Shown here: positions 1 to 54,810 of the stretch, one piece after another | How positions within the stretch are numbered: position 1 is the first letter of the stretch | Layout of the letters: every line of letters begins with the position of its first letter | DNA from: Balneolaceae bacterium | Lineage (GTDB): Bacteria > Bacteroidota > Rhodothermia > Balneolales > Balneolaceae | Length of the DNA: 54,810 nt | NCBI GenBank assembly: GCA_020832415.1 | Contig: JAFIES010000088.1 | Location: 1 to 54,810, forward strand | Direction of reading: 5' to 3' | Notes under the pieces: model-generated | Databases searched by the model: none | What the model was told of the DNA's origin: nothing | The model's input: the letters and a program-made list of their open reading frames with translations, nothing else | Made by a program: the position numbers and the translations under genes

Positions 1-2169
1 AGCGCTGTTGGCCTTGGTAAAGCCAAACCTGAAGAGTTTGCATCAAAGCAGATTTTAAAACCTATTCAAGAAGTTGAAAGCAGCATCGAGAAATGGATTA
101 ATGATCTGTATAAAAAGGCTTCAGAACGGCTGCTAAACTCGTTTAAATCCGATAGCGGTAGAGTTAGTCTCAGCAGAAGGATTTTATCTCTTCGTTTCAC
201 TGGCCAGGAAACTACGCTTGACGTGGATTACTCTTCAGGGGACGACATCAAACAAATCTTCAAAGAGCTATATATCGATCAATTTGGCCATTGGTTAGAA
301 GATCGATCGATTGAGCTGGAGTCGATTCGTATTTCTGTTGTACTTGAAACGGATGTGCTGGAGGGAAGCGGGATTATTGGAAGAAAATCCGGTCGAATTG
401 ATGCCCAAAAAATGCAGGTTTGGTTTGATGGAGGTTACAAAAACAGTGTAATCGCCCATGCGGTTGATCTGGAACCCAATCAAAAAATCAGTGGCTCGTC
501 CATTATTATGGATCCATACAGTACGATCGTGGCAGAACCGGGATGGGAGATCGAAAAAAAGGAATCGGGGGCAATTCTGTTATCACACAGAGAAAATAGT
601 GAGACAGACAGCTTATTTGAGGCGAATGAGGCCGTTCAGCTGGAGCTTTTTACCAATCGTTTTACGAGCATAGCTGAACAAATGGGTGAGATACTTCGCC
701 GAACCGCACTCTCTGTGAATGTGAAAGACCGGCTTGATTTCTCCTGCGCACTGCTTAGTCCTGATGGCGATCTGATTGTAAACGCTCCGCATATACCGGT
801 TCATCTGGGTGCGATGGGTACTTGTGTTCGCTCAGTTATGGAGAATATTGAAATGGAACCCGGTGATGTTGTGGTTACCAATCATCCGGCATATGGCGGT
901 TCTCACCTGCCCGATGTAACTGTTATCACCCCTGTGTACAGTGGTAAAGAGTTGTTGGGTTTTGCTGCAAACCGGGCCCATCATGCAGAGATTGGTGGTA
1001 AAAGTCCCGGTTCAATGCCACCTGATGCCAAAAATCTTGAAGAAGAAGGTGTGATTATTTTACCTGTTTATCTCATTAAAAGCGGAAAGGGTCAATGGGA
1101 TAAAATTGAGAAACTGCTGCTTGGCGGTAACTATCCATCAAGGAGCAGCAAGGAAAATCTTGCCGATTTGAGGGCGGCTGTTGCAGCGAATCAATATGGT
1201 GCGAATGCACTGATTAGTACCGCCGATCTGTACGGAGCTGATACTGTGCGAAGTTATATGAGAAAAATCAGGCTTCATTCAACCCGGAAAATGAAGCAGA
1301 TGTTAAAAACAATTCCCGATGGGGTGTATCATACAGAGGAACTTCTTGATGACGGCACACCGCTAAAGGCAGCCATCACCATTACAAATAGTACTATTAC
1401 GTTTGATTTTACTGGAACCGGGCCGGTTCAGCCGGGAAACCTGAATGCCACCCCTGCAATTGTTCACAGTGTGGTGATGTACATTTTACGCTTGTTGATT
1501 GATGAAGATGTTCCTCTTAATGATGGTCTATTCAATCCGGTGAAGATTATTCTGCCGGAGTGTCTGCTAAACCCCGGTTTTTCCGAAAACCCTGCCGATT
1601 GTCCTGCTTTGGTCGGTGGTAATACGGAGATCAGCCAGCGATTAACCGATACATTGCTAAAACCTTTTGAAAAGATAGCTTGCAGCCAGGGAACCATGAA
1701 TAATCTGCTTTTTGGCAACGAAAAATTTGGCTATTACGAAACGGTAGGAGGCGGAACAGGCGCAGGGCCCGGTTTTCACGGTGCGGATGCTGTGCATCAT
1801 CATATGACAAATACACGAGGTACTGACCCCGAGATTTTTGAGCATAAGTATCCGGTTCGCCTGAACAAGTATGCAATCAGAAAAGAGTCGGGCGGTGATG
1901 GTGAATTTCGTGGTGGAGATGGAATTATCCGGGATATTACATTCCTTGAACCTGTTTATCTGAGCGTTCTCACACAGCATCGGGTTCAAAAACCTTATGG
2001 CCTGAATGGTGGTGAAACCGGGAAAACCGGAGAGCAATGGGTGGTAAGAAAAACCGGTGAGAGAGAGAAACTTTTACCGGTAGATGGCAGAAAAATGGAA
2101 CCGGGCGATCGATTTATTTTACACACCCCGGGCGGTGGTGGTTGTGGATTGCCGAAAAATCATAAATAA
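1..2169 (+). CDS. 5-oxoprolinase / hydantoinase A-B fusion, 3' part
   Basis: The reading frame is open from base 1 without a stop, so the gene begins upstream of the window; a GTG at 223 is only an internal codon. The first ~70 residues (SAVGLGKAKPEEF onward) and the following ~120 residues match the C-terminal end of a HyuA/oxoprolinase A subunit. From about base 630 the HyuB domain follows (FTSIAEQMGEILRRTA, then GAMGTCVRSVM, VTNHPAYGGSHLPDV, FAANRAHHAEIGG), ending with the glycine-rich TPGGGGCG typical of HyuB C-termini. This A-B fusion is the arrangement of ATP-dependent 5-oxoprolinase, which opens 5-oxoproline to glutamate; related enzymes act on hydantoins, so the substrate is inferred. 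The enzyme should be cytosolic. The last codons and the TAA stop lie within the left arm of a palindromic element. Confidence 0.9.
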   Translation, partial: SAVGLGKAKPEEFASKQILKPIQEVESSIEKWINDLYKKASERLLNSFKSDSGRVSLSRRILSLRFTGQETTLDVDYSSGDDIKQIFKELYIDQFGHWLEDRSIELESIRISVVLETDVLEGSGIIGRKSGRIDAQKMQVWFDGGYKNSVIAHAVDLEPNQKISGSSIIMDPYSTIVAEPGWEIEKKESGAILLSHRENSETDSLFEANEAVQLELFTNRFTSIAEQMGEILRRTALSVNVKDRLDFSCALLSPDGDLIVNAPHIPVHLGAMGTCVRSVMENIEMEPGDVVVTNHPAYGGSHLPDVTVITPVYSGKELLGFAANRAHHAEIGGKSPGSMPPDAKNLEEEGVIILPVYLIKSGKGQWDKIEKLLLGGNYPSRSSKENLADLRAAVAANQYGANALISTADLYGADTVRSYMRKIRLHSTRKMKQMLKTIPDGVYHTEELLDDGTPLKAAITITNSTITFDFTGTGPVQPGNLNATPAIVHSVVMYILRLLIDEDVPLNDGLFNPVKIILPECLLNPGFSENPADCPALVGGNTEISQRLTDTLLKPFEKIACSQGTMNNLLFGNEKFGYYETVGGGTGAGPGFHGADAVHHHMTNTRGTDPEIFEHKYPVRLNKYAIRKESGGDGEFRGGDGIIRDITFLEPVYLSVLTQHRVQKPYGLNGGETGKTGEQWVVRKTGEREKLLPVDGRKMEPGDRFILHTPGGGGCGLPKNHK

Positions 2170-2283
2170 CGTGAGTTCTATATTAGAATGAACAATATGA
2201 CTGAACCCGTCTTATTAAACTGCATCGGGATGCGCTCTAACTGACGATTCTTTCTATGTATTATATCGAAGTCATGTTAACTA
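2163..2283. repeat. Palindromic element, copy 1 (121 bp)
   Basis: Left arm 2163-2183 and right arm 2263-2283 are imperfect inverted repeats (core GTGAGTTC and, on the right, GAAGTCA). The interior carries GAACAATATGACTGAACCCG, which recurs on the opposite strand in the element at 38260-38340. This copy has about 40 extra bases in its right half. It overlaps the TAA stop of the oxoprolinase gene and fills the gap to the convergent bshB1 gene. It encodes nothing visible. Confidence 0.8.
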
Positions 2284-2288
2284 GATGA

Positions 2289-3032
2289 TCACCGTTTGGG
2301 TGAACTCTCCATCAAGAATGAGAAATTGCTTATTGGGAAAGGTTTTTTGTAGTAGATAAATCCTTCACCATAGGTAAAGCCTCCCAAATGGCCAAGTTGT
2401 TTTGCACGAGCTCTTAGTGATACAAAAAAATCAGGATCAGAAATATAGGTTTCCAGTTCATCACCGGGCTCGGCAACATTAAACTGAGAGGAAAATGCCT
2501 TTATAGCTTTCTCCTTGATGTCGATGGAATCAGAAATATCAAAAATGAAATCGGGTTCCAGTGGCTGATCCTGGATATAATGTAAAACATGTACCGGCCG
2601 ATGTGGCTCTTGCAGTTTACCATCGGGACCTTTGGTTTCGATCTTTTTCAAACCGCTGTAGAAAATAGAGTCCAGTTGAAGTGCTGCTGCATGGCCATGA
2701 TCCGGGTGGCGGTCTTTCGGTGCGTTGATCAGACAAATATGCGGCTTGTAAAAGCGGATACGCTCAATAATTGGAAGCTGGAGTTCCCGTGTATTGTGCA
2801 GTTCAGTATCAGGCAGTCCAAGATTATCTCTTGCATGGAGACCAATAATCTGCGCAGCTTCTGCCGCCTCTTTTAAACGTAAAGCAGGTGTGCCCCGTGT
2901 GCCCATCTCGCCACGCGTTAAATCTATTACACCCACCCGCAGCCCCTGCTGCACAAGAGCTGCAAGTGTTCCGGAGCAACTGAGTTCAGTATCATCGGGG
3001 TGGGCAGCAAGTGCAAGTACATCAAGTTTCAT
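2289..3032 (-). CDS. bshB1: Bacillithiol biosynthesis deacetylase BshB1 (PIG-L/LmbE family)
   Basis: This 247-residue protein is a zinc-dependent N-acetylglucosamine deacetylase of the PIG-L family. The AHPDD motif is at residues 10-14 and HPDHG at 109-113, which supply the metal ligands (probably H11, D14 and H112). The string DLTRGEMGTRGT is characteristic of the BshB1 branch, which removes the acetyl group from GlcNAc-malate to give GlcN-malate in bacillithiol synthesis. Length fits the family (about 235-245). bshA and bshC are not in the window. The gene converges on the oxoprolinase gene, with a palindromic repeat between their ends. The assignment as BshB1 rather than another LmbE-type deacetylase is strong but rests on motif reading only. 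Confidence 0.9.
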   Translation of the reverse strand: MKLDVLALAAHPDDTELSCSGTLAALVQQGLRVGVIDLTRGEMGTRGTPALRLKEAAEAAQIIGLHARDNLGLPDTELHNTRELQLPIIERIRFYKPHICLINAPKDRHPDHGHAAALQLDSIFYSGLKKIETKGPDGKLQEPHRPVHVLHYIQDQPLEPDFIFDISDSIDIKEKAIKAFSSQFNVAEPGDELETYISDPDFFVSLRARAKQLGHLGGFTYGEGFIYYKKPFPISNFSFLMESSPKR

Positions 3033-3158
3033 AGAGTCCGGTTGAATGAAATTTTATTTTAAATATAGTGAAACGAAATCTTCTTCTGTCCGTAATGAAT
3101 AAAAATTACTGAATAGAATATTCGAAGAGAAACATCTTACATCTTCTTATCCCTTGAA

Positions 3159-4391
3159 ATGAATCGATTCTTTATCAGCTTATTGGAAGGTACAAAAATT
3201 GCATTTTCAGCAATTTGGACCAATAAAACGCGTGCAATTCTCACCACAACGTGTATTGTAATTGGCATTGTTTCAGTTACAGCTATGAACACGATATCAG
3301 ATGGTATAGACCGTACCTTTGAAGAGAGTATGGATATGCTGGGTCGAAATGTAGTGTATGTAGAAAAATGGCCATGGGGATTTGGTGGTGAATACCGCTG
3401 GTGGGAGTATCGAAATCGCAGGGAGATGGAAGTATCATATGTTGATCGTCTGCGGGATCTTACCCCTGCGGCAACTGAGGTGTCTGCATCGGCCCGAAGA
3501 AGTGTTGGTGTTCGTTATCTTGAACGCTCGGCCGATGGAGTGATGCTATCCGGTGTTACAACGGGTTATTTCAGAACCTCCGGTGTGAACATCGAGGATG
3601 GCAGAGTTTTTACAGATTCTGAAGTCCAGCGTGTTGCGAGGGTGGTAATTCTTGGAAACACGGTATCAGAAGCACTATTTCCCAATCAGGATCCAATAGG
3701 TAAACAAGTTCACATTCGGGGGCAGCGTTTTACCGTTATTGGTGTGATGGAGAGGCAGGGAAGTTTTCTAGGCATGGAAGATTTTGATAATGCCATGATC
3801 ATGCCGATAAGCTCTTTTGGAACCATGTTCAGTTTGAGAAGCGGAATACAGCTCACTGTTCAATTTCCCGATGATGAAAGTATGATTGATGGCGAATATG
3901 AGGTAATTGGTGCGATGAGACAGATTCGCCAGCTCGATCCGCTTGATGACAACGATTTTGCCATCAATAAGGCTGCACTTTTTGAGCAGGAGTTTCAGGG
4001 AATGAAGATGGTTATTTATGGAATCGGAATTTTTCTCACCGGCCTTGCTCTCTTTGTAGGTGGAATCGGCGTGATGAACATCATGTTTGTATCCGTAAAA
4101 GAACGCACCAAAGAAATTGGAATACGCAAAGCAGTAGGGGCAAAATCGTGGGAAATATTGCTTCAATTTTTGATGGAGGCCATTGTTATATGCCTTGTGG
4201 GCGGCCTGATTGGCGTTCTGCTATCCATTGGGGTAACCCACCTGCTGAACCAGTTTTTTGTAGCCTACATGGACTGGACAACCGTGGTGAATGCAATTCT
4301 GATTTGCGCATTTATCGGAATTCTGTTCGGATATTTGCCATCGAACAAAGCTGCAAAATCAGATCCAATTGAATCATTGAGATATGAGTAA
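3159..4391 (+). CDS. MacB/FtsX-type ABC transporter permease 1
   Basis: 410 residues with the MacB permease plan: an N-terminal membrane segment (about residues 20-40, after the charged 'WTNKTRAIL'), a large periplasmic MacB core domain, then three C-terminal membrane segments from about residue 285. The cytoplasmic coupling sequence VKERTKEIGIRKAVGAK precedes the second of them, and the protein ends with SDPIESLRYE. There is no ATPase domain, so it needs a partner ATPase; the best candidate is at 9862-10593. The second permease starts 6 bases downstream, so the two are almost certainly cotranscribed and could form a heterodimer. Likely role: export of a small molecule or peptide, or lipoprotein handling, with the adaptor and TolC encoded downstream. 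Substrate unknown. Confidence 0.9.
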   Translation: MNRFFISLLEGTKIAFSAIWTNKTRAILTTTCIVIGIVSVTAMNTISDGIDRTFEESMDMLGRNVVYVEKWPWGFGGEYRWWEYRNRREMEVSYVDRLRDLTPAATEVSASARRSVGVRYLERSADGVMLSGVTTGYFRTSGVNIEDGRVFTDSEVQRVARVVILGNTVSEALFPNQDPIGKQVHIRGQRFTVIGVMERQGSFLGMEDFDNAMIMPISSFGTMFSLRSGIQLTVQFPDDESMIDGEYEVIGAMRQIRQLDPLDDNDFAINKAALFEQEFQGMKMVIYGIGIFLTGLALFVGGIGVMNIMFVSVKERTKEIGIRKAVGAKSWEILLQFLMEAIVICLVGGLIGVLLSIGVTHLLNQFFVAYMDWTTVVNAILICAFIGILFGYLPSNKAAKSDPIESLRYE

Positions 4392-4397
4392 TCAGCT

Positions 4398-5624
4398 ATG
4401 AATATTTTAGAAGTTTTCAGACAGGCAGTAGATTCCATCCGGGCAAATAAGCTTCGCTCTTCGCTTACCCTTCTTGCGATTTCTGTGGGTGTATTTGCCA
4501 TTATTAGTGCTAACACGGCTGTTCTTGTTCTTGATACCTACTTTAAAGATACGCTCAGTTTGATGGGAGGGGATGTTATTACGGTTTCAAAATTCCCTGC
4601 AATTCAGATGGGCCCTACAGATTGGGAGCAGTACCGAAATCGGCAAGATATTACCATTCATCAAATGGAACGCATGCAGGAGATGTCCCGCACGGCTACC
4701 GGAATTGGCCCTAACAGGCAATACCGTACTACAAGAGTCTCTTATGGTGAGCTTGAAACGGAACCCAATATTGGAATACGTGGAGGTAATGAACACTACC
4801 TTGAGAATAATGCATATGTTATTGAAGAGGGGCGAAATTTCCTTCCCGAAGATATTGATTATGCAAGATCAGTAGCCATTATCGGTGCAGATGTTGCAGA
4901 TGCTCTCTTTGAGCTTGAAACACCACTGGGGAAAATTATTCGGATTGAAGGGCGCCCTTACACGGTTATCGGTGTGACTGAAGCAAAAGGAAATGTTTTC
5001 GGAAATACACTCGATCGGTTTGTGGTGATTCCTTACTCAAATCTGGCCGGAGTTTATGGTAGAAATCAGAATATAGGCATACAGCTGCGTGCAGGATCTG
5101 TTGATCGCGTTTCGGCAACAATTGATGAAATGACAGGGATTTTACGCGCCATCAGGCAGGTTGATCCTGCAGCCGTAAATGATTTTGAGATTACTACAAA
5201 CGAATCCCTTGGAAATGCTTTCGACTCATTCACTGGTGTACTTTATCTCATTGGTTTTGTAATAGGTGGAATTGTGCTTCTTGGTGCAGGAATTGGCGTG
5301 ATGAATATAATGCTTGTATCAGTAACAGAACGTACGCGCGAAATCGGGCTGAGAAAAGCAGTGGGAGCTACCAGAAAAGCCATTGTTTCTCAGTTTTTGA
5401 TGGAATCGATTGCTATCTGCCAGATCGGGGGTGTGATCGGGATTATTGCCGGCGTTGGCTTGGGCAATATGGCTGCTCTCTGGCTCGAGTCAAGTTTGGT
5501 AATCCCCTGGAGCTCTGCTGTTGCAGGTGTGGTTGGTATGACTGTAGTCGGTGTACTTTTTGGTGTTTATCCTGCCTATAAAGCTGCTATGCTCGACCCG
5601 ATCGAAAGCCTTCGTTACGAATAG
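4398..5624 (+). CDS. MacB/FtsX-type ABC transporter permease 2
   Basis: 408 residues, a paralogue of the preceding protein with the same plan: N-terminal membrane helix (SLTLLAISVGVFAIISANTA), periplasmic MacB core domain, three C-terminal helices, the coupling sequence VTERTREIGLRKAVGAT, and the same DPIESLRYE ending. It begins 6 bases after permease 1, consistent with translational coupling and a heterodimeric membrane unit. No nucleotide-binding domain is present. The nearest matching ATPase lies about 4.2 kb downstream, after three small membrane-protein genes, TolC and an adaptor. Inner-membrane location is predicted. Substrate cannot be told from sequence. Confidence 0.9.
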   Translation: MNILEVFRQAVDSIRANKLRSSLTLLAISVGVFAIISANTAVLVLDTYFKDTLSLMGGDVITVSKFPAIQMGPTDWEQYRNRQDITIHQMERMQEMSRTATGIGPNRQYRTTRVSYGELETEPNIGIRGGNEHYLENNAYVIEEGRNFLPEDIDYARSVAIIGADVADALFELETPLGKIIRIEGRPYTVIGVTEAKGNVFGNTLDRFVVIPYSNLAGVYGRNQNIGIQLRAGSVDRVSATIDEMTGILRAIRQVDPAAVNDFEITTNESLGNAFDSFTGVLYLIGFVIGGIVLLGAGIGVMNIMLVSVTERTREIGLRKAVGATRKAIVSQFLMESIAICQIGGVIGIIAGVGLGNMAALWLESSLVIPWSSAVAGVVGMTVVGVLFGVYPAYKAAMLDPIESLRYE

Positions 5625-5852
5625 TACACTTTCAATCTGCATTGACCCTCCCTTTTAATTCCTGTTGCCGGATAAAATGTTTGGTATTAATCCTTAAACA
5701 GGCCCTTATAAGCTCTAATAGTTGTATGTACAATAAGTTTGGGGGGATATCCTGCAATTCTCTAAAGAATTCATAGAATTTGTTTATCATTACTGTTCAG
5801 GGTGTTATTTTGAAACACAAATAACCGATTTCATAAACATCTAACCACTTGA

Positions 5853-6059
5853 ATGATGGATGAAAATATTATAAATGATTTGAATAACGAACTTGAAAGT
5901 GTAATTGAAGAAGGCCATTCCATGCTGCGCGATGCTGAGTTGGAGGAAAAATTTCAAGAGATAAAAACCGAAGCAGAACTTCTTATCCGTAAATACCCTA
6001 TTAGTAGTGTAGCCCTTGGTGCAGCTGTTGGTTTTTTAATCGGAAAGATTTTCAGATAA
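5853..6059 (+). CDS. Small glycine-zipper membrane protein (YqjD/DUF883-like)
   Basis: 68 residues: an acidic amphipathic helix, then one C-terminal membrane segment with small residues and glycines (VALGAAVGFLIGKIFR). This layout resembles the ElaB/YqjD/DUF883 family of tail-anchored proteins, some of which bind ribosomes in stationary phase in E. coli; that role is not shown here. ATG at 5853 is followed directly by another ATG at 5856, and either could start. It leads a three-gene group (5853-6841) that parallels the enterobacterial yqjD-yqjE-yqjK order. A similar small protein is encoded at 53237-53488. Confidence 0.7.
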   Translation: MMDENIINDLNNELESVIEEGHSMLRDAELEEKFQEIKTEAELLIRKYPISSVALGAAVGFLIGKIFR

Positions 6060-6066
6060 AAATTAA

Positions 6067-6462
6067 ATGCCCGAAGAAAAAGAGAATAAAAACAAATACG
6101 ACCAGCGGCTGCTAACCGACTTGAAAGAGTACGTTGAGAAAAGAATTAAACTCTTTTCCCTGACTATAGCAGAACAACTTTCACTGATGATGGCCCTGAC
6201 CATCCAGAAATTTACCGGTATAGCCCTGTTAACAGGAGCAATGTTTTTTGTTTCAATTGGATTGGCTTTTTTCATCGGGGAATTGTTGGATAGTCTCAGT
6301 GCAGGCTTTTTGATTGTATCCGTTCCATTGTTCATTGTTGGATTTATATTCTTTCGAAAAAAATCGACACGTTTTACAGAACATTTTCAGGCAAAATTTA
6401 TCGAAAAAACGATCTATCGTTTTGAAAAAGAGGATAAAAAATCATCGATGAGGGGGGAGTAA
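6067..6462 (+). CDS. Phage-holin-family / YqjE-like membrane protein
   Basis: 131 residues with an N-terminal amphipathic region (LLTDLKEYVEKRIKLFSLT) and two hydrophobic membrane segments at about residues 50-75 and 80-100, followed by a charged tail. This is the plan of the putative actinobacterial holin-X / YqjE family. In non-phage chromosomes these proteins are not lysis holins but envelope proteins of unclear function. The gene starts 7 bases after the preceding small membrane protein gene and 25 bases before the next one, so the three probably form one transcript. No phage genes are nearby. Confidence 0.7.
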   Translation: MPEEKENKNKYDQRLLTDLKEYVEKRIKLFSLTIAEQLSLMMALTIQKFTGIALLTGAMFFVSIGLAFFIGELLDSLSAGFLIVSVPLFIVGFIFFRKKSTRFTEHFQAKFIEKTIYRFEKEDKKSSMRGE

Positions 6463-6487
6463 ACTGAGTAAAAAGAAAAAAATAACT

Positions 6488-6841
6488 ATGGCAGATATAA
6501 GATTGCGAAAAACCCGTTTACAAGACGATCTCGATCTGCTTGAACAGAGTTTTGAAAATCGTTTTTCAAAAGCTAAAAAGAGTATGCTGGGATCTGTTCA
6601 GCCCGTTGAGTTTATTAAGAAGAGGCCACTGCAAGTGTTTAGTGCTGCATTAATTTTAGGGCTTGCAATTAGTATTACGCGGCGTAATAAAAAGAATAAA
6701 TCTGAAGGTGGTGGCTCAATTTCCCGAAGCCCTGCATTTACCGGGATTCTTTACGATGAGATGAAGCGAATTGCAGCAAGAAGGGCAGCCTCCTATATGA
6801 GTGAATGGGTTGATCAAAAAATTTCTTCGGGGAAGAATTAA
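6488..6841 (+). CDS. Small membrane protein of unknown function (YqjK-like position)
   Basis: 117 residues. I do not recognise the family with confidence. It has a charged, probably helical N-terminus (residues 1-45), a short hydrophobic segment (VFSAALILGLAISIT, about residues 53-67), a basic and serine-rich linker, and a C-terminal helix ending in DQKISSG. One membrane pass is likely. It follows the YqjD-like and YqjE-like genes and so sits where YqjK sits in enterobacteria, which suggests a shared envelope role; sequence similarity to YqjK is not obvious by eye. Confidence 0.65.
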   Translation: MADIRLRKTRLQDDLDLLEQSFENRFSKAKKSMLGSVQPVEFIKKRPLQVFSAALILGLAISITRRNKKNKSEGGGSISRSPAFTGILYDEMKRIAARRAASYMSEWVDQKISSGKN

Positions 6842-7062
6842 TACTGCGTCTTCTTAACTGCATTAAAAAAGTTGAGCCCATCATTTTCTCAGGGAATTCA
6901 TCAATACTGCTTTAGAGCTTTTCTATGGCTAATGATTATGGTTTTATCAAAAAATTATAAAACTATAGGTGTGCCCTGTCGTCTAAAAGAAGGGTTAAAG
7001 ATCTCTAAATGTTAAAAATCGTTTTTATTTACAAAAACAGAGAAAAAATTATGAAACTCTGG

Positions 7063-7080
7063 TTACACTTCTACGTGTAA
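7063..7080. promoter_or_regulatory. Possible operator palindrome upstream of the efflux operon
   Basis: TTACAC and GTGTAA are perfect 6-base arms separated by six bases, ending 29 bases before the ATG of the TolC gene. The position suits an operator or leader hairpin. No regulator gene is adjacent, so this is only a candidate. Confidence 0.25.
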
Positions 7081-7109
7081 AAATCCAAAATCTAATAACA
7101 GCTAATCCC

Positions 7110-8456
7110 ATGAAGCAGAAAATACTATTACTATTGTGCTTTTTTCTCACTCCACTTTTACTCCAGGCACAAGAACGATCTATTACGCTCGAAGAAGCCA
7201 TACAAATTGCACTTCAAAATAACTATCAACTAAAACAAGCTGAAAACAACAGAGGCCTTGCAGATACAAGAGTTCGAAGTGCACAAGCTGACTTTCTTCC
7301 AAACTTAAGTGCCAGCTTTTCCGGAAACCGGCAGGTTGGTAGACAGTTTGTTCAGGAAGATCTCACATTTGAAGACCGAACCACAATTGGATTAAATGGT
7401 GGAATCAATACCAGTATTACTGTGTTTGATGGATTCTCAAATATATCCAATCTCAGAAGGGCACAGGCTGAAAAAGCTTCGGATGATCTGCAATTTGAGC
7501 GTCTTCGGGAAAATGTAATGTTCAACACTGCCAGCCGGTATTTGCAGGTTGTGTTAAATGAAGAGCTACTCAAGATTTCAGAAACCACACTCGAAGCTTC
7601 AGAAAGTCAGCTGGAACAGGTAAGAGCCCAGGTTGAAGTAGGTGCCCGTCCGATGGTGGATCTTTTTAATCAGGAATCGGCTGTTGCAAACGATGAACTA
7701 ACCGTTATTCAGCGTGAAAATGCACTTGAAGTGAGTAAAGCACAACTCATCCGAATTATGCAAGATGAAAGCATCACCGATATTGTAACAAGCATGCCTT
7801 CTGTAGACGAACTTTCACTTGCTCCTGTTAACCTGAATCTCCATGATCTCATTGAAGCAGCACTGGAAATGAGAAGCGACCTCAGATCACAAGAATTTGA
7901 TATCGAAAGTAACCGCCAAAGCTACAGAATTGCACGGGCTCAATATTTGCCAACAATTAATGCAAGTGCTTCTATTGGTGCCAGATATAGCGACCAGTTT
8001 ACATTTATGGGTGAGTCAGTATCATTCAGCGACCAGTTTTTCGATCAAAACGTAACCAGATCCATTGGGTTCAACATACAGATTCCAATTTTTACCCGCT
8101 GGAACAACAGAACCAATGTTGAAAGTGCATATGTACAGTTACGAAACAGCGAACTGCAACTTGATAATGTGCGCTTCCAGATCTCTGAAGAGGTACGGCA
8201 GGCATACAGCGATTACCAGTCAATCGTAAAAGAGCTTGAATCAACAGAAAAATCCCTTCGTGCGGCCGAACGAGCCTACGAAACTGAGCAGCAACGATAT
8301 GAAGTTGGGTCGTCAACTCTGATTGAATTGAACCTTGCCAATGCAAATTATGTGCATGCACAATCAAACAGAATACAGGCGATTTATAACTTTGTTTTCC
8401 AGGAGCAGCTGTTAGACTATTTCCTGGGTCAGCTCGATACCGGGATGGATTTTTAG
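7110..8456 (+). CDS. TolC-family outer-membrane efflux protein
   Basis: 448 residues with a clear signal peptide (MKQKILLLLCFFLTPLLLQA, cut before QE). The two-fold repeat of the OEP domain is visible: SITLEEAIQIALQNNYQLKQAE near the start and LNLHDLIEAALEMRSDLRSQ in the middle, each followed by long heptad-rich helices and a beta-strand section. It forms the outer-membrane channel and periplasmic tunnel of tripartite exporters. The adaptor gene follows after 34 bases and the ATPase after that, so it is the exit duct of the same system. Length is typical of the family. Confidence 0.93.
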   Translation: MKQKILLLLCFFLTPLLLQAQERSITLEEAIQIALQNNYQLKQAENNRGLADTRVRSAQADFLPNLSASFSGNRQVGRQFVQEDLTFEDRTTIGLNGGINTSITVFDGFSNISNLRRAQAEKASDDLQFERLRENVMFNTASRYLQVVLNEELLKISETTLEASESQLEQVRAQVEVGARPMVDLFNQESAVANDELTVIQRENALEVSKAQLIRIMQDESITDIVTSMPSVDELSLAPVNLNLHDLIEAALEMRSDLRSQEFDIESNRQSYRIARAQYLPTINASASIGARYSDQFTFMGESVSFSDQFFDQNVTRSIGFNIQIPIFTRWNNRTNVESAYVQLRNSELQLDNVRFQISEEVRQAYSDYQSIVKELESTEKSLRAAERAYETEQQRYEVGSSTLIELNLANANYVHAQSNRIQAIYNFVFQEQLLDYFLGQLDTGMDF

Positions 8457-8490
8457 AACATATAATCACATCATATCATAATAGAACGGG

Positions 8491-9831
8491 ATGGCAAAAG
8501 AGAAATCAGCAACAAAAAAACTTATCAAACTATTAGGCGGAATCTTTCTGGTTGTAGTGGTACTTGGCATCATTGCCAAAACTGCCGGCTGGCTTGATGG
8601 AGGCAGTGCAGAGGTAACGGTTGAAACCGAAACTGCCGAGCTTCGAACAATCACCCAGATTGTATCAGCCACAGGAAGAATTCAACCCGAGGTTGAAGTT
8701 ATTATCCGCCCGGATGTGTCCGGTGAAATCATCGAATTGAATGTACGTGAGGGTGATTATGTACGCGAGGGTGATTTGTTACTTCGGATCAAACCTGATC
8801 TCTATGAGGCCAAAATAGACGAGCTGAGTGCCATGCTTTTAACACAACGATCCCGAATGGAGCAGGCCAGGGCACAGATGCTTCAGGCAGAAGTTGAATA
8901 TGTGAAAAACAAACAGCTTTATGACAGGGAACTGATCTCAGAACTCGAATATTTACAATCTTCAAACAATTTTGAAGCTCAAAAATCAAATTTCCGCGCA
9001 GCCGAATATCAGATCGAAAGTGCACGTGCACAATTGAGAAGAGCCGAAGAAGAGTTGCAGCAAACCGTAATTCGATCACCAAAAAACGGAACTATCAGCC
9101 GGCTAGCTGTTGAGCGGGGTGAACGGGTACTTGGACAGGCACAAACCGCCGGAACCGAAATGATGCGCATTGCCAGAATGGAGCAGATGGAAGTGGTTGT
9201 GGATGTTAATGAAAACGATATTGTGAATGTGAGTGTGGCTGATACATCCGTTATTGAAATAGATGCTTATCCAAACCGATCATTCGAAGGTGTTGTAACG
9301 GAAATAGCCAACTCGGCTGAAATTGCAGGTACCGGATCGGCTGACCAGGTGACGAACTATAAGGTGAAAATTCGAATTATTACACCTCATAATCTCGACC
9401 AGGCCGGTTCAGAGTTTATGGTGATGAATGTGAGTGAAGGCACTCAAAGCGAAGAAAGTCCGAGCTTCAAACCGGGTATGTCGGCCAATGTGGATATTCG
9501 TACAAATACAGTATTTGATGTTGTCTCGATTCCAATTCAGGCAGTTACCGTTCGCGACTTTTCAAGATCTGCCGTTGCGGATACTACCGAAAGTGAAAAT
9601 GGGAATGGCCGCTCATCAAGAGGGCGTAGTGAAGATTTCAGACGGGTAGTTTTTGTAAATGATGGCGGCATTGCCAAGCGAACAGAAGTTACTACGGGAA
9701 TTAGTGATAACAGCCACATTCAGATAATGAACGGAGTTGAAGCCGGAGCAGAAGTTGTGACAGGCAGCTATCGGGTGCTTTCCAGAGAGCTGGAAGATGG
9801 CGATAAAATCAACGTATCAAACAGAAACTGA
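8491..9831 (+). CDS. HlyD/MacA-like periplasmic adaptor (membrane fusion protein)
   Basis: 446 residues. A single N-terminal membrane anchor (LLGGIFLVVVVLGIIAKTAG, about residues 11-30) is followed by the first half of a lipoyl/barrel-sandwich domain (IRPDVSGEIIELNVREGDYV), a long coiled-coil hairpin rich in Glu, Gln and Ala (about residues 105-190), the second lipoyl half (VIRSPKNGTISRLAVERGE), a beta-barrel, and a membrane-proximal domain. A low-complexity stretch (about residues 365-380, NGNGRSSRGRSED) interrupts the C-terminal part. This is the MacA plan; it should link the inner-membrane MacB-type permeases to TolC. It lies between the TolC and ATPase genes with gaps of 34 and 30 bases. 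Confidence 0.9.
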   Translation: MAKEKSATKKLIKLLGGIFLVVVVLGIIAKTAGWLDGGSAEVTVETETAELRTITQIVSATGRIQPEVEVIIRPDVSGEIIELNVREGDYVREGDLLLRIKPDLYEAKIDELSAMLLTQRSRMEQARAQMLQAEVEYVKNKQLYDRELISELEYLQSSNNFEAQKSNFRAAEYQIESARAQLRRAEEELQQTVIRSPKNGTISRLAVERGERVLGQAQTAGTEMMRIARMEQMEVVVDVNENDIVNVSVADTSVIEIDAYPNRSFEGVVTEIANSAEIAGTGSADQVTNYKVKIRIITPHNLDQAGSEFMVMNVSEGTQSEESPSFKPGMSANVDIRTNTVFDVVSIPIQAVTVRDFSRSAVADTTESENGNGRSSRGRSEDFRRVVFVNDGGIAKRTEVTTGISDNSHIQIMNGVEAGAEVVTGSYRVLSRELEDGDKINVSNRN

Positions 9832-9861
9832 TAACAGCAATCATTGACGTAGGTGTGAGGT

Positions 9862-10593
9862 ATGGCTAAGAAAATTATTGAAATAAAAGATCTCAAAAGG
9901 CACTATAAAATGGGGCAGACTCTTGTTCGCGCTCTCGATGGTGTAACTTTCGATATTGCTGAGAATGAATATATCGCCATCATGGGGCCATCAGGATCGG
10001 GAAAATCAACGCTGATGAATCTTATCGGGTGCCTCGATTCACCTACGGAAGGCGAATACATTCTAAACGGTCACAGAGTGAGTGATCTGGATGACTCCGA
10101 ACTTGCTCAGATCAGAAATCGTGAGATTGGATTTGTTTTTCAAACTTTTAACCTGCTTCCGCGAACCGACTGTCTCAGCAATGTGGAGCTTCCGCTAATC
10201 TATTCAGGTATCAAAAGTAAAATCAGGAAAGAGAAAGCATCAGCAACCCTTACAAAAGTTGGTCTGGGCGATCGAATGGATCACAAACCGAATGAACTCT
10301 CCGGCGGACAGCGACAGCGGGTTGCCATTGCAAGAGCGCTGGTAAACGACCCCTCTATTTTGCTTGCTGATGAACCCACCGGAAACCTCGACAGTAAAAC
10401 CGGTGACGAAATTATGCTTCTGTTTGAAGAACTCTACCGATCGGGCAATACCATCATTCTGGTTACTCACGAGAACGATATAGCCAATTATGCCCGCAGG
10501 GTAATCAGGCTTCGGGATGGTAAAATAGAAGTAGATGAAAAAATTGAGAATCCAACTCTTGCCAGCAAAGATTTGCAAGCTGTAGCAGTTTAA
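9862..10593 (+). CDS. MacB/LolD-type ABC transporter ATPase
   Basis: 243 residues, a single nucleotide-binding domain: Walker [10 protein letters not shown] (about residues 42-50), Q-loop region [11 protein letters not shown], signature [15 protein letters not shown], Walker [13 protein letters not shown] with the catalytic glutamate, and a switch histidine in VTHE. The 'TFNLLPRTD' Q-loop and '[10 protein letters not shown]' D-loop are characteristic of the MacB/LolD/FtsE subfamily that pairs with FtsX-type permeases. No permease is adjacent; the two stand-alone permeases at 3159-5624 are the likely partners. It follows the adaptor gene by 30 bases in one operon. Confidence 0.93.
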
Positions 10594-10668
10594 CTGCACT
10601 GTATTAGAATTCTGATCATTTCTATTTATTTGCTGAACCAACCGGCAGACACAATTGTTCTGTTTACC

Positions 10669-12174
10669 ATGAAAAATCAGACAGAAAATTTTGACGTAAT
10701 TGTGGCCGGAGCCGGTATGGGAGGCATGACAGCCGCTTCTTTAATTGCCAATGCAGGCTATAAAGTTCTGGTACTTGAAAAAGCACATGTTACCGGCGGC
10801 TGCAGCTCCTCATACTATCGCAAGGGATATATTTTTGAGTCTGGCGCTACCACTCTCATCGGGTTTGATGAAAACCAACCGCTGCGAAATCTTGAAGACA
10901 CCCTTGGTATTACGTTACCAAAAGAACCGATTTCCCCATCAATGAGTGTCCAAATGGGCGATAAAACAGTTACCCGGTGGCAAGACAAGAACAAGTGGCT
11001 CAACGAGGTGAAAATTCAGTTTGGAGAACCCGCTGAACAGGAAGCATTTTGGAACCTTGCGTTTGAAATATCGGATGTGGTATGGAGGGTTTCCGGGAAA
11101 AATAACTTTTTTCCTCCGGTAGATGGATCAGATTGGTTTCAGCTGTTGAAAAACAATCCAATGGATGTTTGGGTGCTACTCTATGCTTTAAAATCGGTTA
11201 AGAAAGCAGCCTCCGATATCGGTATTTCTAATCCGGAGTTCTACAGGTTTTTGGATGAACAGCTTATTATTTCATCACAGGCAGATGCTGAGAGTACGCC
11301 CTTTCTTTTTGGAGCGCCTGCCATAACGTACACCAATTACACCAACTATTACGTGCCCGGGGGGCTTCATGAAATGGTAAAAACACTTGAACTTTTTTTG
11401 AAGAATCACGGGGCAGAAGTTCATACAAAAGAAGGCGTAAAATCAATTTATCAGGTTGATGGTGGGTATGAAGTGATCAGTTCAAAAGGCAGACGATACA
11501 GGGCAAAAGCTGTGGTATCTAACATTCCTGTATGGAACATGCCCGATTATACCGGCGGAAATATCGCAAGCTATTTTAAAAATGAAGCTGCCAAATATGA
11601 TGAAGCATGGGGTGCGTTCACCATGGGTATTGTAACAGATGATGTGTACGGCGAAAACATGACACTCCACCATCAGCTGCACATCGAAGAATCCGAAAAA
11701 ACAGCGGGCCTTGATTCTGATTCGATCTTTGTATCGATGTCGAAAAAAGGAGATACGAGCCGTGCAGAAACAGGTAGCAGAGTTTTGAATGTATCTACCC
11801 ATACAAAACCGGAGTATTGGTTTGAGTTGAATGGAAACTACGATGCATTGAAATTGCAGGTTCAGAACAAAATCACCGAGATTTTGAGGAAGAAACTCCC
11901 CGGTTTTAACAAGGCAGAAATTAAACTTAGTTTTTCTGCCACACCTGTAAGCTGGAGTAACTGGGTTTATCGAAAAAAAGGAAGGGTGGGTGGTATCCCT
12001 CAAAGTATGTCGCGTTCCCTGTTGGACTGGACCCCAAATAAAACTCCATTTAATGGACTCTATCTCTGCGGCGATACCGTTTTCCCGGGGCAGGGAATTC
12101 CGGGCGTAACTTTAAGTGGATTTAACGTATATTTCAGGGTTCAAAAATATTTAAAAAATCTTTCAAATCATTGA
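10669..12174 (+). CDS. FAD-dependent desaturase/isomerase of the CrtI/CrtISO family
   Basis: About 501 residues from the ATG at 10669 (MKNQTENFDVIVAGAGMGG). An in-frame TTG at 10630 would add 13 residues with no conserved content, so I prefer the ATG. The N-terminal dinucleotide-binding motif GAGMGGMTAASLIANAGYKVLVLE and the next motif THVTGGCSSSYYRKGYIFESG-like region are those of phytoene desaturases, carotenoid isomerases and related flavoproteins. The C-terminal LYLCGDTVFPGQGIPGVTLSG is the family's second FAD-contact motif. Substrate unknown; a carotenoid or other polyene is plausible. The downstream rhomboid gene overlaps its stop by 4 bases. Confidence 0.82.
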   Translation: MKNQTENFDVIVAGAGMGGMTAASLIANAGYKVLVLEKAHVTGGCSSSYYRKGYIFESGATTLIGFDENQPLRNLEDTLGITLPKEPISPSMSVQMGDKTVTRWQDKNKWLNEVKIQFGEPAEQEAFWNLAFEISDVVWRVSGKNNFFPPVDGSDWFQLLKNNPMDVWVLLYALKSVKKAASDIGISNPEFYRFLDEQLIISSQADAESTPFLFGAPAITYTNYTNYYVPGGLHEMVKTLELFLKNHGAEVHTKEGVKSIYQVDGGYEVISSKGRRYRAKAVVSNIPVWNMPDYTGGNIASYFKNEAAKYDEAWGAFTMGIVTDDVYGENMTLHHQLHIEESEKTAGLDSDSIFVSMSKKGDTSRAETGSRVLNVSTHTKPEYWFELNGNYDALKLQVQNKITEILRKKLPGFNKAEIKLSFSATPVSWSNWVYRKKGRVGGIPQSMSRSLLDWTPNKTPFNGLYLCGDTVFPGQGIPGVTLSGFNVYFRVQKYLKNLSNH

Positions 12175-12797
12175 ATTACCAAGGCGATAACTATTCACCA
12201 AATACACAATTTTCAATATTTCCACCCGCAGTTAAACATCTGTTAATTGTTAACCTGCTTGTGTTTGTGGCACTCAGTAACCCAATGCTCTACAGATTCC
12301 TGATGGAATTTGGGGCGCTCTGGCCGATTGGTTCAGGCCTGTTCATGCCCACGCAGCTTGTTACATATATGTTTCTGCATGCCGGTTTCGGGCACATCAT
12401 ATTTAACCTTTTTGCTCTTTGGATATTTGGCCAGGGAATTGAAAATTTTTGGGGAACCAAGCGGTTTGCCATCTATTACTTTTTAACGGGAATTGGAGCT
12501 GCCCTTATTCATATGTGGATAGGCGGAACAGGAGCACCCACGGTTGGTGCATCAGGTGCTGTGTACGGTATTTTGCTGGCTTTTGGTATGATGTTTCCCG
12601 ATCGCTACATCATGCTGCTCATCCCGCCAATTCCCATTAAAGCGAAATATTTTGTGGCTATATTTGGTGTGATCGAACTTTTTTCAGGGTTGATGCGGCC
12701 AGATAGTGGTATCGCACACTTTGCCCACCTGGGTGGTATGGTGGTTGGATTTATACTGATAAAGTACTGGGGATTGAAAGGCGAGAATCAAACCTAA
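12171..12797 (+). CDS. Rhomboid intramembrane serine protease 1
   Basis: 208 residues, six hydrophobic segments. The catalytic serine lies in GASGA (residues 126-130, S128) and the partner histidine in AHLGG (H186). The second-segment motif HAGFGHIIFN matches the conserved H-x(3)-H/N region of rhomboids. It cleaves membrane proteins within the bilayer; substrates are unknown. The start is TTG at 12171, overlapping the TGA of the flavoprotein gene (TTGA), which implies translational coupling. A second rhomboid gene begins 3 bases after its stop. Confidence 0.92.
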   Translation: MNYQGDNYSPNTQFSIFPPAVKHLLIVNLLVFVALSNPMLYRFLMEFGALWPIGSGLFMPTQLVTYMFLHAGFGHIIFNLFALWIFGQGIENFWGTKRFAIYYFLTGIGAALIHMWIGGTGAPTVGASGAVYGILLAFGMMFPDRYIMLLIPPIPIKAKYFVAIFGVIELFSGLMRPDSGIAHFAHLGGMVVGFILIKYWGLKGENQT

Positions 12798-12800
12798 ACT

Positions 12801-13685
12801 ATGCAGGGAATGTATCAGCAAGACTCTTTTGGCAATGCTTTTAAGCGCGGATTTCAGCGAATGCCGCTCATAATTCGTACGATTATTGCCATCAATGTGA
12901 TCGTATTTATCTTCCAGGCCATCTTTGGAAATATTCAGATAGGCGGGCAATCCCTCAATCGGCACATTGTACAATATCTCGCATTTGATCCCTCACTCGG
13001 CACAGCCATTACCCAACCCTGGCGCCTTATAACATACATGTTTCTGCATGGTAGCGGATTTCACCTGCTCTTTAATATGCTCTGGCTCTGGTGGATGGGC
13101 CGTTCTGTTGAGGAAGCCATAGGCCCCCGATCATTTTCGGTAATCTTTTTCGGGGCCGGAATTGGTGGTGCTTTTTTCCATATCGCATTTTCGTTTCTTT
13201 ACGGAACTACATTTGTAATTGGCGCATCCGGTGCGGTATTTGGTGTGATGGTTGCCTTTGCTTATTTGTTCCCGAGAGCACCGATTATGCTGATCTTCTT
13301 GCCACCCATTGAAGCACGTTTTGTAGTGGCCGGCCTCATTGCTTTTGATGTACTCTTTATTGGCTCGGGCGATGGCGTGGCCAGGCTGGTTCACCTGGGC
13401 GGAGCCGGTATTGGTTACCTGCTGATTAAAGCCCATTATGGCGGGCATGATCTCTCAAAATATGTACGACCTATTGAACGGCTGTGGACTGAATCCCCCA
13501 AAAAGAAAGAGAAACGCTCGAAACCGAAGAACAAAAAAATGTATTCGGTGAGTGATGTTGAAATTGTTGAAGAAACCGACCAATCGGAACTGGATGCCAT
13601 TCTTGAAAAAATCTCAAAAAGCGGCTACGACGGTCTCACCGCCGAAGAGAAAAGAAAGCTGTTTGAACTGAGTAAGAGAAACTGA
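12801..13685 (+). CDS. Rhomboid intramembrane serine protease 2 with cytoplasmic tail
   Basis: 294 residues. Six membrane segments occupy residues 25-210, with GASGA at 141-145 (S143) and VHLGG with H198 forming the catalytic dyad; HGSGFHLLFN is the conserved loop motif. After the membrane domain there is an extra ~80-residue basic then acidic tail (about residues 225-294: SPKKKEKRSKPKNKK, then SELDAILEKISKSGYDGLT). The last part resembles the helical 'LLDKISKxGxxSLTxEER' tail common on Bacteroidota rhomboids. It is adjacent to rhomboid 1, and both are probably cotranscribed with the flavoprotein. Confidence 0.92.
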   Translation: MQGMYQQDSFGNAFKRGFQRMPLIIRTIIAINVIVFIFQAIFGNIQIGGQSLNRHIVQYLAFDPSLGTAITQPWRLITYMFLHGSGFHLLFNMLWLWWMGRSVEEAIGPRSFSVIFFGAGIGGAFFHIAFSFLYGTTFVIGASGAVFGVMVAFAYLFPRAPIMLIFLPPIEARFVVAGLIAFDVLFIGSGDGVARLVHLGGAGIGYLLIKAHYGGHDLSKYVRPIERLWTESPKKKEKRSKPKNKKMYSVSDVEIVEETDQSELDAILEKISKSGYDGLTAEEKRKLFELSKRN

Positions 13686-13729
13686 ACGTTGTAAAGCTCC
13701 AAGATCCAAATCTCAAATTCCAAACATAT

Positions 13730-13759
13730 GTTGACAGTTGATAATTTACAGTAGACAAC
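13730..13759. repeat. Left inverted repeat of four-helix-bundle cassette 1
   Basis: A 30-base segment beginning GTTGACAGTTGATAAT and ending ACAGTAGACAAC matches the reverse complement of 14382-14411 at 24 of 30 positions (counted by eye). Further partial copies (GTCAATTGTC) lie at about 13810-13825. Confidence 0.65.
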
Positions 13760-13878
13760 TTTAGAACTGAAAAATGAGCTTGATTGAACTGATATATAGT
13801 TTAAATGAATTGTCAATTGTCGATTATTTTATCATGATGATCAAATAGTATTGACCATCAATAATTAACTTTAAAAAA

Positions 13879-14258
13879 ATGTCTAAAAACTTTAGGGATT
13901 TAACGGTTTACAAGAAGGCATTTAATCTGGCAATGTTTGTATTTGATTTAACTAAAAAGTTTCCGTCTGAAGAGAAGTATGCGTTAAAGATCAGGCTCGA
14001 CGATCATCCAGATCGGTCTGTAGGGCAATTGGAGAAGGCTACAGAAAAAGGCTGTATCCGAAACATTTTATTACTAAAATGAGTGATGCAGATATGGAAA
14101 ACACCGAAACACAAATTTCTATGGATTTTGCTCTTGCATGTGGATATATCACGAAGGAAGAAAATCTGGAAGTCCGAACAAGATCTGAAGAAATCGGTAA
14201 ACTTTTGAATCACATGATCAAAAACCCGGAACGTTATCAACGCAAAAACTCAACTTAA
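13879..14258 (+). pseudogene. Four-helix-bundle (S23/IVP-type) protein gene, frameshifted
   Basis: The ATG at 13879 begins MSKNFRDLTVYKKAF, the standard start of the four-helix-bundle family first described in 23S rRNA intervening sequences. After EKYALK (near 13987) the frame is lost. One base earlier, the correct continuation reads DQARRSSRSVCRAIGEGYRKR and runs to YQRKNST with TAA at 14256-14258, which is the expected family C-terminus. A single-base deletion near 13985-13989 explains this. The product would be about 126 residues if repaired. It could be a sequencing error, but degenerate duplicate sequence downstream also points to decay. No rRNA gene is nearby. Confidence 0.85.
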
Positions 14259-14328
14259 TGAGCAAGATGTTTGTTTGAAGAGTTGTCAGTTGTCTATTAT
14301 CAACTTTACATTACTTACAAATAAATTT

Positions 14329-14433
14329 CGAAACATTTTATACTTAAAACTCAACTTAGCAAGCAAGATTCTTATATGAAAGTTGTTAACTGTCAATTGC
14401 CTACTGTCAACTTTTTAAACAACGAATACAAAA
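14329..14433 (+). repeat. Internally deleted copy of the four-helix-bundle gene 3' end
   Basis: CGAAACATTTTAT at 14329-14341 repeats 14059-14071 inside the gene, and ACTCAACTTA at 14349-14358 repeats the gene's end at 14248-14257. The bases after both copies (GCAAGAT, then TTGAAG or ATGAAAG, then a TTGTCA-type repeat) are also alike. So 14329-14433 looks like a duplicate of the gene's 3' end and flank that lost about 175 bases. Confidence 0.6.
14382..14411. repeat. Right inverted repeat of four-helix-bundle cassette 1
   Basis: Reverse-complement partner of 13730-13759 (24 of 30 positions). It begins GTTGTTAACTGTCAATTG and ends CTACTGTCAAC. Together the two repeats delimit a 682-base unit containing the broken gene and nothing else. 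Confidence 0.65.
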
Positions 14434-14439
14434 TTTAAT

Positions 14440-15672
14440 ATGGATTTAATTCAACGAAGAAAATCAATCCCTGTAACCATTGGCGATGTAACTGTTGGCG
14501 GTGGGAACCCGATTGTGGTTCAATCAATGACAAACACCGATACCGCTGATATTGACGAAACCGTTGAGCAGATTGATCATCTGAATAAGGCCGGGTCTGA
14601 ACTGGTTCGTATCACGGTAAATAATGATGCGGCAGCGAAGGCTGTTCCATATATCAAAGAGAAGCTTATCAATCGCGGGGTTACTGTACCCATTATTGGT
14701 GATTTTCACTACAACGGGCATGTATTGCTTACCAAATATCCAAGTATGGCAAAATCTCTGGCCAAATTCCGGATCAACCCGGGAAATACCGGCACCAAAA
14801 CACGAGATGAAAACTTCTGCACCATTGTAGAACAGGCCATAAAGTATGACAAACCCGTTCGCATTGGCGTAAACTGGGGATCGCTCGACCAGCAGTTACT
14901 GGCACAGTATATGGACGAAAACAATGCCCGTAAAGAGCCTAAATCATCCAAAGAGGTGATGCTTGATACCATGGTAGAAAGTGCCAGGCGTTCAACGGCA
15001 TTGGCTGAAGATGTTGGCCTGCCATCCGATAAAATAATTGTAAGTTGCAAAATGAGTGGTGTGCAGGATCTCATCAAAGTGTACCAGCGAGTAGCTGATG
15101 TAATACCTTATGCACTACACCTTGGCCTCACGGAAGCCGGTATGGGTATGAAGGGTACCGTAGCAAGCTCTGTTGCCCTGGCAATTTTACTTCAAAGAGG
15201 GATTGGGGATACCATTCGAGTATCACTCACGCCGATGCCCGGTGCCGACAGGGCAGAGGAAGTGCGAATTTGCCAGCAGATTTTACAGTCTTTGGGAATC
15301 CGAAGTTTTATACCCCAGGTTACATCCTGCCCGGGTTGCGGCCGCACAAAGAGCACCTACTTCCAGGAACTGGCCGATGAAATTCAGAATCATATCGTAG
15401 AGATGATGCCGATCTGGAGAGAGATTTATCCAGGAGTGGAAGAGATGGATGTGGCGGTAATGGGTTGTGTGGTCAACGGGCCGGGCGAATCCCGGCATGC
15501 AAATATTGGTATCTCACTTCCGGGTACATTCGAAGAGCCAAAAGCTCCGGTCTATGTGGATGGTGAACACCATAGCACCCTGCGCGGTGATAATATTGGT
15601 GCTGAGTTCAGGCAGATGCTGGAAGAGTACATCAAGAAAAATTACAGCAAATCTGAAAAAACTGAAGTCTGA
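14440..15672 (+). CDS. ispG: 4-hydroxy-3-methylbut-2-enyl diphosphate synthase (flavodoxin/ferredoxin), IspG
   Basis: 410 residues. It reduces 2-C-methyl-D-erythritol 2,4-cyclodiphosphate to HMBPP in the MEP isoprenoid pathway, using a [4Fe-4S] cluster. The N-terminal TIM-barrel part is clear ([31 protein letters not shown]), and the cluster ligands are C297 and C300 in SCPGCGRT and C343 in [11 protein letters not shown] with the conserved E350. Length and motifs match bacterial IspG without the large insert seen in chlamydial and plant forms. It supplies isoprenoids that menaquinone and carotenoid synthesis elsewhere in the window would need. Confidence 0.97.
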
Positions 15673-15723
15673 ACCCGGATTAAACCTTTCTGGTATCTCC
15701 TAAATCTCACCTGAAAACAGTCA

Positions 15724-15741
15724 AATGTAAGCAGTTACATT
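15724..15741. promoter_or_regulatory. LacI-type operator, site 1 (imperfect)
   Basis: AATGTAA-N4-TTACATT: 7-base arms around a four-base centre (GCAG), the form of LacI/GalR-family operators. It is 140 bases upstream of the stronger second site, a spacing that would allow looping. It lies just after ispG and upstream of the SusE/F-like gene. Confidence 0.55.
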
Positions 15742-15865
15742 CATAAATGGATGATTTTCTGATGTCATCTATTTATGGCTTCCTAAGCAAATCTTTGTGA
15801 ACAGGCATATTTTACAACATTCGTTCAAAATATGTTGACTAAAATGTCTTTTTTTCTCATATTAC

Positions 15866-15879
15866 TGTAAGCGCTTACA
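15866..15879. promoter_or_regulatory. LacI-type operator, site 2 (perfect palindrome)
   Basis: TGTAAGCGCTTACA is a perfect 14-base palindrome with the central CG typical of LacI-family operators. It lies 77 bases before the ATG of the SusE/F-like lipoprotein gene. The LacI-family regulator encoded at 17300 is the obvious candidate ligand-controlled binder. Confidence 0.75.
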
Positions 15880-15956
15880 TTATTTAGCGAATGAATAATT
15901 TATAAATTATTGAATAACAATTAGTTACATAATCAAATAAAGAAGGAGTAAGGAAA

Positions 15957-17063
15957 ATGAAAAAGTATATGATGATTTTCTTCGCGCTGTTTGTAGGTCT
16001 GGCTATGATCTCATGCAGTGATGACAGTGTCAGCATTATCGATTTTGATGATGATGACGACGAAACGGAAGAATTGGTCTATTCGATCAATTTTGAAGTT
16101 GAAGGAACCGGTGACACGTTCACATTCTCGGTAGATATGGAAGGAGCAACTATCGAAGGTGAGGATCTGCCGGACGATTTTGAAGGTGATATTTTCGAAT
16201 TCAACCCGGAAATACACGAAGTATTTATTGCAGGAGCGATGGTAGGATGGCCTGAGCCGGGATCAGAACGCACATTGCGTTTGACCAGAGCCGGATCGAA
16301 TGGTGGAGTTATTCCCGCCGGTAATACTGAATTCAAGTTCTTTATTGTAATCAATGAAGAGCCATCATGGGGATATGGTGAGTGGGAAGGCAACCCTAAT
16401 CGCAGTGTAGAAGTTACTGCCGGCGGAACATTCTCAGCAGAATGGGGCGATCAGCCTGATGTAGAAGAGCCCGATGGTGATTTCCCTGAGACCCTCTATC
16501 TTGCAGGAAGCTTCCAGGAAGCAGGCGGATATGGTTCTGATTGGTCACCTGCTGAAGGGCCACAACTTGGTTCAACCGATACCGGTGTATACGACGGATA
16601 TGTATACTTTGCTGAAGAAGGTTTCGAATTTAAGCTGGTAAAGGGAGATGACTGGGGTGATGGCGATTTCGGCGGAGCTGATGGTGAACTTACCGATGGC
16701 GGAGACAACATTGATGCCGGCGATGCAGGTTATAAGCGCGTATTCGTAAATGCTGTTGACATGACATACAGCTTAACCACAACCGTATGGGGAATCATTG
16801 GTGATGCTACTCCGGGTGGTTGGGATGAAAGCACTGAAATGGAATTTGATGCGGACTCCAAAACGTGGACAATTACCACGGATCTTGAAGATGGCGAAAT
16901 GAAATTCCGTGCTAACGACGCATGGGATATCAATGTTGGTGACAATGACGGTGACGGAACCCTGGAGAATGACGGTGGAAACATCGAAGTAACTGCAGGT
17001 AACTACACCATTACGCTGGATCTCAACGGCACAGAATGGACATATAATGTAGAAGCTAATTAA
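15957..17063 (+). CDS. SusE/SusF-like starch-binding outer-membrane lipoprotein
   Basis: 368 residues. A lipoprotein signal peptide ends at C20 (lipobox AMISC), followed by an acidic run (DFDDDDDETEE). Three beta-sandwich repeats follow, each opening with a 'xIAGxx' strand: VFIAGAMVGWPEPGS, LYLAGSFQEAGGYGSDW and WGIIGDATPGGWDEST; the third continues KTWTITTDLEDGEMKFRAND. This is the SusE/SusF plan, whose domains bind maltooligosaccharides at the cell surface. No SusC/SusD pair is in the window. A strong Shine-Dalgarno GAAGGAG sits at 15942-15948, eight bases before the ATG, unlike most genes here, and a terminator follows. Expression is probably controlled through the two LacI-type operators upstream. 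The protein is very acidic, as in marine or halophilic bacteria. Confidence 0.82.
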   Translation: MKKYMMIFFALFVGLAMISCSDDSVSIIDFDDDDDETEELVYSINFEVEGTGDTFTFSVDMEGATIEGEDLPDDFEGDIFEFNPEIHEVFIAGAMVGWPEPGSERTLRLTRAGSNGGVIPAGNTEFKFFIVINEEPSWGYGEWEGNPNRSVEVTAGGTFSAEWGDQPDVEEPDGDFPETLYLAGSFQEAGGYGSDWSPAEGPQLGSTDTGVYDGYVYFAEEGFEFKLVKGDDWGDGDFGGADGELTDGGDNIDAGDAGYKRVFVNAVDMTYSLTTTVWGIIGDATPGGWDESTEMEFDADSKTWTITTDLEDGEMKFRANDAWDINVGDNDGDGTLENDGGNIEVTAGNYTITLDLNGTEWTYNVEAN

Positions 17064-17087
17064 TAATTCATGTGGTTATGAATTGAA

Positions 17088-17121
17088 GCCCGCTCACATG
17101 ATTCTGTGGGCGGGTTTTTTT
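17088..17121 (+). terminator. Rho-independent terminator of the SusE/F-like gene
   Basis: The stem CCCGCTCACA / TGTGGGCGGG (10 pairs, one G-T) with a six-base loop is followed by seven Ts at 17115-17121. It begins 25 bases after the TAA and separates the lipoprotein gene from the regulator and amylase genes. Confidence 0.9.
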
Positions 17122-17209
17122 ATCTGATTTTCTTACAATAAAATTGTTTAAGACGTACCTTCTCAACAATCATTCTGCAATTGCTCTGTAAATAAATGCC
17201 TGAATCAAT

Positions 17210-17222
17210 TTCTGTAACAGAA
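17210..17222. promoter_or_regulatory. Small palindrome upstream of the lacI-type gene
   Basis: TTCTGT-A-ACAGAA is a perfect 6+6 palindrome, 78 bases before the TTG start of the regulator gene. It differs from the TGTAAGCGCTTACA operator, so it may be unrelated to that regulator or be chance. Confidence 0.2.
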
Positions 17223-17299
17223 TGATATATTCAGTGTTAATTCGGAGAAATCTACCACGATGAACATGAAGCTCTCAACCTAAACAAGCGAGTAACGAT

Positions 17300-18292
17300 T
17301 TGCCCAAAACCATATACGATATTGCAAACGCGGCCGGTGTGAGTATTGCCACTGTATCGAGGGTTTTTAACAGCTCGAACAGTGTTAAGGAAACTACCAG
17401 GGAAAAAATTTTGAAAATTGCCGACGAGATGGGATACCACCCGCAGGCGTATGCACAGGGGCTTGCCAGTAAAAAGAAGAACAGTATTATGCTGCTTGTG
17501 CCTGTAATGTCGAACTATTTCTTCACGGAAATTCTGCGCGGCACACAAGATATTTTAACGGATGAAAATATTGAACTTACCATTCTCAATATTAATCAGG
17601 AGAAAGGTGTCTTCAGGCAGGTTGAGCAGGTAATAAAGAGGCAATGGGCCGATGGTTACCTCTTGGTTTCACTTCACTTATCACAGCAGGAGCTGCAAAA
17701 ACTGAAACGTTATAAAGTACCGATCAGTCTGCTTGATGATCACTCTACTCATTTTGATTCTGTAAGTTTTAACAACGAACAGGGCGGTTACACAGCTACA
17801 AAATACCTGCTAAATAAAGGGCACAAACAAATCGTACTGCTTTCCGGTCGAAAAGAGTCGATCCCGAATAAAGAACGCCTGAAAGGATATTTAAAAGCAC
17901 TTGGAGAGTATAAAATACCTTTTGATGAGAATCTGCACATTACCGGTGATTCAATGGATCGTGACGGATTTACTGAAAAGAATGGGTATGAAGCGATGTC
18001 TAAAATATTGAAACTGGAGAAACCGGTAGATGCCATTTTCTGTACATCCGATATTAAAGCAGTGGGCGCACTTAAAGCGATGGATGATTTTGGTAAAAAA
18101 ATTCCACTTATCAGCTACGATAATCTCTCCATCTCTGAATACATCGGCCTATCAACGATTTTTCAGCCAATGTACAAGATGGGTTGCCAGGCAACACGAC
18201 ATCTTCTCAATCGAATTGATAATCCGGAGATGATAATTTGCGATCATATTCACAATCCTGAGCTCATCATTCGCAAATCCTCCGAATTCTGA
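17300..18292 (+). CDS. LacI-family transcriptional regulator of the starch locus
   Basis: 330 residues. The N-terminal helix-turn-helix reads TIYDIANAAGVSIATVSRVFN (residues 4-24), followed by the hinge helix GLASKKKN and a periplasmic-binding-protein-like effector domain (SIMLLVPVMSNYFFTEIL, then DAIFCTSDIKAVGALKAMDD and the C-terminal NPELIIRKS). The start is TTG at 17300; the upstream in-frame region gives no better choice, and the helix-turn-helix begins at once. The gene lies between a SusE/F-like gene preceded by LacI-type operators and a GH13 gene that begins 18 bases after its stop, so maltodextrin-responsive control is the natural inference. The effector sugar is not shown by sequence. 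Confidence 0.92.
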   Translation: MPKTIYDIANAAGVSIATVSRVFNSSNSVKETTREKILKIADEMGYHPQAYAQGLASKKKNSIMLLVPVMSNYFFTEILRGTQDILTDENIELTILNINQEKGVFRQVEQVIKRQWADGYLLVSLHLSQQELQKLKRYKVPISLLDDHSTHFDSVSFNNEQGGYTATKYLLNKGHKQIVLLSGRKESIPNKERLKGYLKALGEYKIPFDENLHITGDSMDRDGFTEKNGYEAMSKILKLEKPVDAIFCTSDIKAVGALKAMDDFGKKIPLISYDNLSISEYIGLSTIFQPMYKMGCQATRHLLNRIDNPEMIICDHIHNPELIIRKSSEF

Positions 18293-18310
18293 TCTCACTA
18301 ATCACACCCT

Positions 18311-21235
18311 ATGAAATTTTTTAGACTACTTTTTTCCGCATCAATTGTTCTGTTTCTTTTTCGTCCGGTAACTGCCCAGGTTATTGAAACGGTTCCTGCA
18401 TTCCCAACGGAAGATCAATCGATAACCATTATTTTTGATGCAACCGAGGCAGAACGAAGTGATTTGGTGGGCTTTACAGGCGAGTTATATGCTCACACTG
18501 GATTAATTATTTCTGAACAAGATCAAAATAGCGGTACTTGGAATTATGTTAAAACAGATTGGGGAGAAAATACCCCGGAAACAAGGCTTACTAGCCTTGG
18601 AGATGACCGGTGGCAGCTTGAAATAGAAGATATACGTGAATATTACGGAGTGCCATCATCTGTAAACAGAATCTTTCAAATTGCTATACTATTCAGAAGT
18701 GGACAAGTTCTTTCAGATGGTTTGCAAACTGAAGACCTCTTTATAGATTTATATCAGGATGAACTTCTGGTCCGTTTTTCCCGCCCGTCAGTATCACCGC
18801 CAAATCCGTTTTTTGCCGAATTGAACAGTGATGTAGAGTTTGAGGTAGTGGGAATTTCGCCCGATGGTACACTTGCATCGATCACTCTATTTCAGGGTGA
18901 TGATCAGATTGCATCTGTTTCAAACAGTGATACTCTTCGATACGATTATACAGTAACCAGTTCAGGCCGTACCGATTTCAGAGCAGTGGCCGAAGATGGC
19001 GAAGGCAACCGGGTGGAAGATGAACTGTACATCATTGTCAATCCCCGGGTAACCGAGCAGTCACGCCCGCAGGGAATTGAGGATGGCATTACCTATCATG
19101 AGGATGGCTCAACAGTTACATTCTCTCTGTATGCTCCTTCGAAAGAGTTTGTTTATGTGATTGGCGATCACAGCGACTGGGAAGTACGTGAAGAGTATTT
19201 CATGAAACGTGATTTTGCCCGCAGCGACAGTGTTCACTACTGGCTTACAATAGAAGATTTCACACCGGGAGAGGCCTACCGGTTTCAATATCTGATAGAT
19301 GGCGAAATCCGGACGGCCGATCTCTTTTCTGAGCTTGTGCTGCATCCATCGCGGGATCAGGGTATCTCATCATCTGTATATCCAAATATGCCGTCCTATC
19401 CGCAGGGATTAACAACGGAGTATGTAACTGTAATCCATCCGGGCAGGGAAGCGTACCAGTGGCAGGTAACCGATTTTGAGCGACCGCCCGTGGATGAACT
19501 GGTAGTGTACGAACTGTTACTTCGCGATTTTGTGGAAGAGAGCACGTTCGAAACCCTTCGGGATACGCTTGGATATCTTGATAGACTGGGTGTGAATGTG
19601 GTGGAACTGATGCCTGTTCAGGAGTTTGACGGAAACCTGAGCTGGGGATACAATCCCGTATTTCATGGAGCATTGGATAAATCATACGGTACACGCCGTG
19701 CATTCAAAGAGTTTATTGATGAAGCGCACCGTCGCGGTATGGCCGTTGTGCTTGATGTGGTTTACAATCATGCGCAAGATGATTCACCGCTGATCCGCAC
19801 ATTTGGTACAAATCGGGTGGGTTCGAATACAGCGTTTTCCGCCGGAAACCCGCTGCTTGGTCCGGGCCATGCTTACAATGTGTTTTTTCATCTGAATCAC
19901 GATCACCCCTATATCAAATATTGGCTGGATCGAATGAACCGCTACTGGTTAGAAACCTACAATATTGATGGATATCGATTTGATCTTACCAAAGGATTTG
20001 CATCAAATGTAAATAACCAGTCGCTGCTTGACGGAAATAATCCCCGCCGAATTGCTAACCTTAAGCGCATGTACGATGCCATTCGGGAATACGATGAGGA
20101 TGCTTACATTATTCTTGAACACTTTGCCGCCAACAGTGAAGAGCGGGAACTGGAGCAGTACGGTATGCTGCTTTGGGGAAATCACAATTTTAACTACTCT
20201 GAAGGTGCGATGGGCTGGAACCAGGGCGGGAATTCCGATATGTCCGGAATCTATTTTGGTAACAGAGGTTTTGAAAATCCACACCTCATCGGATATATGG
20301 AGAGCCATGATGAACAGTGGCTGATGCATAAAATGGCCAATTTCGGTAACCAGACCAATCCTGATTACGACATCAGAGAACTGGATGTGGCTCTGCAGCG
20401 AATGAAACTGGCTGCTTCATTCTTTTTTACGATTCCGGGGCCAAAGATGCTCTGGCAGTTTGGTGAATTGGGCTATGGATTTGCCGATGGAGAGTGCGTA
20501 AAACCGGGTGATGGTAGTGATGGTGATTGCCGGCCTCAGGATCCCGGACGTACAGCAGAAAAGCCCGTTCGATGGGAATACTACAATGAGGAGAACAGAA
20601 ACCGTGTATACCGTTCGTATGGTGAATTAACACGCCTGCGCAACTCAAGCCCGGTTTTTACCAGCAGGGATACAGAATTTACATCGCAGCTGCGGGGTGA
20701 ATCAAAGTGGATTCGTCTTGAGCACTCAGATATGAATGCTGTGATTGTCGGTAATTTTGGGGTTACAGAGAATGAAATGAGCGTAGATTTCCCACACGAT
20801 GGAGAGTGGTTTGAATTTGTAACGGGTACATCAGAAACATTGGCCGGTACTACGACAGACTTTTTCCTTGCACCCGGTGAATTCAGGATCTATACATCAG
20901 AAAGAGTTGAACCTGCAGAAGCTAATGTATTTTTTCCGGTAGGAGAGGATGGTTTCGGAACCGTTCCTGAAGAGTTTAAGCTGAACCCCAACTATCCAAA
21001 CCCGTTTAATCCAACTACACAGCTTGAGTACGAAGTGCCTCAGGAAGCATCTCTGTCTATCCGGGTGTACGATATGCTTGGCAGGGAAGTAGCTACACTG
21101 GTAAACGAGGAAGCTCATCGCCCCGGACGGTTTACTGTAACATTTGATGGCAGCTCATTAAGCAGCGGTGTTTACATCGCAAGACTGGTAAGCGGAAATA
21201 CATCATCCGTGGAAAAAATGACACTCATCAAATAA
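18311..21235 (+). CDS. Secreted GH13 alpha-amylase/pullulanase-type enzyme with T9SS sorting domain
   Basis: 974 residues: signal peptide (residues 1-22, ending PVTAQ), N-terminal beta domains, a CBM48-like domain (about 255-370, TFSLYAPSKEFVYVIGDHSDW), the GH13 catalytic barrel (about 385-800) and a C-terminal sorting domain (about 895-974). GH13 regions are intact: DVVYNH (482-487), GYRFD with nucleophile D558, IILEHF with acid/base E603, and ESHDE with D667. The end PNYPNPFNPTTQLEYEVP ... VYDMLGREVATLV ... SGVYIARL is the type A sorting signal for type IX secretion; SprA of that system is encoded at 31008. It cleaves alpha-1,4 or alpha-1,6 glucans outside the cell. It lies 18 bases after the LacI gene and is probably cotranscribed with it. 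Confidence 0.92.
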   Translation: MKFFRLLFSASIVLFLFRPVTAQVIETVPAFPTEDQSITIIFDATEAERSDLVGFTGELYAHTGLIISEQDQNSGTWNYVKTDWGENTPETRLTSLGDDRWQLEIEDIREYYGVPSSVNRIFQIAILFRSGQVLSDGLQTEDLFIDLYQDELLVRFSRPSVSPPNPFFAELNSDVEFEVVGISPDGTLASITLFQGDDQIASVSNSDTLRYDYTVTSSGRTDFRAVAEDGEGNRVEDELYIIVNPRVTEQSRPQGIEDGITYHEDGSTVTFSLYAPSKEFVYVIGDHSDWEVREEYFMKRDFARSDSVHYWLTIEDFTPGEAYRFQYLIDGEIRTADLFSELVLHPSRDQGISSSVYPNMPSYPQGLTTEYVTVIHPGREAYQWQVTDFERPPVDELVVYELLLRDFVEESTFETLRDTLGYLDRLGVNVVELMPVQEFDGNLSWGYNPVFHGALDKSYGTRRAFKEFIDEAHRRGMAVVLDVVYNHAQDDSPLIRTFGTNRVGSNTAFSAGNPLLGPGHAYNVFFHLNHDHPYIKYWLDRMNRYWLETYNIDGYRFDLTKGFASNVNNQSLLDGNNPRRIANLKRMYDAIREYDEDAYIILEHFAANSEERELEQYGMLLWGNHNFNYSEGAMGWNQGGNSDMSGIYFGNRGFENPHLIGYMESHDEQWLMHKMANFGNQTNPDYDIRELDVALQRMKLAASFFFTIPGPKMLWQFGELGYGFADGECVKPGDGSDGDCRPQDPGRTAEKPVRWEYYNEENRNRVYRSYGELTRLRNSSPVFTSRDTEFTSQLRGESKWIRLEHSDMNAVIVGNFGVTENEMSVDFPHDGEWFEFVTGTSETLAGTTTDFFLAPGEFRIYTSERVEPAEANVFFPVGEDGFGTVPEEFKLNPNYPNPFNPTTQLEYEVPQEASLSIRVYDMLGREVATLVNEEAHRPGRFTVTFDGSSLSSGVYIARLVSGNTSSVEKMTLIK

Positions 21236-21269
21236 AGTGAGTTGACAAATTGCAAATTCTCGCACGATC

Positions 21270-21293
21270 TGGCGCAAGCGTCCGCTTGTGCCA
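21270..21293. repeat. REP-like GC-rich hairpin
   Basis: GGCGCAAGCG (21271-21280) pairs with CGCTTGTGCC (21283-21292) over ten positions including one G-T, plus an outer T-A pair. There is no following T-run on either side, so it is not a classic terminator. It lies in the gap between the convergent amylase gene and menB and looks like a repetitive extragenic palindrome. Confidence 0.6.
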
Positions 21294-21397
21294 TCTGATA
21301 ATGGCTATTTAATTTGCTAATGAGGCCTATATACCAATCACATCTTATTAACATTTACCTTCTCATTTCAATCAAAACAGGCCAGGTTTTAATTGGT

Positions 21398-22237
21398 TCA
21401 AAGCGATAACCAGGGGAATTTTCTGAAATCAGGCTTCCGTTTTTCCAGGAAAGCATTTCTTCCCTCCTCAGCTTCTTCAGTCATGTAAGCAAGGCGCGTA
21501 GCTTCACCGGAAAATACCTGCTGCCCAACCATACCATCATCCACAAGGTTGAAGGCAAATTTAATCATCCGAATGGCAGTAGGGCTCTTTCCAAGTATCT
21601 CCTGTGCCCACTCAAAAGCGGTCTCTTCAAGCTCATCGTGTGGCACTACGGCATTCACCATTCCCATTTCATACGCTTCCTGTGCGGAATAATCTCTGCC
21701 CAAAAAGAAGATCTCCCGTGCACGTTTCTGGCCAACCTGACGTGCAAGAAGAGCGGAACCAAATCCACCATCAAAACTGGCAACATCGGCATCTGTCTGT
21801 TTAAATATACCGTGCTCTTTGCTGGCAAGAGTAAGATCACAAACCACATGCAGGCTGTGACCGCCTCCAACGGCCCATCCGGGAACTACACAGATTACCA
21901 CTTTACTCATAAACCGAATAAGGCGCTGAATATCGAGCACATTAAGGCGCTGTACACCGTCGCTGCCTTCGTACCCTTTTGCACCGCGCACCTTTTGATC
22001 GCCGCCGGAACAAAATGCCCATCCGCCATCTTTCGGGGATGGACCTTCGCCTGAAAGGAGAATTACCCCAATGGAAGTATCTTCACGGGCATCAATCAAT
22101 GCCTCTTCCAGTTCGTAAAGGGTTTTTGGACGAAATGCATTGCGTACTTCCGGCCGGTTGAATGCAATACGGGCAACGCCATCTCGCTTCTTAAAGGTAA
22201 TATCTTCAAATTCTTTCACGGTTTTCCAGCTGCTCAT
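21398..22237 (-). CDS. menB: 1,4-dihydroxy-2-naphthoyl-CoA synthase MenB
   Basis: 279 residues, crotonase fold. It closes o-succinylbenzoyl-CoA to the naphthoyl-CoA ring in menaquinone synthesis. [18 protein letters not shown], the loop [16 protein letters not shown] and [20 protein letters not shown] are MenB hallmarks that separate it from general enoyl-CoA hydratases; the C-terminal [19 protein letters not shown] is also typical. It is the last gene of the menF-menD-menH-menB operon, 40 bases after menH. MenC, MenE and MenA, needed to complete the pathway, are not in the window. Confidence 0.96.
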
Positions 22238-22277
22238 GGGTCAGTCGTTTAATAGTTATTAGTTTGATTTCAATGTA

Positions 22278-23102
22278 TTAAAGATCCGGGTGATTTTGAA
22301 CCGTATTCACCGCCCCTTTGATGATTTCCGCCACCTCTATTGGCATATCAGCATGGACACGGTGTCCGGCCGAATCAACAATATGATGGTTCCAGGCAGG
22401 GTATTCTTCTGCAATCTTATTTTGAAGCTGAACATATTTTTGATCCAGTGAACCGCTGATCAAACACACGGGCAGTTCAGCAGGCAGGTCCTGGCAGATA
22501 AAGGGCATGGTACCTGCCCCAAACTCTCTGAGTGATCGGGCCATCATTCCAGGATGTTGCGATCGAATTACCTCTTCATACAATTCCGCTGCTTTTGGTG
22601 GAGTGTGTTTAAAAAGCGGTAAATCAAGCCAGTTATCTACAAATGAGGTGAAATTTTCTTCGATTTGATGGGCTCTCAATTCATCTTGTTCTCTTCGCTC
22701 TTTTCTTTGAAACTCATCTTCAATACCACAATGGGCACTTTCGATTACAGCGCCCCGGAAGTATTCAGGGCAATTAGCGAGCAGCTGAAAAGCAAGCCTG
22801 CCGCCCATGCTGTATCCGTAAATAAATAGATTTGAAAAACTAAGCCGATCCAGAATTGATCGAAGTTGCTTGATCTGTCTTTCTGCAGTGAGAATTCCAT
22901 CGGTATCCGGTGTTTGGGTTTGCCCATGGCCGGAAAGATCGATGGTGACAGGATTACAAAATTGTTTTAAGTGAACAATCAGCGGGTTGAACACTTTTTC
23001 GGATCCCATAAAACCGTGCATCATCAACAAGTATGGGAACTTCGGTTTTGATTTATGGATGGTGCAATGATAGTGAACTGAGTCCGAAATCAGTCGAATC
23101 AT
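22278..23102 (-). CDS. menH: 2-succinyl-6-hydroxy-2,4-cyclohexadiene-1-carboxylate synthase MenH (alpha/beta hydrolase)
   Basis: 274 residues, alpha/beta hydrolase fold. The oxyanion-hole region is LLMMHGFMGSEKVF, the nucleophile elbow GYSMGGR places S98, a later acid lies in ISGSLDQKY, and the histidine in DSAGHRVHADMP completes the triad. MenH removes pyruvate from the MenD product. It begins one base after the menD stop and precedes menB. Many MenH-like proteins are misassigned, but position within a menF-menD-menH-menB operon makes this call good. Confidence 0.88.
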   Translation of the reverse strand: MIRLISDSVHYHCTIHKSKPKFPYLLMMHGFMGSEKVFNPLIVHLKQFCNPVTIDLSGHGQTQTPDTDGILTAERQIKQLRSILDRLSFSNLFIYGYSMGGRLAFQLLANCPEYFRGAVIESAHCGIEDEFQRKERREQDELRAHQIEENFTSFVDNWLDLPLFKHTPPKAAELYEEVIRSQHPGMMARSLREFGAGTMPFICQDLPAELPVCLISGSLDQKYVQLQNKIAEEYPAWNHHIVDSAGHRVHADMPIEVAEIIKGAVNTVQNHPDL

Positions 23103-23103
23103 A

Positions 23104-24804
23104 TCAGAAGGATTCTCTCAGTTTCATACTTGCATCAGCATCTGTAACACACTCAATAATCATCGATTTTCCAATTGATTTAAAATCGAGAGCTTCTAAA
23201 TCACTCTTTTTTTCAACCCGAAGATAGGGCAGACCGGATGCATTTGCGAGAAATTGAATGTTTACATCCTGTGGAGTTTGGAAATAGGTTTGGAACAGAT
23301 CAGCCCTGTTCTGTTCCTTCAGCATCGTATACACAGGTAGCATCTGAAAAATGGTGCCTCCACCATTATTAATCACAACGGTAACTACCGGTGCTTTGAG
23401 GGATTTCAGAGAAAACAGAGCGTTGCTGTCGTGCAAAAAGGCAAGATCGCCCAGCAGACAGAAGACAGGCTTCTCCGAAGATTCAGCAATACCCGCCGCT
23501 GTCGATAAAATTCCATCGATGCCTGCGGCTCCACGGTTAACAAACTGATTCACAGATGAGCTGCCAAACTGAGCCATATCCCGGGCCGGGAAGGAGTTTG
23601 AAAGCATCACATTCCAGTCTTTTTCAATACTTTCGTAAATGTAATTAAAGATATGACCATCAGTGAGTTGATCTGTATTATCTAAACTCTTTTTAAGAAG
23701 ATCTTTTGAGTGATGATCATGCTTTTTCCATCTTTCAAACCATCCATCAGACGTAGCAGATTTTATTTTTTGAAGATCTAAATCATCGGAAGGATTCAGA
23801 ATAATTCGATACAAAACTCTTTTGAAATGATCTTGCCAGGCATCTCTGCTGATAAATTGAAGAACGGGCACATCATGCCAGGTTTCAACTGCAGATAAAA
23901 CAGGTTTTGTGAAAGGCTGATCTCCAAATTGCAGAATCAGGTCGGGCTTTAGTTGTTTCCGAAGATCAGTGTTTCTCAAAATTCTATCAAACCGATCGAT
24001 CTGCATATCGGAAATGATATTGCTTCCGGGCTCAGCAACAACGGGACAATTAAGAGAATTGCTTAATTGCAGAACCAGATCTAAAAGTGCCTGATGTGGA
24101 TTTGCAGGTCCGGCGATTATCAGTGGCCTTTGAGATTTGTTGATCATATCAATGATTTCACCCGATAAGTGAATAGATTTGTTGGCTATGGAGGAAATTT
24201 TATGATCTCTATTCAGAACATTTTTCTCAGACTCCTCAATCACCAGTTTTAACTGTTCAGAAGTTGGTTCAAGTGGTTTTCTGAAAGGAAGATTGATATG
24301 TGCTGCTCCTCCTTTTGTAATAGCAGTTTCCGTTGCCTGTTGTGCCAGAAACCGGAGCCGTTTAAAATCATCATCATCGAACGCTGGTTCACCGGCTTCA
24401 TGAAAAAAAATGGCTTGATCACCGAAAATTTTTAGTTGATCAACAGTTTGTGAGCTTCCGATGCCGCGCAGATTGGGGGGGCGATCAGCCGAAAGAATAA
24501 CCATTGGTGTGCCGGACTCCTTAGCTTCGATAACAGCAGGCATATAATTGGCCACCGCTGTTCCTGAAGTACAGATAAGCAGTGCGGCCTTTCCAGTGGC
24601 TTTACCAATTCCAAGTGCTATAAAGCCGGCTGATCGTTCATCCAGAACAATCTTTTTATGTAAACCGGGATGTACAGCCACCGCCATAGTTAACGGTGTT
24701 GAGCGTGATCCCGGTGAGATTACAGCATGGCGAACTCCGGCTGTGTAGAAAGCCTGAATCAGTTTGGAAGCCCAGCGGATTGGATCATGCATACTCTTCG
24801 TCAA
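23104..24804 (-). CDS. menD: SEPHCHC synthase MenD (thiamine-diphosphate enzyme)
   Basis: 566 residues. It joins isochorismate and 2-oxoglutarate using thiamine diphosphate. The N-terminal pyrimidine domain shows AVISPGSRSTPLTMA (28-41) and the conserved glutamate in VLDERSAGF (E56); TSGTAVANYMPAVIEA follows. The C-terminal domain has the ThDP/magnesium motif CLLGDLAFLHDSNAL and VINNGGGTIFQMLP. Length is typical. It overlaps the 3' end of menF by 20 bases and ends one base before menH, so the three genes are tightly coupled. Confidence 0.96.
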   Translation of the reverse strand: MTKSMHDPIRWASKLIQAFYTAGVRHAVISPGSRSTPLTMAVAVHPGLHKKIVLDERSAGFIALGIGKATGKAALLICTSGTAVANYMPAVIEAKESGTPMVILSADRPPNLRGIGSSQTVDQLKIFGDQAIFFHEAGEPAFDDDDFKRLRFLAQQATETAITKGGAAHINLPFRKPLEPTSEQLKLVIEESEKNVLNRDHKISSIANKSIHLSGEIIDMINKSQRPLIIAGPANPHQALLDLVLQLSNSLNCPVVAEPGSNIISDMQIDRFDRILRNTDLRKQLKPDLILQFGDQPFTKPVLSAVETWHDVPVLQFISRDAWQDHFKRVLYRIILNPSDDLDLQKIKSATSDGWFERWKKHDHHSKDLLKKSLDNTDQLTDGHIFNYIYESIEKDWNVMLSNSFPARDMAQFGSSSVNQFVNRGAAGIDGILSTAAGIAESSEKPVFCLLGDLAFLHDSNALFSLKSLKAPVVTVVINNGGGTIFQMLPVYTMLKEQNRADLFQTYFQTPQDVNIQFLANASGLPYLRVEKKSDLEALDFKSIGKSMIIECVTDADASMKLRESF

Positions 24805-26239
24805 GCCGGTTTAGTGCATCCAGAAGGGGAGTGAATTTCATCAGTGTCTCTTTCCACTCTTTGGCGGGGTCAGAATCAGCTACAATGCCACAGCCGGCAT
24901 AAAGAGTAGCTGTATTATCGTGCAGAAGGGCACTCCGAATAGCTACTGCAAATTCGCCGGAGCCGGTTAGGTTGAACCAGCCTATGGGTGCAGCGTACCA
25001 GCCGCGATCGATCTGCTCAATTTCGTGAATATGTGGTACGGCCAGTTTTTTTGGATATCCGCCCACAGCCGGTGTAGGGTGGAGTTCACTTATCAGCTCG
25101 TGTATATGCACACCTTCCTTGATGGATGCTTTAATCGGCGTAAAAAGGTGCTGAACATTGTGCAATTTTTTGATCTTAGGCTGGCGTGGATGTTCAATTC
25201 GGTAACTGAATTTTTCAAGACTGTCGCCAATGGATTGTACCACAAACTGATGTTCATCACGATCTTTTTTGCTCTTTAGAAGAGAGTGAGCGAGTGATGC
25301 ATCTTCCATGGCACTTCGTCCCCGGGATATACTGCCTGCAAGTCCTTCCGTTGAAAATTCACCATCACGAAAGGATGCGAGGCGCTCGGGTGTTGCACCA
25401 ATAAACGAAGTATCATGATCTTTCTGAATCAGAAAGTTGTAACAATCGGGGTAGGCTTCGCGCAGATGATGTGCAAGAACGGTTGATTTAAGCTTGCAAG
25501 GAGATTGCAGTGTTAACTGTCGGGCTAAAACAATTTTCTCAAATGTGCCTTTTGTAATCTCATTACGGGCAATTTCTACTTTTTGAATCCATTTACTGCG
25601 ATCTTCCGGTTTTTGAAGTGTACAGAGAATGTTATTTCGGTAGATTTTTTCCCTTTCAGAGTGATTTAGTTCGCCAGCCAGGTTCAGAAAATCTGTAATC
25701 CTCAAAATTACTTCCTGGTAAATGTCATCAGCGGTGCGATTCTCTTTTTCGATGACAAGTGTGAGCAGGTGCAGATGGCCAATCTCAATCAGCATCCATT
25801 CCGGCAGAACAAAACGGGCGGCGCCAAACTTTTTCCAGATCGATCCAATATTATGATCACTAAAGGAGTATCCGCCTAAAAAAAGCGGCCCTGCCATGGA
25901 GTGTTCAAATGAGGTGTACGCTTCAATTTCACTTTTTAGCTGCTCGGTTTGATCGGAGATCTCTTTAAACCGATTTTTTCCCGTAGCCTTTAATTCGCGG
26001 ATTTTTCCTGCAGCAGAAATTGAGATGGAATTATTGGGATGGTTCCAGTAGAATTTCTCTTCGTAATCGTGCTTAATTTCAAGAGCAGCGAGTGGATCGA
26101 TGCCGGCTATGGGTAAAGTTATGGAGAGAAGCGGAGTATCAGATAGAGCTGCATTTTGCAGAAATCGCGTAAATGCCGGTGATTCAAGTGATTCAACGAA
26201 CAGCGTGGGGGTGATATCATCGTCTTTGGCAGAATTCAT
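24785..26239 (-). CDS. menF: Isochorismate synthase MenF
   Basis: 484 residues, chorismate-binding family. The C-terminal catalytic half carries KIVLARQLTLQ, the glycine-rich FIGATPERL, STEGLAGSISRGRS, DEHQFVVQSI, ELHPTPAVGGYPK and RGWYAAPIGWFN, followed by EFAVAIRSALL and AGCGIVADSDPAKEW with magnesium-binding glutamates. It turns chorismate into isochorismate, the first committed step to menaquinone. It is the promoter-proximal gene of the men operon and overlaps menD by 20 bases. Salicylate-type isochorismate synthases are similar, but the operon settles the role. Confidence 0.94.
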   Translation of the reverse strand: MNSAKDDDITPTLFVESLESPAFTRFLQNAALSDTPLLSITLPIAGIDPLAALEIKHDYEEKFYWNHPNNSISISAAGKIRELKATGKNRFKEISDQTEQLKSEIEAYTSFEHSMAGPLFLGGYSFSDHNIGSIWKKFGAARFVLPEWMLIEIGHLHLLTLVIEKENRTADDIYQEVILRITDFLNLAGELNHSEREKIYRNNILCTLQKPEDRSKWIQKVEIARNEITKGTFEKIVLARQLTLQSPCKLKSTVLAHHLREAYPDCYNFLIQKDHDTSFIGATPERLASFRDGEFSTEGLAGSISRGRSAMEDASLAHSLLKSKKDRDEHQFVVQSIGDSLEKFSYRIEHPRQPKIKKLHNVQHLFTPIKASIKEGVHIHELISELHPTPAVGGYPKKLAVPHIHEIEQIDRGWYAAPIGWFNLTGSGEFAVAIRSALLHDNTATLYAGCGIVADSDPAKEWKETLMKFTPLLDALNRLDEEYA

Positions 26240-26266
26240 CTATAGAGCAATCATTCATTTTCAATA

Positions 26267-26286
26267 CTTTCAATATAAATTGAAAG
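26267..26286. promoter_or_regulatory. AT-rich palindrome upstream of menF
   Basis: CTTTCAAT and ATTGAAAG are perfect 8-base arms around ATAA, 27 bases upstream of the menF start codon. This could be an operator or a leader hairpin. No adjacent regulator points to a specific protein. Confidence 0.3.
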
Positions 26287-26382
26287 TTAATCATTCCAAA
26301 AATTGAAATCTAATTATCTTTTTGCGGGCCAGTGAGTAATTAAAGGAACTGATCTTTTCGGAATGATGCAATCTGCCTGATT

Positions 26383-26658
26383 TTACTCGGCATCATCAAC
26401 AAGGCCGCTCTCAAATGGATTTTTAATCCCGTATTCTATCGGATTGAATTCAGCAAGTTCAAAAAAATACTCCCAGGCCAGTTTACTCTGTCCGCTTTTA
26501 TCAACCCAGTTAGGGTGGCTCTGCTTGATTAAACCAACAACACGCTTTGCGTAATTGAGGCGTTCATCAAAATCTTCAATTCGTGGAATGGCAGCGATCA
26601 TCAGATCCAGATTGTATCCGCAGTCGTAATCTTTTGGTTTACTTTGATCTAAAAACAT
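26383..26658 (-). CDS. DUF4290-like small protein
   Basis: 91 residues, no signal peptide or membrane segment. The middle part (YNLDLMIAAIPRIEDFDER, then AKRVVGLIKQSHPNW, and WEYFFELAEFNPIEYGIKNPF) follows the pattern of DUF4290 proteins of the Bacteroidota, where a tyrosine-containing start is followed by IxDxxER, a helix ending in NP and an 'LWDHLxxMSDF' segment. Those proteins are usually longer, so this may be a short relative. Function is unknown. It is divergent from the cysteine synthase-type gene at 26841 and downstream in orientation from nothing obvious; it is probably monocistronic. Confidence 0.6.
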   Translation of the reverse strand: MFLDQSKPKDYDCGYNLDLMIAAIPRIEDFDERLNYAKRVVGLIKQSHPNWVDKSGQSKLAWEYFFELAEFNPIEYGIKNPFESGLVDDAE

Positions 26659-26840
26659 ACGTGGTTTTCTTAGCTAAATTTTGTAGTTGTAATGTAAGGA
26701 GATTGAATCGGAAAAGTACAATTTTAAACACCGGATGATATTTTAATATAGATCAAAGATTGCCATATCGAAGCATAAAGGGAATCAAAAATTACTATAT
26801 TCTACAAAAACAGAAGTAATATCATCAGAAGATTTTATTT

Positions 26841-27821
26841 ATGATTCACAATTCGATTATTGATACCATTGGAAATACACCTTTGGTACGGCTAAACCGG
26901 CTGACAAACGGCCTTGAACTAACCGTTGCAGCAAAAGTGGAATATTTAAACCCCGGGCAGAGTATAAAAGACCGCATTGCCCTGAAAATGATAGATGATG
27001 CCGAAGAAAAAGGGCTGATTAAACCCGGTGGTACAATTATTGAAGGTACCTCCGGAAATACGGGAATGGGGCTTGCATTGGTTGCGGCGGTGCGTGGTTA
27101 CAAATGTATTTTCACCACTACGGACAAGCAGAGCAAAGAGAAAGTAGACCTGCTGCGGGCATTGGGTGCAACAGTGGAAGTTTGTCCCACAAATGTAGAG
27201 CCTGATGATCCTCGAAGTTACTACTCCGTGGCAAAAAGATTGAGTGAAGAGATTCCAAACTCCTATTATCCCAATCAATATGATAACCTGAGCAACACAC
27301 AGGCACATTACGAAACCACCGGCCCTGAAATTTGGGAACAAACTGATGGGAAAATCACCCATTATGTTGCGGGTATGGGCACCGGGGGTACAATTTCAGG
27401 TACGGCAAAATACCTGAAAGAGAAGAATCCTGAAATAAAAGTAATTGGTGTTGATAGTGTTGGCTCTGTATATAAACACTACTTTGAAACCGGTGAATTC
27501 GACAAGAATCAGATCAAGCCGTATGTAACAGAGGGAATAGGCGAGGATATTATCCCCGAAAATGTGGACTTCAGCTTAATTGATGCAGTGGTTCAGGTGA
27601 ATGATAAAAATGCATTGGTTACTACCCGAAGGCTTGCAAAAGAGGAAGGCCTCTTCATTGGCGGATCATGCGGAGCAGCTGTGTACGGCGCAATTGAATA
27701 TGCACAGGAGAATAAGCTTGGAAAGCATGATCTGATGGTTGTTATTCTGCCTGACAGTGGTACTCGATACATATCAAAAGTTTACAATGATGAGTGGATG
27801 AAGGAGAAAAACTTTATCTGA
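26841..27821 (+). CDS. PLP-dependent cystathionine beta-synthase / cysteine synthase-type enzyme
   Basis: 326 residues, fold-type II PLP enzyme. The Schiff-base lysine is K43 in GQSIKDRIAL, the substrate loop is TSGNTG (70-75) and the phosphate-binding loop GTGGT (180-184). The spacing and the sequences SYYPNQYDNLSNTQAHYETT and VVILPDSGTRYISKVYNDEWM resemble the catalytic core of cystathionine beta-synthase more than CysK, although there are no C-terminal CBS domains. It would condense serine or O-acetylserine with homocysteine or sulfide. Sequence alone does not decide between the two reactions. The DUF3467 gene begins 41 bases downstream. Confidence 0.88.
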   Translation: MIHNSIIDTIGNTPLVRLNRLTNGLELTVAAKVEYLNPGQSIKDRIALKMIDDAEEKGLIKPGGTIIEGTSGNTGMGLALVAAVRGYKCIFTTTDKQSKEKVDLLRALGATVEVCPTNVEPDDPRSYYSVAKRLSEEIPNSYYPNQYDNLSNTQAHYETTGPEIWEQTDGKITHYVAGMGTGGTISGTAKYLKEKNPEIKVIGVDSVGSVYKHYFETGEFDKNQIKPYVTEGIGEDIIPENVDFSLIDAVVQVNDKNALVTTRRLAKEEGLFIGGSCGAAVYGAIEYAQENKLGKHDLMVVILPDSGTRYISKVYNDEWMKEKNFI

Positions 27822-27862
27822 TGATTTCAAATCAGTTTAACTATTAAATCAATAAAATAACT

Positions 27863-28183
27863 ATGAATCAGCCGAATAAGCCCAAGAAGGGCAAGCCTAT
27901 CGAGATCGAACTGAAAGAGGATGAAGCTACCGGTACATACTCAAACCTGGTGATGATAACCCACTCCCCATCGGAGTTTGTGTTTGATTTTATTGCCATG
28001 ATGCCGGCTGTAAAAAAAGCCAAGGTAGTGAAGCGGCTCATTCTTACACCTGATCATGCCAAGCGCCTCGCAAATGCATTGAACGAGAACATCAGGAAAT
28101 ACGAAGCTGAGCACGGAACAATCACAATTAAAGAGAAGTTTGATATTCCTTTCAATTATCGGGGTCCAAAACCGGAAGCTTAA
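27863..28183 (+). CDS. DUF3467 protein
   Basis: 106 residues. The core matches the DUF3467 family: GTYSNLVMITHSPSEFVFDF, then MMPAVKKAKVVKRLILTPDHAKRLANAL. The N-terminus is lysine-rich. The family is widespread, small, cytosolic and of unknown function. It follows the PLP-enzyme gene by 41 bases and may be cotranscribed. It ends 8 bases from the convergent end of lptG. Confidence 0.85.
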   Translation: MNQPNKPKKGKPIEIELKEDEATGTYSNLVMITHSPSEFVFDFIAMMPAVKKAKVVKRLILTPDHAKRLANALNENIRKYEAEHGTITIKEKFDIPFNYRGPKPEA

Positions 28184-28191
28184 TAAACCGG

Positions 28192-29271
28192 CTATTTTTT
28201 GGTGATTAGGAGAAGGAAAATTCCCACAATAAGGAAAAATGCGTGTGGGAATGCTGCCGCAAATAGCGGAGATATTGTTCCGGCCGCTCCAAAAGGTTCT
28301 ATCACTTTAATCATGGCAAGATAGATAAAGCTTATTCCAAGACCGGCTGCCAGATAAAACCCTTTGCCACCTTTTCTGCGTTCTGCGGCCAGTGCAAACC
28401 CAATGAGGCATACCGTAAGAATAGAAATTGGGTATGCTATCCGCCCGAAAAGCTGAACTTTGGGCAGTTCAATTCCACCCGCACCAATTCTCTCGATTGA
28501 AGCGATATACTCGAATGCTTCGGGATAGGTAAGCTGATATATATCCGATGTTCTGCGGGTTAAATCCCGTGGAAGTATGTTAATATCGAAAAATTGCCGT
28601 TCCGTATCGTATTCAGTTACAGTACCGTTTTTAAATTCACGCACTTTTGCGCGATCGGTAATCCAGTTTGAGGTGGAATCGACCCACATCATTCGGTTGG
28701 CCTGCACAACACGGGTTATCATATCATCATTAAATTCAATCAGATGTATTCGGTAGCCAACATCTGCATTAGCATCGTAAAAATTGATACTGAGAATGGT
28801 GCTCTCAGAATCCTGCCGGTAGATACCGCCACGGTCGATCCTGTCGCCGGTTCGTGACAGGTATTGCTGCTCAAACTCAATCCGTTCTGCGTTCGATTCC
28901 GGTATCACATAGGCGTCGAGATAGCTTACGATACCCGCCAGGAAAATCCCGATAAATAGATAGGGAACCACAAGTCTGTATAGGCTTACACCGGACGCTT
29001 TGAGAGCAATTATTTCGAGGCGCTCTGTCATTTGCCCGGTTAGAAACAGACAAGCTGTAAAAACAGCTACGGGCAGTACAAGGCGTGTCATCTCCGGGAT
29101 GTAGTTGAGGTAGTACTGGCTCCAGATTTCGGCAAGTGTTGCGCCTCTGTCGGCAAAATCGTCGCTGTTTTCTGAAAAATCGATCAGAATAAAGATGCAG
29201 ATGAGTACTGCCAGCATAAAAAATGTGATGGTAAGTACCCGGAAGAATATGTATCGATCAAACTTATTCAT
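28192..29271 (-). CDS. lptG: LptG-like lipopolysaccharide export permease (YjgQ family)
   Basis: 359 residues with the LptF/LptG plan: an N-terminal helix pair (FDRYIFFRVLTITFFMLAVLICIF), a third near residue 60, a periplasmic beta-jellyroll (about residues 120-255) and three C-terminal helices. The coupling segment MTERLEIIALKASGVSLYRLV is the family's contact with the ATPase LptB. It moves lipopolysaccharide from the inner membrane onto the Lpt bridge. The start overlaps the lptF end by 8 bases. F and G are assigned by order and length only. LptB is not encoded here. Confidence 0.85.
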   Translation of the reverse strand: MNKFDRYIFFRVLTITFFMLAVLICIFILIDFSENSDDFADRGATLAEIWSQYYLNYIPEMTRLVLPVAVFTACLFLTGQMTERLEIIALKASGVSLYRLVVPYLFIGIFLAGIVSYLDAYVIPESNAERIEFEQQYLSRTGDRIDRGGIYRQDSESTILSINFYDANADVGYRIHLIEFNDDMITRVVQANRMMWVDSTSNWITDRAKVREFKNGTVTEYDTERQFFDINILPRDLTRRTSDIYQLTYPEAFEYIASIERIGAGGIELPKVQLFGRIAYPISILTVCLIGFALAAERRKGGKGFYLAAGLGISFIYLAMIKVIEPFGAAGTISPLFAAAFPHAFFLIVGIFLLLITKK

Positions 29272-30679
29272 TTTTCTTCACCAGATTGGTTATTCGGAGC
29301 GAAGTACTTACATGCATCGTGAGTATGATGCCTATCGTGAGGTAAAAAATATTGATGCCCCACATCCCCATAAACGGTGAGATAACCATCCGGTCGGCAA
29401 ACTTTTCCCCCTGGATAATTGATATAAAATATACCGTTAATAGCACTGAACTTATGATAGCTGCAAAACCGATATTTCCTTTTCGTGTAAGCATGCCGAT
29501 AGGTGCACCAAGAAGCACGAATACAAAGCATGCAAATGGAATTGAGAGTTTTTTATGAACTTCCACCATGAACTCAGCAACCCGGAATTCGCGCCAGGTG
29601 AGGCTCGATTTGAGGCTTTCAAGCTCTGGCCTATAGCGATCAACAGCATTAATGGCACGGTTTAAAGACGATCTTTGCGCAGTTGGATTGTGCAGTAAAT
29701 TAAGAGTAATGAATTGAGAATCGTGAATTTGGCTGGTATCCCGAAGTGATGCTTCATTCATTTCGAAAATGGTAGTGGCTTCGTAATGAAACGGTGATTC
29801 ATCACTGCTTGAAATAGCCTGCTTAAATTTCTGAATTTCGTTTTGCTGCTCCTTCCGTAATGTATCGATAACGGCAAGCATTGCCTGTGCACTCATGGTA
29901 CGGTCGGTACGGCTGCGCTGTTCGGGATTGGATCTGGAGAAGGAGAGATCAGACAGGTCGAAGCTCATCCTGTATTTTGTAAATGTGCTCTTTTCAAGGG
30001 TTTCACCACGCCCGCCACGTCCCGGGATGTATCGAAGAATGGAGCCATCGAGTAGAAAAAGAGAAAGTGTGATATCATCAGGTGATTCAAGCCAGCCGCT
30101 TCTTGCATTTATAATTGCCCGGTTGCGTGTGTCTGAAGGCTCCTGAAAAACACGAATATCAAACAAAGAATCGGTTTCATTGTCGATCTGTGTGATGAGA
30201 AAATTGTATCCATCTATGTTATCATAAAAGGTAGATGGCTGCAGATCAAACGCAGGTTTTTGTGTGCGAATATCAATGAAGAGCGAGCGAGCCTTGTGAT
30301 TAGACTCCGGCAAAACGTAGTTTGAAAAATAGGCTGTGAACAAGAACAGTATAAAACCGCAAAAGAGAACAGGTGCAATCAGCTTTATAGGATTAATACC
30401 GGCTGCCCGAATGGCCGTGAGTTCGTTCCATTCTGAAAATTTTCCGAAAGCAATCAGGGTAGAGATCAAAACAGACATCGGAATAGCCAGTACAACCATA
30501 TAGGCCAGGTTATTCAGGATCAGTTCGATCACAATCATCATAGGTAAACCCTTTCCAACCAGTTTATCTACATGCAGAATGAGGAACTGCATCAGCAGAA
30601 TAAACATCACCGTGAAAAAACAGAAAAGAAACGGACCAATATGTTTCTTAAGAAGATCTCGCTGAACGTGGTTTAGCAT
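29264..30679 (-). CDS. lptF: LptF-like lipopolysaccharide export permease (YjgP family)
   Basis: 471 residues. It has the same permease plan as the next gene: N-terminal helices from about residue 12, the coupling motif KFSEWNELTAIRAAGINPIKLI, an enlarged periplasmic domain (about residues 130-360, with a long insert rich in Gln and Ser around SAQAMLAVIDTLRKEQQ), and C-terminal helices with ACFVFVLLGAPIGMLTRKG. It should pair with LptG and the ATPase LptB to extract lipopolysaccharide. The size of the periplasmic insert is greater than in proteobacterial LptF (about 366 residues) and is common in Bacteroidota. The gene is divergent from sprA. Confidence 0.87.
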   Translation of the reverse strand: MLNHVQRDLLKKHIGPFLFCFFTVMFILLMQFLILHVDKLVGKGLPMMIVIELILNNLAYMVVLAIPMSVLISTLIAFGKFSEWNELTAIRAAGINPIKLIAPVLFCGFILFLFTAYFSNYVLPESNHKARSLFIDIRTQKPAFDLQPSTFYDNIDGYNFLITQIDNETDSLFDIRVFQEPSDTRNRAIINARSGWLESPDDITLSLFLLDGSILRYIPGRGGRGETLEKSTFTKYRMSFDLSDLSFSRSNPEQRSRTDRTMSAQAMLAVIDTLRKEQQNEIQKFKQAISSSDESPFHYEATTIFEMNEASLRDTSQIHDSQFITLNLLHNPTAQRSSLNRAINAVDRYRPELESLKSSLTWREFRVAEFMVEVHKKLSIPFACFVFVLLGAPIGMLTRKGNIGFAAIISSVLLTVYFISIIQGEKFADRMVISPFMGMWGINIFYLTIGIILTMHVSTSLRITNLVKKNE

Positions 30680-31007
30680 GGGTTTCAGAAAACCTGTAAA
30701 GCCTAAAAGGGTTATATTTTACTGTTTGATGTGAAGATAAGATTTTCACTTCAGAACCATAACGCAATAAAAACAGATCTATGCGATAAATGAGTAAAAA
30801 TTGAGCCTGCAATAAAGCAGAAGATTTATCTGTTTAACACTTTCAACAAAGTGGGTAATGCTTTATTATCCAATTTACTTCGTCATTTATCAGTTAAAAT
30901 AACTATTTCCTATCGCAACATTGTTACGGCGTTAAACTTTTTTTAAATCCCTGGTAGTTATCACTTCGGCTGTACACAATTCATCAGCTGCGTAAAAGTT
31001 AAATTCT
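30680..31007. other. 328-base divergent intergenic region between lptF and sprA
   Basis: There is no credible ORF or RNA. It must hold the promoters for lptF (leftward) and sprA (rightward), but I cannot place them with confidence. The one structured item is an inverted repeat at 30731-30749 (GTGAAGAT / ATTTTCAC, 7 of 8 pairs) close to the lptF start. Confidence 0.5.
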
Positions 31008-34000
31008 GTGTTTGAAATACGTCGTTTATTTCTGCTGTTGGTATTTTCAGTGATACTTTTACTGAGCTCAGGCAATCTCTATGCGCAAGATATAGCAGAT
31101 GAGACGGCTGAAGAGGCAATTTCTGATACCACCATTACCCCACCAAGCCGTGCGTTTTTAGAGGCTTTCAGGCCAATACATGCCCAACTGATTTCCCAGC
31201 CATTTTTACGCTCTATCCCGAGTCTCTATTTTATTACGCTTCCGGCAGAAGAACTTGAGATAGCGGTTCGGCCTGATGGAGGTTTCTACATCGAAAAGAA
31301 GATTGCCGGCTACCGTTCGGGAGTACCCACATCGATGACTTTTGGCGAGTATGCCGCACTAAACAGGGAGAATGCAATACGTGAAAACTGGGAGAGGCTT
31401 GTGTTCGAATCGAGACAGAGGGAGGAGGCTCAGCGAGGGTTGCTGGATTTCAGTCTTCAGATCCCCGGTGGAAGACAATCTGCATTTACCACGATTTTCG
31501 GAAAGCCTGAGGTGAACCTTCGTGTAAATGGCGTTGCACAGATGAATGTAGGTGCATCCGTTCAGCGATCGGAAGATCCATCACTTCCACCGGATCAGCA
31601 AACGAGGGTGGATCCAACATTCGAACAAAATCTTCAGTTAAACATTCAGGGGAACATTGGTGATAAACTCACCATCCAGACAGACTGGGATACCGAGCGT
31701 ACGTTTGATTATCAGAACAGGCTGAATATTGTTTATCAGGGGTATGATGATGAGATCATCAAATCGATTGAGATGGGAAATGTGAGTATGAATACCGGTA
31801 ATTCGCTCATTCGGGGCAGCGGGGCGCTGTTCGGAATTAAAAGTGTGGCAGAACTTGGATCGCTCCGGTTAACTTCGGTGGTTTCGCAGCAGGATGGAGA
31901 GAGCAATGTAGAGACGATACGGGGAGGATCGCAGGAGAGAGTGCTGCAAATTCGCCCGGCTGATTATAGTGATGACCGCCACTTTTTCCTCGATTTTTAT
32001 ACGCGCCAGGAGTTTGAAAACAGTATGGCAAATCCTCAGCAGCTATCTCAAACACTGCAGATCGCTGATGTGGAAATCTGGATTTTAAGGGAGAATATCC
32101 AATCGGAAGAGGGTGCCCGGCTCGCTGTGGCTCTGGCTGAAAAAGGTGTGAATCAACGTCCCGACGGATCTTTCAGCCCGCCCGATAACAGAGTTGACGC
32201 CTTTCCTGATGATCTGCTGAATCAGTTCAGAGATCCCCAGGAAGGGATTTCGGCATCCGATCTTGGTATTCAGGATTCCCGGAATTTTGAGGAGGGTTAC
32301 TTCACGCTGCTTGAGGAGGGTGTGGATTATACCATCAATAAAATTACGGGCTATGTTTCACTTAGGCGATCTCTTGGTTCCAGGGAAGTTCTTGGGGTAG
32401 CATACAGCTATCGCGGACCGGGAAATGAAATTGTTAATGTTGGTGAGATAAACCGGGGTGGTGGCGACAGAATATTCCTAAAGATGCTGAGGCCAAAGAA
32501 TGTCTCTACAGATAACTTTCTGTTTCCGTTAACAATGAGAAACATCTACTCACTCGGTGTTACTAACATAACACGCGAAAGTCTCGAGCTGGAACTTCAG
32601 TTTACGGAAGAGAACGTTGCGCGAAACAGGCTGCCCGGTCGAAATACAACACTATTGCAGGATTTGGGGCTCGACAGGGTGGATTCACAGGGAGCTCTGG
32701 AACCGGATAACCAGATCGATTTTGGAACCGGAACACTGGATGCACAGAACGGTCTGATAATTTTTCCATATCTGGAACCGTTTGGAGCACGGCTCAGAGA
32801 GGTTTTGGAAGACTCACCTGCATCGGAAGAGGATATCAGCCGGCTCACCTACACTGAACTTTATACAGAGCGCCAGCGAAATGCAGCCCAGAGCTCGAAA
32901 AACAGCTTCTATCAATTTACAGGTACATCACGCGGGGGAGCACAGGAAAATTTCAACCTTGGAATTGCCCTTGTTGAAGGTTCGGTGCGGGTCTATGCCA
33001 ATGGTTCACAATTGCAGGAAAATGTGGATTACCAGGTGGATTACTCTTTTGGAAGTATCACCATTTTGAATGATCGGTATACGGCTCCTGGTCAGGATAT
33101 TCGGATTGAGTACGAAAATCAATCACTCACATCTATTGAGCAGCGTACATTTACGGGATTGCGAGCTGAGTACGAGATAACCAACGACTTCAGGATTGGA
33201 GGCACTTTTTTCCGTTTCAGTGAACGCCCGCTCGATGATAAAATACGGATTGGAGATGAGCCAATTAATAATGCAGTATTTGGTTTAGACGCTAATGCAC
33301 GATTCGATACACCTTTTATCACACGGTTTCTGGACTCTTTACCGATTCTGCAAACGAGGGAAAATTCAGAATTTTCTTTTAGCGGTGAATTTGCTCAGCT
33401 CCGGCCGGGCGTATCTGAAACACGTGCTGTAAGGCGTGCAATCCGAAATAATGAACTCTTTCCGGATGAGGAGGAGGGTTTATCCTTTATAGACGATTTT
33501 GAAGGCGCCAGCATCAAGGTTAACCTGCTGAATGCCACGAGATGGCATCTTGCCGCTGCACCTGCAGCTGTTCCCGGGTACGATCCTGACCGGGGATTTT
33601 TTGAAGAGGATGATTTTCCGGGGCAGCCGGTAAGCACGCAGCAATCGAGGCTTGACCGATCTGACCTTCGTTCGAAGTTCTCCTGGTACACCATTCCAAG
33701 AAATATATCTACGATTCTCGATAATGTAGAATTCACTCCTGAATCAACCCCTGTACGTGTGACGGATGTGTTTCCCGGCCGTGAAACTCAAAATCCGCAG
33801 GAAGAGATCATTACCACACTTGATGTTTTCTACAACCCTACAGCGCGGGGGCAGTACAATTACAATATGGAACTGAGGCGACTTCTTGAAGATGAACCGG
33901 AAAATACCTGGGGCGGAATGACTGCGGTAATTCCGTCTGGCCAGGAAGATTTCACTCAAAATAACATTGAGTTTCTCGAATTCTGGGTGCAGCCTATTCT

Positions 34001-37000
34001 GCCAGATGGCCGTCTGCCTGCGGGCGCATCTGTTGATGATTATGATGGGAGAATTTATATCGATATTGGCCTGGTTTCGGAGGATGTAATTCCAAACTCA
34101 AAAATTAATACGGAAGATGGCCTCGCCCTGAATCCCGAAACGCTGATTTTGGATAACACAAGCAATCCGCGATCGGCATTGCCCGCAAATCCGCCACCAC
34201 CGGAGGGTCAATTCTCTAACGTAAACCGGAACCTGGAAGATGTTGGACTTGATGGTTTACCTAATTCCGGCGGTGTAAATGGCCTGGATGAGCAGACTGT
34301 GTTTGCCGACTTTATTGAAGAGATGAGAGATCAGTTTGGAGCTGACAGCGAAAAATTTCAACGTATTCAGGAAGATCCATCAAACGATGATTATGTGTTC
34401 TATGGCCAGTCTGATGTACAAGACAGACCGCTGCACGAACGCTTTCACAGGCTTCTCGGCTTTCCTGATGGTAATACCCCAATCGACCAGAGTGATAAGC
34501 GGGCAATTACAAACCGCCCCGATACCGAAGGACTTGTAAATCCATCATCTGTAGCCCTTACAAATGCCTATTTTCAGTATGAAGTGGCTTTTAATCCGGC
34601 TGATGAAGCGGGTCTGGAAGCCGCCCGCCCGGAATCTTACATTGTGGACAGAGTGCCCGGCAGCCGTCAGCAAGATCGATGGTATCAGGTACGAATTCCG
34701 CTCAGTGAATTTAAACGCCAGGTGGGGGATATCAACGATTTTCAGAATATTACCTATGTTCGAATGTGGATGTCGGGCTATAAGCAGCCTTTTACAATGC
34801 GTTTTGCAACACTTGAATTTGTGGGAAGCCAGTGGCGGCAGGATGAAAATATCAATCAAAACAGCGATCCATCAGCAGAACTGCGTATCAGCACCAGCAA
34901 TATTGAGGAAAATTCCAATAGACGGCCAATCCCGTACCGGCAGCCGGCAGGGGGAATCAGAGCGCAGAACAGGGGCAGCCAGCTGCAGTCTCTTCAAAAT
35001 GAGCAGTCCATCGTGCTTGATGTATCCAATCTAAGCCCCGGTGGCGTTCAGCTGATTAAACGGGTCTATCCGGGCGGGCTCGATCTCTTAAACTATTCGA
35101 ATATGAGGATGTTTGTTCATGGGGAAGGTTACGAGAACCGAGAGGATGCCGAGCTCGTTTTGAGGTTTGGAAACGATCTTGAGAACAATTACTACGAATA
35201 CAGGCAGCCAGTTACTCCATCCGATCCAAATTTTCCTTATTTACCGTTTGATCCCGGAAATTCCGGGCAGCTGATGGATGAGGCAGAACGGGTTTGGCTC
35301 TACGATGAGAATAGTATGAATATTGTTCTCACGGCGTTCAATCAGCTGAAGCAGTTGCGAGATCAGGAGTCGGGTAGTGATTTTTCAGAACTTTACGAAC
35401 GGGCAGATATCCTGGAAGATGCCGTTCCGGGAGCCGTGGTTGCTATTCGTGGAAATCCATCACTTGGACGGGTAACCGAGGTTGGCATGGGTATCAGAAA
35501 TCCGTTTGATCCTTCTGATCCATCGGGCAATGGCACTCCTGTACTGAATGCCCAGTTCTGGTTAAATGAGCTGCGTGTATCAGGCTTTGATAATGAGAGA
35601 GGATGGGCTGCCTCCGCAAACACAACACTCAGACTGGCCGATTTTGCCACAGTAAACGCCAATCTGTCGAGGCAAACACAGGGTTTTGGTTCGATTGATT
35701 CCCGTCTCGGGCAGCGCAGGGTGAGCAACGAGCTTGCTTATGATATCAATACAACAATCAATCTGGATAGCTTCATACCCGATCGATATGGATGGAACAT
35801 ACCTGTGAACCTTTCAGCAAGACGATCATCATCCATTCCAAAATATCTTCCCAACCAAGGGGATATTCGTTTTTCAGAATTTGAAGATGCGGTATTTGCC
35901 CGTACCGATATCGGCGAAGAACAGCAGGAAATGTTAATTAACCAACAGCGAAGAGAAATTGAAACATTTAATGAAACGTATGCCATCAATTTCTCCAACA
36001 TCTCAAAGCGTAATTCTCAGAACCCAATAACACGTACACTGGTTGATAACACCACACTCAATTATAATTATAACACCACAAATGGCAGGAACCCGCAATA
36101 CAGATTTCAGGATAACTGGAATTACAATGCATCAGTGAGATACAATCTGGCAATCAGAAATGTGCGCTTTTTGAGGCCATTTGGATTCCTTGAAGATGTA
36201 CCGCTGTTAGGTTCTATTTCCGGATTCCAGCTAGGGTATATGCCAAATAATATTTCAACATCACTTAGCACAAGGCGATCGTACGAGGAGAGAAAACGGC
36301 GAATTTTACCCGGTGAGGGAGAACAACCTCTGCAGCAGACACATAGCTTTACTTATAACACGAACTTCGGTTTTGGTTACAATCTCACACGTTCTATAAC
36401 TACATCATTCCAGTCACAAAGTGTGTTTGATCTGGCACGAATATCTGTAACCGAAGGCGAATTTCAGGGAATTGATAGTACCGCTTTCGGCTTGCTGCCT
36501 TCGATGGATGTGTACAGGGATTTGATCACAGGAGATCTGTCGCCACGCAGAAACAGTTATACGGAAAACTACACCGCAAGCTGGCAGCCCAGGTTCAACC
36601 AGATTCGGCCGTTAAACTGGCTCACTTACAATGCCCGGTATGCCGGGGGATTCAGATGGGAGAATACACCTTTTGGTTCGAATCTTGGTGCAAGAGTTTC
36701 CAACACGTTCAGGCTTGATCATACCTTACGGTTTGATGCCAATAACCTGCTGAACAGGATTCCATTCTACGAAGATGCAGTGTCAGCTGATAACCAGGAA
36801 CGACGAGAACGGCAGGCAAGGAGGCAAAACAGTAATGGTGAGGAAGATCTGTCGTACACGTTCAGTGAGCACCTGGTTTACTACAGCCGAAAAATGGCAC
36901 TTGCCGTTTTTAGTTTTGGCAGCGTTGATATTACTTATAATAATGCAAAGTCATCGGCACAAGCAGGCTATCAGGGTGGTTCACAATTTTTCGATATGTT

Positions 37001-38243
37001 TTCTGATGATTCTTTCACACCATCTTTTGGATACAGGCTGGGTATCATCGAGCGAATTTCGGAAGACAGGCTCATTTCCAATCCGGATGGTACATCAACC
37101 ATTCAGATTCCTGCGAACAATACGTTCAACGATAATCTCACCCTGGGAACTCAGTTAAACCCATTCAATAATGTAACCGTTGACCTGAACTGGCAAACAC
37201 AGTGGGAAGAACAGATTACCGAATCGATTTCGCTGGATGCCGATAATATGATTACTTCCGTTCGGAGTGCATCAGGTACAATTACATCCAGTGTATGGGC
37301 ATTTGGAGGTGGTTATGAAGATTTGTTCAGAAGCCAGCTGCAGGCAGCGTTTGACGGAATGGGTGTTGGCGAAAATGTAATTCGGGACCCGGCAGGAGAG
37401 ACCAATACCTTGCTGAATCGTGTGAATTTACAGGAAGATTTCAGACAGGCATACCTGGGCAGCTCAAATTCAATCGGTAAACGAAATTTCACAGCCATTC
37501 CGCTTCCAAACTGGCGGGTAAACTGGTCGGGCCTGGAGCGAATGATTCCTTTTGTTGGGGATTATATGCAGCGTGCCACTATTTCACACGCCTACAACGG
37601 TCTTTACCGGCTTGGCTGGAATCTGAATAACAATCCCGGCGAAATGATTACCAGAAGGGTGGGGATTTATACGGTTGAAGATATCCGCGCGGAATTTGAG
37701 CCGAATACCATCAATATCGAAAAACGATTTTCGCCACTTGCACAGCTGAATATCACCTGGGATAATGGCCTTCGAACGCAGATTGGTTATGAGAAGAGCA
37801 ACATCACGAGCTTATCCCTCTCCAATACTCAGGTAATTGAACGGGTATCGAAGGGTATGAGATTTTCGGTGGCTTATACGCTTCGAAATTTCAGAATACC
37901 GTTTGTTCGAACGCTTGCCAGTAATGTGGATCTCACACTGAACGGGAGCATTATCGAAGATACAGAGCAGCGATTCCTGCTTGATGCCGACCTTGACAGG
38001 GCCCTGCAGCAGGATAGTGAGACGATCGACCGGGATCCCTCCATTTATAATTTCACTCCAAGCCCGCCCACGGGACAATCTCGCATAAACACCTCTGCAG
38101 TTGTGGGTTACAGATTTTCAACCACTGTTCAGGCGAACTTTGAGTATGCTTTCAGCCAGATTTTGCCAAAATCGTCGCGAACATTTAAGAGAACCACGCA
38201 TGATATCCGGTTTAATATCAGGATTAACATTCGCTCTACGTAG
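31008..38243 (+). CDS. sprA: SprA/Sov, outer-membrane translocon of the type IX secretion system
   Basis: 2411 residues, by far the largest protein here and the right size for SprA (about 2400). A signal peptide covers residues 1-26 (ending GNLYAQ). The N-terminal part has the SprA signature LQLNIQGNIGDKLTIQTDWD and FDYQNRLNIVYQGYDDEII, then DYTINKITGYVSL and SYRGPGNEI; alternating strands continue to the C-terminus (FNIRINIRS), as in its 36-strand barrel. It exports folded proteins bearing C-terminal sorting domains, such as the amylase at 18311. The start is GTG at 31008, directly before the signal peptide. It is monocistronic, and a palindromic repeat follows it. Confidence 0.96.
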   Translation: MFEIRRLFLLLVFSVILLLSSGNLYAQDIADETAEEAISDTTITPPSRAFLEAFRPIHAQLISQPFLRSIPSLYFITLPAEELEIAVRPDGGFYIEKKIAGYRSGVPTSMTFGEYAALNRENAIRENWERLVFESRQREEAQRGLLDFSLQIPGGRQSAFTTIFGKPEVNLRVNGVAQMNVGASVQRSEDPSLPPDQQTRVDPTFEQNLQLNIQGNIGDKLTIQTDWDTERTFDYQNRLNIVYQGYDDEIIKSIEMGNVSMNTGNSLIRGSGALFGIKSVAELGSLRLTSVVSQQDGESNVETIRGGSQERVLQIRPADYSDDRHFFLDFYTRQEFENSMANPQQLSQTLQIADVEIWILRENIQSEEGARLAVALAEKGVNQRPDGSFSPPDNRVDAFPDDLLNQFRDPQEGISASDLGIQDSRNFEEGYFTLLEEGVDYTINKITGYVSLRRSLGSREVLGVAYSYRGPGNEIVNVGEINRGGGDRIFLKMLRPKNVSTDNFLFPLTMRNIYSLGVTNITRESLELELQFTEENVARNRLPGRNTTLLQDLGLDRVDSQGALEPDNQIDFGTGTLDAQNGLIIFPYLEPFGARLREVLEDSPASEEDISRLTYTELYTERQRNAAQSSKNSFYQFTGTSRGGAQENFNLGIALVEGSVRVYANGSQLQENVDYQVDYSFGSITILNDRYTAPGQDIRIEYENQSLTSIEQRTFTGLRAEYEITNDFRIGGTFFRFSERPLDDKIRIGDEPINNAVFGLDANARFDTPFITRFLDSLPILQTRENSEFSFSGEFAQLRPGVSETRAVRRAIRNNELFPDEEEGLSFIDDFEGASIKVNLLNATRWHLAAAPAAVPGYDPDRGFFEEDDFPGQPVSTQQSRLDRSDLRSKFSWYTIPRNISTILDNVEFTPESTPVRVTDVFPGRETQNPQEEIITTLDVFYNPTARGQYNYNMELRRLLEDEPENTWGGMTAVIPSGQEDFTQNNIEFLEFWVQPILPDGRLPAGASVDDYDGRIYIDIGLVSEDVIPNSKINTEDGLALNPETLILDNTSNPRSALPANPPPPEGQFSNVNRNLEDVGLDGLPNSGGVNGLDEQTVFADFIEEMRDQFGADSEKFQRIQEDPSNDDYVFYGQSDVQDRPLHERFHRLLGFPDGNTPIDQSDKRAITNRPDTEGLVNPSSVALTNAYFQYEVAFNPADEAGLEAARPESYIVDRVPGSRQQDRWYQVRIPLSEFKRQVGDINDFQNITYVRMWMSGYKQPFTMRFATLEFVGSQWRQDENINQNSDPSAELRISTSNIEENSNRRPIPYRQPAGGIRAQNRGSQLQSLQNEQSIVLDVSNLSPGGVQLIKRVYPGGLDLLNYSNMRMFVHGEGYENREDAELVLRFGNDLENNYYEYRQPVTPSDPNFPYLPFDPGNSGQLMDEAERVWLYDENSMNIVLTAFNQLKQLRDQESGSDFSELYERADILEDAVPGAVVAIRGNPSLGRVTEVGMGIRNPFDPSDPSGNGTPVLNAQFWLNELRVSGFDNERGWAASANTTLRLADFATVNANLSRQTQGFGSIDSRLGQRRVSNELAYDINTTINLDSFIPDRYGWNIPVNLSARRSSSIPKYLPNQGDIRFSEFEDAVFARTDIGEEQQEMLINQQRREIETFNETYAINFSNISKRNSQNPITRTLVDNTTLNYNYNTTNGRNPQYRFQDNWNYNASVRYNLAIRNVRFLRPFGFLEDVPLLGSISGFQLGYMPNNISTSLSTRRSYEERKRRILPGEGEQPLQQTHSFTYNTNFGFGYNLTRSITTSFQSQSVFDLARISVTEGEFQGIDSTAFGLLPSMDVYRDLITGDLSPRRNSYTENYTASWQPRFNQIRPLNWLTYNARYAGGFRWENTPFGSNLGARVSNTFRLDHTLRFDANNLLNRIPFYEDAVSADNQERRERQARRQNSNGEEDLSYTFSEHLVYYSRKMALAVFSFGSVDITYNNAKSSAQAGYQGGSQFFDMFSDDSFTPSFGYRLGIIERISEDRLISNPDGTSTIQIPANNTFNDNLTLGTQLNPFNNVTVDLNWQTQWEEQITESISLDADNMITSVRSASGTITSSVWAFGGGYEDLFRSQLQAAFDGMGVGENVIRDPAGETNTLLNRVNLQEDFRQAYLGSSNSIGKRNFTAIPLPNWRVNWSGLERMIPFVGDYMQRATISHAYNGLYRLGWNLNNNPGEMITRRVGIYTVEDIRAEFEPNTINIEKRFSPLAQLNITWDNGLRTQIGYEKSNITSLSLSNTQVIERVSKGMRFSVAYTLRNFRIPFVRTLASNVDLTLNGSIIEDTEQRFLLDADLDRALQQDSETIDRDPSIYNFTPSPPTGQSRINTSAVVGYRFSTTVQANFEYAFSQILPKSSRTFKRTTHDIRFNIRINIRST

Positions 38244-38259
38244 ATCCAAATTTTCTCTG

Positions 38260-38340
38260 TAATTAACGTGAGTTCGATATAACATTTATATGACGGGTTC
38301 AGCCATATTGTTCATTTTGATATCGAACTCATGTTAATTA
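38260..38340. repeat. Palindromic element, copy 2 (81 bp)
   Basis: Arms 38260-38280 and 38320-38340 are inverted repeats matching at 20 of 21 positions (core GTGAGTTCGATAT / ATATCGAACTCA). The interior, read on the minus strand, contains GAACAATATGGCTGAACCCG, one base different from the copy at 2190-2210. The right arm includes the TAA stop of the minus-strand permease gene, and the left arm begins 17 bases after the sprA stop. It could fold as a bidirectional terminator. Confidence 0.85.
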
Positions 38341-39564
38341 TTTACCGAAAGAGAGAACTTTTACAGGATCCGTCTTCGCTGCTACTCGAGCGGGCAGCCA
38401 GGATGCCAGCGTACAGAGAAGAATTGTGATGGCAGCCACAATAACAAAATCGAGCAGGTGCGGCTCAACCGGCGCGGTGCTCATGTAGTAGTTCTCTTCT
38501 GAAAGAGGGATGATCTGAAAAGTGATCTGCAGCCAGTAGAAAAGCAGCGAAATTCCAATCCCTATGAAGAGGCCTGAGATAGCAACAAAGAGTCCCTCAA
38601 GCAGAAAAATCTGACGGATGGATTTACTTTTTGCACCGATTGTTTTGAGTATCCCGATATCTTTGATCCGTTCGAGAACCATCATCAAAACAGTGCCAAT
38701 TAAATTGAATGCCGCAACAATAATCATCACTCCAATTACAAGCGGAATAGTCTCCTCCTGAAGATCAATCCAGGCAAAAATGTTTCTGTAGCGCTGATAG
38801 ATACTCTCTGTTACATAGGGGAAACCGGTTTTATCCCTGATTTCGGCATAGACTGCTTCAATCTGATTTGGATTTTCCACATTTATCTCCAGCATGCTGG
38901 CATGGCGGGGATTAAAATTAAACAGATTTTTTACATGCCGGATATCTGCCAGGGCAAAATTATCATCAAAACGGGCAATTCCCGTCTGATAAATTCCGGT
39001 GAGTGTAAATTGCTGAATTTCCGGGCTGTTGAATGGAGTTGGTAAGCCATCGATGGCATAGGTGGTAATTCTGCTGCCCACCTCTGCGCCGATAGTTCGC
39101 GCGAGCGCCGTTCCCAGTATAATTCCCGGCAAACCATTCTCCTGAACGCTCAAATCGTACACGCCCGAAGTAATATAGGTACGTAAATTGGTTACATCAC
39201 CCGCTTCAGGTACGCCTTTAATAACCGTACCGCTTACATCGCGGGCTGATTGAACCATTACCTGGCCAATGATAACCGGCTGGGTTTCTGCCACACCCGG
39301 AATTGCAGCAACATGTGTCTGGAGTGTATCAGCTCTGAATAAAGGTTCGCCGGTGTACGATGAAACCGTTACATGGGGGGCAAATCCAACAATTTTTTCG
39401 TTAATGGTTGATTTGAATCCATGAACAATAGAGAGGGCAATCAGAAGTCCGGCCGAACCTATGGCTACACCGGCAATGGCCATAAATTTAATGAAGGATA
39501 GAAAGCGAGAATCTCTCTTGTTTCCTCTGAAGTACTTGCCGGCAATGTACCAGGTAAATTTCAT
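38338..39564 (-). CDS. LolC/LolE-type lipoprotein-releasing ABC permease (FtsX family)
   Basis: 408 residues. The N-terminus KFTWYIAGKYFRGNKRDSRFLSFI followed by a membrane helix (AIAGVAIGSAGLLIALSIVHGF) is the usual start of LolC/E proteins. A periplasmic domain covers about residues 45-265, and three C-terminal helices follow, with ERIKDIGILKTIGAKSKSIRQIFLLEG as the ATPase-contact segment. Such permeases release lipoproteins from the inner membrane together with LolD. No LolD is adjacent. The TAA stop falls inside the palindromic element at 38260-38340. Confidence 0.88.
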   Translation of the reverse strand: MKFTWYIAGKYFRGNKRDSRFLSFIKFMAIAGVAIGSAGLLIALSIVHGFKSTINEKIVGFAPHVTVSSYTGEPLFRADTLQTHVAAIPGVAETQPVIIGQVMVQSARDVSGTVIKGVPEAGDVTNLRTYITSGVYDLSVQENGLPGIILGTALARTIGAEVGSRITTYAIDGLPTPFNSPEIQQFTLTGIYQTGIARFDDNFALADIRHVKNLFNFNPRHASMLEINVENPNQIEAVYAEIRDKTGFPYVTESIYQRYRNIFAWIDLQEETIPLVIGVMIIVAAFNLIGTVLMMVLERIKDIGILKTIGAKSKSIRQIFLLEGLFVAISGLFIGIGISLLFYWLQITFQIIPLSEENYYMSTAPVEPHLLDFVIVAAITILLCTLASWLPARVAAKTDPVKVLSFGK

Positions 39565-39567
39565 CTT

Positions 39568-39587
39568 CGGGTTGCGTGTTGCGGGTT
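39568..39587. repeat. Left inverted repeat of four-helix-bundle cassette 2
   Basis: CGGGTTGCGTGTTGCGGG and the next two bases match the reverse complement of 40036-40055 at 17 of 20 positions. A further TGTTGCGGGTT follows at 39591-39601, so the repeat is internally iterated. The last codons of the four-helix-bundle gene (KTRNT) are written in this repeat. Confidence 0.65.
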
Positions 39588-39966
39588 AAGTGTTGCGGGT
39601 TTTCCCTTTCCATTGTTCTTCCACATATTGGATGAACGTATTCAATTTTCTGCCGAGTTTGTCATATTTAGTGAGAAAATCAGTCAGAGGATTGGAATCA
39701 AAATGGATCTCGCTAATGGTTTCAATATGAGAGATTGTTTCATCACAGGAAGCATGGGCAAACACGAGAAAACGTATAAATTCGTTTTTATATCGCCTTC
39801 TGCCAAAACCTTCAACAATATTATCCTTTATACTCTTTGATGATCGTCTTATCTGGCTGCCTTGTTCGTATAATTCGTATTTAGGCAAGGTCAGTGACAT
39901 TTTATGTACTTCTATAGCATAATCATATGCAAGTTGATACACTTCCAGGTCTCTATAACTTTTCAT
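39586..39966 (-). CDS. Four-helix-bundle protein (S23/IVP family), intact
   Basis: 126 residues. It has the full family pattern: YRDLEVYQLAYDYAIEVHKMS, LPKYELYEQGSQIRRSSKSIKDNIVEGFGRR, then FLVFAHASCDETISHIETI and LTDFLTKYDKLGRKLNTFIQYVEEQ. Proteins of this family were first found in 23S rRNA intervening sequences but occur widely as free-standing genes; no enzymatic role is established and they form pentamers in structures. No rRNA is near. It lies between lysS and the LolC-like gene, enclosed by inverted GCGGGTT-type repeats at 39568-39587 and 40036-40055. It is a distant relative of the broken copy at 13879. Confidence 0.9.
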   Translation of the reverse strand: MKSYRDLEVYQLAYDYAIEVHKMSLTLPKYELYEQGSQIRRSSKSIKDNIVEGFGRRRYKNEFIRFLVFAHASCDETISHIETISEIHFDSNPLTDFLTKYDKLGRKLNTFIQYVEEQWKGKTRNT

Positions 39967-40035
39967 AATACGTTGATGTAGTTAATTATTGAATGATGAA
40001 TATTCATTCTTTCGACCTTGATACACATAACCTGC

Positions 40036-40055
40036 AACCCGCATCCCGCTACCCG
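40036..40055. repeat. Right inverted repeat of four-helix-bundle cassette 2
   Basis: AACCCGCATCCCGCTACCCG is the reverse-complement partner of 39568-39587 (17 of 20). It lies directly beside the end of lysS (stop at 40057-40059). An additional AACCTGC unit precedes it. Confidence 0.65.
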
Positions 40056-40056
40056 T

Positions 40057-41580
40057 TCACTCCGGCCTCATCAGCGGGAAAAAGAGTACGTCACGGATTG
40101 AGTCGGAATTGGTCATGATCATTGCCAGCCTGTCGATACCAATACCGATACCTGCTGTTGGAGGCATGCCATATTCAATAGCTCTGAGGAAATCTTCATC
40201 AATTGTCATCGCTTCATCATCGCCTTCGCTTCGTAAACGAGCCTGGTCTTCAAAACGTCTGCGCTGATCAACGGGATCATTCAGTTCTGAAAACGCATTG
40301 GCAATCTCTTTTCCATTGCAGATAGCCTCAAACCGCTCAACAAGACCTTCTCTGGTGCTGTGTTTTTTGGCAAGCGGACTCATTTCAATCGGGTAATCGG
40401 TAATGAATACCGGCTGTATCAGTTTCGATTCAACAAATTCACCGAAAATCTCATCAATAATTTTGCCTTTACCCATTCCATCTTCAATATGGATCCCGAG
40501 TGATTCTGCAATTTTTTCGATCTCCTGATCACTCTTTCCGTAGAGGTTATGTCCGGTCTCTTTTTCGATCGCTTCATACATCGGGATTTTGGGCCAGGGG
40601 CGTTTGAAATCAATTTCGTGCTCACCCACTTGAACAACCGTTGATCCATGAAGTGTAATGGCAACCTGCTCGATCATTTGTTCCATGAAATCCATCATCC
40701 AGTTGTAATCTTTGTAAGCCACATAGAGCTCAACCTGTGTGAACTCAGGATTGTGGAAACGGGAGAGGCCTTCATTGCGAAAATCCTTTGAAAACTCATA
40801 CACACCGTCAAATCCACCAACGATTAACCTCTTGAGATAGAGCTCATTTGCGATGCGCAGATAGAGCGGCATATCGAGTGCGTTGTGATGTGTTTTGAAT
40901 GGGCGTGCGGTTGCGCCACCATAAATTGGCTGCAAGATCGGGGTTTCAACTTCAAGGTATCCGCGCTCGTTCATAAAATCGCGCATGGTCTGAACCATTT
41001 TGGTGCGTTTGATGAATGCATCGCGCACATCGGGATTAACAACCAGATCCACATAGCGCTGGCGATATCTCAGTTCCTTATCAGAAAATGCATCGTATCG
41101 TACAACTTCACCTGCTTCGTTTTCAACCTCTTTTGGAGTAGGGAGCGGACGCACTGTTTTGCCAAGAAAGGTAAACTCTTCAGCATGTATGGTAGTTTCA
41201 CCTGTGCGGGTTTTAAACACAAACCCTTTGATACCAACATAATCTCCAATATCTACAAGTTTTTTGAAAACAGTGTTATACTCATCCGTTCCAATATCAT
41301 CCCTGCGGATGTAAACCTGAATGATGCCATCGGAATCCTGAACCGTAAAGAAAGATGCCTTTCCCATAATGCGGCGTGTCATTACACGGCCGGCAATTGA
41401 AACTCTCGGTGCATCTTCCTGGGATTCTGTTTGAAGTGATTCATCGGAATGAATTTCAGCAGAGAGATGCGTTACATCAAATTTTGTTGGAAATGGATTG
41501 ACACCAAGTTCCCTTAGCTGATCAAGCTTTTCAAGCCGTATCTGTTGTTGTTCGCTTAAGGATGGTTCGGGATTACTCAT
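40057..41580 (-). CDS. lysS: Lysyl-tRNA synthetase, class II
   Basis: 507 residues. The N-terminal OB-fold anticodon-binding domain ([23 protein letters not shown]) is followed by the class II catalytic domain with motif 1 ([27 protein letters not shown]), motif 2 ([18 protein letters not shown]) and motif 3 ([16 protein letters not shown]). The C-terminus [12 protein letters not shown] is the standard LysS ending. It attaches lysine to tRNA-Lys. The gene is divergent from the phosphopantetheinyl transferase gene and is followed by the four-helix-bundle cassette. Confidence 0.97.
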
Positions 41581-41790
41581 TGAATATTTTTTATGAAAGG
41601 TTGCACATTCTTTTAAAGCTTAAAAAGATAAGAATTATATAAGAGATATATGAAGCTCACTATCAATAATCAGAGTGATTGAAATTCGCTGTTTCATAAC
41701 CGGATTCATGCAAAAATTGGTCTGGATATTATGTGGAGCAACGAGCAGTAAATTATTACCTTTAGAGGAACCAGTAAGCAAAAAAGCGCA

Positions 41791-42369
41791 GTGCCGAAAC
41801 GAATTCTGCATCATCATTTACCAAAAGAGATTATTCTCTCCTATGTGCATTTAGATAATGTGCAGGAAACCACAGACAGGGATTTGCAGGAAGCGACTAC
41901 AGGTGCAAAACTCATCAGGCAGCTGGCAAAAAAATATCTCGATGAATCAATTACTGACTTCATTTCTGAAAAATATGAAAAGCCAAAGGCATTTATTAAT
42001 AGTCAGGAATTATCAGTGAGTTTTTCACATACAAAATTGGGTCTTTCTGCCGGTATTTCAAAAACCTTTAACATTGGCTGCGATATAGAGCTTACTAGCA
42101 GGTCGGTAAGTCCTTCTCTGCTTGCCCGAATGCGCTGCCCGCTTGAAGGTGAGAAGCTCTACAAAAAAGCAGATCCCATTCAAATTTGGACCCTCAAAGA
42201 AGCAGCCCTTAAAATGATTGGCACAGGGTTAAGAAAACCGATGAATAGTGTCAATATTTCCATGCTGGACGAATCTCTGTTTGATGTGGATTTTGGTGAT
42301 GGAATACGGGCAAAAATTTGTAGTTTTCAGCATAAAAGTCATTGGATATCTATTTGCTACCATAAATAA
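41791..42369 (+). CDS. 4'-phosphopantetheinyl transferase superfamily protein
   Basis: 192 residues from a GTG start. The two family motifs are present: IGCDIELTSR (magnesium-binding Asp and Glu) and WTLKEAALKMIGTGL (WxxKEAxxK), preceded by the conserved SVSFSHTKLGLSAGIS substrate-recognition strand. It would transfer the phosphopantetheine arm of CoA to a carrier protein serine. At this length it is a compact Sfp/EntD-like member, not the trimeric AcpS type (about 120 residues). Its carrier protein is unknown. The next gene starts 21 bases downstream. Confidence 0.88.
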   Translation: MPKRILHHHLPKEIILSYVHLDNVQETTDRDLQEATTGAKLIRQLAKKYLDESITDFISEKYEKPKAFINSQELSVSFSHTKLGLSAGISKTFNIGCDIELTSRSVSPSLLARMRCPLEGEKLYKKADPIQIWTLKEAALKMIGTGLRKPMNSVNISMLDESLFDVDFGDGIRAKICSFQHKSHWISICYHK

Positions 42370-42390
42370 AAACATCCCGGAAGCCTATCT

Positions 42391-43158
42391 ATGAATATTA
42401 CCTCATTTAGCCGTGAAGAGATTTTAGTAAAACTCGAAAAAGCCAAAAACGGCATTAATTTATCGGAATCAGTGAAGATTATTTTTGCTCCACAGAGCAT
42501 TAACTCCCGAAATATTGATGAAGTTTGCAACGTGTACGCCCATCTCGGTAAAAGCGATTACGATACCGTTGTAATTGTTGAAACACATGTGGGAGATGCT
42601 GAAAAAAAGCTGCCAATGCCATCATTCAAGTTCGTGGAGACTTCATTAGGCAGTGTGGAAGCTAACGACCGTCTCAGGAACGATTTTGCTGATGAAGATG
42701 ACGATTTTTTTATAAATGATGACGCCTTTGATGACGATGTAAGTCTCTACAATCAGCTGATGATGCTTCAGTGCACACTCGATGAATTCAAGGTTTTGAG
42801 TATTCAAATTACCGATGAGCGCTCTTTTTATATTAAAGAACTTGTATCGGCACTGTCTGAAATTTTAGGGTCGAAAAACACCCTGGTAGTTTTTTGTTGT
42901 GATCTTGAACCCGATAAAACCGACGAGTTAAATCAGGTTGTCAGGATGATTGAATCGGGCAGTGATTCTGAACTGATGAATTACCTGAACGGCGGACTCT
43001 CTTCGGTTGATGGTTTAGGAGCATTTGTTTGCGGATTGCTTGTTGCCAAAGATTGGAATTTGAGATTTCATTTTGATGCTTTGCACTCAGAGAATAAAAC
43101 AGCAACAAATCTGCTCACAGGTTTTGCAGACATGCAGCGAGAGCCACTTTTGAAATGA
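42391..43158 (+). CDS. Uncharacterised protein with a MEMO1-like pattern
   Basis: 255 residues, no signal or membrane segment, strongly acidic around residues 95-115 (DEDDDFFINDDAFDDD). I cannot assign it firmly. The order of elements recalls the MEMO1/AmmeMemoRadiSam B family: KIIFAPQSIN, then YDTVVIVETHVG where MEMO1 has a 'VVIxGPxH' strand, FKVLSIQIT, LVVFCCDLE where it has 'SSDxSH', and GLGAFVCGLLVAKDWNLRFHFDALHSENKT where it has 'ICGxGPI ... SGDxTG'. Several metal-binding histidines are absent. It overlaps the next gene by 4 bases (ATGA), so it is coupled to the DUF2520 protein. Confidence 0.55.
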   Translation: MNITSFSREEILVKLEKAKNGINLSESVKIIFAPQSINSRNIDEVCNVYAHLGKSDYDTVVIVETHVGDAEKKLPMPSFKFVETSLGSVEANDRLRNDFADEDDDFFINDDAFDDDVSLYNQLMMLQCTLDEFKVLSIQITDERSFYIKELVSALSEILGSKNTLVVFCCDLEPDKTDELNQVVRMIESGSDSELMNYLNGGLSSVDGLGAFVCGLLVAKDWNLRFHFDALHSENKTATNLLTGFADMQREPLLK

Positions 43159-44036
43159 GTACTTCAAACCCTTCCATCACTGTGATCGGTACAGGTGCTG
43201 TTGGAGGGGCACTGATTGATTTTTTTCAAAGCAGCTCTTACAAGTTACTTTCAGTGTGGAACAGGGATGGCGGAGTAGTTTTTGATAGTGAAGGTTCCCG
43301 TAAGATCGTATCCAATACAATTCCGGAATCCGGAGATCAGATTGGTGAATTACTAATTTTAGCTCTTCCTGATGATATGATCTCTCCGGTTGCATCAGAA
43401 CTGGCTAAAAGACAACTGAAGTGGGATTTAAAAAGTGTTATTCACTGTTCCGGAAATATGTCCTCTGATGTGTTAAAACCACTTGCTGATTGTGGCTGCC
43501 TAACAGCTTCCATGCACCCGATTCAAACATTCAAAAGAGGAGATCGTTCTGAACGGTTCAGGGATATCTTTATAAGCCTTGAGGGTGATGAGCAACTTCT
43601 AAATATTTTAGAAGATTTGACCAAGCAATTGGGCTCCAGATTTTTGAAATTAAATCCAGAGCAGAAAAGCATGCTTCATGTTGCGGCAGTTTTCTCATCG
43701 AATTACTTGGTGGCACTGTTGCATCAGGTGGAGCAAATTCTTGAAAAGGCTGATCTGACTGATGGTATTCAGCTGTTGGAACCTCTCATTCATCAAACCA
43801 TTCAGAACATCCATCAAAAAGGAACTGTTGACGCACTTACAGGCCCGATCTCAAGAGGGGATGTGAAATCAGTTGAGAAGCATATCAACCAACTCGAAAG
43901 AGATCAAACCTCGCTGCATACTTACAAATTGCTCGGAGAAATCGCTGTAACTATTACGGAAAAGCGTGGCGATATTTCTGCAGAGAAGATCCGACAGATA
44001 AGGACTATACTGAGTTCAGCCGATCCAAAAAATTGA
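43155..44036 (+). CDS. Rossmann-like / DUF2520 protein
   Basis: 293 residues. The N-terminal dinucleotide-binding motif is VIGTGAVGGALIDFF (residues 10-24), followed by ELLILALPDDMISPVA and VIHCSGNMSSDVLKPLADCG. The C-terminal all-helical DUF2520 half shows the ASMHPIQTF junction, HVAAVFSSNYLVALLHQVEQIL and ALTGPISRGDVKSVEKHI. This is the layout of ketopantoate reductase-like proteins of unknown substrate, common in Bacteroidota. Its start overlaps the preceding gene, and it ends 5 bases from the convergent carrier gene. Confidence 0.85.
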   Translation: MSTSNPSITVIGTGAVGGALIDFFQSSSYKLLSVWNRDGGVVFDSEGSRKIVSNTIPESGDQIGELLILALPDDMISPVASELAKRQLKWDLKSVIHCSGNMSSDVLKPLADCGCLTASMHPIQTFKRGDRSERFRDIFISLEGDEQLLNILEDLTKQLGSRFLKLNPEQKSMLHVAAVFSSNYLVALLHQVEQILEKADLTDGIQLLEPLIHQTIQNIHQKGTVDALTGPISRGDVKSVEKHINQLERDQTSLHTYKLLGEIAVTITEKRGDISAEKIRQIRTILSSADPKN

Positions 44037-44041
44037 TTCAG

Positions 44042-45415
44042 TTACGAATAACCAATCCACACTGCGATTACCATAGCTGCTGCGCAAATGGCAATCAGTT
44101 TAAGAAGGAGAGGCATCACAAATTTAAACCATTTCTCGTAGGGAATACTTGCAAGCCCCAAAATGCCCATTAAAACCGGATTTGTCGGGACAATCATATT
44201 CATCAGGCCATCACCAAACTGAAATGCAAGTACGGAAATCTGTCTTGATACACCAACAAGGTCACCAATTGGTGCCATAAGCGGCATGGTAACCAACGCC
44301 TGTCCGCTGCCGGAAGGGATAAAAAAGTTCAGAATACTCTGTATAATCAGCATGCCCACTGCTGCAAATTCCGGTCCTGCAGCTGACAGCGGAGCTGCAA
44401 GAAAATTCACTACAGTGTGCAGAATTTCGCCATCTTCCATCAACAGTGCGATAGATCGTGCAAAACCTATCAAAAGAGCTGTACCTGTGAGTTCTGCGGC
44501 TCCTTTACCGAATACCTCAGCCATTCTGTTTACACCAAGCCCGGCTATCAGGCCGGTGGCAAGTGCTAGTGCTAAAAACAGAGCGCCAAGTTCAACAAGG
44601 TACCAGTCGTAAAGTGCAATACCTGCCACAACCACAGCAAGTGCAATAATGGTGGCAGCTAATACAGCTACAGTTTTTACGGAGAGTTCAGGAAACTCAG
44701 GAGCTTTTTGATGTATGTTGCCTTTTAATCCATAAACAAAACTCTCTTCGGGATTATGTCTGACCTTTCGCGCATATTTCCAAACATGATGAAAGCCAAC
44801 ACCGAGTAGTGGTACTGCAACGATTAACCGAAACCAAGCCCCGGAAACCGGTTCGAGTCCGGCAACATCCTGAGCTACAAGGAGCGTAAACGGGTTCAGT
44901 ACTGCAATGGCATAACCGATACAATATCCTACAACCATGGTTCCGATTGCAGTAATAGAGTCCATTTTCAGTGCAACGCACATCGCTACGAGTATGATGG
45001 CAAACGGTATGTACTCCTCAGCCATACCAAGTGTGGCAGAAGCTGCCGCAAAAGCAAGCATGGTTAAAAAAAGAAGTGGTCCCGGTCTGCTGCCAAACGT
45101 GGTAATCATTTTACCGAGAAGGGCATCAATCGCACCGGTTTCACGAACAACAGCTAGTGCGCCGCCAATAATCAGCACGAAGAAGATGATTCCCTGAGCG
45201 TCGGCAAATGCACGTGGCACTACAGTAAAGAGCGATGTGGCAGGTAAGTATTCTTTCTCTTCGTATGTTTCAAACGTTCCGGGGATTACTACAGCACGGC
45301 CAAACTCATTGGGCTCGGTACTAAACTCACCTGATGGTACAATCCACGTGAGAATTAGCGCTGAAGCCATCAAGACAAACAGTAGTACAAGAGTATGCGG
45401 AATCTTAATTTTCAA
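44042..45415 (-). CDS. YfcC/DcuC-family carrier (C4-dicarboxylate or amino-acid type)
   Basis: 457 residues, about 12 hydrophobic segments. The start KIKIPHTLVLLFVLMASALILTWIVPSGEF and the later AFADAQGIIFFVLIIGGALAVVRETGAID, MAEEYIPFAIILVAMCVAL and QSILNFFIPSGSGQALVTMPLMAP are characteristic of the YfcC family within the IT superfamily. These carry anions or basic amino acids through the inner membrane; the substrate is unknown here. The gene is divergent from the AtuA-like gene and convergent with the DUF2520 gene. Confidence 0.85.
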   Translation of the reverse strand: MKIKIPHTLVLLFVLMASALILTWIVPSGEFSTEPNEFGRAVVIPGTFETYEEKEYLPATSLFTVVPRAFADAQGIIFFVLIIGGALAVVRETGAIDALLGKMITTFGSRPGPLLFLTMLAFAAASATLGMAEEYIPFAIILVAMCVALKMDSITAIGTMVVGYCIGYAIAVLNPFTLLVAQDVAGLEPVSGAWFRLIVAVPLLGVGFHHVWKYARKVRHNPEESFVYGLKGNIHQKAPEFPELSVKTVAVLAATIIALAVVVAGIALYDWYLVELGALFLALALATGLIAGLGVNRMAEVFGKGAAELTGTALLIGFARSIALLMEDGEILHTVVNFLAAPLSAAGPEFAAVGMLIIQSILNFFIPSGSGQALVTMPLMAPIGDLVGVSRQISVLAFQFGDGLMNMIVPTNPVLMGILGLASIPYEKWFKFVMPLLLKLIAICAAAMVIAVWIGYS

Positions 45416-45569
45416 TGAGTATGGATTTGTTTTGAATAAATTTTATGATACGAAATAGGATCTATCTTTTCTGACTCAATCGAAATCTAATCCTCAGATC
45501 GGCATTCATTTCTTGCCATAATTTGCGATATTCAGGCAAAACAATTCAGAAAAAAGTATTGGTATTATT

Positions 45570-46937
45570 GTGAAAGAATTCATCAAAATTGCATCAGGAC
45601 AAGGCTTTTGGGGCGATCTGCCCTCTGCACCCATTAATCAGGTTAAAAACGGGCAAATCGACTATCTCGTGATGGATTACCTGGCCGAGGTAACGATGTC
45701 GATCATGCAGAAGCAGAGAATGAGAAATGAGAAGTTTGGATACGCCAGAGATTTTGTAGATGTGATAGAAGCAACTCTTCATGAAATAAAAAATGATGGA
45801 GTTAAAGTTATATCCAATGCAGGTGGCGTTAACCCGAGAGCTTGTAAAGATGCTATCTTAGAGGTTGCGAAAAAAGCAGGCATAACCGGCTTGAAAGTGG
45901 CTGTGGTTGACGGTGATGATATTCTGCCGGGACTGGATCAGCTGATTGAACAGGGACATCTGTTGAAAAATATGGAGACAGGTGAGCCGATCACAACGGT
46001 TAAAGACGACTTGCTGAGTGCCAACGTCTATTTTGGCTGCCGGCCCATTGTGGATGCACTCAAGAAGGGTGCTGATATTATCATTACGGGAAGGGTGACA
46101 GACACAGGATTGACTCTGGCACCAATGGTGTATGAATTTGGATGGGATTTTGACAATTATGATCTGATGTCTGCAGGAACCATTGCAGGGCACATCATTG
46201 AATGTGGCGGACAAGTTTCCGGCGGAAATTTCACAGACTGGGAAAGCGTAAATAATCTCGTAAATATCGGGTTTCCGATCATAGAAGCGTATCCGGACGG
46301 CTCATTTTATGTAACGAAGCATGCAGGCACCGGCGGTTTAATTTCAGAAATGACTGTAAAAGAGCAGCTACTGTATGAAATTGGAAATCCTGCAGAGTAT
46401 ATAACACCCGATTGCATTGCAGATTTTACCACCATTCAGCTTAAACAAGAGGGCAAAGACAGGGTTAAAATCTGGGGAATAAAAGGCCGACCCGATACGC
46501 CTACGTACAAAATATCAGCCAGTTATATTGATGGTTATAAACTCTCATCGACCCTGGTCTACTGCTGGCCCGATGCCTTGAAGAAAGCAAAATCAGCGGG
46601 GGATATTTTACTGAAGCGTGCTGACAAACTCAGTATTACCTTCAGAGATACAAATATTGAATTTGTAGGATTGAATTCGTGCAATGAAGATACAAGTGAG
46701 CTTAAAAAAGATCAGAGCAAGCTGAATGAGGTTCAGCTAAGAGTAAGCGTTCATGGCGATTCAAAAGATCAATTAGACCGGTTTGCTAAAGAGATAGCAC
46801 CATTAATTCTGACCGGGCCGAGCGGAGTTACCGGTTTTGCAGGAGGGCGCCCAAGAGCAAGTGAAGTGGTAGCGTATTGGCCGGCGCTCCTAAGTAAAGA
46901 GGCGGCCAGTCCCGTTGTAACTCTGTACGATGTGTAA
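45570..46937 (+). CDS. AtuA-family protein (DUF1446)
   Basis: 455 residues from a GTG start, chosen because KEFIKIASGQGFWGDLPSAP is the conserved beginning of the family. Further motifs are IDYLVMDYLAEVTMSIMQKQR, VISNAGGVNPRAC, ANVYFGCRPIVDALKKGADIIITGRVTDTGLTLAP and HIIECGGQVSGGNFTDW. AtuA lies in the acyclic terpene utilisation pathway of Pseudomonas, but its biochemical role is unsettled and the family is much wider. The C-terminal part ends in GFAGGRPRASEVVAYWPALL, as in full-length members. It stands alone, divergent from the YfcC-like gene. Confidence 0.87.
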   Translation: MKEFIKIASGQGFWGDLPSAPINQVKNGQIDYLVMDYLAEVTMSIMQKQRMRNEKFGYARDFVDVIEATLHEIKNDGVKVISNAGGVNPRACKDAILEVAKKAGITGLKVAVVDGDDILPGLDQLIEQGHLLKNMETGEPITTVKDDLLSANVYFGCRPIVDALKKGADIIITGRVTDTGLTLAPMVYEFGWDFDNYDLMSAGTIAGHIIECGGQVSGGNFTDWESVNNLVNIGFPIIEAYPDGSFYVTKHAGTGGLISEMTVKEQLLYEIGNPAEYITPDCIADFTTIQLKQEGKDRVKIWGIKGRPDTPTYKISASYIDGYKLSSTLVYCWPDALKKAKSAGDILLKRADKLSITFRDTNIEFVGLNSCNEDTSELKKDQSKLNEVQLRVSVHGDSKDQLDRFAKEIAPLILTGPSGVTGFAGGRPRASEVVAYWPALLSKEAASPVVTLYDV

Positions 46938-46996
46938 CAGTGCTTATAAAATTCTACTTTAAAAGATGGCAGTTTGAAGACTTTTAACAGGTGCCG

Positions 46997-47079
46997 TTCA
47001 AAAAACTCAGGAACAAGAGTGAATAGTTCGTTAAATTCATCACGCATTGAATATCATTTAAAAAATTCAGGACTAAGAC
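46997..47079 (+). repeat. Short degenerate direct repeat
   Basis: 46997-47019 and 47057-47079 match at 18 of 23 positions (shared core AAAAAA-TCAGGA), with a 60-base period, in the gap between the AtuA-like and renalase-like genes. Meaning unknown. Confidence 0.4.
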
Positions 47080-47086
47080 GAAAATT

Positions 47087-48121
47087 ATGGTAATAGGGAT
47101 AATTGGAGCAGGATTATCAGGGTTGACAGCCGGCAGATTACTCACAAAAGCAGGCCACGAAGTAACAGTTTTTGAAAAAAGCCGCGGTTTTGGCGGAAGA
47201 ATGGCAACACGTTACGCGGGGAAAAATCTGGAAGCCAAACTCGATCACGGTTTACCCTATTTTATGGCTGAAACGTCAGAATTCAAATCGTTTATTGCCG
47301 AACTGATTGAAAAGGGAATCATAAGAACCTGGGGAAGAAACTTCTCTGCGTACGATGGAGAGAAACTGATCCAGAAGAATCCGAATGATCCCAGAGATGT
47401 AATTTATACATCCACGGATGGAATGAACAAAGTTGGCAAGTACCTGTCTCGCTGGGTGGATGTGAAACAAGAAAGCCAGGTTGGTGGGTTGACCTATATT
47501 GGGAAGAACCGCTCAAAAAAGAGAGCCTGGATGATAAACATGACAACAAGCAGAGCTTTTGGATTTGATGCAGTAATTATCGCCCTGCCAGCACCACAGG
47601 CTTACGGAATTCTCTCAACAACCATCGATGAAGTCAACACACTCAAAATCGTAAGGAAGCTTGATGAAGTAAATTACAGGCCATCCTTTTCGCTGATGGT
47701 TGGGTATGATGATATTGAAGAGCCTGATTGGCAGGGTATTATTTGTAACAACAGCATACTCGATTTTGTATCAAACGAATCATCAAAGCGAGATAAGAGC
47801 AATGAAAGTTCATTTGTTTTGCATGCCGGTGCAGCATTTTCAAGAAAACACAGGGATGGAGATAAAGAGCTGGTGAGTAGGGAAATGCTCGCAGAATTTT
47901 CGAACATTACCGGAGGCTGGGCTGCATCGCCAGCGTGGAATCAGCTTCATTTCTGGAGGTACAGCCGTCCTCAGGTGCAAATCAACAAACCATTTTTCGA
48001 GCTTGAAGATGAAAATGCTTCACTTGCACTAATTGGAGATTATTTCTCAGGTAATGGCGTTGAGAGTGCATATAAATCGGGTTATGATCTTGCAAATCAC
48101 TGGATTGAAAAATTTAAATAG
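47087..48121 (+). CDS. Renalase-like FAD-dependent oxidoreductase
   Basis: 344 residues. The N-terminal FAD-binding motif is GIIGAGLSGLTAGRLLTKAG, followed by EKSRGFGGRMATRY, which is close to the 'KSRGVGGR(M/L)ATRR' motif of renalases. The substrate-domain segments DHGLPYFMAET and VIIALPAPQAYGIL and the C-terminal GDYFSGNGVESAYKSGYDLANH fit the amine oxidase/renalase group. Bacterial renalases oxidise misreduced dihydro-NAD(P) isomers; whether this one does is inference. It is flanked by larger gaps and may be monocistronic. Confidence 0.82.
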   Translation: MVIGIIGAGLSGLTAGRLLTKAGHEVTVFEKSRGFGGRMATRYAGKNLEAKLDHGLPYFMAETSEFKSFIAELIEKGIIRTWGRNFSAYDGEKLIQKNPNDPRDVIYTSTDGMNKVGKYLSRWVDVKQESQVGGLTYIGKNRSKKRAWMINMTTSRAFGFDAVIIALPAPQAYGILSTTIDEVNTLKIVRKLDEVNYRPSFSLMVGYDDIEEPDWQGIICNNSILDFVSNESSKRDKSNESSFVLHAGAAFSRKHRDGDKELVSREMLAEFSNITGGWAASPAWNQLHFWRYSRPQVQINKPFFELEDENASLALIGDYFSGNGVESAYKSGYDLANHWIEKFK

Positions 48122-48230
48122 AGTAAGAGACAATTTTCGTAGTCGAAAGATTTAGCAAAAAATAGAAAGCTGAATGCTGTCAGGCAGCATGTTGTTAGAC
48201 TGACTTCTCCAACGTGCAAAATTCCTCATT

Positions 48231-50033
48231 GTGGAATCAATTAAAAAACTTAATCAATACTTAAAGAGGTATAAAGGAACTATTATCCTTGGCGGGATAT
48301 TTCTGACAGCCTCAAATTTCTTCCTCATCTGGATACCGGTATTGATACGCCAAACAATGGATGAAGTGGAAGCACTCGGGGCGGAGCAAACCGGAGAGTA
48401 CGATTCCCTGATCACCATTTTGTTTTCGAGCGAAGCCGGTGCAGTACTTGCATACAACTCTCTGCTGCTGATTGGGACCGTAATTTTGTATGGTCTTCTG
48501 CTGTTTGCAACCCGGCAAACATTGATTGTAAGCTCAAGAAAGATTGAATTTGATATTCGAAACACCATTATGGATAAACTGTTGCAGCTGCCACAGCGTT
48601 ATTTTGCAGCCAACAGAACCGGTGAGATTTATGTGAGGGCAACTGAAGATGTGGGCAGGGTACGGGAGTATTTTGGCCCTGTTTTGATGTATACAATCAA
48701 TACAATTACCCGTGCAGGTTTTATCATCACCATGATGATTATCGTTAATCCGGAGCTCACATACTGGGCTCTTTTACCGCTGCCGTTTTTGTCTGCGTTT
48801 GCATATTGGGTGAGCGGATTCATCAACAAATATCAATTGATCATTCAGGAGCAATATTCGAGAATTGCCGGTAAAGCGCAGGAAACGTTCAGCAGTATTC
48901 GTTTGATAAAAGCGTACAACAGAATTGATTATGAGCAGGAGCGATTCGAAGAGGAGAGTGATCAGTATCGAAAGAAAAAGTTAAAGCTCGATCTGGTTGA
49001 GTCTCTCTTTCATCCAACTTTAAATCTGCTGATTGGAGTATCGGTATTGATATTGGTTTGGAAGGGTGGAATTATGGTAATAGACGGGCTTATTTCACTT
49101 GGAAATATCGCTGAATTTGTGATCTATGTTGCATACCTCACCTGGCCTGTGGCTTCGCTGGGGTATACCGTTAATACACTTCAAAAGTCCCTTGCTTCTT
49201 GGGAGCGAATTGATGAACTGCTCTCAGAGCCGGTTGATATTCTGGATAATGAAGATGAAATATCTGTTTCAGAAGATATAATGAAGGGTGATATCGAATT
49301 CAAAAACGTAAGTTTTAAATATCCCGGTTCAGATGAGTACGCTCTGAAAAACATTAGTCTGAAAATAGAAGCCGGCAGCAACGTGGCGATTGTTGGAAGA
49401 ACCGGCTCAGGGAAGACAACGCTTGTGAACTTAATACCCCGCCTGTTTGATGCAACTGACGGAGAGGTTTTGATTGATGGTACAAATGTGAAAAAATGGA
49501 GTGTAAAACACTTAAGAAAATCAATAGGATATGTGCCTCAGGAGACGTTTCTGTTTTCAACCACCATTAAAGAGAATATTGCATTTGGTGTAGATGATGC
49601 TTCCATCGAGCAGATTGAAAAAGCAGCAGATAATGCACAGGTTTTAGAGAATATTTTGGATTTTGAGAAAAAATTCGAGACACTTGTTGGAGAACGAGGT
49701 ATTACACTGTCGGGTGGACAAAAACAAAGAACCGCAATAGCAAGGGCAATCATCAAAGAACCAAGCATAGTTATATTTGATGACTCTCTAAGTGCAGTCG
49801 ATACAAAAACAGAAGATGCAATATTAGAGCATTTACGCGTGAAACTGTCTGAAAAGACCACTATAATGATATCTCACAGAATTTCTACAGTAAAAAACGC
49901 CGATACAATTTTTTATGTTCAAGATGGTTCATTAGTTGAATTCGGTACTCATAATGAACTAATTAAAAAAGAAGGCCATTACTCTAATATGTACCGAAAG
50001 CAATTACTTGAACAGGAATTGGCTGAAATTTAA
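48231..50033 (+). CDS. ABC exporter half-transporter A (degenerate catalytic base)
   Basis: 600 residues from a GTG start. Six membrane helices (residues 15-310) are followed by an ATPase domain: Walker A GRTGSGKT (389-396), Q-loop YVPQETFLF, intact signature LSGGQ (493-497), Walker B VIFDD with D518 in place of the catalytic glutamate, and the switch histidine in MISHR. The other half, at 51418, has the complementary pattern (catalytic E509, altered signature LSMGQ). Together they match heterodimeric exporters of the TM287/288 and BmrC/D type, with one degenerate and one active ATP site. Substrate unknown (lipid or drug). An RNase Z gene lies between the two halves. Confidence 0.92.
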   Translation: MESIKKLNQYLKRYKGTIILGGIFLTASNFFLIWIPVLIRQTMDEVEALGAEQTGEYDSLITILFSSEAGAVLAYNSLLLIGTVILYGLLLFATRQTLIVSSRKIEFDIRNTIMDKLLQLPQRYFAANRTGEIYVRATEDVGRVREYFGPVLMYTINTITRAGFIITMMIIVNPELTYWALLPLPFLSAFAYWVSGFINKYQLIIQEQYSRIAGKAQETFSSIRLIKAYNRIDYEQERFEEESDQYRKKKLKLDLVESLFHPTLNLLIGVSVLILVWKGGIMVIDGLISLGNIAEFVIYVAYLTWPVASLGYTVNTLQKSLASWERIDELLSEPVDILDNEDEISVSEDIMKGDIEFKNVSFKYPGSDEYALKNISLKIEAGSNVAIVGRTGSGKTTLVNLIPRLFDATDGEVLIDGTNVKKWSVKHLRKSIGYVPQETFLFSTTIKENIAFGVDDASIEQIEKAADNAQVLENILDFEKKFETLVGERGITLSGGQKQRTAIARAIIKEPSIVIFDDSLSAVDTKTEDAILEHLRVKLSEKTTIMISHRISTVKNADTIFYVQDGSLVEFGTHNELIKKEGHYSNMYRKQLLEQELAEI

Positions 50034-50043
50034 AAATCATAAA

Positions 50044-50069
50044 AAACAAAAAACGGGGATTTTTTGTTT
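50044..50069 (+). other. A/T-stem hairpin between the ABC and RNase Z genes
   Basis: AAACAAAAAA pairs perfectly with TTTTTTGTTT around the loop CGGGGA, 11 bases after the ABC gene stop. A 10-pair stem almost entirely of A-T is weak as a terminator, but the 3' arm supplies a T-run. It could act as a partial attenuator before the RNase Z gene. Confidence 0.4.
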
Positions 50070-50107
50070 GAACGGCAAAAACCCATAAAACATACCGGGA
50101 GAAAACA

Positions 50108-51385
50108 ATGATAATTGTACCCTTAGGCGTTGCATCAGCAACCCCAACAGCAGTAAGACACCTGCCATCCGTAGCCCTTTGGAGAGAAGGCGATGTGCAT
50201 CTCTTTGATTGCGGCGAAAATACGCAAATGAGGATGCTTCAAGCCGGCCTTAAACGCTCTAAAATTGAAAACATATTTATCAGCCACTTTGATGTGGACC
50301 ACTATTCCGGCCTGATAGGTCTACTCTCAACTCTACAGCTCCAGCGAAGAGACAGAACTCTCAATATTATTGGTCCAAAAGGGATTAAAGAATACGTGGA
50401 GTGGAACATCAGCTTTGCAAAAGTAGATCTTAATTATGATCTCAATTTTGTTGAAGTTGAAGAAGATTTTGAATCGCAGCGTGTTGTAGATGAAGATGAA
50501 TACTATGTAGAAGCACGGCCGCTGAATCACTCAAAATTTTGCATGGGTTTTCGGTTCCAGGAGAAAGATAAACCAGGAAAAGTTGACGCAGAAAAAGCTG
50601 AAGCGTTGGGTATCACAGAAGATGCTCAGTACAAAGCGCTTAAGGCGGGTGAGGATATAGAACTGAGTGACGGTAAAATAATTAAGTCTTACGATATTGT
50701 TGGACATCCGCGTCCGGGTGATAGTTTTGCTTACATCTCTGATACAAAATATTGTCCGAATGCTGTGAAACTGGCAATGAATACAAATATACTGTATCAC
50801 GAGGCAACCTTCAGCGAATCTCTTGCTGATAAAGCCGTAGAAACAGGCCATTCAACCTCTGGAGATGCTGCACGAGTAGCCACAGAAGCCCAGACCAAAC
50901 TGCTCGTAATTGGTCACTTTTCGGCAAGGTATACAAACCCGTTTGTTCTGTTAAGAGAAGCAAGGGCTAAATTTTTCCCGGCGTGGCTCGCTACCGAACT
51001 GAGGCCAATCTATACCAATCCATCTCAGGAGAAAGGTATTGTTCAGCAGAAGGTTTACATCAAAGAGATTGATGAGAAGTCTGACTCCAAATCTCCCCGT
51101 AAAAAGAGCTATGATAAAGGGAGCGGAAGTGGTAAACGTTTCATAAAGCGCAGAGGATCTTCTGACCGGGGTGACGACAGAAGAGGAAGCAACCGAAGAG
51201 GCAGCTCAAGCCGCAGAGACGATTCAGGCGGTGAACGCCGCAAACGCAGGCCGGAACGTCAGTCCAAAGAGCGTGATTATAATCGCGATTATAACAAAGA
51301 TTATAATAACGATAATCAGGGATCGTCAAGGCCGCCAAAGCACATTACACCAAGAACTCCCTTTGATAACTTTGATCGCTTCTGA
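50108..51385 (+). CDS. rnz: Ribonuclease Z with altered metal motif and basic C-terminal tail
   Basis: 425 residues. Residues 1-320 have the RNase Z fold: PSVALWREGDVHLFDCGENTQMRML, the metal motif FISHFDVDHYSGL, PLNHSKFCMGFRF (H141), AYISDTKYC (D212), HEATFSE and the 'exosite-side' HSTSGDAARVA, then VIGHFSARY (H270). It would cut the 3' trailer from tRNA precursors. The usual HxHxDH is HFDVDH here, with D62 where the second histidine is expected. Residues about 322-425 are an added, disordered, Arg/Lys/Ser-rich tail with RNDY-type repeats (DYNRDYNKDYNND), absent from ordinary RNase Z (about 305 residues) and probably RNA-binding. Confidence 0.88.
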   Translation: MIIVPLGVASATPTAVRHLPSVALWREGDVHLFDCGENTQMRMLQAGLKRSKIENIFISHFDVDHYSGLIGLLSTLQLQRRDRTLNIIGPKGIKEYVEWNISFAKVDLNYDLNFVEVEEDFESQRVVDEDEYYVEARPLNHSKFCMGFRFQEKDKPGKVDAEKAEALGITEDAQYKALKAGEDIELSDGKIIKSYDIVGHPRPGDSFAYISDTKYCPNAVKLAMNTNILYHEATFSESLADKAVETGHSTSGDAARVATEAQTKLLVIGHFSARYTNPFVLLREARAKFFPAWLATELRPIYTNPSQEKGIVQQKVYIKEIDEKSDSKSPRKKSYDKGSGSGKRFIKRRGSSDRGDDRRGSNRRGSSSRRDDSGGERRKRRPERQSKERDYNRDYNKDYNNDNQGSSRPPKHITPRTPFDNFDRF

Positions 51386-51417
51386 TTGATTAACGTTCTT
51401 AAAATCAGGCAGTAAAC

Positions 51418-53208
51418 TTGACTCGTAAAAAAAAATCTGAAGCCGTCGATTCAGTTCTGATTCGGCGGCTTTATTACTTTTTTAAACCTTACCGATGGTG
51501 GGCGATATTTGCAATATTTCTCACACTATCAGCTGCTTTTTTGGGTACAGTGCGCCCAAAACTTACCCAGGTTGCTGTTGATGACCATATTGCCATAGGT
51601 GATGTTGACGGCCTGCTTTGGATTGTAATTCTTTTGGGGCTTGCTCTTATTGGTGAGTTTTTTATTCTGATTCTGAATACGTACATCACCCGTTGGTTTG
51701 GGCAGGGTGTACTCTTTAGTTTAAGGAACTCAGTTTTTCAGAAAATCCAATCGCTGCATGTTCAGTTTTTTGATAAAAATCCAATTGGTCGTCTCATAAC
51801 ACGAACCACGAATGATATTGAAGCACTCAGTCAGCTGTTATCTGATGGTATCGTGAATATGATAGGAGATCTCTTCAGGATCTTTTTCATTCTCTACTTT
51901 ATGCTGATGATGAGCTGGGAGTTAACCATCATTGCAATACTTGTTCTCCCAATTCTCTTCTACTCTACATTTTGGTTTAAGGGAAAAGTTCGTGTGGCAT
52001 TTCTTGAAGTAAGAGATCAAATTGCAAGGCTCAACTCATTTGTGCAGGAGCATATAAACGGCATAATGATTGTTCAGCTTTTTAACAGAGAGAAAAAGGA
52101 GAGAGAACGGTTTGAAAAAATAAATGCTGAACACCGGCACGCACACATTAAAACCATTTTCTACTTCTCAATTTTTTGGCCCATTGTAGAAGTGCTTGCA
52201 AGTGTTGCGATGGCACTGGTGGTATGGTACGGAGGCGCGAGAGCGTTAATGGACCAGGTTACTTTTGGTGTGCTCCTTGCATTCATCCAATATGTACGGC
52301 AGTTTTTCAACCCAATCAGAGGTTTGTCGGAAAAATACAACACACTTCAATCTGCACTGGCATCATCAGAACGTATTTTTGATGTACTGGATACGGAAAA
52401 TGAAGTGTATGAATCAGATACGCCAATAAAACTGGACAAGGTTAAAGGTAAGATAGATTTCGAAAATGTAGTATTTCAGTACAATGAGGGAGAGGAAGTT
52501 ATCATCAATGATATTTCATTCACTGCAAATCCTGGAGAACTTTTGGCGATTGTTGGCGCTACCGGTGCCGGAAAAACAACCATCATAAATCTGCTCTTGC
52601 GTTATTATGATATTAACCAGGGAACAATCTATCTTGATGGAGTAGATATTAAAGAGTTGTCCCTTAAGGATCTTCGAAAGCATTTTGGATTGGTTCTTCA
52701 GGACAATGCACTTTTTTCCGGGACAATCCATCAAAACATCACCCTTGGAAACCCGGATATTACCCGTGAACAGGTTATTAAGGCAGCAAAAGAGGTGGAG
52801 GCGCATCATTTTATCAAAAAATTGCCTGGCACGTACGATTATGTTTTAAGTGAACGCGGGGCGTCGCTCTCGATGGGACAGAGGCAGCTAATTTGTTTTG
52901 TAAGAGCTATGGTTTATGATCCAAAAATTTTAATTTTAGATGAGGCAACCTCGAGTGTTGATTCTGAAACAGAAGAACTTGTTTCGCGTGCATGCCAGCG
53001 GATGATGAAAGGCAGAACCTCAATCGTTATTGCGCACAGACTTTCAACAATTCAGGGTGCTGATAACATTTTGGTGATGCACAAAGGTAAAATTAGAGAA
53101 ACAGGTGCTCACAAAGAACTTGTAGATAAAGAAGGTGGAATTTATAGAAGACTTTATGAGTTACAATATAAAGATCAGGCTGTAACTTCTAAAACAGCAA
53201 GGAATTAA
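51418..53208 (+). CDS. ABC exporter half-transporter B (catalytic half, altered signature)
   Basis: 596 residues from a TTG start. Six membrane helices (about residues 18-320) precede an ATPase domain with Walker A GATGAGKT, Q-loop LVLQDNALF, signature LSMGQ (484-488) instead of LSGGQ, Walker B LILDE with catalytic E509, D-loop SSVD and switch histidine in IAHR. The altered signature, paired with D518 of half A at 48231, would make one non-hydrolysing ATP site; the other site stays complete. This supports a heterodimer. The similar length of the two halves and their closeness also fit. It is followed after 28 bases by a small membrane protein gene and prfB. Confidence 0.92.
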   Translation: MTRKKKSEAVDSVLIRRLYYFFKPYRWWAIFAIFLTLSAAFLGTVRPKLTQVAVDDHIAIGDVDGLLWIVILLGLALIGEFFILILNTYITRWFGQGVLFSLRNSVFQKIQSLHVQFFDKNPIGRLITRTTNDIEALSQLLSDGIVNMIGDLFRIFFILYFMLMMSWELTIIAILVLPILFYSTFWFKGKVRVAFLEVRDQIARLNSFVQEHINGIMIVQLFNREKKERERFEKINAEHRHAHIKTIFYFSIFWPIVEVLASVAMALVVWYGGARALMDQVTFGVLLAFIQYVRQFFNPIRGLSEKYNTLQSALASSERIFDVLDTENEVYESDTPIKLDKVKGKIDFENVVFQYNEGEEVIINDISFTANPGELLAIVGATGAGKTTIINLLLRYYDINQGTIYLDGVDIKELSLKDLRKHFGLVLQDNALFSGTIHQNITLGNPDITREQVIKAAKEVEAHHFIKKLPGTYDYVLSERGASLSMGQRQLICFVRAMVYDPKILILDEATSSVDSETEELVSRACQRMMKGRTSIVIAHRLSTIQGADNILVMHKGKIRETGAHKELVDKEGGIYRRLYELQYKDQAVTSKTARN

Positions 53209-53236
53209 CTAACAATAACTATTAATGGAGAAAACA

Positions 53237-53488
53237 ATGGCCGACTTGAAAGCTAAGGAAAAAGAGATAAAAGAAGCTCTGCAAAAAGAGCGAGAGCAGC
53301 TAAAAGAAACCTACAACGATATACTTTCTCGCTTAAAAACAGAAGGTGAAAAATTGCAGGGTGATATCCAGAAGGAATATAAAAATGCCCGTAAGTATGT
53401 AGAAAAAAATCCTGAAACCGGACTGGGTGTAGCTCTTGCAGGCGGATTATTAATAGGCTTTGCAATTGCAAAATTATTGAGAAAGTAG
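53237..53488 (+). CDS. Small glycine-zipper membrane protein (YtxH/DUF883-like)
   Basis: 83 residues. A long charged amphipathic helix (LKAKEKEIKEALQKEREQLKETYNDIL, in parts) is followed by NPETGLGVALAGGLLIGFAIAKLLRK, a glycine-rich tail anchor. ATG at 53237 is preferred because GGAG (53227-53230) lies six bases upstream; an in-frame ATG at 53225 would add MEKT. Plan and size match the protein at 5853-6059, and both end in a glycine zipper with a basic terminus. Function unknown; envelope or ribosome-associated roles are known only for relatives. It lies just before prfB. Confidence 0.75.
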   Translation: MADLKAKEKEIKEALQKEREQLKETYNDILSRLKTEGEKLQGDIQKEYKNARKYVEKNPETGLGVALAGGLLIGFAIAKLLRK

Positions 53489-53492
53489 GTCT

Positions 53493-54615
53493 ATGAGTAG
53501 TTTGCAGTTAGATAAATTGGATAGCCTCTTTGAGCGCCTCGATGCGCTCAGGAGGTATCTTTGACTACGACAGAAGAAAAGTAAAAATCATTGAAATAAC
53601 TGAGCGCACACAAAATCCCGATTTTTGGAATGATCCGGAAAAGGCCCAGCAAGTGATGCGTCAGCTCGATTTTGAAAAAGAAATTACAGGAAAATGGGAT
53701 GAGCTAGACGAACTCCGTGAAAGCATACGGGTTTTTGAGCAATTTCTATCTGAAGGTGAGGATGTTGAAGATGAGCTCAGAGAAGAGATAAAATCCTTCA
53801 AAGAGAAACTTCAGGATCTCGAGTTGCAAAATATGCTGAGTGATCCTGATGATCACCGCGATGCAATTGTTACGTTCAATCCGGGTGCTGGTGGTACTGA
53901 AAGCCAGGATTGGGGTGTGATGCTCTTCAGAATGTACACCCGATGGGCTGAAAAGAGAGGTTTTAAGGTATCGGTTGCCGAGTATCAGGACGGTGATGTG
54001 GCCGGTCTAAAGAGTGCAACCATTGAAGTATCGGGCCAAAATGCATACGGATATTTGAAATCGGAAAGTGGTGTGCACAGGCTTGTAAGGATTTCCCCGT
54101 TCGATAGCAATTCACGAAGGCATACATCTTTTTGTTCTGTTTTTATCTCGCCAATAATTGATGATACCATCGAGATTGATCTGAATGACACAGACATAGA
54201 ACTGCAACGTTTCCACGCCAGTGGTGCCGGCGGACAGAATGTGAACAAAGTTGAAACCGGAGTTCGCCTGATCTGGACCGGAAAGCTGAGTGATGGAACC
54301 GAAGAACGTGTTGTGGCCGAGTGCCAGCAGGAACGTTCACAGCTGCAAAACCGCGAGAAAGCACTTGTGATGCTTAAATCGAAAGTGTACGAGCTGGAGA
54401 AAAATATCAAAGAGCGGGAAAAGCAGAAGCTTGAAGATTCTAAAAGCAGCAATGAGTGGGGTTCTCAAATTCGATCGTACGTGTTTCATCCTTATAACAT
54501 GGTGAAAGATCATCGAACAGATCACGAAACAGGTGATGTACAAAGTGTGATGGATGGCAACCTCGATGAGTTCATGAAAGCTTATCTGATGATGAATTCA
54601 ACCGCTTCAGCATGA
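53493..54615 (+). CDS. prfB: Peptide chain release factor 2, with programmed +1 frameshift
   Basis: The start is ATG at 53493 (MSSLQLDKLDSLFERLDALR). The zero frame stops at TGA 53562-53564, and the ORF continues in the +1 frame from GAC 53563-53565 (DYDRRKVKIIEI) to TGA at 54613-54615, giving 373 residues. The slippery sequence CTT TGA C is at 53559-53565, with an AGGAGG Shine-Dalgarno-like stimulator at 53550-53555, the arrangement of E. coli prfB, in which RF2 shortage promotes frameshifting. The peptidyl-hydrolysis loop GAGGQNVNK and the stop-codon-reading SPF motif (VRISPFDSN) are present. It releases peptides at UGA and UAA. coaE overlaps its end by 4 bases. Confidence 0.96.
53550..53565 (+). 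promoter_or_regulatory. RF2 programmed +1 frameshift signal
   Basis: AGGAGG-TAT-CTT-TGA-C: a Shine-Dalgarno-like hexamer three bases upstream of the CTT slip codon, an in-frame UGA and a following C, the context that weakens termination. It allows autoregulation by RF2 supply. Confidence 0.95.
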
Positions 54616-54810
54616 TGAAAAAAGTTGGCGTGACCGGTGCAATAGGCTCAGGAAAAACTACATTTTGTAAAATGTTAGAGGAGCTTGGGGCAAAGGTTTT
54701 CTACGCTGATGATGAAGCCAAGCGGTTAATGGTGCAAAACGAAGAGTTGCGAAATCAACTGAAAAATGCTTTTGGTAATGAGACGTACCTTCCGGACGGA
54801 AATCTCAACA
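54612..54810 (+). CDS. coaE: Dephospho-CoA kinase CoaE, 5' part
   Basis: The reading frame is open to the window edge (66 codons from ATG 54612, MMKKVGVTGAIGSGKTTFC). The P-loop GAIGSGKTT and the following MLEELGAKVFYADDEAKRLM are those of CoaE, which phosphorylates dephospho-CoA in the last step of coenzyme A synthesis. A second ATG at 54615 is an equally good start. ATG 54612 overlaps the prfB TGA (ATGA), so translation is probably coupled. The remainder lies outside the window. Confidence 0.88.
   Translation, partial: MMKKVGVTGAIGSGKTTFCKMLEELGAKVFYADDEAKRLMVQNEELRNQLKNAFGNETYLPDGNLN

Follow-up and report, generated by a model that had tools for sequence, protein, structure and literature searches.

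The locus described here raises the question of how the repeats that flank a small gene come into being: are they made anew at each site, or are they the inherited ends of an element? The window, that is, the whole stretch of DNA that was analysed (54,810 nucleotides of a Balneolaceae bacterium), contains two genes of the S23 family, each lying between inverted arrays of a short repeat unit. A sequence-only reading of the window considered this arrangement hard to explain by chance and suggested that the flanks are generated by a mechanism such as iterative copying. The source genome comprises 3.94 Mb in 152 contigs and is 95% complete.

The cassette between lysS and lolE

The cassette and its neighbours consist of the following features.

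38338..39564, minus strand: downstream neighbour, LolC/E-like lipoprotein-releasing permease (TIGR02212, 259 bits, under the curated cut-off of 362)
39568..39601, minus strand: 3' arm, five heptamers in gene sense, AACCCGC AACACTT AACCCGC AACACGC AACCCG
39586..39966, minus strand: intact S23 / 23S_rRNA_IVP / "four helix bundle protein" gene, 126 aa (PF05635 and TIGR02436)
40029..40055, minus strand: 5' arm, four heptamers in gene sense, CGGGTAG CGGGATG CGGGTTG CAGGTT
40057..41580, minus strand: upstream neighbour, lysS, lysine--tRNA ligase (NCBIfam TIGR00499, 621 bits)

As had been read from the letters, inverted GCGGGTT-type repeats enclose the intact gene: positions 39568-39587 and 40036-40055 are complementary in inverted orientation at 17 of 20 nt (85%), and the best inverted score between the two arms is 18, compared with a cross-locus median of 9 and a 95th percentile of 14. 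While this inverted pair holds, the arrays have other limits than those first drawn: the left array is longer, reaching 39601 with five units, and the right array occupies 40029-40055 with four, which can also be written ACGGGTA GCGGGAT GCGGGTT GCAGGTT in gene sense. The lag-7 scores of the two flanks (11 and 9) exceed the 99% shuffle limits (8.2 and 8.6), and the arms have the form of heptameric (STRR-like) arrays, with tandem 7-nt units in an intergenic position. The repeat also runs into the coding end, as had been claimed: the inner 16 nt of the 3' arm form the last stretch of the open reading frame, TAA stop included, and the C-terminus KGKTRNT is encoded by the arm (AAA ACC CGC AAC ACT TAA). 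The 5' arm begins 1 nt from the stop codon of lysS and the 3' arm ends 3 nt from the start codon of lolE. All three genes lie on the minus strand, and the cassette may be expressed by read-through.

The S23 protein matches PF05635 with 89 bits (cut-off 33.8) and TIGR02436 with 98 bits (cut-off 24). Its AlphaFold model is a confident up-down four-helix bundle (pLDDT 94.5), whose top PDB match is 2GSC, Xanthomonas XCC0516 with five chains in the structure, followed by 2RLD; the query-normalised TM scores are 0.81-0.86 to the chains of 2GSC and 0.64-0.73 to those of 2RLD. Weaker matches are Avd, a pentameric nucleic-acid-handling accessory protein of diversity-generating retroelements (DGRs), and the DGR ribonucleoprotein. 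This similarity of fold, together with weak matches of the S23 proteins of the source genome to the bAvd Pfam profile, would suit a retroelement origin, in which S23 works with a reverse transcriptase as its DGR relative Avd does and iterative cDNA copying gives rise to the arms. A profile search of the 95%-complete genome, in which the control profiles were detected, found no RVT_1 reverse transcriptase, and we regard such an origin as very improbable.

The other cassette of the window

The other cassette, cassette 1, lies on the opposite strand.

13726..13762, plus strand: 5' arm, GTTGACA/GTAGACA-type units (inverted score of 21 with 14379-14415)
13894..14210, plus strand: S23 gene whose coding sequence is split over two frames (PF05635 matches in two parts, 13894-13989 and 13968-14210, with one TGA)
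14379..14415, plus strand: 3' arm

A further arm-like array of the same unit is found at 14281-14307. The unit is that of the gene's own subfamily, GTTGACA/GTAGGCA. The two cassettes of the window do carry unrelated repeats, GCGGGTT-type and GTTGACA-type, because their proteins belong to different S23 subfamilies.

Occurrence of the architecture in the S23 family

The source genome contains nine S23 loci, most of which follow the same plan, with the units AGTATTG, ACGGGAA, CTGAATT, CACCCAG, AGTAGGC, TTGAATG, GCGGGTT and GTTGACA; the CTGAATT unit is clear in one flank only, and the unit at one locus (L009) is not clear. For the main analysis, we collected 90 full-length S23 members by searching the source genome and 40 relatives from its genus and order. 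In this set, both flanks show autocorrelation peaks at lags of 7, 14 and 21 that the genes do not show. About 60% of the flanks (57/90 upstream, 54/89 downstream) score above the 99% shuffle limit, and the best period is 7 in two thirds of the flanks and 8 in about a sixth. When each 5' flank is compared with the reverse complement of its own 3' flank, the median score is 19.5 versus 9 across loci (p = 1e-35). A G-skew is found in the 5' arm of 70 of 76 cassettes, so the polarity of the arms relative to the gene is nearly fixed.

A wide set of 80 loci, drawn from Bacteroidota and some Acidobacteria, Planctomycetota, Poribacteria, Cloacimonadota and others and leaning towards one subfamily group, gives a similar distribution: the best period is 7 in 39-42 flanks and 8 in 15-17. 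In both sets, iterated inverted repeats characterise the S23 family at large, and the suspicion that the architecture is not due to chance is borne out. The contrary outcome that the sequence-only reading had named, other members lacking such repeats, is not the general picture, period 7 being dominant in the flanks of the 90 members. The three-part architecture is secure: the S23 gene in the middle and, outside it at its 5' and 3' ends, arrays of a 7-nt (or 8-nt) unit in inverted orientation.

The period itself (7 or 8) is not a clean mark of protein clades, since it is weakly clustered on the tree (9 changes versus 11.4 expected). Separately, unusually long arrays adjoin S23 genes at three loci, namely, the 8-nt unit CGGTACTA at L093 (G036:C98), the 8-nt unit GAGNGGGN at L112 (G024:C132) and the 7-nt unit GGGATTA at L207; these are candidates for length polymorphism at the strain level.

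Repeat unit and protein subfamily

One check named in advance was whether the repeat unit is specific to the locus. Spelling is shared within a protein subfamily across unrelated sites, and many clades of the S23 tree have their own unit family. Where two cassettes lie in different neighbourhoods, their units are more alike the closer the proteins: similarity climbs from about 0.15 at background to 0.44 at 55-70% protein identity and to 0.62 above 70%. When pairs with extended nucleotide homology are excluded, the mean unit similarity at a protein identity of at least 0.65 is 0.563, whereas 2000 label permutations give a mean of 0.173 and a maximum of 0.312 (p≤0.0005). Conversely, pairs in the same neighbourhood with less than 35% protein identity remain at background (0.177). 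The corresponding values in the wide set are 0.79 at an identity of at least 0.65 versus 0.18. These comparisons show that repeat spelling tracks the S23 protein subfamily and not the chromosomal site; gene and arms therefore form one movable unit.

Inheritance and instability of the arms

A transposed pair of cassettes from two species (L075 and L076) is 89% identical over 492 nt, and the homology is confined to the cassette. The two 3' arms are nearly base-for-base alike over about 30 nt, the homology stopping at the arm, while the 5' arms differ. Similarly, the orthologous lysS-lolE cassettes of G005 and G015 have an identical 3' arm and 5' arms of different length. Since spelling is linked to the subfamily and the 3' arm of L075/L076 moved with its gene, the arms are inherited parts of the element, contrary to the suggestion that the flanks are made anew. 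The possibility that unit number varies, likewise named for checking, fared better: the length of the 5' arm differs among the lysS-lolE cassettes of related species, and two or three heptamers stand upstream of the S23 ORF in Coxiella burnetii, depending on the strain (PMC4990558). The better account is that the arms are inherited element ends that are unstable in unit number, mostly in the 5' arm, and this account requires no special copying machinery.

Within a locus, unit variants follow one another collinearly in the two arms, more so than permuted units do (Wilcoxon p = 2e-12). Insertions and deletions in multiples of 7 were also sought between orthologous arms; there is a slight excess at 7 only.

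The lysS-lolE junction was compared across relatives. In species of other families, the gap between the two genes is 11-14 nt at four of six junctions and 102-110 nt at the other two, and in two congeneric species it is 48 nt, with no array. Other relatives have a truncated S23 gene (G004, probably also G016 and G010), gene-less arrays (G012 and G007) or, just ahead of lolE, a short remnant of AACCCGT units (G013 and G002). The S23 proteins of the four long lysS-lolE cassettes (G000, G019, G005 and G015) form a single clade. The simplest reading is one old insertion that has decayed repeatedly and is intact here. Among the younger cassettes tried, none revealed a clean empty site or a target duplication that would mark a recent insertion.

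Cassettes fill nearly the whole spacer in which they lie, the arms being at a median of 2 nt from the neighbouring stop codon and 9 nt from the neighbouring start codon (130 cassettes), where a typical co-directional spacer has 83 nt; divergent gene pairs are avoided (3/115). The closeness of the arms to start codons would suit a domesticated regulator, that is, an S23 gene and arms that are kept to regulate the flanking operon by attenuation, processing or translation, with the arrays at start codons as binding sites. The S23 genes are in addition under purifying selection (dN/dS 0.02-0.28), and array remnants persist beside lolE in species without the gene. The identified neighbours (e.g., lysS/lolE and ispG), however, have no common function, and truncation or loss of the lysS-lolE cassette in several sister species indicates that it is dispensable there. 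We consider a regulatory role improbable.

Arrays without a gene

To survey arrays lacking a gene, 418 kb of the source genome were scanned, a part chosen for its contigs, most of which carry S23 genes. Lag 7 is the most enriched short period in this sequence (11 versus 0 in shuffled sequence, threshold 11). By position, six of the 12 clear non-coding arrays flank S23 genes and six stand alone. The relatives contain dozens of array matches, often as facing pairs of the same polarity. One such pair, at L216 9825-9895 (G000:C28), consists of gene-less AGTATTG-type arrays facing each other a few nt apart, possibly a short (MITE-like) derivative of an L001-type cassette.

Repeats that are common without S23 genes had been named in advance as a finding against a link to the gene. 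Gene-less arrays are indeed common; on the other hand, they use the same unit families as the cassettes and often have the facing-pair layout, so that they look like relatives of cassettes. They may be shortened copies or remnants. The idea that gene-less arrays require a cognate S23 gene is not supported, since array number does not simply follow the matching gene: in G003 and G021, arrays of one unit family are abundant without a clear S23 gene of that subfamily, and in some genomes with a matching S23 gene, arrays of that unit family are scarce.

The abundance of these arrays is what would be expected if arrays came first, with heptamers growing in any spacer through slippage of the polymerase and the S23 genes landing in or between them. 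In many bacterial genomes, heptamers outnumber every other class of tandem repeat (PMC4679880, PMC4692102), and array length differs between orthologues. This order of events is already disfavoured by unit spelling, which follows the protein subfamily at unrelated sites; the fixed polarity of the facing arms, with the G-skew noted above, and the transfer of a 3' arm with its gene to another site (L075/L076) also argue against it. It is an improbable explanation.

A promoter-like element shared with competence genes

The pattern TGTAAG-N17-TTCATA (TGTAAGG-N16-GTTCATA) stands between 5' arm and gene in 21 of the 90 cassettes, with a gap of exactly 17 nt in 21/21, and its first box lies on the gene side of the 5' arm in 17 of 18. 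The window cassette lacks it, as do most of the 90. Copies number 21 in the source genome (L230-L250) versus 1 for the reversed control pattern, and 22 versus 3 in the relative G011 (L251-L272). Downstream of these copies are recA, radC, comEA, comEC, comM/yifB, recQ, comF-like, GIY-YIG and S23 genes, as well as an integron integrase (417 bits, cut-off 265) and IS200-type Y1 transposases; G011 adds GxxExxY and DUF559 genes. Because of its fixed spacing and position, we read the element as a putative promoter. The genes behind it are those to be expected of a competence/recombination regulon, which it appears to serve in this Balneolaceae genus. It is not confined to antisense cassettes, its presence being unrelated to orientation relative to the upstream gene (Fisher p = 0.79).

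Several genes behind the element deserve mention in their own right. The integron-type integrase is at L232:509-1465 (G000:C26), with a fragment in G011 (L264). IS200/RAYT-like Y1 transposase genes are at L233, L235, L245, L265 and L271, some with REP-like palindromes in their flanks. GxxExxY (PF13366) genes (L261, L266, L268, L275-L298) lie between inverted arms of CGCNGAG-type units at a spacing of about 9-10 nt, and many of those in the genus share the element; they make up a second family of protein-plus-repeat cassettes.

The element bears on whether the arms act as RNA or as DNA. The main rival to a DNA role is an element that acts at the RNA level and corresponds, between genes, to the 23S rRNA intervening sequence. 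Its arms would pair in the lysS-S23-lolE read-through mRNA into a stem for RNase III to cut or for S23 to bind, the protein thus acting on RNA. In the RNA fold predicted for the entire element, the arms do form the closing stem (z = -3.96), their variants are collinear, and 78 cassettes are co-directional with the neighbouring operon versus 18 that are not. In addition, the rRNA inserts that contain S23 ORFs in Coxiella, Leptospira and others have ends that pair into RNase III stems (PMC4990558). Against this, a sizeable minority of cassettes are antisense to the operon, and the window contains no rRNA (no Rfam match at all), the cassette being situated between lysS and lolE. Moreover, where the promoter-like element is present, its position on the gene side of the 5' arm would leave the cassette's own transcript without that arm, which favours a role of the arms in DNA. 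An RNA-level element is, in our estimation, unlikely, though to be taken seriously.

Comparison with known repeat systems

The 23S rRNA intervening sequences of Leptospira and Coxiella encode the same protein family and have complementary ends, and the ends of the window cassette likewise close a stem. In contrast to them, the window cassette lies outside any rRNA gene, between protein-coding genes, both ends are iterated arrays of a subfamily-specific unit, and many relatives have their own promoter-like element. Note that the rRNA insert of C. burnetii contains tandem heptamers, GACAGAT, upstream of the S23 ORF (PMC4990558).

Intergenic 7-nt arrays similar to those described here are the heptamers of Xanthomonas (GGGAATC), Nostoc and Beggiatoaceae (TAACTGA) and the cyanobacterial STRRs. 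These published systems centre on one unit per genome, whereas many units per genome are found here. In Xanthomonas, 70-75 convergent heptamer pairs per genome lie close to the 5' neighbouring ORF (PMC4692102), and heptameric repeats are abundant in other taxa as well (PMC4679880); the main texts of these two papers make no mention of S23 or "four helix".

The GxxExxY (PF13366, PDDEXK_3) cassettes of the same genus resemble S23 cassettes in their inverted iterated arms and, in many cases, in the promoter-like element, but they differ in the protein and in unit spacing, S23 units being 7 or 8 nt. REP elements, too, are short, inverted and intergenic; a small protein is dedicated to them, and many of their copies lack the gene. 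A likeness to REP/RAYT and IS200-IS605 systems is that Y1 transposase genes share the promoter-like element in this genus. S23, however, lacks a Y1/HUH domain, and in place of single GTAG- or CGTC-tagged palindromes it is accompanied by iterated 7- or 8-mers. The window cassette conforms to this difference, with PF05635 as its only domain, iterated heptamers and no transposase; IS200-type genes are present elsewhere in the source genome.

Proposed mechanism

Our main reading, to which we give a probability of roughly 0.5, is that of a mobile cassette whose S23 protein would recognise its own end repeats and whose spread would be linked to competence. The S23 protein, whose relatives are pentameric four-helix bundles, would bind its own arms, probably with one unit per subunit. 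The substrate would probably be folded single-stranded DNA, because the putative internal promoter would exclude the 5' arm from the cassette transcript. DNA uptake and homologous recombination would then carry the cassette along as a passenger; alternatively, its spread may be helped by single-strand transposases or integrases of the same regulon.

A more far-reaching version, which we put forward as a doubtful one, makes S23 cassettes a separate class of mobile element that moves in natural transformation. Each subunit of the S23 pentamer would read one unit of the cassette's own 7- or 8-nt end repeats, the DNA being single-stranded and folded. The cassettes of RAYT, integron integrase and GxxExxY would join those of S23 in a competence-induced intergenic set, each with its own repeat code.

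To our knowledge, S23 genes have been regarded for decades as passengers of rRNA intervening sequences, with no function assigned, and bacterial genomes are known to abound in 7-nt repeats, for which there is no agreed cause. In open-access full text, we found no link between intergenic S23 genes and arrays, and the open-access literature yielded neither subfamily-specific units nor a grouping of S23 genes with competence genes. The present results tie S23 genes to 7-nt repeats and thereby make both testable, and the promoter-like element ties many S23 genes to DNA uptake in this genus. If the S23 protein does read the repeat, the predicted target of each subfamily would be written beside its gene.
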